From Bacteroidota bacterium (GTDB lineage Bacteria; Bacteroidota; Bacteroidia; UKL13-3): DNA of 44,447 nucleotides. The stretch's first letter is position 1. Each line of letters starts with the position of its first letter. Under the pieces are notes generated by a model. That model saw nothing but the letters and a program-made list of their open reading frames with translations, did not search any database and had not been told where the DNA came from. Location of the stretch: positions 1-44,447 of the forward strand of contig CANHBJ010000005.1 in the NCBI GenBank assembly GCA_947459075.1, read 5' to 3'. A program made the position numbers and the translations under genes. This document shows, one piece after another, positions 1-44,447 of the stretch.

Positions 1-675
1 GGTGCAATAGCATCATCTTACGGATCAGTAAGTGCGGTTACCTTTGTTTCTGCTGCTTCATTTTTAGAATATAGCCAGTTGCATTTTGGCGGTCACATGG
101 TTGCAGTAATGGCCTTTATGGAATCGCCCGCAATTATTGTTGGGGTGATGCTTATGACATTATACAATAAACAAAAAGAAAATACCATCAAAATAGGAAA
201 TGTTATCAAACACTCATTAACAAATGGTAGTGTTTTACTTATTTTAGGCAGTTTATTTATCGGCTTAATAGCTGATAGCAAGCAAGCAGAGGGAATAAAG
301 CCATTTACAACTGATATTTTTAAAGGTTTTTTAGCCTTATTTTTATTAGAAATGGGTATGGTTACTGCCAAAAATTTAGGTGCATTTAAAAAGTATGGTT
401 GGTTTGTTACTCTTTTCCCAATAGTAATACCGCTAGTTAATGGCTGTTTGGTTGCAGCATTAAGTGTATTGGTATCAAATGATGTGGGAAACAGGTTTAT
501 GTTCGCTATTTTAGCTGCCAGTGCATCTTACATTGCGGTTCCCGCAGCCATGCGCATTGCAGCACCTAGGGCAGATCCAGGACTTTATATACCTATGGCC
601 CTTGCTATAACCTTCCCTATGAATATTACTATTGGCATGCCGATATACATGGCAATTGTTAAATCGGTGATATAA
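1..675 (+). CDS. Sodium-dependent bicarbonate transporter family permease (SbtA/DUF897), 3' part only
   Basis: The reading frame is open from the first base of the window, so the 5' part of the gene lies outside; 224 residues are visible. The start of the visible part reads SSYGSVSAVTFVSA, which resembles the conserved repeat of SbtA-type permeases (DUF897), and the rest is a series of hydrophobic segments (for example around IIVGVMLMTLY, GSVLLILGSLFIGLIA, FLALFLLEMGMV). Members of this family are inner-membrane proteins of about 320-370 residues, some of which import bicarbonate with sodium. The substrate in this organism is inferred from family only. No partner SbtB (PII-like) gene is seen downstream; the next gene is 231 bp away and unrelated. 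Confidence 0.8.
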   Translation, partial: GAIASSYGSVSAVTFVSAASFLEYSQLHFGGHMVAVMAFMESPAIIVGVMLMTLYNKQKENTIKIGNVIKHSLTNGSVLLILGSLFIGLIADSKQAEGIKPFTTDIFKGFLALFLLEMGMVTAKNLGAFKKYGWFVTLFPIVIPLVNGCLVAALSVLVSNDVGNRFMFAILAASASYIAVPAAMRIAAPRADPGLYIPMALAITFPMNITIGMPIYMAIVKSVI

Positions 676-853
676 AGCATGTAATTTGATATCAATTTTT
701 ATTCATTTTTAATAAATATATAACTTTTATCATACTTTCTGCACATAGCTAAATCAGAGTAATATAAACGATAAGTAGCTGATAAATAAATTTTTAACAA
801 TAAAAAATCTAGATTTTACAAACATTGTTAACACTTGTTTAATATATAGAGGC

Positions 854-885
854 TTGATTTTTAGATTATTTTATGATTAGCTTTA
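854..885 (+). promoter_or_regulatory. Candidate Bacteroidota promoter for the PhoD-like gene
   Basis: TTG at 854-856 is followed after 21 nt by TAGCTTTA at 878-885, seven of eight matches to the Bacteroidota -7 element TAnnTTTG. The ATG of the next gene is at 907. The last base of the octamer deviates, so this is only a moderate candidate. Confidence 0.4.
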
Positions 886-906
886 CTTTAACAATTGTAT
901 TAAACT

Positions 907-2250
907 ATGTCTCAATTAATCATAGGTCATGTTTCTGAAAACTCAACAAAAATTTGGGTTAGGGGTGTTGCCAATAATGAAAGTACTGCAACACTTACAG
1001 CACATATTACATTAAAAAGCGACTTCCAAAACATCACGCAAAACCTTACCATTTATAAACACGATAATTTTATAGGGGTATTTGAATTTACCGATTTAAA
1101 CCCTGCCGACAGCGGATTTTTCAGGGTGATGTATATGGTAGAGGTTGTATTTAAAGACATTGCCAGAGTACCCATTGGCGGATATGGAAGAGGTAGTTTT
1201 AATACTGTTCCTAGAGTTAATTATCCAATTAGTTTTTTATTAGGTAGTAATTTTTTAAACCGAAATGAGGATGATGCTAAACGTGTTTTTAAAAACTTGA
1301 GTAACATACGCAAGGTTGATAAGCCCTCTTTTATGATACATGCGGGAAATCAAATATACATTGATGCTCCATCTCAAAAAACACCCATACTAGCCGATTT
1401 ATACAAACGTAGATATAACGAAGCCTGGAAAACGAGAGAAGCAAGTGAGTTTTTGGGTAGAATTGCCAATTATAGCGCAATAAATGACCATGAGCTTTAC
1501 TTTAAATTTGCAAATGATACTGAGTACGATTTTAAACCAGCATCTTATTATTTAATGGAAGCGCTTCCATCCTATCACAGTTACCAACATTTAAAAAATC
1601 CTCATACCTACGGAATAAACAAGCTTTACTACAACTATAATTATGCAGGAAATGCCTTTTTTGTTATGGATGTTAGGACAGAGCGCTACCAATTTGGCAA
1701 ACGACAAATGATTGGTAGTGAGCAAATGGAGGATTTCAAAAGTTGGTTGTTGGATAATAAAGATATACCAAAATTTGTAGTAACTGCTGTGCCTTTTGCT
1801 GCCATAAAGGAAACATATTTTAGTGAGTACTGGAGTTCGGAAACTTACGTAAAACAGAAAGAAGAAATATTGCTTTTTATTAAGGCGAATAGCATAGGAA
1901 AATTGGTATTTTTAACCGGACAAGGTAATGCCTCTTTACATAGCACAATAACAATTAAAAAAGGCAATGAAGAACCGTTAGTTATTCATGAATTAATGTG
2001 TGGAGCACTATCCCATTACGAAGCTGCTATATGTAATTATGACGATTTTGTTTGGCAACAACGCAACAGAATTGCAGATTTAGAATACGAGTTTAAATTA
2101 CAAAGCGGCAACGGTGAGAAGGATCCTTCAGTGATGAGCGTATCGTTTGAAAACGGAATATTAAACTACAAGGCATACTCTACTCGACACATCATGAATG
2201 AGGATGAGGTTCCACCAATTATTTTATCTGGTAGTATTAAACTTAATTAA
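907..2250 (+). CDS. PhoD-like protein with degraded metal-binding site (probable pseudoenzyme)
   Basis: The 447-residue protein has the layout of PhoD-type metallophosphatases: an N-terminal beta domain (IIGHVSENSTKIWVRG, residues 5-20) and a C-terminal phosphatase-like domain. The family motifs can be aligned but key residues are changed. GSC of the iron-ligand motif reads GSN (N115), GD is GN (HAGNQIY, N148), and the late GDVH reads GQGN (339-341). The NDHE motif (193-196) and the DxR of MDVRTER (255-257) are kept. There is no signal peptide, unlike most PhoD proteins, so it is probably cytoplasmic. An intact paralogue lies at 16227-17270. It is likely non-catalytic or uses another chemistry; its role is unknown. 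Its stop codon overlaps the stop of the convergent plug gene by 4 nt. Confidence 0.7.
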   Translation: MSQLIIGHVSENSTKIWVRGVANNESTATLTAHITLKSDFQNITQNLTIYKHDNFIGVFEFTDLNPADSGFFRVMYMVEVVFKDIARVPIGGYGRGSFNTVPRVNYPISFLLGSNFLNRNEDDAKRVFKNLSNIRKVDKPSFMIHAGNQIYIDAPSQKTPILADLYKRRYNEAWKTREASEFLGRIANYSAINDHELYFKFANDTEYDFKPASYYLMEALPSYHSYQHLKNPHTYGINKLYYNYNYAGNAFFVMDVRTERYQFGKRQMIGSEQMEDFKSWLLDNKDIPKFVVTAVPFAAIKETYFSEYWSSETYVKQKEEILLFIKANSIGKLVFLTGQGNASLHSTITIKKGNEEPLVIHELMCGALSHYEAAICNYDDFVWQQRNRIADLEYEFKLQSGNGEKDPSVMSVSFENGILNYKAYSTRHIMNEDEVPPIILSGSIKLN

Positions 2251-3500
2251 AATTGAGTTTTAATTAAGCGACTTCCTACTAGCTCATCATATTTGAATTG
2301 TATGTTTTTATGGTATACCAATACCATATACTCATTTTCGGTTTGTGCATGAGATCCTTCAATAATTGTATCATCTATTTTACCTTCGGCAGTTTGAGTA
2401 GCATATTTATATTCGTATCGCCCTTGTTTTAGCTGTACCTCCAACTCATATCGCAACCTGCTTTTGTTGTAATACATTTTGTATTCAGGTAACAAGCGCC
2501 AATCAGTGAATTCTCCATATACATAAACATCTTCGTTAAGAGGTGCTAAACTCAACAAATAAAAGTTAATAAAAGCATAATCTCCATCAATGCCGCCATT
2601 TTGCCCATCTCTATTGGCTATAACACGTTTACCATTAAAATCTAAGTAGTTAAAATACTGCTTACTGCCTCTCGATTCTTCATAATTTAAAAAACAATGG
2701 TATACACTATCTAAAGTTTTAGCACGTACATTTTGACTAAACTGCCTTAAACTTCTAATATCAAAAAAACGAAACTCATTACCTCCAGAAAATAAAGTTT
2801 GATCGAAATAATTATAGTCTAAGGTATTATCGCGAATGAATAATGGTTTTAAGCCTATAATTGAGTTGTCCCATTGGCCATTCTGCATCAACACTACATT
2901 AATGTCTTTGTATGGATCGGGTACATTAAAACCACGGTAGTTTACACTAAAACCAACCTCTTGCTTAGTAAAGCGATGTTGAGCTAAAGTGGCTGGCTTT
3001 GCTGTTCCTTCGATAGTAACTGCAGGATTAAGTATCATCATTCTACGCGTTAGCACCAAATCCGATTCATCAAAATTTCTGTATACTTTAATTAAGTAAT
3101 TACCTGCAAAAATGGGTTTCATGTTTTCGTTAGGTAAGAGCAAATTATAATGCACATACCTTACGTAGGTATTGGTAGAATATTTAAAATCATTAATATT
3201 ATCAAAAGTTAAACCTCTTAAATATTCATTTTGGCTAAGTGCTGTCGGGTTCCAACTTGCATCACAGTGAATCAATGTGTACTGAAAATAATCATTCTTA
3301 TTGCCTAATATATCAAAACTCAACTCCAATTGATCGTTGGTGTTTAAAGCAATAATCGGATAACGGTCATCAGTACCCGATTTTGTTAATAAAACTGATT
3401 TAACTCGCGCATCAAAAATTTGATTATCGTAACGCAATTCATCTGCACTTAATAAAGTGGAGTATATAGTAGCAATAACAAAGACAATTTTTTTAATCAT
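2247..3500 (-). CDS. Type IX secretion system plug protein (DUF5103)
   Basis: The 417-residue protein begins with a signal peptide (MIKKIVFVIATIYSTLLSADE) and is otherwise beta-rich with motifs typical of DUF5103, for example LRYDNQIFDARVKSV near the N terminus and the Y-x-C-DASWNPT stretch around residues 75-90. Proteins of this family include the Plug subunit that closes the periplasmic end of the SprA translocon of the T9SS in Flavobacterium. It therefore probably acts at the outer membrane in protein export; two T9SS cargo proteins are encoded in this window (34658-37228 and 43865-44447). The ATG overlaps the end of the upstream ABC-F gene by 8 nt, so the two are co-transcribed and probably translationally coupled. 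The C-terminal part (YVYGEFTDWR) looks like an Ig/CBM48-type beta-sandwich. Confidence 0.85.
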   Translation of the reverse strand: MIKKIVFVIATIYSTLLSADELRYDNQIFDARVKSVLLTKSGTDDRYPIIALNTNDQLELSFDILGNKNDYFQYTLIHCDASWNPTALSQNEYLRGLTFDNINDFKYSTNTYVRYVHYNLLLPNENMKPIFAGNYLIKVYRNFDESDLVLTRRMMILNPAVTIEGTAKPATLAQHRFTKQEVGFSVNYRGFNVPDPYKDINVVLMQNGQWDNSIIGLKPLFIRDNTLDYNYFDQTLFSGGNEFRFFDIRSLRQFSQNVRAKTLDSVYHCFLNYEESRGSKQYFNYLDFNGKRVIANRDGQNGGIDGDYAFINFYLLSLAPLNEDVYVYGEFTDWRLLPEYKMYYNKSRLRYELEVQLKQGRYEYKYATQTAEGKIDDTIIEGSHAQTENEYMVLVYHKNIQFKYDELVGSRLIKTQF

Positions 3501-5433
3501 GCTTACCGTTTTGTTCTATTTCAATAATTGCTTCAAATAATTTTTCGTAATCTGCTTCAAATTGTTTTAGTTCTTTTTTAAGCAGCTCGTAACTAGCATT
3601 ATGCTCTTGTGCTTTCAAGTTATTTTGCATCAATGTGGTATCTAAAAAATATTGTTCAGCTTCCGTAATTTTTACTTTTAAGTCTGCAATACGTTTTTCA
3701 ATATCCGCAAATTCTTTTTGTAACTTTTGTAATTGATTACCTGATGGTTTTATGATATTTTTTTCTACATCCTTTTTAGGTTTGGGCGCTTCTGCTATAT
3801 TTTTTTTCAGCTGACCATCTTGCATTTTTTTAATATCCTCTTGCTTCTGGCGCCAATATTCATATTCATCATAAGTACCAAGGTATTCTTTTATTTCACC
3901 ATTTTCAAGCCACCATATTTTGTTGGCAATTTGCGATACAAAAAACCTATCATGAGATACAACAACGAAAGTACCTTCATATTGTTGCAAGGCCTGTATA
4001 AGGATATTAATAGATCGCATATCCAAGTGATTGGTAGGCTCATCTAATAACATGAAGTTAGCTTCTGCCAATAGCGTGCGTGCTAGTGCGACACGTGCTT
4101 TTTCACCCCCACTTAACACTTTTATCTTTTTAAATACCTCATCGTTGGTAAACAAAAAGCAACCTAAAATGGTACGTAATTCTGTTTCACTTCTATCAAC
4201 AGCATATTGGCGCATTTCATCTATAATCTCGTTTTCTACATTTAACGACTCAAGCTGATGCTGGGCATAAAATGCTTCAATTACATTATGCCCTGTAGTT
4301 ATTTCACCATCATAGGTATCTGTACCTGCTATTAAACGCAATAAAGTTGACTTTCCTTTTCCATTGGCACCAATTAGTGCAATTTTATCACCTCTAACAA
4401 TCTCTCCACGTGCATTATTAAGAATTTCAATATCAGGAAAAGATTTTGATACGTTTTTAATTTCACTTACCACCTTACCAGATTGTACACTTATGCGGAA
4501 ATCAATATTAATCTCTGCATTATCATCTTCAGGGGCTTCTATCCTATCTAGTTTCTCTAATAATTTTACCCTACTTTGAGCTGCAGTAGCTTTACTTGCC
4601 TTGGCTTTAAAGCGGTTAATAAATTGTTCTTGTTGTTTAATGAACTGTTGTTGGTTATCGAATTGACGTTGTTGTAAATCCATTCGCCCCGCCTTCGATT
4701 CTAAATAATAACTATAGTTACCACTGTATTCGTTAATTTTTTGCATGCTTACCTCAACAATTTTGGTAACCATTTTATCCAAAAACTCCCTATCGTGCGA
4801 TACTACAATTACAGTTCCGTTGTAATCCCTCAAATAGTTTTCTAACCACTCAATTGTTGGTAAATCCAAATGGTTAGTGGGTTCATCAAGCATTAATAAG
4901 TTGGGATTTTGCAGTAATAACTTGGCCAACATAACACGCATACGCCAACCTCCGGAAAACTTTTTATACGGTTGTTGTAGTTGAGCTGTTGTAAAACCTA
5001 GCCCTTCCAAAACCTTTTCGCATTTATGGTGAATATTGTAACCATCCAACGCATCGAACTCTGTTTGTAAATAACTTAATTTATTTAAAACCTCATCGCT
5101 GTAATCAGTTTCCATCACCTTAAGTATCTTTTCAATTTCAATCTCTAAATCGAGTTGGCGTTGAAAAGCACTCATTGCTACTTGCAAAATAGAAGCCTCG
5201 GTTTCAAAACTTAATTGATCTTGGTTTAAAAAACCTATGGTTAAATCGCGTGGTTTAGAAATATTCCCTTCCGTTAGTTGGTACTCACCATTTATTACGC
5301 GTAACAAGGTAGATTTACCTGTTCCGTTCATTCCAATCAATCCAATACGTTCGTTTGGTTTAATGTGCCAATTTGCGTTGCGGTATAAAAAGCGTCCGCC
5401 AAATTCAAATCCAATATCTGTTAATGCTATCAT
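3493..5433 (-). CDS. ABC-F family ATPase
   Basis: This 646-residue protein has two ABC domains with no membrane segment: Walker A GMNGTGKST (34-42) and GANGKGKST, signature motifs FSGGW and LSGGEKARVALARTL, and two copies of LLDEPTNHLD (LMLDEPTNHLD in the first). A charged linker rich in Q and K joins the domains and a C-terminal coiled coil follows. That is the layout of ABC-F translation factors (Uup/YheS/EttA and antibiotic-resistance types), which act on the ribosome. Subtype cannot be decided by eye. The ATG at 5433 gives the standard family start (MIALTDIGFEF); an in-frame TTG at 5466 would add eleven residues that do not fit and would lie upstream of the predicted promoter. The gene leads a two-gene unit with the T9SS plug gene. 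Confidence 0.93.
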   Translation of the reverse strand: MIALTDIGFEFGGRFLYRNANWHIKPNERIGLIGMNGTGKSTLLRVINGEYQLTEGNISKPRDLTIGFLNQDQLSFETEASILQVAMSAFQRQLDLEIEIEKILKVMETDYSDEVLNKLSYLQTEFDALDGYNIHHKCEKVLEGLGFTTAQLQQPYKKFSGGWRMRVMLAKLLLQNPNLLMLDEPTNHLDLPTIEWLENYLRDYNGTVIVVSHDREFLDKMVTKIVEVSMQKINEYSGNYSYYLESKAGRMDLQQRQFDNQQQFIKQQEQFINRFKAKASKATAAQSRVKLLEKLDRIEAPEDDNAEINIDFRISVQSGKVVSEIKNVSKSFPDIEILNNARGEIVRGDKIALIGANGKGKSTLLRLIAGTDTYDGEITTGHNVIEAFYAQHQLESLNVENEIIDEMRQYAVDRSETELRTILGCFLFTNDEVFKKIKVLSGGEKARVALARTLLAEANFMLLDEPTNHLDMRSINILIQALQQYEGTFVVVSHDRFFVSQIANKIWWLENGEIKEYLGTYDEYEYWRQKQEDIKKMQDGQLKKNIAEAPKPKKDVEKNIIKPSGNQLQKLQKEFADIEKRIADLKVKITEAEQYFLDTTLMQNNLKAQEHNASYELLKKELKQFEADYEKLFEAIIEIEQNGKHD

Positions 5434-5443
5434 TTTAGTGGCG

Positions 5444-5451
5444 CAAATATA
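5444..5451 (-). promoter_or_regulatory. -7 promoter element of the ABC-F/plug operon
   Basis: On the minus strand this reads TATATTTG, a full match to TAnnTTTG. It ends 10 nt before the ATG at 5433, implying a leader of only a few nucleotides. A -33 TTTG at the right spacing is not evident. Confidence 0.45.
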
Positions 5452-5530
5452 GCAGAATATGGCCAACCCTAAACTATAAAATGCACAGCTACAAGATATT
5501 TATTTAAGGATTATATTTTTTTGAGCCTAA

Positions 5531-5557
5531 ACTTGTAAATCTTTAATATTTACAAGT
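5531..5557. promoter_or_regulatory. 10-bp perfect inverted repeat, operator candidate
   Basis: ACTTGTAAAT at 5531-5540 is repeated in inverse orientation as ATTTACAAGT at 5548-5557 with a 7-nt spacer. It lies in the divergent gap between the ABC-F gene and the aminotransferase, 31 nt before the ATG at 5589. There is no T-run typical of a terminator. The position suits a dimeric regulator controlling the aminotransferase/omega-amidase pair; no such regulator gene is seen nearby. Confidence 0.45.
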
Positions 5558-5588
5558 ATTTTAGAACTTTAATTGATAGCGAAAGATT

Positions 5589-6743
5589 ATGCAGTTTCCA
5601 GGATCCATCAAATCAAAACTCCCAAAAACAGGTACTACCATTTTTAGTGTGATGAGTGCTTTAGCCACAGAACATAATGCCATTAATTTAGCACAAGGTT
5701 TTCCCGATTTTGAATGCAGCGCTAAGTTAGTTGAGTTAGTAAACCATTACATGAAAGCTGGTTTTAACCAATATGCACCTATGCCAGGAGTAATGACATT
5801 ACGCGAAAAAATTGCCGAAAAAACACAAGCAATGTATAGCGCAATATATAACCCAGAAACAGAAATTACGGTTACTCCTGGTGGAACCCATGCACTATAC
5901 GCGGCCATCAGTGCCTTTATTGGAGAAGGCGATGAAGTTATTATTATTGAACCCTGCTACGATAGCTACTTACCTGCTATACATGTTAATGGCGGTCGTG
6001 CTGTTTTTGCTGAGTTAAAATACCCTAATTATAAAATCGATTGGGATGAGGTTAAAAAGTTAGTGACCTACAAAACCAAAATGATCATCATTAATACGCC
6101 TCATAACCCAACGGGGACAACATTAGGCGCTCAGGATATGCAGCGCTTAGAAAAGATAGTTAAAAACTCTGAAATCATTGTTTTAAGTGATGAAGTATAC
6201 GAACACATTATTTTTGATGGTGTTGAACACCAAAGTGTAGCACGTTATCCTAAATTGGCAGAGCGTTGTATTATTGTATCATCTTTTGGCAAAACCTTTC
6301 ATACCACAGGATGGAAAATGGGTTATGTGTTAGCACCTAGTAACCTAACTACTGAGTTTAGAAAAGTACATCAGTTTATGTGCTTTAGTGCAAATACACC
6401 CGTGCAATATGCGATTGCCGATTATTTGGATGATAAGGACGCCTACTTGCAACTGTCTGCTTTTTATCAAGAGAAAAGAGATTATTTTCAGCAATTGATT
6501 AAAGGCAGCAAGTTTAAGTTAATGCCATGCCTAGGTTCTTATTTTCAGTTGCTGGATTACAGTAAAATAACAAAAGAAAAAGATACCGACTATGCCATTC
6601 GTTTAACTAAAGAATACAAAATTGCATCCGTACCAACATCCGTGTTTTATCATAAAAATATTGATCATCACGTGCTTAGATTTTGTTTTGCAAAACAGAA
6701 ACAAACCCTCGAAAAAGCAGCAGAAAAATTACACAAAATATGA
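5589..6743 (+). CDS. Methionine-type aminotransferase (PLP class I)
   Basis: The 384-residue enzyme is a fold-type I aminotransferase closest in appearance to the YbdL/MtnE group and glutamine transaminase K. Visible landmarks are NLAQGFPDF (33-41), TPGGTHALYA (96-105), NTPHNPTG (169-176), the cofactor-contacting DEVYEH (201-206) and the PLP lysine in SSFGKTFHTTGWK (K235). Such enzymes transfer the amino group of glutamine, methionine or aromatic amino acids to 2-oxoacids such as the methionine precursor 2-oxo-4-methylthiobutyrate. The ATGA overlap with the omega-amidase gene that follows supports use of glutamine as amino donor, because that releases 2-oxoglutaramate, the substrate of omega-amidase. 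Exact amino-acid preference is inferred. Confidence 0.88.
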   Translation: MQFPGSIKSKLPKTGTTIFSVMSALATEHNAINLAQGFPDFECSAKLVELVNHYMKAGFNQYAPMPGVMTLREKIAEKTQAMYSAIYNPETEITVTPGGTHALYAAISAFIGEGDEVIIIEPCYDSYLPAIHVNGGRAVFAELKYPNYKIDWDEVKKLVTYKTKMIIINTPHNPTGTTLGAQDMQRLEKIVKNSEIIVLSDEVYEHIIFDGVEHQSVARYPKLAERCIIVSSFGKTFHTTGWKMGYVLAPSNLTTEFRKVHQFMCFSANTPVQYAIADYLDDKDAYLQLSAFYQEKRDYFQQLIKGSKFKLMPCLGSYFQLLDYSKITKEKDTDYAIRLTKEYKIASVPTSVFYHKNIDHHVLRFCFAKQKQTLEKAAEKLHKI

Positions 6744-7528
6744 GCAAACTGATTATTGCTACCATACAAACTAATCTGCATTGGGAAAATCCAACTGCTA
6801 ATTTGGATATGTTTACCCAAAAAATTGCAGCCATAAACCAACCCATTGATGTAATTATACTGCCCGAAACTTTTACAACTGGATTTAGTATGAATACCAG
6901 TTTAGCCGAAAAGCCTGATGGCATAACCATGCAATGGATGCAGCAAATGGCAAAGCAATATAATACAGCTATTTGTGGCAGCATAATGATGAATACGAAA
7001 TACAACGATATTTACAATAGGTTTATTTGGATGAATCCAAATGGTACTTATCATGCTTATAACAAACATCACTTATTTAGTATTGGCAAAGAACATAACC
7101 ACTACAAGGCGGGTAATGAGTTGGTAATAGTTCAATATAAAGGCTTTGCAATTAGGTTATTGGTTTGTTATGATTTACGTTTCCCTGTTTGGGCAAGAAG
7201 AACTGAAGCATGCGATTACGATGCCCTATTTATTGTGGCCAATTGGCCAGAAAGAAGAGCAGAGCATTGGAAAATTTTGTTGCAAGCCAGGGCTATTGAA
7301 AACCAATGTTATGTTGTGGCGGTTAACCGCGTTGGTGAAGATGGAAACCAAGTTAACCATAGTGGCAACTCTAGCATGATTGATCCGTTAGGAAATATTG
7401 TTTACCAAAAAGCAATGATAGAAGACACTGCCATTCATATTATAAATAAAGAAATTATAAATCAATACCGAATAGACTTTCCAGTAACTGCCGATGCAGA
7501 CCTGTTTACCATGCAACTCAAACCCTAA
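6740..7528 (+). CDS. Nitrilase-family omega-amidase
   Basis: Starting at the ATG at 6740 (overlapping the TGA of the aminotransferase as ATGA) the protein is 262 residues, the usual size for YafV/NIT2-type omega-amidases. The catalytic Glu-Lys-Cys triad is visible: E43 in LPETFTTGF, K109 in YNKHHLF and C143 in LVCYDLRFP. The YDLRFP context and the following NWPERRAEHW are typical of the omega-amidase subgroup. It should hydrolyse 2-oxoglutaramate or 2-oxosuccinamate to the dicarboxylic acid and ammonia, making the preceding transamination irreversible. A longer upstream reading frame exists (to 6683) but only overlaps the aminotransferase and adds no family sequence. Confidence 0.9.
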   Translation: MSKLIIATIQTNLHWENPTANLDMFTQKIAAINQPIDVIILPETFTTGFSMNTSLAEKPDGITMQWMQQMAKQYNTAICGSIMMNTKYNDIYNRFIWMNPNGTYHAYNKHHLFSIGKEHNHYKAGNELVIVQYKGFAIRLLVCYDLRFPVWARRTEACDYDALFIVANWPERRAEHWKILLQARAIENQCYVVAVNRVGEDGNQVNHSGNSSMIDPLGNIVYQKAMIEDTAIHIINKEIINQYRIDFPVTADADLFTMQLKP

Positions 7529-7573
7529 TTTTTAAATCATTATACAAATAGCCTTAAACTTATAATACCTATT

Positions 7574-8716
7574 ATGAACAAAATATTATCATACACCATT
7601 ATTGCCGCTGTTATACTTGTGCTAAATACACAAGTAACTTATGCGCAAAAAAACAATACTAACCAACCTAAACCCAAAGCTATAACAGAAAAGGGAGCGT
7701 TGTTTTTCGAACACACATTTATAAGCTTAGGCTCCATTCAAGATAAGGAAGAACCCATTAAAGTGGTTTACAAATACCGAAATATTGGAAAAGGGAAAAC
7801 CACCATTATAAACATAAAGCCCGATTGTAGTTGCTCTAAACCTAAATGGGACAATAAACCAATTGCCTTTAACCAAACTGGTGAAATTGAAATATATTTT
7901 TACCCTAAAGATTTGAGTGGTACACAAACCAAAACCATAACTGTTTTTACAGATGGAGAGCCTAATGTGTATTATTTAAAATTTAGCATTTTTGTTGATG
8001 ATATTAATGCAAGAGTAGCAAAAACATTTCCATCAAAACAAGGCAATACACTTTTTGATTCTTATGAAGTCATGTTCCCTTCTATTTTTAATTATGCAAC
8101 AGATTCTACTCTTAGAACAATATATAACCCTACCCAAAAAACAATTAAAATATTAGGTATTAAAACACCATCATACATGAGTGTTACCAAAGAAAAAGAT
8201 TACATTTTGCCAAATTCAGGGCTAGGGCTTAAATTTAAGTACAGGGCTAAAGAAGCCAATGATTTCGGAAAAAAGCTAGACGAAGTGATTATTCATACGG
8301 ATGATAGCCTAGAGCCCAAAAAGAAGTTTTTAATACGTGCTAATATTGTTGAAGATTTTGATCATCTAAGCGAAAAAGAAAAAGCACATCCTCCAATTTT
8401 TGAAGCCATAACACCTGTTGTTGACTTAGGCCAAGTAAATACTCAATCAACCCATACTGTTAATTTTACCATTACCAACCGAGGCAAGAGCCCTTTATAT
8501 GTGCGCAAAATATTTAGCACTTGCGGCTGCACCACAACTGATTACGATTATAGCAAACCCATTAAAAAAGGCAAGAAAGCTACTATTACAGTAGTATACA
8601 ACACCAACTACGACATAGGAAAAATTGAAAAACAAATCAGTTTGATTACTAATACTCCGAATCAAACACTTCATTATTTAGTGCTAAAAGCAAACATTGT
8701 TTATACCAAAAAATAA
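7574..8716 (+). CDS. Exported protein with two DUF1573 domains
   Basis: The 380-residue protein starts with a signal peptide ending near TYAQ (residue 24). It contains two DUF1573 domains, immunoglobulin-like beta sandwiches common in Bacteroidota envelope proteins: one around residues 40-140 with the motif PDCSCSKP, and one around 275-375 with STCGCTTTDY. In both, the paired cysteines (CSC and CGC) sit at the position conserved in the family. The central stretch (about 140-270) looks like a third, diverged beta domain. Function is unknown; localisation is periplasmic or outer envelope. It is 45 nt downstream of the omega-amidase and upstream of htrA, which has its own promoter. Confidence 0.85.
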   Translation: MNKILSYTIIAAVILVLNTQVTYAQKNNTNQPKPKAITEKGALFFEHTFISLGSIQDKEEPIKVVYKYRNIGKGKTTIINIKPDCSCSKPKWDNKPIAFNQTGEIEIYFYPKDLSGTQTKTITVFTDGEPNVYYLKFSIFVDDINARVAKTFPSKQGNTLFDSYEVMFPSIFNYATDSTLRTIYNPTQKTIKILGIKTPSYMSVTKEKDYILPNSGLGLKFKYRAKEANDFGKKLDEVIIHTDDSLEPKKKFLIRANIVEDFDHLSEKEKAHPPIFEAITPVVDLGQVNTQSTHTVNFTITNRGKSPLYVRKIFSTCGCTTTDYDYSKPIKKGKKATITVVYNTNYDIGKIEKQISLITNTPNQTLHYLVLKANIVYTKK

Positions 8717-8725
8717 GCATTTCCG

Positions 8726-8758
8726 TTTGATTTTTTGACATGCTAATGTATAATTTTG
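8726..8758 (+). promoter_or_regulatory. Bacteroidota promoter of htrA
   Basis: TTTG at 8726-8729, a 21-nt spacer, and TAATTTTG at 8751-8758 match both elements of the Bacteroidota housekeeping promoter (TTTG / TAnnTTTG). The ATG of the protease gene follows 19 nt later at 8778. Confidence 0.7.
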
Positions 8759-8777
8759 CAAAATAAACAGACCATAA

Positions 8778-10223
8778 ATGAGAACAAAACTAAGTTTAAT
8801 TGCGCTAGGATTTGCTAGTGGTTTGGCAGGTGCCGCAAGTTTTTATTTTTTATTACCAAATAGGGTAATTTTAACTCAAGGAGTTTCAAATAAACAAACA
8901 CAATCCATTTATAATAATGTAGATAATAAAGGCATACAAGTAGCAAGTAGCGATGATATGATTAAAGCATCAGCTATTACTACCCCAACTGTAGTTTTTA
9001 TTAAAACCATAAGCAACCAACAAGCCTCTGATCCGTATTATGATTTTTGGTCGGCTTGGGATTTTTTTGGCAGACGTGGCCCTGTTACCAGTTCGGGAAG
9101 TGGTGTAATTATTAGTGCTGACGGCTATATTGTAACAAACCTGCATGTAGTAAAAGATGCTGATGTAATTGAAGTAATTACCAACAACAATAAGCATAGT
9201 TATAAAGCCAAAGTTGTTGGCACCGATGGCTCTACAGATTTAGCTTTACTAAAAATTGAAGGCAAAGGATTACAGCACATTCCTTTTGGTAATAGTGATG
9301 ATGTAAAAATTGGCCAATGGGTGTTGGCAGTTGGTAATCCTTTTAATTTAACCAGTACCGTAACTGCAGGTATTGTAAGTGCTAAAGGTCGAAACATTAA
9401 TGTAGTAAACAACCGTTTTCCTATTGAAAGTTTTATACAAACAGATGCCGCCATTAATCCAGGAAATAGCGGAGGTGCACTAGTAAATACAAATGGCGAG
9501 CTGGTTGGCATCAATACCGCTATAGCTTCAAATACTGGTGCATACAGTGGTTATGGGTTTGCCATTCCATCAAACCTAGTACAAAAAATTGTGCGCGATT
9601 TAATAGAGTACAAGGAAGTACAACGTGGTTTTACAGGCATGGATATTATTGATATTGATGCTCCTCTTGCCGAAAAATTAAACATCAACAACAACCTTGG
9701 TGTATATGTACAATATGTGTTACCAAGTGGACCTAGCGAAAATGCAGGTATAAAAAATGGTGATGTTATTGTTAAAGTAAATGAGCGTGAAATTGAAAGT
9801 AAGGCATTTTTTGATGAGCAAGTTAGTTACTACCGTCCTGGTGATAGGGTTAAAATTACCCTACTAAGAGATGGCAATAGCCTAGATATGTATGTGAAAT
9901 TAATTAACCGGGAAGGCAATACTGAAATTACGCGTAAACAAAGCGTTAGCTCAACAGTTCTAGGTGCTGATTTTACAGTAATATCAAAAGTAGAGGCCGA
10001 AAAATACCGCATACCAGCAGGTATAAAAATTAGTAACATAAAAAACGGTAGAATCAGAAACATGGGTATTCCAGAAGATTTTATCATTACCTCGTTTAAT
10101 AAAAAATCATACACCAAAGCAGAGGATTTAATAAAAGAACTGGAAAATGGCAAAGGACAATTATTAATTGAAGGCATATATGCCAATGGTAGCAGAGGAT
10201 TTTATTCCTTTTACTCATACTAA
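8778..10223 (+). CDS. HtrA/DegP-type periplasmic serine protease
   Basis: This 481-residue protein begins with an N-terminal hydrophobic segment (residues 5-28) that exports or anchors it. The trypsin-like domain holds the catalytic triad H123 (VTNLHVV), D154 (STDLALLKI) and S231 (NPGNSGGALV). Two PDZ domains follow: the first around residues 275-370 (LGVYVQYVLPSGPSENAGIKNGDVI) and a shorter, weaker one to the C terminus (IKNGRIRNMGIPEDFIITSFN). Family members degrade or refold damaged envelope proteins. The gene has a strong Bacteroidota promoter and ends at a bidirectional terminator shared with the convergent umuC. Confidence 0.95.
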   Translation: MRTKLSLIALGFASGLAGAASFYFLLPNRVILTQGVSNKQTQSIYNNVDNKGIQVASSDDMIKASAITTPTVVFIKTISNQQASDPYYDFWSAWDFFGRRGPVTSSGSGVIISADGYIVTNLHVVKDADVIEVITNNNKHSYKAKVVGTDGSTDLALLKIEGKGLQHIPFGNSDDVKIGQWVLAVGNPFNLTSTVTAGIVSAKGRNINVVNNRFPIESFIQTDAAINPGNSGGALVNTNGELVGINTAIASNTGAYSGYGFAIPSNLVQKIVRDLIEYKEVQRGFTGMDIIDIDAPLAEKLNINNNLGVYVQYVLPSGPSENAGIKNGDVIVKVNEREIESKAFFDEQVSYYRPGDRVKITLLRDGNSLDMYVKLINREGNTEITRKQSVSSTVLGADFTVISKVEAEKYRIPAGIKISNIKNGRIRNMGIPEDFIITSFNKKSYTKAEDLIKELENGKGQLLIEGIYANGSRGFYSFYSY

Positions 10224-10254
10224 ATAACAATACCATTAGGTAAAAGTATAAATA

Positions 10255-10277
10255 AGGCTGTGTGTTCATCACAGCCT
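10255..10277. terminator. Bidirectional terminator hairpin between htrA and umuC
   Basis: AGGCTGTG (10255-10262) pairs perfectly with CACAGCCT (10270-10277) across a 7-nt loop. T-rich sequence follows on both strands (CATTTATTATA on plus, TATTTATAC on minus). It lies between convergent genes, so it can serve both. Confidence 0.65.
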
Positions 10278-10425
10278 CATTTATTATATAAGTATTCTTA
10301 GGGCTTACCATAAAGCAAAAGATTTGGTAATTTACTTCTTCCTAAATTTCGAAACACTAAGCCAGTAAATCTTCCCTATTTAATTTCTTGTTCAATAAAA
10401 AGCACCTCAATAACCATAGGTTATT

Positions 10426-11685
10426 TTAACATTTCACTATAATAATATCCTTTAAATTAGTGGTGTATCGTGGCGATAGTTTCTCTTGTTTCATAACCCA
10501 CATGCGCTTTAAATCTTGAGAGGCGAGCTTAATCTTTTGTCTGCCATATAGGGCATTCAGTTTATCTATTGTATGCATAATAGCCGTATGATTGGGATTA
10601 CCGTTTCCAAAAATGGTTAACTGCGTGGCATCTTCCGGAGTAAAATCGAATACAATTACGCCCGCTTTTTTGTAATGATAACCTAGTTTATAAATACGTT
10701 CTAGGGCAATGTTCGCATACTTTACCAATTCGTAGTTTGAGTTGCTAGCAAAAGGTAATTGCACAACCATACTGCGTGCATATTGAGGCAAATCATTACG
10801 AAACCTATTGGTATGTAAAAAAACAGAAAGCGAGTTGCAACAACTCCCCTGCTTGCGTAACTTTTCGGCACAACTCACGGCAAAGGTGGTTACACGTTCC
10901 TTTAGCTCATCAAGTGTGGTAAAGTTTTTATCAAATGAACGTGTGGTGGCAATGTTCTTTTTGGGTTGTACTTCCTCTAAATCTAAAGTTGGTATTCCAT
11001 TTAGGTCTTGGTGCAGGCGCAAACCAACTATTGACATGTGTTTTTGAACCCAATCTTTATCCATTTGCACAAAATCAAGCGCATTATTTACGCCAAGTGC
11101 ACACAACCGTTTGGCATGCTGCCTTCCTATACCCCAAACATCCTCAACTTTTGTCCATTTAAGTGCTTTAATGCGTAATTCATCGCTGTTTATAATGTAT
11201 ACACTGCGCGTTTGTTGTGTATATTTCTTAGCAATTTTGTTGGCAATTTTAGCTAACGACTTTGTTGGTGCAATGCCAACACTTATAGGTATACCCGTAC
11301 TTTTGGTAACACGCTTCTGCATGTTTAACCCATAGGCATGTAAATCTACATACTTAAATCCTTGCAACTTTAAAAAGACTTCATCAATGCTGTAAATTTC
11401 CATTTCAGGTGTGTACTCACCCAAAATATCCATTACACGGTTACTCATGTCGCCATACAATGCAAAGTTTGCGGAAAACACCTGCACTTGGTGCTTACTA
11501 AATAGCGTCTCAAATTCAAATGCCGGGGCACCCATTGGTATACCCAATGCTTTGGCCTCGTTACTACGTGCTATTACACAACCATCGTTGTTTGATAAAA
11601 CAACCACAGGTTTACCAATTAAATCAGGACGAAAAACACGTTCGCATGAAGCATAAAAGTTATTACAATCAGCTAAAGCAAACAT
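10426..11685 (-). CDS. umuC: DNA polymerase V catalytic subunit UmuC (Y family)
   Basis: The 419-residue protein has the Y-family palm motifs with the metal-binding acidic residues D6 ([18 protein letters not shown]) and D101-E102 ([10 protein letters not shown]), then a helix-hairpin-helix region ([19 protein letters not shown]) and a little-finger domain. Length and the N-terminal signature are those of UmuC rather than DinB. With UmuD it forms the error-prone lesion-bypass polymerase. It lies one nucleotide after the stop of umuD (TAACATG), so translation is probably coupled. The C-terminal region carries [19 protein letters not shown], a common UmuC tail. Confidence 0.94.
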
Positions 11686-11686
11686 G

Positions 11687-12136
11687 TTAAAAGGCTTTTA
11701 TTACGTGGGTAACAATACCCCATACCAACAATTCATTTTCGGGAGTAATGCGAATAGGCTCGTATGCAGAATTTGCAGGCATTAACCAAAGTTCACCATT
11801 TTTAATAAAGATCCGTTTGACAGTAAACTCTCCATCAATGTAACACACGCCTATTTTGCCGTGTTTGGGTTCTAAACTTTTATCAATTACCAATAAATCA
11901 CCATCGTGTATTCCTGCATCTATCATAGAAACACCCTTTACCCTACCATAAAAGGTGGAAGATGGATGTTTAACCACATGTTTGTTGAGGTCTATTTTTA
12001 AATCAATAAAATCCAGTGCAGGCGAAGGGAAACCTGCACTAATACCGCCCTCTATAAATGGTAACTCCAGCACCGATTCAGATAGGGCAGAATAAATATC
12101 AAGCGTAATGGTATCGTATAATTTAAGCACTGCCAT
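11687..12136 (-). CDS. umuD: UmuD: self-cleaving S24 peptidase subunit of polymerase V
   Basis: Taken from the ATG at 12136 the protein is 149 residues. The self-cleavage site is A34-G35 (SAGFPSPA), the serine is S70 (GVSMIDAG) and the general-base lysine is K107 (FTVKRIF). Spacing from G35 to S70 and from S70 to K107 is 35 and 37 residues, as in E. coli UmuD (G25, S60, K97). An upstream in-frame TTG at 12148 is rejected because a promoter -7 octamer covers 12146-12153. No helix-turn-helix domain is present, so it is UmuD and not LexA. Cleavage would be triggered by RecA filament, activating the mutagenic polymerase. Confidence 0.92.
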
Positions 12137-12145
12137 ATATGCCAA

Positions 12146-12191
12146 CAAATTTAGTAAATAACAAGTATGTTTTTGCTAATTATTTTAGCAA
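12146..12191 (-). promoter_or_regulatory. umuDC promoter with overlapping palindromic operator candidate
   Basis: On the minus strand TAAATTTG (12146-12153) matches TAnnTTTG and ends 9 nt before the umuD ATG. In the -33 region, instead of a good TTTG, lies a perfect 7-bp inverted repeat: TTGCTAA (12173-12179), 5-nt spacer, TTAGCAA (12185-12191). That is where a repressor dimer would block polymerase. An SOS (LexA-type) operator is the natural guess for umuDC, but the binding protein is not identified here. Confidence 0.5.
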
Positions 12192-12330
12192 TGGTTTAAT
12201 TTTCTTCACTTTCTCTTTCGTAAAAATGTCTTTCGTGTATTTTCGCTACAGCTCAAATAAAAACACCTACAAATAGGTATAGAAAGTTTAATACAGTAAG
12301 CTAATAACCTTGTATGTTGGGCATAAAAAA

Positions 12331-12347
12331 AGGAGGCTTAGCCTCCT
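12331..12347 (-). terminator. Intrinsic terminator overlapping the stop codon of the START-like gene
   Basis: On the minus strand AGGAGGC-TAA-GCCTCCT is followed by a run of seven T. The 7-bp stem is perfect and the 3-nt loop is the TAA stop codon of the gene; the 5' arm encodes its last two glycines. Confidence 0.85.
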
Positions 12348-12718
12348 AATGATGTTTTAAGTTCGTGAACTTGACTATCCCACAATTGAGTGGCATTTTC
12401 TTCGTCCGACTCATCAACAAAATCTGTTACTACTAAAGCCACATCATCTGTTAACTCATCTTGTATAATTTCAAATTCAAAATATTCATCTGGTTTTGCT
12501 GTTTTCCATCTAAACTTCATTCCTTTAGAGGCAGTCTTTTTAAGTAACTCAGCTATTTGCTCATCACCGTCCCATTTAAACTTGTAGTTATTGTTATAAA
12601 TATCTACATCATCGGCAAACCAAGTTGATAAGCCAGATGGAGTACTGATGCTATTGTATAAAATAGCAGGCGAAGATTTGATTGGGTACTCTAAGCGAAT
12701 TTTTTTTCTTTTAGACAT
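12338..12718 (-). CDS. START-like (SRPBCC) domain protein
   Basis: This 126-residue single-domain protein reads like the Bacteroidota START-like/AHSA1 family: PIKSSPAILYNSISTPSGLSTWFADDVDI at residues 14-42, then beta strands KFKWDGDEQIAEL and FEFEIIQDEL, and a long C-terminal helix ending LWDSQVHELKTSLGG. SRPBCC folds bind hydrophobic ligands or act as co-chaperone-like proteins; the ligand is unknown. There is no signal peptide. It is transcribed alone, from a promoter near 12772-12801 to a terminator built around its stop codon. Confidence 0.8.
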   Translation of the reverse strand: MSKRKKIRLEYPIKSSPAILYNSISTPSGLSTWFADDVDIYNNNYKFKWDGDEQIAELLKKTASKGMKFRWKTAKPDEYFEFEIIQDELTDDVALVVTDFVDESDEENATQLWDSQVHELKTSLGG

Positions 12719-12771
12719 TACTCTAATATTTTAGGGTTAGGATTTAACGATTATTCATCCGTCTTGTATGG

Positions 12772-12801
12772 CAAATATATGTTTTTAATCCACTTTACAA
12801 A
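12772..12801 (-). promoter_or_regulatory. Promoter candidate of the START-like gene
   Basis: On the minus strand TTTG (12801-12798) is followed after 18 nt by TATATTTG (12779-12772), a full match to TAnnTTTG. It lies 53 nt before the ATG at 12718. Confidence 0.55.
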
Positions 12802-12915
12802 CTTCTTACCCAACTTTTTGGTTAATCAAACCCACCATACTATAAACCAAATGATTAGCCCCATCAATATGTGTTTATTGTACGAACAACAATTAATTAC
12901 TAAAGAATGAAAAGA

Positions 12916-13569
12916 TTAACGTTCCATTTTTTCGCCAAAACTTAAATCGCCTGCATCACCTAAACCGGGTAAAATATAACCATGGTCGTTTAATGCATCA
13001 TCAACTGCAGCTACCCATAGTTTATGCCCTTGTAAGTGGTTCATTAAATATTCAATACCAGGCTTAGAAGCAATTAAACTTACCACATGTAACTGCTTAG
13101 GCTTACCATAACGCAGCAAGGCTTTGTAAGTTAATTCAATACTTTGCCCTGTGGCCAACATGGGATCAATCAGTAATACCACTTTATCATTAATATCTGG
13201 GCTAGCTAAATATTCAACTATAATTTCAAAATCGGTATCATTGGTATGCTTGCGGTAAGCAGATATGAAAGCAGAATCTGCCTGATCAAAAAAGTTTAAC
13301 ATACCTTGATGCATACTTAAACCTGCTCTTAAAATAGTGGCTAAAATTGGTTGCTCAACCAACCTGTTTGATTGATGTGTGCCCAAAGGAGTGGTTACTT
13401 CAACCGTTTTCCAACTCAAGGTTTTGCTGATTTCGTAGGCCATTATTTGACCAATACGTTCAATGTTTTTTCTAAAACGCAAGCGGTCGATTTGCAGGTT
13501 AACATCGCGTAATTCACTTACATACTGCTGTAACAAACTGTTTTGTTCCGACAAATTAATCAATTCCAT
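12916..13569 (-). CDS. upp: Uracil phosphoribosyltransferase
   Basis: The 217-residue protein shows the hallmarks of UPRT: ILRAGLSMHQGML (79-91), the PRPP-binding loop LLIDPMLATGQS (132-143) and the uracil-binding C-terminal segment GYILPGLGDAGDLSFG. It makes UMP from uracil and PRPP in the cytoplasmic salvage pathway. Length fits the family. It stands alone: the flanking gaps are about 200 bp, and a -7 promoter octamer ends only 5 nt before the ATG. Confidence 0.94.
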   Translation of the reverse strand: MELINLSEQNSLLQQYVSELRDVNLQIDRLRFRKNIERIGQIMAYEISKTLSWKTVEVTTPLGTHQSNRLVEQPILATILRAGLSMHQGMLNFFDQADSAFISAYRKHTNDTDFEIIVEYLASPDINDKVVLLIDPMLATGQSIELTYKALLRYGKPKQLHVVSLIASKPGIEYLMNHLQGHKLWVAAVDDALNDHGYILPGLGDAGDLSFGEKMER

Positions 13570-13574
13570 AAAAC

Positions 13575-13582
13575 CAAAGTTA
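13575..13582 (-). promoter_or_regulatory. -7 promoter element of upp (leaderless mRNA predicted)
   Basis: The minus strand reads TAACTTTG, a full match to TAnnTTTG, and 5 nt separate it from the ATG at 13569. If transcription starts at the usual distance, the mRNA starts at or next to the AUG. No clear -33 element is visible. Confidence 0.45.
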
Positions 13583-13782
13583 GGAATTATAAGCTTTTAA
13601 AAGCTATTTTGCAGGAAATTTTTAATTGGCAAATAGCCAATAAGATTACCTTTACTTTATAACAAGTTGGGGTTTAGTAGATAAAACATCTTGTTTACAG
13701 CTGTTAGATTGAAGCGTTTAAAGCAAATATTCTTCATCACCATTCTACCCCACCCCAAACATATTTAGAACATAAACATAAG

Positions 13783-15189
13783 ATGAAATTAACTTTTTGG
13801 GGCGCAGCCAAACAAGTAACTGGAAGTATGCACATGCTTACTTTAGATAACGGTTACAAAATTTTGGTTGATTGCGGCATGAATTACGAACAAAAGCGTG
13901 AAATGAATGAAGATGCTTTTGACTTTCCTTTTAATCCCGCAGAATTAGATTTAGTGATACTTACACATGCCCATATTGATCACAGTGGTAATATTCCAAC
14001 CTTGGTTAACCGCGGTTACAAAGGCCAAATTATTTGCACCGAACCAACACTTGAACTGAGTAAACATTTACTTTTTGATAGTGCCAACATTCAACTAAAC
14101 GAGTTTAAATATTTATTTAACCGTGCACCTAAACACCGAAAAGCACATGTACCACGCCCTATATACCTGGAGCGCGAGGTTGGCGTAGCAATGGACAGGG
14201 TGGTAACTTTACCTTTTAACCGTAAGTTTAAAGTAAAAGAAGATATTAGCATTGAGTTGATTGAAGCCGGGCATTTATTAGGTGCCGCAAGTGTTGTAGT
14301 TGAGTATACCATAAATGACAAAACAACCCGTATTGGGTTTAGTGGAGATTTGGGTCGCGATCATGCAGAGCTTATTCGCACGCCAACACCCATGAAAGAC
14401 CTAGATTATTTAATCTCTGAAACTACCTATGGCGGACGTAAGCATACTTCATCAGAACTTGCCGAGCAAGACTTAATGAAATATATTGATGAAGCCATTG
14501 TTAAAATTCGCGGAAAATTAATTATTCCTGCTTTTAGTGTTGGGCGCACACAAAGCATTGTGCACGTGTTATGCAAATTGGCTAAAAAAGGCTTGTTGCC
14601 ACAGGTTAAAGTTTTTGTTGATAGCCCACTGGCCATAAAATCAACACATGTATACAGCAAACACCCCGAATTATTGAATGATGAAGCAACTGCATTTTTA
14701 AAACAGCATGGCGATTTATTTGATTTTGAAGGTTTAAAATGGATTGATAACCTTGACAGACACGAACAAGTTGCTAACTATACAGATTCATGCATCATTA
14801 TATCTGCAGCCGGAATGGTTGAAGGCGGTCGAATTCAAGAACACGTAAAAAACAACATTCAAAACCCATTCAGTACTATTTTAATTGCTGGCTTTTGTGC
14901 CGAAGGAACGCTTGGCCATCGTTTATTATCTGGCCAAGGTGTAATTGGTATTAAGGGTAAAGACTATAAAGTATACAGTAAAATTGCACGCACAGATGTA
15001 TTCAGTTCTCATCCAGATAAAGATGAAATTTTCCGCTACATCAAAGCATGCAGCAACCCTAATTTAAAGCGTGTATTTTTAGTACATGGCGATGAGCCTA
15101 ACTTAATAGCTATGCAAAACATGCTGGCCCAAGAAGGCATTAATCATGTTGAAATTCCCGATATGGGCGATGAATTTTTAATATCATAA
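13783..15189 (+). CDS. Beta-CASP metallo-beta-lactamase fold ribonuclease-like protein
   Basis: The 468-residue protein begins MKLTFWGAAKQVTGSMHML, the standard start of YSH1/CPSF-like bacterial MBL proteins. It contains the zinc motif HAHIDH (62-67), further MBL motifs (GHLLGAASV; GFSGDLGRD), a beta-CASP domain (IIPAFSVGRTQSIVHVL, CIIISAAGMVEGGRIQEH) and a C-terminal RNA-specificity (RMMBL) segment ending with the conserved histidine in VFLVHGDEPN. Such enzymes cut or trim RNA in the cytoplasm; the target is unknown. It lies 4 nt ahead of the EamA transporter gene, so the two share a transcript. Confidence 0.92.
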   Translation: MKLTFWGAAKQVTGSMHMLTLDNGYKILVDCGMNYEQKREMNEDAFDFPFNPAELDLVILTHAHIDHSGNIPTLVNRGYKGQIICTEPTLELSKHLLFDSANIQLNEFKYLFNRAPKHRKAHVPRPIYLEREVGVAMDRVVTLPFNRKFKVKEDISIELIEAGHLLGAASVVVEYTINDKTTRIGFSGDLGRDHAELIRTPTPMKDLDYLISETTYGGRKHTSSELAEQDLMKYIDEAIVKIRGKLIIPAFSVGRTQSIVHVLCKLAKKGLLPQVKVFVDSPLAIKSTHVYSKHPELLNDEATAFLKQHGDLFDFEGLKWIDNLDRHEQVANYTDSCIIISAAGMVEGGRIQEHVKNNIQNPFSTILIAGFCAEGTLGHRLLSGQGVIGIKGKDYKVYSKIARTDVFSSHPDKDEIFRYIKACSNPNLKRVFLVHGDEPNLIAMQNMLAQEGINHVEIPDMGDEFLIS

Positions 15190-15193
15190 ACAT

Positions 15194-16153
15194 ATGCTGA
15201 GTAGTGGACTAACAGCAGCATTTGCCACATTAATTTGTTGGACAGTAGGTACTTTTGCTTTTACCTTAGCCAGTAAACGTGCTGATCCGGCTGCCGTTAA
15301 TCGCGTAAGGTTATTTTTTGCAGCCTTGTTATTAAGTGCTGTAGTGGTGCTGTTTTTTAAAGTTACCTTCATCCAATTATTTACCTTACCCACTTTAGCA
15401 GAATGGATTTGGCTTGGCTTAAGCGGCATTATTGGTTTAACACTTGGCGATTATTTTGCATTTACTGCATACAGCATTTTAGGCAGTAGCCGCACCAGTT
15501 TATTTAGCACCTTTGCCCCTGTTGCTGCCTTACTTTTAGGTATCATTATTTTGGGTGAAAGCATTAATTTTATTGGTGTTTTAGGTATGATGATTAGTAC
15601 AGGTGGTATTATTTGGTTTATACAATCAACCCAAAAAAGCAACGATAAAAGTATTGAAAAAAGCCAAATTTTAAAAGGAATTACTTATGCTATTTTGGGC
15701 GCAGTTGGCCAAGGTTTAGGTTTAGTTTGTGCTAAAAAAGGATTGAACATAACCCACCAAACGGGTGCAGATTTAAGTGCAGTGCACGCCACTTGGATAC
15801 GCATGGGAATTGGTACCATAGCAGCATACAGCATAGTCGTTTTAAAGAAAAATATTTGGGTAGAGTTTAAAACAATGACTACATCAAAAGCCATTATTAC
15901 CCCATTATTAACGGGTACTTTGTTTGGCCCCGTGATGGGTGTCTCTTTTAGTTTATATGCAGCTTCGTTAATCCCTGTGGGTATTGCTCAAACCATTTTT
16001 AGTTTATTGCCCATTACTGTTATGCTAGCCGCCATCATAAGCGGACGAGAACGCATAAACGGGCCTTCTATATTAGCGGCAGCCATTTGCATGGTTGGTG
16101 TGTTTATTTTGGTATGGCGCGATGAGTTGGTTAATTGGGTTAATGCATTTTAA
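15194..16153 (+). CDS. EamA/DMT-family transporter
   Basis: The 319-residue protein has about ten hydrophobic segments in two homologous halves, each with the EamA pattern (first half: LSGIIGLTLGDYFAFTAYSILGSSRTSLFSTFAPVAALLLGIIILGE; second half: ASLIPVGIAQTIFSLLPITVMLAAIISGRERI). The family exports or imports small metabolites across the inner membrane; the substrate cannot be told from sequence. The gene begins 4 nt after the stop of the MBL-fold gene and converges on the PhoD gene at 16227. Confidence 0.9.
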   Translation: MLSSGLTAAFATLICWTVGTFAFTLASKRADPAAVNRVRLFFAALLLSAVVVLFFKVTFIQLFTLPTLAEWIWLGLSGIIGLTLGDYFAFTAYSILGSSRTSLFSTFAPVAALLLGIIILGESINFIGVLGMMISTGGIIWFIQSTQKSNDKSIEKSQILKGITYAILGAVGQGLGLVCAKKGLNITHQTGADLSAVHATWIRMGIGTIAAYSIVVLKKNIWVEFKTMTTSKAIITPLLTGTLFGPVMGVSFSLYAASLIPVGIAQTIFSLLPITVMLAAIISGRERINGPSILAAAICMVGVFILVWRDELVNWVNAF

Positions 16154-16226
16154 TTGACCATAACTATTTTACAAGAGCCATATTATTTGAAGCACTAAAA
16201 GGTAAAGCTATAAACTGTATACGTAG

Positions 16227-17270
16227 CTATTTAAAAGTAAGCTGACTTAAGGCCACCTGGTAACAGATGCATCGTTTATTTTCTACATCCCAAATTTCTA
16301 ACTGCAACTGCGGATCATGTAAGGCCCAATTAATGGTTATTAGTCCGAAATGATTTTGCATAACAGGGCCACAAATCCTGTTTTTATTTGGTGTGGCAAA
16401 CTTCCAAGTTGATGATAATCCACTGGCAGTAAGATCGTAAATAGGATATAATCCCGGATAATTAACCTTTGATAATTCGGCATAATGCACATCACCACTA
16501 ATAAATAATACCCCGTTTGCTTTGGTCTTTTTAACCAATTCTAACATACGTTTTTGCTCGTGAGGAAAATTAGCCCAAGACTCGTAACCATTGTACTCAA
16601 TACCAAATTGCGAACCGCCAGCTATAATTCTTACATCAGCAGGCTTAGTTAATTCTTCCTCCAACCACTTCCATTGTGCCTCGCCTAAAAAGGTAGAATC
16701 TGCTGTTGCGTATGGTGCAAAATAATGTCTATGCCTTCCGTTTTTACGGTGCTTCTTTTTTTTATCAAAACGTATTAAATCATCTCTAAAAGTGCGGCAA
16801 TCAAGCAATATAACTTGTATTGTTTTTTCTTCTTTTTGGTAATAATATGAGGTATAAATTCCAGCCCTGTTTCTTCGCTCCGATTCTTTCGGTTCATCAA
16901 AAAAATCGAGCATCACTTCTTTCGATTTTTCTTTTTCTGCGAAGTGTCTACCTGCATCATTTTCGCCATAATCATGATCGTCCCAGGTGGCAATAAGTGG
17001 CACATTGTTTTTAAGATTTTTAAAAGAGGGTTTGTTGCCCATGCGTTTGTAGATTGCAGCAAGGGTATCCATATCATGCGTATCACCATAAACGTTATCG
17101 CCCAAAAACACAAACAAATCAGGCTTGTGTGACACAACCACATTGTAAACAGGCAACTCACTGGCTTGGTTTGCACATGATCCAAACGCAATTTTAGATA
17201 CCGCTTGTTGCGCGAATACCGCTAACCCTAAATTAAAAATAAAAATGGTTACCAATAAAAATCTATACAT
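16227..17270 (-). CDS. PhoD-type alkaline phosphatase/phosphodiesterase, exported
   Basis: The 347-residue protein has a signal peptide (residues 1-20, ending VFAQ) followed directly by the phosphatase domain. Metal-site motifs are intact: FGSCANQ (C32, the iron ligand in PhoD), FLGDNVYGD (D58, Y61), WDDHDYGEND (97-100), LLDCRTFRDD and SGDVHYAEL. It lacks the N-terminal beta domain of the larger PhoD type. It should hydrolyse phosphate mono- or diesters in the periplasm. It lies 38 nt downstream of the TraB/GumN gene on the same strand. A paralogue with a broken metal site is at 907-2250. Confidence 0.92.
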   Translation of the reverse strand: MYRFLLVTIFIFNLGLAVFAQQAVSKIAFGSCANQASELPVYNVVVSHKPDLFVFLGDNVYGDTHDMDTLAAIYKRMGNKPSFKNLKNNVPLIATWDDHDYGENDAGRHFAEKEKSKEVMLDFFDEPKESERRNRAGIYTSYYYQKEEKTIQVILLDCRTFRDDLIRFDKKKKHRKNGRHRHYFAPYATADSTFLGEAQWKWLEEELTKPADVRIIAGGSQFGIEYNGYESWANFPHEQKRMLELVKKTKANGVLFISGDVHYAELSKVNYPGLYPIYDLTASGLSSTWKFATPNKNRICGPVMQNHFGLITINWALHDPQLQLEIWDVENKRCICYQVALSQLTFK

Positions 17271-17308
17271 GCCTTGTATTGCTCTTTTTGTTTTAGTTAA
17301 ATGAATGA

Positions 17309-20300
17309 TTAATCGAAAAGTACATTTTCATCAAAATCATAATCCGTATTGTTGTATTTCTCGTTACGTGCCGATTCTTTTCCTGCTTCAATAGCTATAG
17401 AAAACTGTTCTTGTATGGTTTGTTGCTCATCAAAATCTGCTTTACTTTTCCCATTTAAAAAATACACAAATTGGTATTGGGTGGTGTCGGCAGTTTGCAT
17501 ACCTACGGTGTATGTTTTCCAATCATCACTTGTGTTTAATTTGTATTTATAAAAATACATGTTGCCAGTAGTTGATTTAAAATAGGTTGCCGTTTTAGCT
17601 ATCAATACCAAGGAATCAAGTTTTGTATCTCCATTACTTGGTTTAACCATATTACGAGCATAGCTATAAACAAGCATCTCTTGTTGGGTAAACTCCTTAG
17701 GCATTTTATCCAACTGTTTGTTGTTTTTAAGTGCAAAATAAAAGCTTAAACGCGAATCCATATTGTAACTTAGGTTATAAATTATGGTGTCGTGCACGGG
17801 CTTTTTATTGGCCAACATAATGGCTACAGCATAACCTTTTACGTGGTAGTTTTTGGCTTTAAGTTGCTTGTTAAAATAAGCTTTAACTTGTGAATCATCA
17901 AAATGTTTAATCAAAATACGGTTATACATTTCTAAATCGTAGTTGCGGGAGTAGCTTTCCTTTTCGTCTTCGGTTAACTCTTGCTTTAATACTTTTTTGG
18001 CATCGTTAATTACACTATTTATGTAAGGTTGATAAGCTAATGCAGCCACCTTACTGCTATCAATGGCATCGGCCAACATGCGGTGAACGTATATTTTATA
18101 CTCTTCATTTTCGCCCAACTTTAATACATCAGGTATAAATTGTTTTCTATTCCACAAGCTATCACCCGACTCAATGTAATCAAACAAGCGGTTGTATAAC
18201 GCGTTATCGCTGGCAAAAGGTGGTTCTGCAATTAATAAATCTTTACACGCTTTGTAGGAGTTGTTGCTATTAATAGAAGCCAAGGCACGTAAAATAGATA
18301 CTTGGTAATCATAATCGTCACCCGCATTTTTATACTCTTTGGTTAAATACGAAATGGCTTTTTCATCTTTTCTAAAACCAATTTCATTAACCAATTCAAT
18401 GCGCATGTCCTTTTTATACTTATCATCTTTAAGTCTACCTAAGGTTTCAGCTATGGGCATGTAGCTTTTACCTTGAAACTGCGTACGGCCAACTAAATCG
18501 CGCGCTTGGGCATATGTTGTACTGTCATCACTTAACAAATCACTTAATATATTAGCTGTTTTATCTAAAAATGGCTGAACCACTTTTGACGTATCTGTTG
18601 ATTGAAATGTTTCAAAAAACGTGCGCACAAAATTGTTTCCCCGGGTAATGGTATCGGTATGGGCCAATAAGGTATATATGTACCTGCCTTTAATGATTAC
18701 TTTCGATAGCATCATTCGACTTGTATTGGTATCAGTATACAATACATCAGCGCACACCGCTCCATTTTTATTGTAATAAGTTACTTGCTGTGTGTAATCA
18801 TTACGGGGATTCATTTCCTCTAACTCACTTTTCCAGAACTTAGCCGTGTCTTTGCTCATAAAATATTTGTGCAAACGTTGCCAGCGCAATTCAACACGCT
18901 CTCCGGTTTCGGCATCAAAGTAATTAATGTACTCACTTTGTCCGGTGTGATTGCTTTTTTCATCGCGCTTTTTAAACGAGAAATTATAGCTGTTTACATC
19001 TGGTGGAATAGGAATTGGCGATACCACCGTAAATTTGTGCACCGTATCCAAACGTGGTTTTCCAGGTGCCGAAACAACATCAACCAACTTAAATGTGTTA
19101 AGCACATCAACCGCTTTTTTCAATTGTTCATCGCTGGTGCACCAAGCAGAAAACGCATACACATGGCTGCCTCTTATTACATAAATAGCAGCCATTTTAG
19201 TATCTCTGTTAGGGTGTTTATAAGTGCAATACAATATTGGATAACCGCCTAAGCTGCTATATTTTCGACTCATTAAAGTAAGTCCAGTGCCCTCTAAGTA
19301 ACCACGTTCAACCAAATTAATTTCCACGCTGTCTTCTTCTAAGTAAGTGGTATTAATAGCAACCTGGTTTAGTAAAAAGTACTTAATCCCATCGGCATCA
19401 ACCGCCTGAAAAATATGAGAGTTAGGTGTGTAATTGGTTAAAGTAGAATTTTCGAAATTTGCTAATGGAGATACAGGCAAGTTAATTGAAAAGCCTTCTT
19501 TGTTACTGCTAAACGGAGCAGTTGCCGCAGAGGGGTTATGAATAACAATGGCGTTAAAAAATGGGGCCGCATTCTTTTTTATATAAGTCCCATTTCCACC
19601 CGCTTTAAACACAAACAGCTCAAAAGGAGTAAACACAATGCAATAGCGTTGCATGTTGCCACGTTTGGTTTTATTGATAATATCATAAGCCTTATAACCA
19701 CTTACTGTTGTAGGTTTAAAACTTTGTATGTCACCAGGTATATACTCGTATAACAAACTATCAATACTTTTTTTAAACTGTTCTTCGGTAAAATTAATAA
19801 ACGGAGCAAAGGTTCTTATGCGGTTAACCGAATAAAATGAACCGTTCATCATATCGGTTCTTAGGTACTGCTGACTAACACTGTTATCAGGTATTACCAA
19901 TAATTTGCCTGGTACATCAACACTAAATCGGCCATCAGCCGAAGTAAATTTTTGATATGTTATAGGCACTTCAATTTTATCTAACTTACCACGTAATGCT
20001 GCATTGCGCAATCCTAAATTAACAGCACGCACCTTGTATCCCATTTGGATAAGTAAATTTATCACCCCCTTTTCGCCTGGCAAATGCGCTGCACCAATAC
20101 CTGTAAACAATGAACCCAAACGCATAAACGAATCCATGCGTTGCACCATGTTTTTATTTCGCACATAAAGCATGCGTTCAAAATAAGTTTCGCTATAACC
20201 TTGTTTTTGCATCAACGAGTCAAGCTTTGATAAATCTGCTTGGCGGTAGTAATCTTCCAACAAGCGATCAAAATCTTTGTTGTATTTCCGTTCTCTATCC

Positions 20301-20890
20301 TCAGGATACATATCGGTGTAGGCTTGCATCACCAACTTTAAACTCTCATCCAAATCTTCAACAGAAACTACCGTTTTTTTTAACCTACTAGCCGTTTGAA
20401 AAATATACAAATCAAGGTACGTATCCTCCTCAAAATCTTGTTTATTTCCAGTGTGCCTAAACATCAATTGGTTTAAAACATCTGGGTCGCGGGCCAATGC
20501 CTCTTGAATATAACCTTTGGCATAAAAATCTTTAAACCACGTAAAATCATTAATGGTAATAGGGTTATCGTTACCCCTAGCCTCACTACTCTGACTGCGC
20601 ATGCTGTAGCTCATAAACTCAGTGCTTAAAAACTCCTCTAACCAGTTTTCTGGCGAACTTTCTAAAGCTACCCTATCGCAATTTTTAATTGCCGTAAAAA
20701 ACGAATCGCTTAAGTTAAATGCTAATTTACTGCTTACATGCATGGTGCCATATAAATAAGATGGCCTTGTTAATCCCTTACCCGAAATCTCCCATAACAA
20801 CCCCTTTTGTAAAGGCTGGGCAAAAGCAGTTAAAGTAAAAATTAATCCTAGTAAAAAGGTAGCTAAAAATAGATGGAGCTGTTTAGTCAT
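17309..20890 (-). CDS. Oversized TraB/GumN-family exported protein
   Basis: From the ATG at 20890 the protein is 1193 residues with a signal peptide (MTKQLHLFLATFLLGLIF to AFAQ). Residues 25-300 are a TraB/GumN domain, bounded by the GT-M-H motif (SYLYGTMHVSS) and the GAAHLPGEKGV motif. TraB/GumN proteins usually end near residue 300. Here some 890 residues follow: at least two repeats of a beta-rich module introduced by DGRFSVDVPG and EGFSINLPVSP, a third related stretch (HKFTVVSPIPIPPD), then from about residue 800 a helical HEAT-like region (EKAISYLTKEYKNAG, YQVSILRALASINSNNSYKA). An in-frame TTG at 20914 would spoil the signal peptide and is not used. Role unknown; likely periplasmic or surface. 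Confidence 0.8.
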   Translation of the reverse strand: MTKQLHLFLATFLLGLIFTLTAFAQPLQKGLLWEISGKGLTRPSYLYGTMHVSSKLAFNLSDSFFTAIKNCDRVALESSPENWLEEFLSTEFMSYSMRSQSSEARGNDNPITINDFTWFKDFYAKGYIQEALARDPDVLNQLMFRHTGNKQDFEEDTYLDLYIFQTASRLKKTVVSVEDLDESLKLVMQAYTDMYPEDRERKYNKDFDRLLEDYYRQADLSKLDSLMQKQGYSETYFERMLYVRNKNMVQRMDSFMRLGSLFTGIGAAHLPGEKGVINLLIQMGYKVRAVNLGLRNAALRGKLDKIEVPITYQKFTSADGRFSVDVPGKLLVIPDNSVSQQYLRTDMMNGSFYSVNRIRTFAPFINFTEEQFKKSIDSLLYEYIPGDIQSFKPTTVSGYKAYDIINKTKRGNMQRYCIVFTPFELFVFKAGGNGTYIKKNAAPFFNAIVIHNPSAATAPFSSNKEGFSINLPVSPLANFENSTLTNYTPNSHIFQAVDADGIKYFLLNQVAINTTYLEEDSVEINLVERGYLEGTGLTLMSRKYSSLGGYPILYCTYKHPNRDTKMAAIYVIRGSHVYAFSAWCTSDEQLKKAVDVLNTFKLVDVVSAPGKPRLDTVHKFTVVSPIPIPPDVNSYNFSFKKRDEKSNHTGQSEYINYFDAETGERVELRWQRLHKYFMSKDTAKFWKSELEEMNPRNDYTQQVTYYNKNGAVCADVLYTDTNTSRMMLSKVIIKGRYIYTLLAHTDTITRGNNFVRTFFETFQSTDTSKVVQPFLDKTANILSDLLSDDSTTYAQARDLVGRTQFQGKSYMPIAETLGRLKDDKYKKDMRIELVNEIGFRKDEKAISYLTKEYKNAGDDYDYQVSILRALASINSNNSYKACKDLLIAEPPFASDNALYNRLFDYIESGDSLWNRKQFIPDVLKLGENEEYKIYVHRMLADAIDSSKVAALAYQPYINSVINDAKKVLKQELTEDEKESYSRNYDLEMYNRILIKHFDDSQVKAYFNKQLKAKNYHVKGYAVAIMLANKKPVHDTIIYNLSYNMDSRLSFYFALKNNKQLDKMPKEFTQQEMLVYSYARNMVKPSNGDTKLDSLVLIAKTATYFKSTTGNMYFYKYKLNTSDDWKTYTVGMQTADTTQYQFVYFLNGKSKADFDEQQTIQEQFSIAIEAGKESARNEKYNNTDYDFDENVLFD

Positions 20891-21059
20891 TTGGGTATAT
20901 TTGGTAACGCGCAAATTATATAAAATGTAAATATTTTAAAGTACTTTTTAAAACATACGTATAAATAAAACGGCATTAAGCTGTTGCAAAGCAAACAAAA
21001 CCACACACATTGGGGCTTTCCCCTGAACTTTACTCAGTATTTCATCATTTATATTTTGA

Positions 21060-21470
21060 AATCAAAAACCATTTCAGCATAATCGATTTTGTAAATACCT
21101 AAATGAAGAATATCCAAGCGGAGTAATAAGAGCAAAAGGTTTGTTTTGGTTGGCATCAAGACCAAATGACGCAATAAATTTCAGTCAAGCAGGTGGATCA
21201 TCAAGGCTAGAAAGAGCTGGAGTTTGGTGGGTAAGCATGCCGTTTAACGAAAGAATATATTATCAATCATTTGTTGATAACAAAGATTACATAGAAAGTA
21301 AATGGCACAAAAAATGGGGCGATAGAATGAATGAAATTGTTTTTATAGATCAAGACATTGATAAAGAAAAAAAGATTGCCGACTTTGAAAAATGCTTATT
21401 AAAAGAAAGTGAACAAAATCAGTTTGAAAATAAAATTAAATTTGAAGACCCTTTCCCAAAAGAAATCTAA
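21060..21470 (+). pseudogene. Truncated CobW C-terminal domain (metallochaperone GTPase remnant)
   Basis: The frame open from 21060 encodes PFQHNRFCKYLNEEYPSGV, then RAKGLFWLASRP, FSQAGGSSRLERAGVWW and WGDRMNEIVFIDQDIDKEK. This is the typical C-terminal domain of CobW/ZigA-type zinc-chaperone GTPases (pattern PFHPxRF, GFFWLAxRP, WSQAGG, GDRxQELVFIG). The N-terminal GTPase half (Walker A, CxCC) is absent: only about 170 bp separate this from the start of the TraB gene. Bases 21026-21065 in another frame read FTQYFIIYILKSK, resembling the residues that normally precede PFHP, so a one-base shift in the A-run near 21064-21068 is likely too. It is probably a dead gene remnant. Confidence 0.72.
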
Positions 21471-21612
21471 TAGAATATAGTGTCGCTATAATACTAAAAA
21501 CAAGTAATCAGATTATTAGATTACCTCAAACTTCTTATTTTATTTACGAATAGAATAAATAGTAAAAATAATGTAAAACTGTTTAAACACAGCATTGTTT
21601 AACAAGTTGGTT

Positions 21613-21620
21613 TATATTTG
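21613..21620 (+). promoter_or_regulatory. -7 promoter element before the small exported protein and efflux operon
   Basis: TATATTTG fully matches TAnnTTTG and ends 10 nt before the ATG at 21631. A TTG at 21595-21597 is only 15 nt upstream, shorter than usual, so the -33 element is uncertain. Confidence 0.45.
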
Positions 21621-21630
21621 CAACTGAAAG

Positions 21631-21942
21631 ATGAAACTGAAAGTATACATTATATTTGCTTTTATGCTATGTCATGCTATTGGCGCCTATTCAGCTGTAT
21701 TCTCTCCATTACAAAGTTTTGATTTAGATTATGGTGAATATACAATTGAAGCATACACAGATCATTCTGATTACGAAACACCATCTTTTCAAACAGAATT
21801 AAATGAAGAAGATGATGCCAAAATTTGTCATGTATTTTGGCATTTATTTAACTTTACGTCAATTAACTGCCATACAATTACCAACGGTAAAATAAACACC
21901 TCTTATATACAAAACTTTTTAGAGCCTCCGTGTTTGAGTTAA
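21631..21942 (+). CDS. Small exported Cys/His-containing protein, hypothetical
   Basis: The 103-residue protein begins with a signal peptide (MKLKVYIIFAFMLCHAIGAYS). The mature part is acidic and has a cluster of cysteine and histidine: C66-H67, H71 and C80-H81, plus a C-terminal C101. That spacing could bind a metal ion or form disulfides. The family is not recognised. It has its own -7 promoter element and lies 152 bp upstream of the efflux adaptor gene on the same strand, so a link to the efflux operon is possible. It is judged a real gene from its signal peptide, promoter and lack of competing frame. Confidence 0.6.
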   Translation: MKLKVYIIFAFMLCHAIGAYSAVFSPLQSFDLDYGEYTIEAYTDHSDYETPSFQTELNEEDDAKICHVFWHLFNFTSINCHTITNGKINTSYIQNFLEPPCLS

Positions 21943-22094
21943 TAACTCAAAATCACCTCTCAATTTAATTTTAGTAGCATTTTCGTTTGAACCTTCCTGT
22001 GTGAAATTCATCGATATTAAATCCTGTGTTAATTATTCAATAGGGTTAAATGATGCGATTAAAACCTGTTTAAGTTTTCAAAAAATCATAATCA

Positions 22095-23207
22095 ATGACA
22101 AGATTAATTACTGTCACCATATTGGCAATATGCTTCACTGCGTGTTCAATTGAAAGTAAAAATGACAAAGTAAAAGAAACATTTTTAACCACAAGTCCAA
22201 TCATAATCGACACAAGCTACATTGTAGAGTATACTGCTGATATTCATTCATTACAAAATGTAGAAATACGAACCAAGGTTAAAGGACACCTTGAAAATAT
22301 ATATGTTGACGAAGGAGACGCAGTAAAAGCTGGGCAATTACTTTTTAGTATTAATAAAGATGCATTTAAGCTTGAACTATTAAAAGCACAAGCAAATTTA
22401 AAATCTGCAATAGCACAATTGAAAATCGATCAATTGGAAATGGAAAACGTAAAGAAATTGTATGAAAAAAACATCGTTTCAAAAACCGAATACGACAAGG
22501 CAAGTGCATTATTGGATGCTGCTAATGCTACAATAGAAGAGGCAAAATCTGAAGAACAAGTTGCTAAGCTGCACTTATCTTTTGCCGAAATAAGAGCGCC
22601 ATTTGATGGAACTATAGACCGTATTCCATACAAAAAAGGAAGTATGATTGACGAGGGTACTCTGCTCACTACCATCTCTAACAACAAGGAGGTATTTGCC
22701 TATTTTAATGTATCTGAAAAAGAATACTTGAATATCAGGGCTCAAAAAGCATCTATCGAAAAAAATAAAATCACTTTAATGCTTGCAAACAATCAACCTC
22801 ACCAATACAAGGGCACAATAGAAACCATTGATGGAGAATTTGATAAAAACACTGGAAACATTGCTTTTAGAGCAAAATTCGCAAATCCAGAAATCTTACT
22901 TAAACATGGATCAAGCGGTAAAGTTCAGCTTATCAATGAACTTGAAAATGCATTGGTGATTCCTCAAAAATCAACATTTGAAATACAAGACAAATATTAT
23001 GTATATGTAATTGATGCCAACAATACCGTAAAGGCTAAAAACATTGTGGTGAAGCAACGTTTATCACATTTGTATGTAATAGAAAATAATCTTTCCACCA
23101 AAGATAAAATTGTATTTGAAGGTATTCAAAATGTAAAGGATGGGGATCAAATAAAAGATGAGTTTGTTTCGATGAGACAAATTATTTCAAAATTTAATTC
23201 GCAATAA
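22095..23207 (+). CDS. RND efflux periplasmic adaptor (membrane fusion lipoprotein)
   Basis: The 370-residue protein begins with a lipoprotein signal (MTRLITVTILAICFTAC, lipidated C17). It follows the AcrA/MexA layout: split lipoyl halves (VEIRTKVKGHLENIYVDEGDAVKAGQLLF around residues 56-84, and AEIRAPFDGTIDRIPYKKGSMIDEGTLL near 165-193), a helical hairpin between them (residues 95-155), then beta-barrel and membrane-proximal domains. It links the inner-membrane pump to the outer-membrane channel. The stop is 2 nt before the ATG of the pump gene, so the three genes form one operon. Confidence 0.94.
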   Translation: MTRLITVTILAICFTACSIESKNDKVKETFLTTSPIIIDTSYIVEYTADIHSLQNVEIRTKVKGHLENIYVDEGDAVKAGQLLFSINKDAFKLELLKAQANLKSAIAQLKIDQLEMENVKKLYEKNIVSKTEYDKASALLDAANATIEEAKSEEQVAKLHLSFAEIRAPFDGTIDRIPYKKGSMIDEGTLLTTISNNKEVFAYFNVSEKEYLNIRAQKASIEKNKITLMLANNQPHQYKGTIETIDGEFDKNTGNIAFRAKFANPEILLKHGSSGKVQLINELENALVIPQKSTFEIQDKYYVYVIDANNTVKAKNIVVKQRLSHLYVIENNLSTKDKIVFEGIQNVKDGDQIKDEFVSMRQIISKFNSQ

Positions 23208-23209
23208 CC

Positions 23210-26200
23210 ATGTTGAATCAATTCATAAATAGACCTGTATTATCCATTGTAATTTCATTATTGATTACCATACTGGGCGGTTTGGCTATTACCCAATTGC
23301 CAATGACACAATTCCCAGATATTGCACCGCCTGAGGTAACCGTTACCACTAAATATACTGGTGCTAACGCAGAATCCTGTATCAAGGCAGTAGTTACACC
23401 GCTAGAAAGAGCCATCAATGGTGTTCCAGGTATGGCTTACATGTCATCTGTATCAGGAAATGATGGTACAAGCGTAATCAATATTGTTTTTAAGGCCGGA
23501 ACCGACCCTGAAATTGCTGCCGTAAACGTGCAAAATAGAGCCGCATCAGTATTGGATGAGATGCCAGAAGAGGTTATTAAATCGGGAGTTATTGTAGAGA
23601 AGGTTCAGAACAGTATGCTTTTGTATTTAAACTTATTAAGTACGGATAAAAACTTAGATGAAAAATTTTTATATAACTATACAGACATTAATATATTACC
23701 GGAGTTAAAGCGTATTGAAGGTGTTGGTTTTGCTGACATCATGGGTCAGCGTGAATATGCAATGCGTGTTTGGTTGAACCCCATTAAAATGAATACTTAT
23801 GAAATATCAGCCGAAGATGTGGTTCAATGTTTAAAAGAACAAAATGTAGAAGCTGCACCTGGTAAAGTTGGTGAAAGTTCGGGTAAAAAAAATCAATCGT
23901 TACAATACGTTATTAAATACTCTGGTAAGTATAATACCAAAGAACAATATGAAAACGTAGTTATAAAGAGAAATTCGGATGGCCAAATATTGCATTTAAA
24001 AGACATTGCAGAAATTGAATTTGGATCATTAGATTACGATATTCTTTCAAAGGAAAATGGAAACCCATCGGCTGCAATTGTACTAAAACAAAGACCAGGC
24101 AGTAATGCAAGTGATGTTATTAAAAACATCAAAATAAAAATGGAAGAATTGCAAAAGAGTTTTCCAGCTGGTGTAACATATACAACAAGTTACGATGTAT
24201 CTAGCTTTTTAGATGCTTCAATTCATGAAGTTTTAAAAACGTTATTAGAAGCATTTTTATTGGTAGCCTTAATTGTATTTATTTTCTTAGGTGATTTTCG
24301 TTCAACATTGATTCCTGCCATCGCAGTTCCTGTTTCATTAATTGGTACTTTCTTTTTTATGCAGTTGTTTGGCTTCTCCATCAATCTGATTACGCTATTT
24401 GCATTGGTATTAGCTATTGGTATTGTGGTAGACAATGCCATTGTAGTGGTTGAAGCAGTTCACGCCAAAATGGAAGAACATCATTTAGAAGCTAAAGAAG
24501 CAACAGAATTGGCTATGAAAGAAATTGGCGGTGCCATTATAGCCATCACCTTGGTGATGTCGGCAGTATTTATTCCAGTAGCTTTTATGAGCGGACCTGT
24601 TGGTATTTTTTACCGTCAGTTCTCGGTAACTTTAGCCATTTCTATTGTGCTCTCAGGTATCAGTGCACTAACTTTAACTCCCGCTTTATGCGCTATTTTA
24701 CTGAAGAGTGCACATTTAAAACCTAAGAAAAAAAATGCACTAAATTCATTTCTAAATGCCTTTAACAGTAATTACAACAAGTTAGCAGGCGGTTACCAAA
24801 ATATACTAATTAAGATTGTCAACAGACGGGTAATAACTATTATTTCTTTGCTTGTATTTTCTTTCTTCACATGGGGAATTGCCAATTTTTTACCATCTGG
24901 TTTTATCCCCAACGAAGACCAGGGAACAATCTATACAAGTGTTACTACTCCATCTGGTGCAACTTTGGAACGTACAGAAGAAGTTTTGAATGAAATACAA
25001 TCTGTAACCTCTCAAATAGAAGAAATAGCCTCTGTATCTACTTTGGTAGGATATAACTTTGTAACTGATGGCACAGGTGCATCATATGGTATGAAACTAA
25101 TGAGTTTAAAAAACTGGAGCGATAGAAAAAAAACTGCTCAAGAGATAATTGATATATTAAAAGAAAAAACACGCTATATCAAGGATGCAAAAATTGAATT
25201 CTTCACTCCTCCTCCAGTGCCTGGTTATGGCAACTCAAGTGGTTTTGAATTACGGATATTAGATAAAACAGGTAAAGGCGACTTAAAAAAGATAGAAGAA
25301 GTAGCACATCATTTTTCTGCTGAGTTGAATAAACGACCTGAAATAAAAAATGCTTTTTCCTCGTTTGATGCCAGTTTCCCTCAATATTTAATAAATATAG
25401 ATAATACAAAAGCAGCGCAAAAAGGGGTAGTTATAAGAGATGTATTGAGTACTTTACAAACATTCTTAGGAAGTGATTATGCAACCAATTTTATACGTTT
25501 TGGGCAAATGTATAAGGTAATGGTACAAGCGGCACCAGAATACAGGGCCAAACCTGATGACTTATTAAAATTAACAGTAAAAAATCAGGATGGAAATATG
25601 GTAGCCATATCGTCCATATTAACTATACAAAAGGTTTATGGACCTGAGCAGGTAACACGATATAATATGTATCCATCGGCAATGGTAAATGGTGAACCGC
25701 AAACAGGCTTTAGCAGCGGGCAAGCTATTGATGCCATTAAAGATGTAGCAAATGAGAAATTACCCCAAGGTTATGGGTTTGATTGGGCAGGATCTTCAAA
25801 AGAGCAAGCTAACGCAGGTAATGAAGCTATTTATATTTTCTTGATATGCCTCCTATTTGTATACCTAATCCTAGCAGCACAATACGAAAGCTTTATTCTA
25901 CCCTTACCAATTATTTTATCCTTACCACCAGGAATTTTTGGTGCATTATTTCTGTTATCAGTATTAGGTTTAGAAAACAACATATACGCACAAGTTGCAA
26001 TGGTAATGCTAATTGGTTTATTGGGTAAAAATGCAGTGTTAATTGTGGAGTTTGCATTACAAAAAAAGAAAGAAGGATTATCACCTTATAAAGCCGCTAT
26101 TGAAGGAGCAACACTAAGATTAAGACCAATCTTAATGACCTCATTTGCATTTATTGCCGGATTACTTCCTCTACTATTTGCAAGTGGTGCAGGTGCTATT

Positions 26201-26374
26201 GGCAACCGAACCATTGGTGCTGCTTCGGCAGGTGGAATGCTTTTCGGAACCGTATTTGGTGTGCTTATTATACCTGGTTTATATTACATATTCGAAACCA
26301 TTTCTACCAAATTTGTACAACTTAAAACATTAGAAAAAAAATCTTTAACTGAAGATATAAATCAACATGAATAA
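23210..26374 (+). CDS. RND multidrug efflux pump, HAE1 type (AcrB/MexB-like)
   Basis: The 1054-residue inner-membrane pump starts MLNQFINRPVLSIVISLLI, as HAE1 pumps do, and has twelve hydrophobic segments and two large periplasmic loops. In the proton relay, TM4 reads IGIVVDNAIVVVE: D408 matches AcrB D407 while N409 replaces AcrB D408; TM10 keeps the lysine in GKNAVLIVEF (K940). HAE1 members expel drugs, dyes, detergents or solvents. The 3' end overlaps the outer-membrane channel gene by 8 nt (ATGAATAA). No TetR or two-component regulator is found next to the operon. Confidence 0.95.
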   Translation: MLNQFINRPVLSIVISLLITILGGLAITQLPMTQFPDIAPPEVTVTTKYTGANAESCIKAVVTPLERAINGVPGMAYMSSVSGNDGTSVINIVFKAGTDPEIAAVNVQNRAASVLDEMPEEVIKSGVIVEKVQNSMLLYLNLLSTDKNLDEKFLYNYTDINILPELKRIEGVGFADIMGQREYAMRVWLNPIKMNTYEISAEDVVQCLKEQNVEAAPGKVGESSGKKNQSLQYVIKYSGKYNTKEQYENVVIKRNSDGQILHLKDIAEIEFGSLDYDILSKENGNPSAAIVLKQRPGSNASDVIKNIKIKMEELQKSFPAGVTYTTSYDVSSFLDASIHEVLKTLLEAFLLVALIVFIFLGDFRSTLIPAIAVPVSLIGTFFFMQLFGFSINLITLFALVLAIGIVVDNAIVVVEAVHAKMEEHHLEAKEATELAMKEIGGAIIAITLVMSAVFIPVAFMSGPVGIFYRQFSVTLAISIVLSGISALTLTPALCAILLKSAHLKPKKKNALNSFLNAFNSNYNKLAGGYQNILIKIVNRRVITIISLLVFSFFTWGIANFLPSGFIPNEDQGTIYTSVTTPSGATLERTEEVLNEIQSVTSQIEEIASVSTLVGYNFVTDGTGASYGMKLMSLKNWSDRKKTAQEIIDILKEKTRYIKDAKIEFFTPPPVPGYGNSSGFELRILDKTGKGDLKKIEEVAHHFSAELNKRPEIKNAFSSFDASFPQYLINIDNTKAAQKGVVIRDVLSTLQTFLGSDYATNFIRFGQMYKVMVQAAPEYRAKPDDLLKLTVKNQDGNMVAISSILTIQKVYGPEQVTRYNMYPSAMVNGEPQTGFSSGQAIDAIKDVANEKLPQGYGFDWAGSSKEQANAGNEAIYIFLICLLFVYLILAAQYESFILPLPIILSLPPGIFGALFLLSVLGLENNIYAQVAMVMLIGLLGKNAVLIVEFALQKKKEGLSPYKAAIEGATLRLRPILMTSFAFIAGLLPLLFASGAGAIGNRTIGAASAGGMLFGTVFGVLIIPGLYYIFETISTKFVQLKTLEKKSLTEDINQHE

Positions 26375-27800
26375 TTTTAAAAAATGGTTTTATAGTATTC
26401 TTTTATGGTTTGGCGTTATGCATATTGGATGCATAACACCAGAATATAATATTGAGAAAACAAAAAGATTATTGCCCCCAGCTTATTCCTTTGCAAATGA
26501 TAGCAACAATTCGGCAGACATAAAATGGAAAGATTTTTTTGCTGATAAAAATTTAGTATCGCTTATAGATACAGCGCTCAAAAACAATTTTGATGTTCTC
26601 ATGACTTTACAAAAAATTGAAGTCGCAAGAAACGATTTGCAATTTACCAAAGGTGCCATGTTACCAACAGTAAGCTCAAACTTTAGTTATTTACAGCGCA
26701 AATTCGGCTATTACACTATGGATGATGCAGGAAACCGTGTTACAGAAATTACCCCAGGAAAAATGATACCAACCAATTTACCAGATTATTTCGTTGGGCT
26801 ACAAACCAATTGGGAAATTGATGTTTGGGGTAAATTACGTAATAAAAAGAAGGCAGCATTTGCCAGGTATTTAAGCAGCATTGAAGGTACTAATTTAGTT
26901 ATTACTAATTTAGTTTCCGAAATTGCAATTGCCTATTATGAATTGATTGCTTTAGATCATGAATTAGATATTATCCGAGAAACAATAAAATTGGAGCAAG
27001 ATGCTTTAGCAATAATTAAAGTACAGAAAGATGCGGGTGTAGCAAATGATTTAGCTGTAAAACAATTCGAAGCGGAAGTGCTAAATTCAATTGGTATGGA
27101 ATTTGAAACGCTTCAAAAAATCACCGAAACAGAAAACAAAATTAATTTCCTATTGGGTAGATTTCCGCAAAAAATTAAAAGAGAAAAAGCTAATTTTACT
27201 TCACAAATACCAACACAAATCAAATCAGGTATTCCATCTCAACTACTCAAAAACCGACCTGATATTAAGCAAGCCGAATTAGAATTATTAGCCACAAAAT
27301 TTGATGTAAGTGCAGCCAAAGCTGCGTTTTATCCATCATTCAATATTACTGGGTTATTAGGGTTTCAGGCATTTAACACATCTTTTTTATTTACATCTCC
27401 ACAATCTTTGGCATATAGTTTATTGGGAGGATTAACTACTCCATTGCTAAACCGAAATGCAATAAAATCTCAATTCAAAAATGCCAAAGCGAATCAACTT
27501 GAGGCAATGTATAATTACCAAAAAACTATTTTGAATGGTTATGTGGAAGTTTCTAACGAAATTTCAAGTATCAAAAATTTGGAACTAATACAAAACAATA
27601 AAACCAAAGAAGTTGATGCATTGACAAAATCAATTGATATTTCAAACGACTTATTCAAATCAGGTCGTGCAACTTATTTTGAAGTGTTAATGGTGCAAAA
27701 CCGTTCCTTACAATCAAAATTAGAACTAATTAATACGAAAAAACGCCAATACAATGCAACCATAAACATATACAAAGCACTTGGAGGAGGATGGAAATAG
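26367..27800 (+). CDS. Outer-membrane efflux channel (TolC/OprM/NodT family)
   Basis: The 477-residue protein begins with a signal sequence followed by a cysteine (HIGC, C22), consistent with a lipoprotein as in OprM, though the lipobox is weak. It has two outer-membrane efflux repeats: WWEIDVWGKLR-type motif (QTNWEIDVWGKLRNKKKAA, residues 150-168), helical stretches (NLVSEIAIAYYELIALDHEL), RPDIKQAELELLATKFDVSAAKAAFYPS (residues 296-323) and the C-terminal GRATYFEVLMVQNRSL. It completes the tripartite pump with the two genes upstream, which it overlaps by 8 nt. Confidence 0.93.
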   Translation: MNNFKKWFYSILLWFGVMHIGCITPEYNIEKTKRLLPPAYSFANDSNNSADIKWKDFFADKNLVSLIDTALKNNFDVLMTLQKIEVARNDLQFTKGAMLPTVSSNFSYLQRKFGYYTMDDAGNRVTEITPGKMIPTNLPDYFVGLQTNWEIDVWGKLRNKKKAAFARYLSSIEGTNLVITNLVSEIAIAYYELIALDHELDIIRETIKLEQDALAIIKVQKDAGVANDLAVKQFEAEVLNSIGMEFETLQKITETENKINFLLGRFPQKIKREKANFTSQIPTQIKSGIPSQLLKNRPDIKQAELELLATKFDVSAAKAAFYPSFNITGLLGFQAFNTSFLFTSPQSLAYSLLGGLTTPLLNRNAIKSQFKNAKANQLEAMYNYQKTILNGYVEVSNEISSIKNLELIQNNKTKEVDALTKSIDISNDLFKSGRATYFEVLMVQNRSLQSKLELINTKKRQYNATINIYKALGGGWK

Positions 27801-28134
27801 CAGAAAATTTGGGAAATCACAAAACTGACAGTTGAAATGGCTAGATAAATTATAACCTCACAAAAATTTAAAAAACATTTTCATAAATATTTAATTATAA
27901 AATACAACAGATTTTATTGAGACATATAGGAATAGCCACATGAACATATCTACCAAGCTAAACAGCGTTTTTATTAACAACCATCGGTATATGTTTAAAT
28001 ACTATAACAAGTTTACCAATAGTATAATTCAATGTAATTTATTAAGTATTTGTTTTAACTAATTACTTTTAAAGATGATACAAATCAATATTTAATTCCT
28101 ATTTAAAATCTACCTTTATAAAAATAATATTAAA
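27801..28134. other. Gene-free stretch between efflux operon and DUF2231 gene
   Basis: This 334-bp gap is very AT-rich. No coding frame above about 25 codons, no strong hairpin and no full TTTG/TAnnTTTG promoter was found. TACCTTTA near 28111-28118 is a partial -7 match that could serve the next gene. Confidence 0.5.
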
Positions 28135-28623
28135 ATGAACCAAGCACATATTCATTTACTTATTACCCATCTACCAATTTTCGGTTCAATTTTAGGTGTG
28201 CTTGTCCTTTCTCATGGTATCTGGACAAAATCTAATCAAACAATGGTTGCTGCATATAACCTATTTATTCTATCTGCAATTGGAGCTGGCATTGCTTACC
28301 TAACAGGTGAAGGTGCTGAAGAAGCGGTTGAAAATATACAAGGTATTGCTGAAGCTACTATTGAAAAACACGAGGACTTTGCACTATTTGCTTTAATTTC
28401 TATAATTATTTTGGGAGTTGCTTCTTTAATTGGTTTGTTAGCAACTTTAAGCAAATCAACTTGGACAAGAACACTAGCATTTGTGGTTTTATTTATAGCA
28501 CTTTTTAGTTTCGCACTTGCTGCTAGAACTGGTTATTTAGGTGGTCAAATAAGACATACAGAAATTAATACAAACAGCCAATTAAATACAACACCCCACC
28601 AAACAGAAGTTGACAATGAATAA
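28135..28623 (+). CDS. DUF2231-like four-helix membrane protein
   Basis: The 162-residue protein has four hydrophobic segments (about residues 12-28, 38-58, 82-103 and 110-130) and starts NQAHIHLLITHLPIFGSILG, the HxHLxLxHLPIFG pattern of the DUF2231 family. The function of these inner-membrane proteins is unknown; some occur near haem or electron-transfer genes, and the conserved histidines could bind haem. A long acidic loop (EGAEEAVENIQGIAEATIEKHEDF) separates helices 2 and 3. It is 159 bp upstream of the SMC operon and is probably not part of it. Confidence 0.72.
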   Translation: MNQAHIHLLITHLPIFGSILGVLVLSHGIWTKSNQTMVAAYNLFILSAIGAGIAYLTGEGAEEAVENIQGIAEATIEKHEDFALFALISIIILGVASLIGLLATLSKSTWTRTLAFVVLFIALFSFALAARTGYLGGQIRHTEINTNSQLNTTPHQTEVDNE

Positions 28624-28782
28624 ATCAAATCATTAAAACAAATCCGTATCGGATGGAAAATATCTAATACCGCCCTCCTCCCCAATCCAAACACTTTCAA
28701 CTGCTTGCAAACTGTGCAAAAATGGTGGGTAACTACCCAATTGCCACAATTACCTTGTACCAAAATTATTTTCAAATAAATT

Positions 28783-31443
28783 ATGCTAACACGTGTAATT
28801 GTTCTTAATAGTAAGGTATATGGTAAAGCCGAAATAAGGCTTGACGACTGCGATAGCTTACAATTGGTGGGACCAAACAATATTGGTAAAAGTACCCTTA
28901 TTTATGCACTTAACTTTTTGTTTATCATCGATGGACAAAAAATGAGTTTTAGTGGTAACCGTAAGGGCGACAAAGAAACCATTCACCATTATTTCCCAAA
29001 CCACAACCAAAGTTTTATTGTTTTTGAGGTTTTTAAGAAATCTTACTACAGCATTATTGTTAAACGCGATAGCGACAGTAACCTTGAGTACTATAAGTTT
29101 GATAGCGAATATAAAGAGGAATTTTTTGTTGATACCGATAAACGTTTGTTAAAGTTTGAAGAGGTAAAAGAAAAAATTGCGGCCAGTGGTTTACCGCTTG
29201 AGCAATTTAAAGACAAACGTGAGGTGTTTCAGTTTGTTTACCAACGTGGTAAACGTAACAATGGTGTAGTTTGGCTTGATGACAGTGTTCGCAGCGAAGG
29301 AATAAGCAATAACTTTTCGCGTATTTACCGCTACTTAATTAACACCAAATTAATTACCAATAAAAACCTTAAAGAGGCACTTATTGTAGCCGATAACCGC
29401 GAAAACGAAACCTTAAACTTCTCGCAAAAAAATAAAAAAGACATTAACGACTTAAAACGTGTGAACAACGAAATTCGTAACCTTAAATCGGTAAAGAATG
29501 AGTTTGACGAATTCCGCGAATTGGTTAGTCAGTACAATGCCAAAGCACGCATTATTGGCGAGCTGTTTTATGGTTTTGAGAAAAACTATAAACACACCAT
29601 GCCCGAGTTGCAAGTTCAATTGCACGAAAAAGATAAAGCCATTGGCAGGTTAAATACAGAAATGAACGAGGAGTTAATTCCTGCAAAAGCCGATTTAGAC
29701 CGTAAAATTGGTGGTAAAGAAGCTGAGATTAACTCGCGTACACAGCTACTTCACGAAAAAGAAAACGAGATTAAAGAAATTGATGCCTACGAACCAATTA
29801 ATATTTTAAACGAGCAATTGGCCAACTTCGATCAGCAACGTAAAAATATTGAAAGCCGAATAACCATGGCCGAGTTGCAGCGTCTAAACAGCCAGCAAAT
29901 AGAAAATAAAATTGTGCGCATTAACGATCAAATTGCGCGCGTTGAAATGCAGGTTAAAAATTACAGTAACCTACTTATTAATAAAATTTCAGGCTCGGTT
30001 GAAAATCGTAAATTGTTAAATTCCATTTTAAGTGAGCAAGTAAGCAGTTTACCTGGCGACCAAGTGATGAAGCAAATTCACAAAATAAGCCAAACGCTTA
30101 GTGTATTTGATGGGCAGATTGACATTTCTAAAAACATTGTTATCAAAGACTTTAAGAATGTTGATGAATTAAAAGAAGAATTAGCTTCACTAAAAGAAGA
30201 TAAAATACAGCAAGAAAGCTTATTAAAAGTTGTTCAGGATTTAGAAGCATCAAACAACGAGTTACAAAGAATTGGTGCAGAAATTGAAACCATTAAAAAC
30301 AAAATTGTTCGCATAAAAGCTAAACCTACTTTGGTAAAGTCGTTAGAGCGTTTAAAAGCCGATTTGAATGACTTGATGGTAGAAAAGGAGAAATATGAAA
30401 CCGAGCAAAAACAAATTGCTAAAACCATTGCACGTAAAAGTAATGAGTTGCGCGATTTGTTAGATGAAAAGCAAAAACGCCAAGAACGCATCAACAAGCT
30501 GATTGAAATGAAGCATGAAATTGATGAATTAGGCTTGGTTGGCGATGAGTTTGAAACCAACGAAAGCTTGGATCAACTCTACAATAAAATTAAATTAAAC
30601 TGGCAAGACCGCATCACCATCAAATCAAACAAAGACCATTTATTTGAAAAATTGCGCGATAAATTACAAAGCACCTTTGCTGATGAAAACGATTTTATTA
30701 AATACGTAGAAGAAGAAGTTGCTTTAATTGAAGACAAAGAACGTAGTGTTCAGTCTTTGCTTGAAAGTATATCAACCCAATTTGCCAATCCAGCATACAC
30801 TTTACTTAAGCGTTACGAAGAATTTAAGGAGTTTTTATACAATAAATTTAATACCAAACTTTCGCAAACACGTATTTCTGATATCGAATCATTAACCATT
30901 GAGTTAATTGACAACAAGCGATTGGTTGAAGAAGTTCGTAAGATTAGCCAAATTCAACAAATTAGCGGACAACTGATGTTTGAGTTTGATAACAGCGAAA
31001 ACTTAAAGGTGCTTGATCATTACTTAGAAAGCGGACAAAAAATTGAGTTTGATGATTTGTTTGATATTACCTTACACTTAAGCCGTAAAGGAAGCACCAA
31101 ACAAGTAGATTTAAGTCAACAAATTGAAAGTGATGGTACAGATAAAATGATTCGTTTGGTGATTGTAATGAACATCATTAACCGATTAGCTGTTGCCGAT
31201 CATGAAAACCGTATTGCCTTATTTATTGATGAGGTTGCTACCATTGATAAGCAAAATCGTCCGGAGTTAGTGCGTTTCTGTAAAGAGCATTTCTTTATCC
31301 CGATTTTTGCTGCCCCTGATGCTGTGCCGGGCTTTGGTAAATACTATTTCATTTTCCGCAGTTCGGGTAAAATCAATATCAACGAAAAAACCAACGCGGC
31401 TTATGGCGAGGTGGTTGATAAAAGTTTAAAATTAGAGGTGTAA
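28783..31443 (+). CDS. SMC-like ATPase of a condensin-type operon (MksB/JetC-like)
   Basis: The 886-residue protein is an SMC/Rad50-type ATPase. The N-terminal half-ATPase carries Walker A GPNNIGKST (30-38). Long coiled coils occupy about residues 230-400 and 465-690, with only a short non-coil break between (about 400-465), suggesting a MukB-like mini-hinge rather than a full SMC hinge. The C-terminal half has a signature-like segment QIESDGTDKMIRLVI (S783-D784-G785-T786 in place of LSGGQ) and Walker B IALFIDEVATID (D816-E817). It is shorter than typical MukB/MksB. It is followed by kleisin-like and KITE-like genes, so it should form a DNA-entrapping or loop-extruding complex. Whether that acts on the chromosome or against foreign DNA is open. 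Confidence 0.78.
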   Translation: MLTRVIVLNSKVYGKAEIRLDDCDSLQLVGPNNIGKSTLIYALNFLFIIDGQKMSFSGNRKGDKETIHHYFPNHNQSFIVFEVFKKSYYSIIVKRDSDSNLEYYKFDSEYKEEFFVDTDKRLLKFEEVKEKIAASGLPLEQFKDKREVFQFVYQRGKRNNGVVWLDDSVRSEGISNNFSRIYRYLINTKLITNKNLKEALIVADNRENETLNFSQKNKKDINDLKRVNNEIRNLKSVKNEFDEFRELVSQYNAKARIIGELFYGFEKNYKHTMPELQVQLHEKDKAIGRLNTEMNEELIPAKADLDRKIGGKEAEINSRTQLLHEKENEIKEIDAYEPINILNEQLANFDQQRKNIESRITMAELQRLNSQQIENKIVRINDQIARVEMQVKNYSNLLINKISGSVENRKLLNSILSEQVSSLPGDQVMKQIHKISQTLSVFDGQIDISKNIVIKDFKNVDELKEELASLKEDKIQQESLLKVVQDLEASNNELQRIGAEIETIKNKIVRIKAKPTLVKSLERLKADLNDLMVEKEKYETEQKQIAKTIARKSNELRDLLDEKQKRQERINKLIEMKHEIDELGLVGDEFETNESLDQLYNKIKLNWQDRITIKSNKDHLFEKLRDKLQSTFADENDFIKYVEEEVALIEDKERSVQSLLESISTQFANPAYTLLKRYEEFKEFLYNKFNTKLSQTRISDIESLTIELIDNKRLVEEVRKISQIQQISGQLMFEFDNSENLKVLDHYLESGQKIEFDDLFDITLHLSRKGSTKQVDLSQQIESDGTDKMIRLVIVMNIINRLAVADHENRIALFIDEVATIDKQNRPELVRFCKEHFFIPIFAAPDAVPGFGKYYFIFRSSGKININEKTNAAYGEVVDKSLKLEV

Positions 31444-31463
31444 CTGTTATCTAAATTATAAAT

Positions 31464-32660
31464 ATGAGAACAGAACCACGTACCATATTAAATTTCCTCT
31501 CCAATTACTTTGATATCATCAAGGAATTGTTTGACGTGCAGTTGAAAGACGGCCTAGTTAGACGAGAGGATTTGAATGCTATTTTAGCTGAACACGACAG
31601 CGATATTTTAAATAAGCTGATTGAGTATAAATTCTTTAAAAAGATTGGAGACGACTTTGAAATACGCCCCATGTATTTTAAGTTTTTGGAATTTATTTTA
31701 AGTGAGTTTAAACCGCTATTGCCCGAAACCATCGAGAAATATGAACACTCGGTAACATCGTTATTTAAAAAAATTAAAGAGGGCATTAACAAAGACCGTA
31801 ACATTTTATTACAACGTATCAGCGATTTAAATAATGAGGTGCGCGATTTTACAGAAGCTGTAGAGAAAAATACACTTCGTTTAATTGCCGAAACCAAAGA
31901 GTTAAAATCTAACGTAGATAAAATAGATTACCGCGAGAAAGTACGTAAGGCCAGTTTCTGGATTGATTACTACATCACTCCATTAAATACTATTTTAGAT
32001 GTGAGTAATTCAAACTCCATTACCAATAGATTGCTTGATATTTCGCAATACATTAACATACGCAGGTTAAATTTTGATGATGAATTGGCTCGCCAACAAT
32101 TTGAGAAATTGTATACTTTTTTGGTGCAAACCAATGATGATTTACTTCGTCAATCAAAAATACTAACTAACGAATTATTGCCATTGATTGAGCGCATAAG
32201 AAGCGAATCAATGATATTAACAGGTTGGATTGAGTTTTTGAAAAACCCGAACAAAACAGAAACTCCATTTGTACCAAAATCTATTAGGGCTTACCCATAT
32301 AACAATGCCATGTATTTTAACTCGTTAGAGTATGTGCAACAATACATGCAAAATGATGATGTTTATTTGGAAGACCCTAACTTAAGTGCAAGCGATAAAT
32401 GGATTTTTAATAAAGAATTTTACCGCGAACAGTTGATGAAAGAATTACCTATGCCTAACTTTTTTGAGTGGGCAGGTGTTACTTTAAGAAGCGAATACAA
32501 GGATATTGAAACCGAGAAATTTTTCTCCCTCTCTACCCTATTATTTGAAGATGACATTGAATTAGAGTTCGATCCAACTGCCGATAGGCAAGTGATTAGA
32601 ACTTCAGATATGAATTTACGCGTACCAAAAATTAAAATTAAACGACATGGACTTTCCTAG
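31464..32660 (+). CDS. Kleisin-like subunit (MukF/MksF/JetA-like)
   Basis: The family was not recognised directly; the call rests on layout and context. The 398-residue protein starts with a winged-helix-like region (residues 1-85, VRREDLNAILAEHDSDILNKLIEYKFFKKIGDDFEIRP), then a long helical stretch (about 90-165, KKIKEGINKDRNILLQRISDLNNEVRDF), a second mostly helical part to about 260, and a C-terminal region rich in beta and acidic residues. MukF and JetA have N-terminal winged-helix and central helical domains of this kind. It lies 20 nt after the SMC gene and overlaps the next gene by 14 nt, which argues for a stoichiometric complex. The C-terminal segment would be expected to bind the SMC head. 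Confidence 0.55.
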   Translation: MRTEPRTILNFLSNYFDIIKELFDVQLKDGLVRREDLNAILAEHDSDILNKLIEYKFFKKIGDDFEIRPMYFKFLEFILSEFKPLLPETIEKYEHSVTSLFKKIKEGINKDRNILLQRISDLNNEVRDFTEAVEKNTLRLIAETKELKSNVDKIDYREKVRKASFWIDYYITPLNTILDVSNSNSITNRLLDISQYINIRRLNFDDELARQQFEKLYTFLVQTNDDLLRQSKILTNELLPLIERIRSESMILTGWIEFLKNPNKTETPFVPKSIRAYPYNNAMYFNSLEYVQQYMQNDDVYLEDPNLSASDKWIFNKEFYREQLMKELPMPNFFEWAGVTLRSEYKDIETEKFFSLSTLLFEDDIELEFDPTADRQVIRTSDMNLRVPKIKIKRHGLS

Positions 32661-33189
32661 ATATCATAAAGAAATTGTAGGCGATTTATTGGATGGCAAG
32701 TTTGTTTTAGCCACCGATGCCAAGTTTATTGAATTAAAGAATAATGCCGATTTTTATGGCAAGTTTTTTAAAGAAACATTTGATTTCTACCTCGACATTA
32801 AATCGGATTATGCTTATTTAATTAGCGAAGAAACCATGGAAATGTTGAGCCGAGATATTTGTATTTTTATTGGTTTGCTTTGTTACGAGTTAGATAAAGA
32901 AGGTAAAAACTTTTTGGATGAAATACAGTATGCCGAGTTTGATTCCGAGATGATAGATAACTTGTTAGACAACTCATCGTACACCGATTTAATTATGAAC
33001 AACAACCAGCTTAAAAACAGCGAAGCACGCAAGCAATTTTTAGGCACGCTAAATCGCAGAAACATTATAGACCGCAACAGCGACAAAAAGTTTACGTTTA
33101 CACCTGCTTACAAAGTGTTTATGGATTTTGCCAAGAATTTTGCCAAAGGCAAATTGGCTACTAACAGCGTAGAAGAAGATAACGAGTAG
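32647..33189 (+). CDS. KITE-like subunit (MukE/MksE/JetB-like)
   Basis: This 180-residue acidic protein overlaps the kleisin-like gene by 14 nt. It looks like two small winged-helix units: residues 1-75 (YHKEIVGDLLDGKFVLATDAKFIELKNN) and 95-165 (NSEARKQFLGTLNRRNIIDRNSDKKFTFTPAYKVFMDFAK), the second with a strand-turn-strand wing. Size, tandem winged helices and operon position fit MksE/MukE/JetB, which bind the kleisin and DNA. Identity is inferred from context; the sequence alone is not diagnostic. No JetD/MksG-like topoisomerase-primase (Toprim) nuclease gene follows; a strong terminator comes 24 nt later. Confidence 0.52.
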   Translation: MDFPRYHKEIVGDLLDGKFVLATDAKFIELKNNADFYGKFFKETFDFYLDIKSDYAYLISEETMEMLSRDICIFIGLLCYELDKEGKNFLDEIQYAEFDSEMIDNLLDNSSYTDLIMNNNQLKNSEARKQFLGTLNRRNIIDRNSDKKFTFTPAYKVFMDFAKNFAKGKLATNSVEEDNE

Positions 33190-33213
33190 TAGCTTTTTCA
33201 ATTAAAAATTCAA

Positions 33214-33249
33214 AAAACGCGCGGGTTGCCTTGGCAACCCGCGCGTTTT
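33214..33249 (+). terminator. Strong GC-rich terminator after the SMC operon
   Basis: A perfect 17-bp inverted repeat (arms 33214-33230 and 33233-33249) with a 2-nt centre, so in practice a CTTG tetraloop. The stem core is GCGCGGGTTGCC and ends in TTTTAATTT, giving the T-run. It begins 24 nt after the stop of the KITE-like gene. It is much richer in GC than its surroundings. Confidence 0.88.
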
Positions 33250-33293
33250 AATTTAATCAAATTTAATTACAAACCATTTTATATTTAGCACGT

Positions 33294-33322
33294 GGGGTTG
33301 CACCCCTTCCGAAGCTTCGGAA
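33294..33322. repeat. Paired hairpins: GGGG/CCCC stem and 16-bp perfect palindrome
   Basis: GGGG (33294-33297) faces CCCC (33303-33306) across TTGCA, and directly beside it TTCCGAAGCTTCGGAA (33307-33322) is a perfect 16-bp palindrome. The block is GC-rich in AT-rich surroundings and does not look coding. It resembles dispersed REP-type elements, but no second copy is in this window. Confidence 0.5.
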
Positions 33323-33452
33323 CCGTCTAAATTTTTAAGTCGTTTCTGTTTATTGTTTTTTAGCCTCGTTGAATTAACATTTGCCCACACAAAAAGTGAC
33401 AAAAAACTATTCACAAAACTTGTAGTTACGACAACTCCAATGGTGCAAATAC

Positions 33453-33482
33453 TTGCAGTGCCCAAAATATCTCTTAATTTTG
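33453..33482 (+). promoter_or_regulatory. Promoter of the DUF808 gene
   Basis: TTG at 33453-33455, a 19-nt spacer and TAATTTTG at 33475-33482 match the Bacteroidota promoter. The ATG is 22 nt downstream at 33505. Confidence 0.65.
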
Positions 33483-33504
33483 CCACTATAACTTTTATCA
33501 AAAT

Positions 33505-34371
33505 ATGGCATCAGGTTTTTTTGCAATTTTAGATGATATCGCAACTTTAATGGATGATGTAGCTGTAACAGCAAAAGTAGCTACAAAAAAAACAGCAGGA
33601 ATATTAGGCGATGACCTTGCCGTAAATGCAGAAAAATCTACGGGTTTTGTTTCATCAAGAGAAATACCCGTACTATGGGCAATTACCAAAGGCTCATTTA
33701 TTAATAAACTTATTATTGTTCCTATTGCCTTTTTGTTGCAATTTTTTTTACCTGTTGCAATTAAAATTATATTGGTACTTGGCGGGTTTTATTTGGCTTT
33801 CGAAGGTATTGAAAAAATAATTGAATATTTCTTTCATAAAAATGAACATACCACTGATGCTCCAGTAATAACAACAGAAGATGCAGCATTAGAAAAAGTA
33901 AAAATAAAATCAGCCATAACAACTGATTTTATTCTTTCTGTTGAAATAGTGATCATAGCCTTAAGTACTGTTTTAGACAGGCCTTTATCAATACAAATAC
34001 TCACCGTGTCGGTGGTGTCTATTTTAGCCACAGTTGGTGTGTATGGTATTGTTGCATTAATTGTGCGCATGGATGATTTAGGTTTTCGTTTCATAAGAAA
34101 ATCTGGTGAGAAAGGATTTTTAAACACACTTGGTGTGTTGTTGGTTAAAACGTTACCCATAGTAATTAAAACTTTTGCCGTAGTAGGAACAATTGCATTA
34201 ATACTGGTTTCGGGTGGCATTTTTGTACATAATATTGAATACCTGCACCACTTTTTGCCACAGTGGCCTGCCATGTTAAAAGAGGCTACTTTTGGTGTTA
34301 TTGGTGGACTTTTAATGGTTGCTTTAATAACCATAAGTAAAATAGTAATTGGTTTGTTTTCGAAAAAATAA
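33505..34371 (+). CDS. DUF808 family inner-membrane protein (YedI-like)
   Basis: The 288-residue protein begins MASGFFAILDDIATLMDDVA and continues with VATKKTAGILGDDLAVNAEK, the invariant N-terminal signature of DUF808/YedI. Later hydrophobic segments include NKLIIVPIAFLLQFFLPVAIKIILVLGGFYLAFEG, FILSVEIVIIALSTVL, and two near the C terminus (IVIKTFAVVGTIALILVSGGIFV; FGVIGGLLMVALITISKIVI). The role of the family is unknown. It has its own promoter and stands alone, separated from the SMC operon by a strong terminator, so it is probably not functionally linked to it. Confidence 0.9.
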   Translation: MASGFFAILDDIATLMDDVAVTAKVATKKTAGILGDDLAVNAEKSTGFVSSREIPVLWAITKGSFINKLIIVPIAFLLQFFLPVAIKIILVLGGFYLAFEGIEKIIEYFFHKNEHTTDAPVITTEDAALEKVKIKSAITTDFILSVEIVIIALSTVLDRPLSIQILTVSVVSILATVGVYGIVALIVRMDDLGFRFIRKSGEKGFLNTLGVLLVKTLPIVIKTFAVVGTIALILVSGGIFVHNIEYLHHFLPQWPAMLKEATFGVIGGLLMVALITISKIVIGLFSKK

Positions 34372-34604
34372 TTTGGTTACAATTAACTTTGTAAACTTTC
34401 CTCTTTAAAATTTAGTCGAGGCATTATTACTCTGCTAAAATATTGCTAATTTAAAAATCTTCAATACTTATTGTAACAGATTATTTTTTTGGCAACTTAT
34501 TCCTTCCTATCAATCCTATTTTTTTTAACTACATATCAATTCCAATCATATATTTCAATTATCACGAACTTCATATAATTATATATGGCAAACCATTAAA
34601 CAAA

Positions 34605-34636
34605 AAAGCGAGGATTCATTTAAGAAGCCTCGCTTT
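34605..34636 (-). terminator. Terminator of the M36 metallopeptidase gene
   Basis: AAAGCGAGG (34605-34613) pairs perfectly with CCTCGCTTT (34628-34636) across a 14-nt loop. On the minus strand the stem is followed by a T-run (CTTTTTTG), and it lies 21 nt after the stop codon at 34658. Confidence 0.75.
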
Positions 34637-34657
34637 AAAATTTAGTTAAGTTTGGAT

Positions 34658-37228
34658 TTATTCAGTAATTAATAACTTACCTGTAAATACTTTACCGTTA
34701 CTTTGTGTTTTTAAAATGTACACACCAATTGGTAATCCTTTGGCATTAATAGTAACAGTTTCTGTACCAGTTAACATTTGATTATACACTTGTTTACCTG
34801 TTATGTCATACAACTCCACATCAATGGTGGTTGCACCTTTAGGCATCAAAATTTCAAATTCGCCTTGGTTAGGGTTTGGCCAAAAACTCATGCCACTTTC
34901 TTTATTTAATGAATTTAATCCAGTTGAAATAGTTGGTGGCAAATCAAATGCCTCTGTTCCATCTGTACGTGATGTAGAAACTCCTTGATTAGCAGAATAG
35001 CCTAAACCTCTGCGTGCAAAAGTGCTCCAAATTAAAGCGCTATCTGCTCCATTGTTATTCATTTTATCCGCAGCTAAAATAGCATCACGTGCATCAATAA
35101 ATCCAGGATTACATGGCTGTAATTTTAATCCATCAATTACCAATTGTAAAGCACGGTTATTTCCCCCTTTACCAGTATACAAGTTACTGTCGTAGCCATA
35201 TTTATCAATTAAATTCCAATACATATCATACAACATGCTGCACCATACAGAACCTACACCATGCGGAACAGCAGCTGTTTTAACCGAGTTGTAAGTAAAT
35301 GGATTGGTGGTCATGTTGCGGCTGTAACGGTAAGTACGAATACCTAAACCAGATATTGGTTGGTAGCTTAACCATGTTCCAACGCCACGAGCACGCTCTA
35401 CAGAATCCATAGCACCATGAGTTAGTACAAGGCCAAAAAAATCGCTCCAACCCTCGCCCACTTGCTCTTGATTGGTTAAACAATTTGAATTGGCAGGTCC
35501 ACCAGTTAAACGGGTAGAAATACCATGACCATACTCATGGGCAATTACTGCATTATCAAGATCACTATCATACACACCTGAAAAATCTAAATTTGTATTT
35601 AACGATACAAAAACGCTATCAACAAGCATACGCGATTTTAATGCATCACCTATTGCTTTACTAATCATAACAGATGGTATCGTAATATCGGCTGTTCCTG
35701 TTCCTGTCATTTGAAATGGAGCCTGAGTACTATTATTGGCCACGATAACCATTAGAGCTCCGGCATTTTGTGCATTTCTAATTTTAATTGGAAAACTGCA
35801 AGAGCCTCTGTCTATTAAAACTACTTTACCAGTATAATCACCCACAAAGGCATTACAACCTAAAGTATTGGTGGTACTATCGTTAACTATAATCAATCGC
35901 TTGTTTTCTATGTTGAACGTTTTATTACCAAAAGCTGAAACAACAGCTGCAGTTGAGTCGGTTTTGGTATTATCCTTCATTTTTAGCAAGGGTGAAATAG
36001 CAACTCCTGCACGCGGCCACAAAAACATTTGCATGCGAGGCTTTTGTCCATCAGCAGGTGTAGAAAAATTTGCATTTCCAGTTCCACTTCCATCTTGTGC
36101 ATCAGCATTAACAGCATCATTTCCAGCTCCACCGCGTCCGTAATTATTTAATTGAAAATTACCTGATTCTTCATCAAATCCATAATGGTACATGACATCG
36201 TGCATAAAGTTATTCCATACAAATAAGTTGGTAATAGCAGCATTTAAATTGTTACTATTTGAGCCTAACATATTATAAGGATAATCGAAGTTTAAATTAG
36301 CACCACCATCCGGGCTGTAACCTGCAATATTATTGTTATCTCTATCTTCGGAAGCATACACATTGTTACCTGCCGTTATCATATACTCAGCACCTGAAAC
36401 AGCATCCGTATCATGCCAACCAAATGGCGAAGCCAATGAATCACTGGGGTTTACCAATATTTTACGGCTACCATGATTTGGGCTTTCAACACCTAAAGGC
36501 AAAGCATGATATGTTGCTCCATCGCTACGTTTTTTCAACGTACTTGGTGTGGTTTGCTTGTTGTTTAATTGTGTTGAAACAAACGATGCCGAATGATGAT
36601 GTTGTTGGTTATTACAACTTACACTCCAATTGTTTTTATCAATTACCTCACCATTACCAGCATCAACCCTAACATTCCACCAATTGTTGGTTTTAGCATC
36701 AAGCCAATTGGTGTTGTAAGTTAATTTTAAAACACCTGCTTCGGTTAGGTAATAAAATAATTGTACACGAATAGGTTCTGTAGAAACCACATCATCATTT
36801 AAAGTTAGTTTATAATCAACCAAAGGAAAAGATGTTTTAGCTAATACAGCAGGTGCTTGTAATGCCAAATGATTGGCTGTTGCATATACGGCAGTATTGG
36901 GTGTAACTGCAACTTTAAGTGCTTGCGCCTTAACAGCAATATCTTTTATAAAACTTTGGTTAAATGTAATGGTCTGGTTATTTTTTAAGTGGATGCTTCC
37001 TACTCCATTAAAAACCTCTACACCTTGGTATTTTTGACGAAAATAAATGTGTGTAACGCCATTGTGTTTTGTGGTGTATTGATTGGTGATGATAACATCC
37101 TCAATGTCTGTAGTTGCAAGTCCATGCATCAGCAAAGCACTTTTTATTTTAGTTTGAGTAGTTTCTTGTGCCTTAACACCCAGTGTTAAAAAGGCACCTA
37201 GTAGTAGTGTGTATAGTTTGTTTTTCAT
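34658..37228 (-). CDS. M36 (fungalysin) metallopeptidase exported by T9SS
   Basis: The 856-residue protein has a signal peptide (residues 1-20), an N-terminal fungalysin-type propeptide (YFRQKYQGVEVFNGVGSIHL), the M36 catalytic domain with zinc motif HEYGH near residue 562 and the downstream glutamate region EQVGEGWSDFFGL, and a protease-associated insert (about 430-530, GDYTGKVVLIDRGSCSFPIKIRNAQNAGA) placed before the HEYGH motif. The last 75 residues form a T9SS type-A sorting domain (FWPNPNQGEFEI to YILKTQSNGKVFTGKLLI). It should be secreted or attached to the cell surface and digest proteins outside. It has a strong promoter and its own terminator, so it is a single-gene unit after the suf cluster. 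Confidence 0.93.
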   Translation of the reverse strand: MKNKLYTLLLGAFLTLGVKAQETTQTKIKSALLMHGLATTDIEDVIITNQYTTKHNGVTHIYFRQKYQGVEVFNGVGSIHLKNNQTITFNQSFIKDIAVKAQALKVAVTPNTAVYATANHLALQAPAVLAKTSFPLVDYKLTLNDDVVSTEPIRVQLFYYLTEAGVLKLTYNTNWLDAKTNNWWNVRVDAGNGEVIDKNNWSVSCNNQQHHHSASFVSTQLNNKQTTPSTLKKRSDGATYHALPLGVESPNHGSRKILVNPSDSLASPFGWHDTDAVSGAEYMITAGNNVYASEDRDNNNIAGYSPDGGANLNFDYPYNMLGSNSNNLNAAITNLFVWNNFMHDVMYHYGFDEESGNFQLNNYGRGGAGNDAVNADAQDGSGTGNANFSTPADGQKPRMQMFLWPRAGVAISPLLKMKDNTKTDSTAAVVSAFGNKTFNIENKRLIIVNDSTTNTLGCNAFVGDYTGKVVLIDRGSCSFPIKIRNAQNAGALMVIVANNSTQAPFQMTGTGTADITIPSVMISKAIGDALKSRMLVDSVFVSLNTNLDFSGVYDSDLDNAVIAHEYGHGISTRLTGGPANSNCLTNQEQVGEGWSDFFGLVLTHGAMDSVERARGVGTWLSYQPISGLGIRTYRYSRNMTTNPFTYNSVKTAAVPHGVGSVWCSMLYDMYWNLIDKYGYDSNLYTGKGGNNRALQLVIDGLKLQPCNPGFIDARDAILAADKMNNNGADSALIWSTFARRGLGYSANQGVSTSRTDGTEAFDLPPTISTGLNSLNKESGMSFWPNPNQGEFEILMPKGATTIDVELYDITGKQVYNQMLTGTETVTINAKGLPIGVYILKTQSNGKVFTGKLLITE

Positions 37229-37238
37229 TGTGTTAAAT

Positions 37239-37269
37239 CAAAGTTATTAAAATATTATTACCACACAAA
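37239..37269 (-). promoter_or_regulatory. Promoter of the M36 metallopeptidase gene
   Basis: On the minus strand TTTG (37269-37266), a 19-nt spacer and TAACTTTG (37246-37239) match both consensus elements. Only 10 nt separate the -7 octamer from the ATG at 37228, so the leader is predicted to be about 3-6 nt. Confidence 0.72.
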
Positions 37270-37459
37270 CTTTAAACTACTTTAATGATAATATGACAAA
37301 AGCATTTAAAAATTGGTATCGGGGATGCAAAATTTACACGCAACTAGATTTTAGTTAGTTTAATTTTTAAAAAAACCTAATTTACAAATTCAAATTAACT
37401 AGGCACTAACTATTGTAATTTAATTAAGTGTTTTAAACCAAAAATTAAATACCATTTTT

Positions 37460-37795
37460 TTATAAAAAACCTAGTTGAAGTTTGGCACTTTCACTCATTA
37501 AATCCTGACTCCAAGCAGGATCGAAGGTTATTTTAACCTCTACGTTATTCACGCCTTCAATTGTAAGTAGCTTTTCTTTTATTTCAGCAGGCATACTTTG
37601 TGCAGCAGGACAAAAAGGTGATGTTAACGACATAATAATTTCTATATCTAAATCATTGTTTACGTTTACTTCATATATTAAACCCAACTCGTAAATGTTT
37701 ACAGGTATTTCAGGATCGTACACAGTTTGTATAACCTGAATAGCTTCGTTTTGAACATCAACAAAGTTTTTGGCTGGTTTCGCAGTTTCTTCCAT
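37460..37795 (-). CDS. sufT: SufT/MIP18-type iron-sulfur assembly protein (DUF59)
   Basis: The 111-residue protein is a single DUF59 domain with DPEIPVNIYELGLIY (27-41), LTSPFCPAAQSMP (57-69, cysteine C62) and the C-terminal VEVKITFDPAWS. Members called SufT help mature iron-sulfur proteins; MIP18 is the eukaryotic relative in cytosolic cluster targeting. It is the last gene of the suf cluster, 61 bp after sufE. A 14-bp AT-only palindrome (TTTTTTA/TAAAAAA) spans its stop codon and may be a weak terminator. Confidence 0.88.
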   Translation of the reverse strand: MEETAKPAKNFVDVQNEAIQVIQTVYDPEIPVNIYELGLIYEVNVNNDLDIEIIMSLTSPFCPAAQSMPAEIKEKLLTIEGVNNVEVKITFDPAWSQDLMSESAKLQLGFL

Positions 37796-37856
37796 AACTA
37801 TTTATTAGCTCTCGCCTTTTTATTTAATCTATTTTTAGTCCTAAATCAAAACAGCA

Positions 37857-38282
37857 CTATGCACCTTTAGTTTTATAGGCCAGTGCGTATAATTTCATTT
37901 GTTTAATCATGCTGGCAAAACCATTACTGCGCTGACTCCCAATCATGCGGCTCATGCCAATTTTATCAATAAAAAACAACTCACTGTTTAAAATCTCTTC
38001 AGGTGTTTGTGCATTCCAAATACTCCACAATAAATACACCAAGCCTTTTGTTATTTCGGTATTGCTATCGGCTTCAAAATGCACTTTGCCATCAATAAAC
38101 GTAGGAAAAACCCATACTTTACTTTGACATCCTTTAACTATATAAGTTTCAGTTTTATGTTCATCGGGCATGGCAGGCAGTTTTTTACCTAAATCCATTA
38201 AGTAAAATAAAGTGCTTTCCATATCGCCTTCAAACAGCGAAAAATTATCTATAATTTCATTTTGTATATCGTTTGTAGTCAA
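37857..38282 (-). CDS. sufE: Sulfur acceptor SufE
   Basis: The 141-residue protein has the SufE pattern: an N-terminal helical part, the persulfide-receiving cysteine C52 in YIVKGCQSKVW, and the C-terminal SQRSNGFASMIKQMK. It takes the persulfide from the desulfurase SufS and passes it to the SufBCD scaffold. The gene starts 5 nt after the stop of sufS, as expected for a functional pair. Confidence 0.93.
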   Translation of the reverse strand: MTTNDIQNEIIDNFSLFEGDMESTLFYLMDLGKKLPAMPDEHKTETYIVKGCQSKVWVFPTFIDGKVHFEADSNTEITKGLVYLLWSIWNAQTPEEILNSELFFIDKIGMSRMIGSQRSNGFASMIKQMKLYALAYKTKGA

Positions 38283-38287
38283 GGTAA

Positions 38288-39526
38288 TTATCTGTTTGAA
38301 AATTTAATAATTGAACTCAGCGACTGAAGCAATACATCTACTTCTTCTGTAGTATTATATAGTGCAAACGAGGCTCTTACCGTACCTTCAAGGTTAAAAC
38401 GATGCATTAAAGGCTGTGTGCAATGGTGCCCAGTTCTTACGGCAATACCTTTGGCATCCAACATCATACCTACATCAAAATGATGCATGTTATTTATGTT
38501 AAACGATTGCACCGAGACTTTGTTAGCCGCAGTTCCTACTAAAGTAATGGCATTATTGTTGGTTTGATTTATTTGATGAACACCATCCACAAAGTGTTTT
38601 AACAAGATGTTTTCGTGGGCAGCTATGTTTTCTTTAACCAACTCATTCACATAATCTAATGCATATTTAAAAGCAATTACACCACCAATATTGGGTGTAC
38701 CAGCCTCAAACTTATAAGGTATTTCGTTATAGGTTGTTTTCTCGAATGTTACTTCTTTTATCATTTCGCCACCACCTTGGTATGGAGGCATGGCTTCTAG
38801 CAACTCACGTTTACCATACAAAACACCTACTCCAGTTGGGCCATATAGTTTGTGAGATGATATGGTTAAAAAATCGCAATCTAAAGCCTGCACATCTACT
38901 TGCAAATGCGAGCATGCTTGTGCACCATCCAACAAAACTATAGCACCTACTGCATGGGATTTTTGAATAATTTCTCTAACAGGGTTTATGGTTCCAAGCG
39001 CATTACTAACCCATACACAAGCCACAATTTTGGTTTTTGTTGTTAGCAGTTTATCAAACTCCTCCATCAACAATTCACCCGAATTATTTATTGGTATAAC
39101 TTTTAATATGGCTCCTTTTTCTTCGCATATCATTTGCCATGGCACAATGTTACTGTGGTGTTCCATGGTGGTAATCAAAACCTCGTCACCAGGTTTTAAA
39201 TTGGCTTTACCCCAAGTTTGTGCAACCAGGTTTATGCATTCAGTTACACCTTTTGTAAATATACACTCGGCTTCTTCTTTCGCATTTATAAATTGTTGTA
39301 TGGTTTTACGAGTAGCTTCAAAGTACTCGGTTGAACGAGCGGCTAACGTATGGGCTGCTCTGTGAATGTTGGCATTATCTAACTCATAATAACGTTGCAA
39401 AGCATCAATAACCTGTTTGGGCTTTTGTGTGGTTGCGGCATTATCAAAATACAGCAAAGGTTTTCCGTTTACTTCTTGATGAAGTATGGGAAACTGTGCG
39501 CGTATTTGAGTGATGTTGTTTAACAT
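38288..39526 (-). CDS. sufS: Cysteine desulfurase SufS
   Basis: The 412-residue PLP enzyme has the class V aminotransferase landmarks: YFDNAATTQKP (26-36), EHHSNIVPW (122-130), LLDGAQACSH (198-207), the PLP lysine K226 in SSHKLYGPTG and the catalytic cysteine C369 in RTGHHCTQP. The short loop around the cysteine is the group II (SufS/CsdA) form. It releases sulfur from cysteine for cluster assembly. A 187-bp gap separates it from sufD upstream; the gap has no clear promoter, so one transcript is likely. Confidence 0.94.
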   Translation of the reverse strand: MLNNITQIRAQFPILHQEVNGKPLLYFDNAATTQKPKQVIDALQRYYELDNANIHRAAHTLAARSTEYFEATRKTIQQFINAKEEAECIFTKGVTECINLVAQTWGKANLKPGDEVLITTMEHHSNIVPWQMICEEKGAILKVIPINNSGELLMEEFDKLLTTKTKIVACVWVSNALGTINPVREIIQKSHAVGAIVLLDGAQACSHLQVDVQALDCDFLTISSHKLYGPTGVGVLYGKRELLEAMPPYQGGGEMIKEVTFEKTTYNEIPYKFEAGTPNIGGVIAFKYALDYVNELVKENIAAHENILLKHFVDGVHQINQTNNNAITLVGTAANKVSVQSFNINNMHHFDVGMMLDAKGIAVRTGHHCTQPLMHRFNLEGTVRASFALYNTTEEVDVLLQSLSSIIKFSNR

Positions 39527-39713
39527 TTTTTTATTTGAAATTCTTTAAGCACCGAATTTGTGTTTTTATTTGTGCATATCATTTAACTAAACGTTTATAC
39601 ACCAATAATTTATCACAAAAGTTTATAATCAGTCCTAATTTTATCAACTCTAACTCTCCTATTAATATTTTAACTGGTCTCTGTCTAATCTAACTTAACT
39701 AAATAATGCTAGC

Positions 39714-41000
39714 CTATAATTTCCCATCAATTTTTTGCTCTAGCAATTCCACCAACTCAGGTATTTTAATTTTCTCGGCAATATCAACAGCATAGGCAGT
39801 TAATAATAATTTGCGCGCCACATCTTCAGGTATACCCCTGCTTCTTAAATAAAACATTGATTCCTCATCTAGCTCACCAACAGTTGCTCCGTGTGTACAT
39901 TTTACATCATCAGCAAAAATTTCTAATTGCGGTTTTGTATTAACAGTTGCATCATCACTTAATAAAATATTTTGGTTGCGTTGGTATGCATTGGTTTTTT
40001 GAGCGTCTAAATGAACCATAATTTTACCGTTAAATACAGCAGTTGAATGGCCTTTTAAAATACCTTTATATTTCTCGTCACTAAAGCAATTTGGTTTGGC
40101 ATGATCAACACGGGTATGGTTATCTACAAGATCTTTATTATCGGTAACATATAGACCATAAAGCAAGCTATTGCAATTTTCTCCATTCATATAAAAATGA
40201 AGGTTATTACGAACCAAAGTTCCATCAAGTGTAAGTGTTACATGGTTAATATTGGTGTCAGCCTCTTGAAAAAATTGGGTGAAGTTATTTTGATAACACG
40301 CACCTGCTTGTTGTTGAATTTTATAATGCTCAACATGCGCTCCCTTGCCCGCATAGGTTTCTGTAACAACATTTGTAAACGAAGCATTAGTGCCCGTTGC
40401 GTAGTATGTTTCTACAATTGTTAAGGTACTTTGCTCTTCCGCTACAATTAAGTTACGTGGTTGGGCCAATACATTTAAATCAGAAGCATCACTGATATTA
40501 AAAATAACAACAGGATGTTCTACAGTTTTACCTTTAGGTACAAAAACAAAAGCGCCATCACTTAATAAGGCTGTATTTAAAGCATTCATTGCCAAACCTT
40601 CTACCATGGCATATTTACCAAAATGATGGTTAAAAATGGCTTGATTATTTTTACGCGCGGTAGCTATACTTGAAATAACAATGCTGTTATCTTTCTCAAT
40701 AATTTTTGATAGCTCGTTTACAAGTGAGCCGTTAACAAATACCAAAAAGTTAGCTGTTAGTTTAGATTCTATAGAAGCGTAAAACAAATCGTTAACCAAG
40801 CTTTTTATCTCGCAGGTTGACTGAAATGTATTGTCAGTTATAGATTTCAAACTGGTATACTTCCACTCCTCTTGCTTGGTGGTAGGGAAACCCAATTTTT
40901 CAAACTCAGCAAAAGCAGCTTCGCGTAAGGTTAAAAAATTACCTGGCTCAGCTTGTGCTTTGTATTGAATGAAATCTTTTTTTATGGTTTGTAATAACAT
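39714..41000 (-). CDS. sufD: Fe-S scaffold subunit SufD
   Basis: From the ATG at 41000 the protein is 428 residues. SufD features are the N-terminal helical region (FPTTKQEEWKYTSLKSI), a right-handed beta-helix core (for example NLIVAEEQSTLTIVETYYATG) and the C-terminal segment CTHGATVGELDEESMFYLRSRGIPEDVARKLL. With SufB and SufC it forms the SufBC2D scaffold where clusters are built. An in-frame ATG at 41033 would add eleven hydrophobic residues not typical of the family, so the inner start is preferred. It follows sufC after 121 bp. Confidence 0.93.
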   Translation of the reverse strand: MLLQTIKKDFIQYKAQAEPGNFLTLREAAFAEFEKLGFPTTKQEEWKYTSLKSITDNTFQSTCEIKSLVNDLFYASIESKLTANFLVFVNGSLVNELSKIIEKDNSIVISSIATARKNNQAIFNHHFGKYAMVEGLAMNALNTALLSDGAFVFVPKGKTVEHPVVIFNISDASDLNVLAQPRNLIVAEEQSTLTIVETYYATGTNASFTNVVTETYAGKGAHVEHYKIQQQAGACYQNNFTQFFQEADTNINHVTLTLDGTLVRNNLHFYMNGENCNSLLYGLYVTDNKDLVDNHTRVDHAKPNCFSDEKYKGILKGHSTAVFNGKIMVHLDAQKTNAYQRNQNILLSDDATVNTKPQLEIFADDVKCTHGATVGELDEESMFYLRSRGIPEDVARKLLLTAYAVDIAEKIKIPELVELLEQKIDGKL

Positions 41001-41121
41001 GGTAAAATTATAAATTAAAAATCGAAATGCCATTGCTTAACATGGTTACTCATGCTAACATCCGAAAGGAAAAGTTTTATGATTTGGCTGAAAACAAAAC
41101 TTATGTTCAATCATAATCAGA

Positions 41122-41886
41122 TTAAGTGTTGGCTCCTTGCTCAACTTCTGCTTTAATCCAATCGTAACCTTTAGCTTCAAGTTCTTTGGCCAAAGAGGCA
41201 TCACCACTTTTTACAATTCTGCCTTTGTACAACACATGAACAAAATCAGGTACGATATAATCTAATAAACGTTGGTAGTGGGTAATAACAACAAATGAAC
41301 GTTCGCCATCTTTTAATTTATTAACGCCTGCAGATACCAATCTCAATGCATCAATATCTAAACCCGAATCGGTTTCATCCATGATGGTTAACTTAGGTTC
41401 TAACATGGCCATTTGAAAAACCTCATTACGTTTTTTCTCTCCACCACTAAAACCTTCGTTTAAACTACGGCTGGTTAATGCTTTATCCATTTCCATTAAC
41501 TCCATTTTTTCGCGCATAAACTTTAAGAATGCAGTTGCTTCCATAGGCTCTAAACCTAAATATTTGCGTTTTTCGTTAATGGCTGTTTTTAAAAAATTAG
41601 TTGTGCTTACACCTGGTATTTCTACTGGGTATTGAAATGCTAAAAACACACCTTCGCGTGCCCTGTCCTCTGGAGACATTTCCAATAAATCTTTTCCATT
41701 AAAGCTAACTTCACCACCTGTTACTGTATAATCTGCTCTTCCAGCTAATACAGCAGATAGGGTACTTTTTCCGGCTCCATTAGGCCCCATTACAGCGTGA
41801 ACTTCACCTGGTTTTACAACTAAATTTATTCCGTTTAGGATTATTTTTCCTTCAATTTCTGCTTTTAAATCTTTTATTTCTAACAT
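41122..41886 (-). CDS. sufC: Fe-S assembly ATPase SufC
   Basis: The 254-residue ABC-type ATPase has Walker A GPNGAGKST (34-42), the SufC-type signature GFSGGEKKRNEV and Walker B LTIMDETDSGLDID, with the D-loop. SufC drives conformational change of the SufB-SufD scaffold. The FSGGEKKRNE sequence separates it from transport ABC proteins. It lies between sufB and sufD in the usual Bacteroidota order. Confidence 0.96.
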   Translation of the reverse strand: MLEIKDLKAEIEGKIILNGINLVVKPGEVHAVMGPNGAGKSTLSAVLAGRADYTVTGGEVSFNGKDLLEMSPEDRAREGVFLAFQYPVEIPGVSTTNFLKTAINEKRKYLGLEPMEATAFLKFMREKMELMEMDKALTSRSLNEGFSGGEKKRNEVFQMAMLEPKLTIMDETDSGLDIDALRLVSAGVNKLKDGERSFVVITHYQRLLDYIVPDFVHVLYKGRIVKSGDASLAKELEAKGYDWIKAEVEQGANT

Positions 41887-41894
41887 ATGCTGCT

Positions 41895-41938
41895 GTTGGC
41901 TGTTGGCTATTAGACGTTAGCTAATAGCGTTGGCTATT
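41895..41938. repeat. Short direct and inverted repeats in the sufB-sufC gap
   Basis: GTTGGCT occurs at 41895, 41902 and 41929; the first two copies are adjacent, and the last two extend to GTTGGCTATT. Between them GCTATTAG (41906-41913) and CTAATAGC (41921-41928) form a perfect 8-bp inverted repeat with a 7-nt spacer. The block could fold in the suf transcript or be a dispersed repeat. Confidence 0.5.
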
Positions 41939-41999
41939 TGTCTATATCTTTTTAATTAATTATCTCTTTATTCTTTCTGCTATGTGCTAAAGCCTTCCT

Positions 42000-43445
42000 T
42001 TATCCTACTGATCCTTCTAATGAAACTGCTAATAATTTCTGTGCTTCAACAGCAAACTCCATTGGCAATTGATTTAATACCTCACGGCAAAAACCATTTA
42101 CTATCAAACCAATGGCTTCTTCTGTACCGATACCGCGTTGGTTACAATAAAATATCTGATCTTCACCAATTTTACTGGTGCTAGCTTCATGCTCAACCAT
42201 CGCACTTTTATTGTTTATTTCAATGTATGGAAATGTATGTGCACCACTTCTATCTCCTATTAGCATGCTATCACATTGGGTATGGTTACGTGCTTTATCG
42301 GCCTTTTTATTTACCTTAACCAATCCACGATACGTATTGTGAGATTTACCTGCTGATATTCCTTTTGAAACAATTCTGCTTTTGGTGTTTTTACCGATGT
42401 GAATCATTTTAGTTCCTGTATCAGCTTGTTGCATATTATTGGTAACTGCTACAGAGAAAAACTCACCCACCGAATGATCACCTTTTAGGATACAACTAGG
42501 GTACTTCCATGTAATGGCACTTCCAGTTTCTACTTGGGTCCAACTAATTTTAGCGTAATCACCTAAACATATACCGCGCTTGGTTACAAAATTGTAAATA
42601 CCGCCTTTTCCGTTTTTATCGCCTGGGTACCAATTTTGAACGGTAGAATACTTTATTTCAGCATTTTCTAGGGCTACTAACTCTACAACAGCAGCGTGTA
42701 ATTGGTTTTCATCACGCATTGGTGCAGTGCATCCTTCCAGGTAACTTACATAAGAACCCTCATCGGCAATAATTAATGTGCGCTCAAACTGACCAGTGTT
42801 TTCGGCATTGATTCGGAAATATGTAGATAATTCCATTGGGCAACGAACTCCTTTAGGAATGTATACAAATGACCCATCACTAAAAACGGCTGCATTTAAT
42901 GCAGCAAAAAAATTATCAGTGTAAGGCACCACAGAACTCAGGTACTTTTTAACCAAATCAGGATGTTCGTGTACCGCTTCGCTCATGGAGCAAAAAATGA
43001 TTCCTTTTTCTTTAAGCTGGTCTTTAAATGTAGTTGCAATAGATACTGAGTCGAATACAGCATCAACAGCCACTCCTGTTAAGCGCTTTTGTTCGCTTAA
43101 TGATATGCCTAGTTTTTCGAAAGTCTTCAGTAATTCTGGATCTACTTGATCCAAACTATCTAAAGTTATCTTTTCTTTGGGAGCTGCATAATATATAATA
43201 TCCTGATAATCAACAGCTGGATAACTAAAATTTTGCCAACTTGGCGAACTTAAACTTTGCCAATATCTAAATGCTTTTAAACGGTATTCGAGCATCCATT
43301 CTGGTTCAGTCTTTTTTGACGAGATAAAACGAATGGTATCCTCTGTTAAGCCCTTCGGGGCTGTTTCCATTTCAATATTGGTGGTGAATCCGTACTTATA
43401 CTCTTGGCCTACCACCTGGTCTATAATATCTACTTCTTCTGCCAT
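42000..43445 (-). CDS. sufB: Fe-S scaffold subunit SufB
   Basis: The 481-residue protein has the SufB signature throughout: KYGFTTNIE near the N terminus, [33 protein letters not shown] (about 230-262), [30 protein letters not shown], and the C-terminal [22 protein letters not shown]. SufB is the main cluster scaffold. It is the first gene of sufBCDSE-sufT. Two -7-like octamers lie upstream on the minus strand (TACGTTTG at 43467-43460 and TAAATTTG at 43478-43471), either of which could start the operon. No SufR/IscR-type regulator gene is next to it. Confidence 0.96.
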
Positions 43446-43864
43446 ATGATTTTGTATTGCAAACGTAGTACAAATTTATCATTTATTTAAACTAAATCTA
43501 AACTAGATAAGATTAAAAATTTTAACAATTTATTACTTTAATTGTTCTTTATAATTATGTAAAATTATTGAACATCTGCTTATTTAGCTCAATTGTAATA
43601 TTTCTCTTTTAATGAATAAAAAAAGAATATCAATTAACATTGTTGTGGCATAAACATTATAATAGTCTTATTGAAACTGATAAAAATAAAGAAGGTTATT
43701 TAATTTTAGTTTTCGAAAGATTAATATTAAAGGGGCATGATTGGAGCACTACAGATTTATATGTTTGCGCTTTTACTTATCTAAATTTTGTTTAACGTTA
43801 AAGGTATCTTACCCACTCTAAATTTTAAATGAACATGGATTTGGGGACATAACAGTGAACTTAA
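43446..43864. other. Gene-free stretch upstream of sufB
   Basis: This 419-bp AT-rich gap lies between the serine hydrolase end and sufB; both genes are on the minus strand. It should hold the suf promoter: minus-strand TACGTTTG (43460-43467) and TAAATTTG (43471-43478) match TAnnTTTG, 14 and 25 nt from the ATG, but no -33 TTTG at normal spacing is clear. No coding frame of note, no convincing terminator hairpin and no RNA gene was recognised in the rest. Confidence 0.5.
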
Positions 43865-44447
43865 TTAATCGTTATTTATTACCAATTTTTTTACCCTTGT
43901 TTTATGGCTTGATTTAATTCGTAAAGTGTACATGCCATTTTTAAATTGACTAATATTTATCTTAACATGAGGCATTTGGAATTTGTATGTTTCTTCAAAT
44001 ACCAATTGACCTTTGTTGTTATATAAGTAAACGGTTGATGGTTGATAAGGGTTGCCTAAAGCTATATTTAATTCCTTTTGCGCAGGATTAGGCCATATGT
44101 TTATTTCGTTTTCTGCAATTGCTTCAATATTTATACCCGTGTATTCCACTGCCATTAATTTATTTAGCTCATTCCATAAAATGGTATCAAAAGTTATTGG
44201 AACTAGTTCTCCTCCATTAGCTGCATTGCCCATTCTAATTACCACAATGTTTCTTTCAGGCCATACATATATTTTCTGGTCGTTTTTACCCAATGCCATT
44301 AACAAACCATCTGGAGCTGGAGGGCAAATTTTACCTTGAAATGTGAGTGTGGATGCGGGTAATTTAAAACTGCTTTTTCCGTTTAACCACCACAAATAAC
44401 CATAAGCTTGGTTGTATGGCTGAGATGTATTGGTCATTTGGTTATAA
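43865..44447 (-). CDS. Serine hydrolase (beta-lactamase family) with T9SS sorting domain, 3' part only
   Basis: The frame is open to the window edge on the minus strand, so the N-terminal catalytic part is outside. The visible 194 residues begin with the last part of a class C beta-lactamase-like domain (YGYLWWLNG, then LMALGKNDQKIYVWPERNIVVIRMG, like the C-terminal strands of such hydrolases). After a short linker comes a T9SS type-A sorting domain (INIWPNPAQKELNIAL to GMYTLRIKSSHKTRVKKLVI). It should be exported through the T9SS. The substrate is unknown because the SxxK motif is not in view. Confidence 0.75.
   Translation of the reverse strand, partial: YNQMTNTSQPYNQAYGYLWWLNGKSSFKLPASTLTFQGKICPPAPDGLLMALGKNDQKIYVWPERNIVVIRMGNAANGGELVPITFDTILWNELNKLMAVEYTGINIEAIAENEINIWPNPAQKELNIALGNPYQPSTVYLYNNKGQLVFEETYKFQMPHVKINISQFKNGMYTLRIKSSHKTRVKKLVINND

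Follow-up and report, generated by a model that had tools for sequence, protein, structure and literature searches.

A conserved PhoD-family protein of a Bacteroidota genus with most metal ligands replaced, most likely a cytosolic and non-catalytic pseudophosphatase

The PhoD of Bacillus subtilis holds one Fe3+ and two Ca2+, and the excerpted account in PMC4223295 reports that its activity toward pNPP is abolished by the substitutions C180A, D265A, N271A, N272A and D436A and drastically reduced by D207A and D266A. Partial losses of active residues in the family are already known, as the part of PMC10987575 that deals with soil phage PhoDs gives complete sets for 19 of 23 proteins and partial sets for the remainder. 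The retromer subunit VPS29, in the excerpt of PMC3101248, has a metallophosphatase fold without phosphatase activity and is used as a scaffold; it is eukaryotic, belongs to another branch of the superfamily and keeps weak metal binding. GAP50 was rejected as a pseudo-PAP precedent, since it is called an acid phosphatase in the review PMC8949495. Metallophosphatases that are inactive and retained for a different task are a known kind of protein, as VPS29 in eukaryotes illustrates, and a search of the open-licence literature found no PhoD-family pseudophosphatase.

Here we describe a protein, referred to as pseudo-PhoD, encoded near one end of the window (the whole 44,447-nucleotide stretch of Bacteroidota DNA that was analysed). 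As the first-pass annotation had claimed, its reading frame is long and intact. The protein belongs to PF09423 (PhoD) with an E value of 7e-14 and 52.1 bits against a curated cut-off of 27, while PADLOC and NCBIfam gave no useful match for it. Two further PhoD-family proteins are encoded in the same genome, one at 16227-17270 of the window (minus strand, 347 aa, signal-peptide-like start), which had served as the intact reference, the other on contig C178; the motifs of both are intact and their N-termini signal-like, and pseudo-PhoD shares neither feature. The lack of a signal peptide, also claimed earlier, extends to the seven orthologues with complete N-termini, which begin M[SC]QLIIG[HD]V with the frame closed within about 12 codons upstream and, judged by eye, carry no hydrophobic start that would direct export as in PhoD. 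The gene and its motifs are as follows.

907..2250, plus strand: pseudo-PhoD gene, open from ATG to stop, 447 aa, with a PF09423 match and no signal peptide
907..1206, plus strand: N-terminal beta-strand domain, about residues 1-100, with model strands from 3-9 to 88-99; aligns with the N-terminal domain of the intact relative G024
1243..1251, plus strand: motif I, GSN (113-115); iron ligand Cys180 lost, Asn in 8/8 orthologues
1345..1359, plus strand: motif II, GNQIY (147-151); Asp207 replaced by Asn148, Tyr210 kept as Tyr151
1480..1506, plus strand: motif III, INDHELYFK (192-200); Asp265 replaced by Asn193, Asp266 kept as Asp194, His195 kept, Asn271/Asn272 replaced by Phe199/Lys200
1918..1929, plus strand: motif VI, GQGN (338-341); Asp436 replaced by Gln339, His438 by Asn341

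The ligands were mapped from pseudo-PhoD onto G024 and from there onto the 2yeq alignment of B. subtilis PhoD, in which the chain number is the precursor number minus 56. G024 (L041:7820-9262), from the same bacterial family, is the closest intact relative found (28% identity); it resembles pseudo-PhoD in its similar length and in having no obvious signal peptide, and differs in that its GSC, GDQIY, WDDHEIRND and GDIH motifs are intact. Seven of the nine metal ligands of B. subtilis PhoD are replaced in pseudo-PhoD (Cys180 by Asn115, Asp207 by Asn148, Asp265 by Asn193, Asn271 by Phe199, Asn272 by Lys200, Asp436 by Gln339 and His438 by Asn341), and Tyr210 and Asp266 alone are kept; His267 is kept as well. 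Among the seven residues tested by alanine substitution in B. subtilis six are replaced, though not by Ala. We take Cys180, Asp207, Tyr210, Asp436 and His438 to be the probable full iron-site set, with Tyr210 and His438 presumed to be iron ligands from their motif position and the parallel with purple acid phosphatases in PMC4223295. Even when Asp is accepted in place of Cys180, only the Tyr of this set stands in all eight orthologues, and of the calcium-site residues Asp265, Asp266, Asn271 and Asn272 only Asp266 is kept, the others having become Asn, Phe/Tyr and Lys/Arg. The first-pass annotation had reported GSN, GNQ, NDHE and GQGN, which are indeed present at 113-115, 147-149, 193-196 and 338-341, and was correct that the DH of NDHE (Asp194 and His195) is retained; it listed four of the seven losses and missed Asp265 to Asn193, Asn271 to Phe199 and Asn272 to Lys200. 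As read from the aligned sequences, the loss of metal ligands is confirmed and is greater than had been stated.

The certainty of this mapping differs between motifs. No method used introduces a gap into motif II or into the NDH core of motif III. In motif I the profile HMM places GSN on GSC and MAFFT instead gaps one or three residues at the Cys, so that substitution and short deletion are ambiguous here; either way no Cys or Asp lies nearby, the only cysteines of pseudo-PhoD being 365 and 376. Motif VI aligns ungapped, GQGN on GDxH, by MAFFT and by hhalign (probability 99.3), and His438 stands opposite a gap in the profile-HMM alignment. The assignment of Phe199 and Lys200 rests on the B. 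subtilis-like spacing of G024, because the length of the loop after DHE varies in the family. A search for other acidic, Cys or His residues that might occupy the metal positions gave His345 as the sole candidate, by way of a four-residue gap in one pairwise BLASTP alignment that brings it to or near His438; with His345 so placed, Cys180, Asp207, Asp265 and Asp436 are still lost.

We compared these sites with 68 other PhoDs: 39 encoded on viral contigs, 28 drawn from genomes, plasmids and phage records, and the paralogue within the window itself. Of the 68, 65 are complete and three are fragments without the Asp436/His438 region. Asp207 and Asp265 are kept in 68/68 of these proteins and are both Asn in 8/8 pseudo-PhoD orthologues; Asp436 and His438 are kept in all 65 that reach that far and are Gln and Asn in all eight orthologues. 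Position 200 is Asn or Asp in 64/68 others against Lys or Arg in 8/8 orthologues, although the motif III counts are partly circular because WDDH(D/E) was the motif used to retrieve the 39 viral proteins. The Tyr210 site is Tyr in every protein of both groups. The Cys180 site is variable among the others (Cys 49, Asp 16, Gly 2, gap 1) and its loss is therefore the least telling; L046 and L052, otherwise largely intact PhoDs, have Gly at this Cys/Asp iron-ligand site. Ligand columns are not significantly enriched among the losses (family-conserved columns lost, 4/6 ligand versus 4/10 other, P 0.30; in a second count 4/6 versus 11/20, P 0.49), which means that the clade has diverged at other family-conserved positions too. 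Separately, we observed PhoD domains in 41 viral ORFs (L086, L138, L164 and 38 other viral-contig loci), at least one of them joined to DUF5047 and many longer than 700 aa.

Structure prediction, which had been proposed as a check, gave from 46 aligned sequences a usable model (pLDDT 75.9, pTM 0.84) that keeps the PhoD fold; an earlier model built on six close sequences was set aside for its low quality (pLDDT 36.5). B. subtilis PhoD was the best match in both searches (2yeq_A; Foldseek E 9.7e-23; VIA-align Z 29.2, 402 residues aligned at 3.4 Å), with purple acid phosphatases at Z 22-28 in VIA-align, which places the model in the PhoD/purple acid phosphatase fold. This result confirms the fold rather than discovers it and is not independent of sequence, because the alignment behind the model held 40 PhoD sequences. 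The matches to VPS29 (2a22_B, Foldseek E 6.2e-4) and to the B subunits of eukaryotic DNA polymerases, which we take to be inactive phosphoesterase-like subunits (human polymerase delta chain 6tny_B, Foldseek E 9.3e-5), are weak, and the latter differ in being part of a polymerase. Pseudo-PhoD resembles B. subtilis PhoD in its fold over 402 residues, the N-terminal beta domain, Tyr210, Asp266 and His267, and differs in the seven of nine replaced ligands, the missing signal peptide and the absence of the metal centre that PhoD, in the excerpt of PMC4223295, needs for activity.

Orthologues are present in eight of the nine genomes of the genus, at 97 to 63% identity and none with an internal stop; the ninth (G001) gave no match in an assembly that is only 65% complete. 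The replacements proposed earlier to be conserved in a clade are fixed, N115, N148, N193, Q339 and N341 being invariant in 8/8 orthologues, and the two calcium-Asn sites are Phe/Tyr and then Lys/Arg in all eight. As 150 of 362 columns are invariant, five of five sites gives a nominal P of 0.012, a value that ignores relatedness. Tyr151, Asp194, His195, Glu196 and His345 are likewise invariant in 8/8. Comparison of synonymous and non-synonymous rates revealed purifying selection, with dN/dS of 0.03-0.18 over the 16 of 28 orthologue pairs with computable (unsaturated) dS, several of which have dS above 1.5 and so give rough values. The intact secreted paralogue C178 behaves alike (dN/dS of pseudo-PhoD versus C178: G004 0.085 versus 0.067; G005 0.061 versus 0.065; G006 0.069 versus 0.080; G002 0.031 versus 0.048; G008 0.078 versus 0.080; dN to G007, 0.277 versus 0.306), and selection on pseudo-PhoD is strong and similar to that on the intact secreted PhoD of the same genomes.

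In a tree the eight orthologues group as a single clade (SH-aLRT 100) with a long stem of 2.43, next to three intact proteins, G024, L044 and L055 (support 90), at a point that the tool flags as a meeting of long branches; the nearest relatives outside the genus are intact. No member was found beyond the genus in 64 family, 395 class and 395 phylum genomes: at E <= 1e-10 the family genomes yielded the eight genus proteins and the intact G024, the three matches in the class genomes are all among those nine, and the eight other matches in the phylum genomes at 1e-7 all have intact Asp/DDH/DxH motifs. Phage records held no match to pseudo-PhoD, and plasmid records held six weak matches, with motifs intact in the two inspected.

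Two non-coding blocks precede the gene in an alignment of five upstream regions.

731..746, no strand assigned: conserved non-coding block upstream
852..880, no strand assigned: second conserved non-coding block, directly before the gene, a possible promoter

In G006 (L007:7202-7678) the ABC-HlyD-TolC-Sbt_1 genes are missing and a 5' remnant of the ABC gene lies before pseudo-PhoD. Both blocks and the gene are kept there though these upstream transporter genes are gone, and the neighbours differ in G007 (a divergent Endonuclease_NS gene upstream, a repeat protein downstream) and in G003 (elongation-factor-like and TPR-like neighbours, by eye), which together point to a single-gene unit. No conserved operon partner, and no other partner or ligand, was found across the clade loci. 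The Sbt_1 transporter was rejected as an operon partner, being absent beside the gene in G006. A convergent T9SS plug gene occurs at 6/8 loci, to which we attach no functional link because it lies on the other strand. A role as immunity protein or inhibitor for the neighbouring nuclease was dropped, since the short contig of G003 does not contain this neighbour, and in G004, G002 and G006 other genes intervene. Elsewhere in the window, 28783-33189 encodes an SMC-like ATPase, a 398-aa protein and MksE (PF21980, E 1.3e-20) in what looks like an MksBEF condensin operon, for which PADLOC matched no Wadjet model.

From the ligand loss, its fixation across the clade, the purifying selection and the kept fold, we infer that pseudo-PhoD is a pseudoenzyme with a binding or structural role, as had been suggested. 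There is good support for a conserved PhoD-family pseudophosphatase that is most likely cytosolic and non-catalytic, and we hold it very probable that such a protein has replaced catalysis by non-catalytic binding. Nearly all metal residues are lost, and yet the protein is maintained with the same care as a working enzyme; its probable action is therefore to bind something and not to cut it. In the ancestor of the genus, seven of the nine ligands of the Fe3+ and the two Ca2+ would have disappeared from an unexported PhoD-type enzyme, a loss by which the PhoD reaction should be impossible, and the fold, the gene and a rebuilt pocket would then have been maintained under purifying selection. The pocket sequence has amides at five former ligand sites and Lys or Arg at a former calcium-ligand site. 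Such a pocket could accommodate, in the absence of metal, a ligand that carries phosphate or is otherwise anionic, or it could receive a partner protein. Some Ca2+ may still bind at Asp194, since the oxygens of Asn and Gln are capable of coordinating Ca2+ and two Asn do so in PhoD.

Judged from its residues, binding of an anionic ligand in the pocket is plausible, and a scaffold function is a close alternative. In the narrower form of the same explanation, pseudo-PhoD is purely a protein scaffold and the pocket serves stability only. VPS29 offers the precedent, since PMC3101248 concludes that it is a rigid scaffold independent of metal and that it retains its metal-site residues for stability. 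However, all the substituted pocket residues are invariant in 8/8 orthologues, a degree of conservation that seems excessive for a spent site, and no partner gene was found to adjoin pseudo-PhoD; we consider this form possible but somewhat improbable. More specifically, the amides and Lys/Arg might grip a phosphate-bearing ligand uncut, making the protein a metal-free cytosolic receptor that acts as a phosphate-ester sensor or regulator in the genus, a proposal we put forward tentatively and hold to be rather doubtful.

A low dN/dS is equally compatible with a changed enzyme and with a binding protein, and pseudo-PhoD might have lost PhoD chemistry and gained another activity, metal-free or with different metals, through the conserved Tyr151 and Asp194-His195 and perhaps His345 or Glu196. 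All five of these residues are invariant in the clade, the pocket is conserved above background, and His345 can be put at His438 by BLASTP; but Tyr151, Asp194 and His195 are invariant family-wide (68/68), so that their retention need not mean a new function, and four of the five ligands of the presumed iron-site set are gone with Tyr210 alone kept, which leaves a repurposed enzyme distinctly unlikely. Gene decay or assembly error, either of which could produce ligand losses in a single genome, is extremely improbable given the same residues in eight separate assemblies without internal stop, the low dN/dS where computable and the survival of the gene in G006 despite the missing upstream transporters, in keeping with the earlier judgement that sequencing error is unlikely.

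As a pseudophosphatase that most likely binds, pseudo-PhoD bears on how the family is counted and how it evolves. Counts of PhoD genes often serve as a marker of organic phosphorus use, and a conserved protein that scores against the PhoD profile almost without metal ligands would be wrongly included in them. The clade would also offer a clean natural example of a phosphatase becoming a binding protein, for which the intact paralogue carried by the same genomes serves as control.

Follow-up and report, generated by a model that had tools for sequence, protein, structure and literature searches.

The window, by which we mean the whole 44,447-nt stretch of Bacteroidota DNA analysed, contains an operon of three genes encoding an SMC-type ATPase, a predicted kleisin and a KITE subunit (Table 1). 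A first-pass annotation, made from the sequence alone, had described three ORFs, and its coordinates, sizes, 20-nt gap and 14-nt overlap (the latter between the kleisin and KITE ORFs) were all reproduced; the terminator that it placed after the third gene corresponds to a strong hairpin. Another 20 loci, from three bacterial families, have the genes in the same order SMC-kleisin-KITE in varying surroundings, and the operon is under strong purifying selection, with dN/dS about 0.02-0.04 (0.021, 0.026 and 0.042 for the three genes, compared with the nearest relative). Because the order recurs and dN/dS is low, we regard the three ORFs as real, conserved genes.

Table 1. Features of the SMC-kleisin-KITE operon (positions in the window)
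Feature	Position	Strand	Basis or remark
SMC ATPase gene (MukB/JetC-like, compact, 886 aa)	28783..31443	+	ORF call; AF2 model; Foldseek
Walker A GPNNIGKS, SMC residues 30-37	28870..28893	+	N32, N33, G35, K36 and S37 invariant (17 and 45 homologues)
Putative hinge region, about residues 396-460	29968..30162	+	Low model confidence, local conservation (LLINKIS..., FDGEIDI); approximate boundary
ABC signature region SDGTD, residues 783-787	31129..31143	+	SDGTD in 100/105 homologues
Walker B IALFIDE, D816 and E817	31213..31233	+	D816 and E817 invariant
SMC-kleisin gap, 20 nt	31444..31463	+	Position occupied by a JetD-like Toprim nuclease gene in scattered relatives
Kleisin gene (MukF/JetA-like, 398 aa)	31464..32660	+	Predicted model; Foldseek
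KITE gene (MksE, 180 aa)	32647..33189	+	Pfam PF21980
Terminator hairpin, 16 bp, 4-nt loop, T tails	33214..33249	+	3' of the KITE gene

No fourth conserved neighbour was found in the 20 loci, and the three genes therefore form a complete unit. Recurrent opposite-strand ORFs inside the operon genes were dismissed as shadow ORFs. A DUF808 gene accompanies the operon in close congeners only, and a small membrane protein encoded upstream does not recur in other loci; neither was retained as an operon member. Elsewhere in the window, an efflux operon (HlyD-type, RND-size and outer-membrane-factor genes, 22095-27800) lies just upstream, and a type 9 secretion plug protein (2247-3500) is an ordinary neighbour.

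Subunit folds and family affiliation

Structures were predicted from alignments of homologues, as profile searches found no solved relative. The AF2 model of the SMC (pLDDT 74) shows a head and a centrally placed hinge region together with two long arms of coiled coil (helices 215-359 and 488-628), each arm segment having about 190 residues. In Foldseek searches of the PDB, its first four matches were all MukB (best E 1e-15), followed by Rad50 at rank 5 and, further down, by Wadjet-II and Wadjet-I JetC (JetC E 4e-10). The predicted SMC fold is thus that of MukB, MksB and JetC. Over whole chains, the TM-scores of the structural comparisons are low, at 0.2-0.3. The ATPase motifs GPNNIGKS, SDGTD and FIDE are intact in nearly all homologues; the usual ABC signature is of the SGGE/Q type, from which SDGTD departs.

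In the model of the kleisin (pLDDT 75.5), both ends fold into winged helices, and long central helices and a disordered linker (residues 272-313) lie between them. Among 350,542 PDB chains, its two best Foldseek matches were MukF (9gm7_C, probability 0.98) and JetA (8q72_E, probability 0.90), with a marginal E of 2.4e-3, and its predicted fold is that of MukF, MksF and JetA. The winged-helix kleisin fold anticipated by the first-pass annotation for the 398-residue protein is therefore present in the model, and the structural comparison with MukB/F and JetA/C that it suggested leads to MukB and JetC for the SMC and to MukF and JetA for the kleisin. By profile match, the KITE protein belongs to the named Pfam family MksE (PF21980; 74.8 bits over residues 6-161, cut-off 27).

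At the sequence level, affiliations are less specific. Pfam and NCBIfam searches gave no MukB or MksB/F match for the SMC and the kleisin, and a PDB profile search found no solved relative of either; the matches of the SMC were weak and generic (AAA_21, AAA_29). The PADLOC Jet models (types I-III) did not match the kleisin or the KITE, and the SMC reached JetC1 at E 0.017 only. Comparisons by hhalign with MksB and MksF of other Bacteroidota were not significant, and a 73% match in profile comparison with Bacteroidota MksB/MksF and Wadjet I proteins was discarded, as it covered coiled coil only. Neither the Smc hinge (PF06470) nor ScpA (PF02616) had a match in the window's own genome or family. 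Taken together, the KITE profile, the models and the profile searches support the proposal of a divergent condensin-type SMC/kleisin/KITE complex, encoded SMC first and nuclease-free. The SMC and the kleisin lack a specific family match; the KITE falls inside MksE.

The closest parallels are with MksBEF (mksFEB or mksFEBG, in Pseudomonas and Corynebacterium), which likewise combines SMC, kleisin and KITE, has a short-armed SMC and exists in nuclease-free and nuclease-bearing versions; the KITE of the window scores above the MksE cut-off. However, genes follow the order SMC-(nuclease)-kleisin-KITE in the window family and kleisin-KITE-SMC-nuclease in MksBEF (PMC10123090), the SMC has 886 aa compared with 1111 aa for MksB of C. 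glutamicum (PMC10123090), the kleisin lacks a Pfam match, and the nuclease of the relatives has about 265 aa. Wadjet (JetABCD) shares the same subunit classes by predicted fold and a Toprim nuclease, JetD-like in a few relatives of the window operon, but the latter is itself nuclease-free, circularly permuted in gene order and distributed vertically as a core component. MukBEF provides the best structural match for both SMC and kleisin. It is the sole condensin in enterobacteria, just as the window family is the only recognisable condensin in its host genomes. It differs in showing no sequence-level similarity, in its far longer SMC, its phylum and its gene order. With Smc-ScpAB, the family shares a presumed function as chromosome condensin, but it has no Smc hinge or ScpA match and the two systems hardly co-occur.

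MksF-MksE-MksB operons were also observed in other Bacteroidota (L115:5383-10584, L118:8252-13679 and L119:7812-13542), with no adjacent JetD seen. As in the window, their KITE falls in Pfam MksE, whereas their gene order is canonical and their SMCs have 1051-1204 aa; the SMC of L115 scores above the cut-off for the MukB N-terminal domain. With their MukB-like SMC, these operons add another candidate for a condensin without nuclease in Bacteroidota.

A JetD-like nuclease gene in scattered relatives

The window operon contains no nuclease gene, as the first-pass annotation had noted. Its suggestion of a distant effector finds no support in the window's own genome: neither JetD_C (PF09983) nor a profile of the nuclease from related operons had a match in the assembly (87% complete). 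In the other operon-bearing members of the genus, both profiles reached chance-level scores at most. Among the homologues, a Toprim JetD-like gene of 261-279 aa lies exactly between SMC and kleisin in 5 out of 71 complete named operons, far from the majority that would have placed the family within a nuclease-bearing system. The absence of a nuclease is thus the common state, although it does not extend to the entire family. Nuclease-bearing operons occur in Pontibacter vulgaris, a Cyclobacteriaceae MAG, three genomes of the window's family (G017, G019 and G031) and, as an additional copy of the system, G247; in the operon tree, the nuclease is found on six tips that do not cluster. Pattern matching located the Toprim-like DYD..G motif in all nine nuclease copies and the E-N motif in eight of them. 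Two copies exceed the JetD_C cut-off of 22 bits, namely that of L215 (26.7 bits) and that of G031 (27.9 bits), and the other copies tested score below it; of the five named operons, one is above the cut-off. The interposed gene therefore resembles a JetD-like Toprim nuclease.

Pairs of these nucleases are only 31-39% identical, even where the SMCs share 74% identity (L047-L215). Because they are about equally distant even in that case, nuclease swapping or fast evolution also occurs. In L154, which is closely related to the nuclease-bearing L158, all that remains of the nuclease in the gap is its final 55 codons (54.5% identity, E 1e-15). The Toprim part is gone, and the nuclease was thus lost here by truncation. 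Other long SMC-kleisin gaps (L212, L172, L176, L191 and others) contained no recognisable nuclease relic. At L178, 4.5 kb with two secreted-protein genes (C-terminal sorting-type domains; L178:8689-13205) splits the SMC-kleisin junction, and this insert is unrelated to the nuclease. Weak nuclease-profile matches in frames of about 580 aa probably correspond to the DnaG Toprim domain rather than to JetD.

The nuclease-bearing second copy of G247 (L125:3966-10160), a genome that also has another kleisin copy, has an HTH/WYL-like regulator on its upstream side and SbcD/SbcC-like genes on its downstream side, surroundings that resemble a defence island.

Distribution and relation to Smc-ScpAB

Among named genomes, freshwater Bacteroidota MAGs and Bacteroidetes bacterium UKL13-3 (CP012155.1) come closest to the window's own. 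Within the window's family, the kleisin was found in 31 out of 35 genomes and the SMC in 40 out of 47. Kleisin distances track those of RpoB (r 0.82, Mantel p 2e-4), and of 18 kleisin splits with good support, the RpoB tree shares 13 and conflicts with two to three. The system is near-core, single-copy and vertically inherited in the family. One strongly divergent copy (L053 in G021, 36-39% identity) is a probable horizontal replacement within the family; its kleisin placement conflicts with the RpoB tree, and transfer therefore occurs. The phage, plasmid and viral-contig collections searched contained no match to the system. A typical Bacteroidota operon was seen at L208, titled Candidatus Competibacteraceae (Pseudomonadota); the same operon is present in G102 of the window's class, and the title probably reflects a mislabelled bin.

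ScpA and the Smc hinge were detected in none of 35 family genomes, whereas the control genomes expected to have them were positive in both searches. As the related genomes are mostly MAGs, absences are partly assembly-limited. The SMC is missing from 7 out of 47 family genomes that are at least 90% complete. In a family devoid of ScpA, the complex is therefore losable, and this combination is the main counter-evidence to a central chromosome role.

In a sample of 247 genomes of the class, the kleisin was detected in 32 and ScpA in 46, with a single overlap (G242, which carries the four-gene form). This anticorrelation is phylogenetically clustered and, counted by family, the chance of no overlap is about 0.055. 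MksE of any type was found in 80 genomes; 118 had ScpA or MksE, and 129, about half at the cut-offs used, had neither. The latter figure fits a Hi-C study that reported no known condensin in gut Bacteroidota, yet arm alignment in one species, and inferred unidentified SMC complexes (PMC10197239). The control genome Bacteroides ihuae had no match for ScpA, the Smc hinge or MksE.

The survey beside canonical smc-scpAB proposed in the first-pass annotation also covered the 34 genomes behind the named loci. ScpA was absent from all 29 nuclease-free genomes and present in two of the five nuclease-bearing ones (Pontibacter and Cyclobacteriaceae; Fisher p 0.018, uncorrected for relatedness). Such a distribution would be expected if Smc-ScpAB is replaced by the nuclease-free form but can coexist with the nuclease-bearing one, the latter acting in defence. 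The coupling is loose, given that ScpA is also missing from the three genomes of the window's family that have the nuclease. Two other genomes of this family, G018 (L122:8111-14666) and G034 (L123:4994-11582), carry an ordinary Wadjet besides the three-gene operon, that of L122 being type I by its DUF3375 kleisin and DUF3322 plus JetD_C nuclease. Such co-presence argues that the three-gene operon does another job.

Proposed function and evolutionary direction

From these comparisons, we consider it probable that the operon codes for a compact and divergent complex of the MksBEF/Wadjet superfamily, a loop extruder that is normally nuclease-free, and, jointly, that this complex fills the condensin role in lineages without Smc-ScpAB, where no other condensin is recognisable. 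Both its parts and its probable mechanism are of a kind already known. By homology of the parts to MukBEF and JetABC, two SMC subunits would be joined at the hinge, the kleisin would bridge their heads with KITE subunits sitting on its linker, and the assembled ring would extrude DNA loops in an ATP-driven manner. We infer that the nuclease-free form acts on the chromosome, in compaction and segregation, and that the four-gene relatives may be plasmid-cutting versions of the same machine, in which cutting would follow once a small circle has been extruded completely, a mechanism put forward for JetABCD (PMC10586767). The first-pass annotation had left the choice between a chromosome organiser and an actor on foreign DNA; the former is favoured because of the core, vertical distribution in lineages without Smc-ScpAB.

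The complex could instead be a defence system without a nuclease of its own, whose ring would either trap or silence circular DNA of foreign origin or recruit a nuclease encoded elsewhere. Trapping or silencing of viral DNA has been proposed for Smc5/6. The JetD-like nuclease of the relatives and the absence of the operon from some family members are in line with such a role, as are the plasmid-defence members of the superfamily (PMC10586767). We nevertheless judge it improbable, given near-core, single-copy and vertical inheritance under strong purifying selection, neighbours that are neither defence-like nor conserved, the lack of a related nuclease elsewhere in the window's own genome, and absence from phage and plasmid collections. 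A Rad50/SbcC- or RecN-like repair ATPase, to which the generic sequence matches of the SMC and the fifth rank of Rad50 might point, is very unlikely and already disfavoured: an MksE-family KITE and a MukF/JetA-like kleisin share the operon in all homologues, and MukB holds the first four fold ranks.

The condensin reading of the present function is compatible with a history that began with the three-gene form and in which a JetD-like cassette entered the position between SMC and kleisin on several occasions. The scattering of the nuclease over six tips, and its low identities at L047-L215, as expected if the genes were brought in separately or swapped, make this a real possibility, although we lean against it. 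The insertion point is the same and the nuclease homologous each time, fast nuclease evolution could yield the same identities, and the C-terminal relic of L154, whose close relative still has an intact nuclease gene, indicates that loss happens.

We found no published description of the window family in the literature searched, which consisted chiefly of open-access papers. As far as that literature shows, the compact divergent family and its gene order are new, as is the finding that these Bacteroidota have no other recognisable condensin, and so are the repeated presence, absence and decay of a nuclease at one operon position. At 886 residues, the SMC is unusually small for a subject of structural and single-molecule studies. 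Closely related operons differ in whether they have the nuclease, one of them with a decayed copy, and the relationship can therefore be tested through the addition or removal of a single gene. For a part of the phylum, Bacteroides itself not included, the family offers a concrete condensin candidate. Tentatively, and with the balance close to even, these Bacteroidota may possess a new compact SMC family that is the sole chromosome condensin of several lineages and that has repeatedly switched between plasmid-cutting defence and condensin by losing, perhaps regaining, a JetD-like nuclease at one fixed position.
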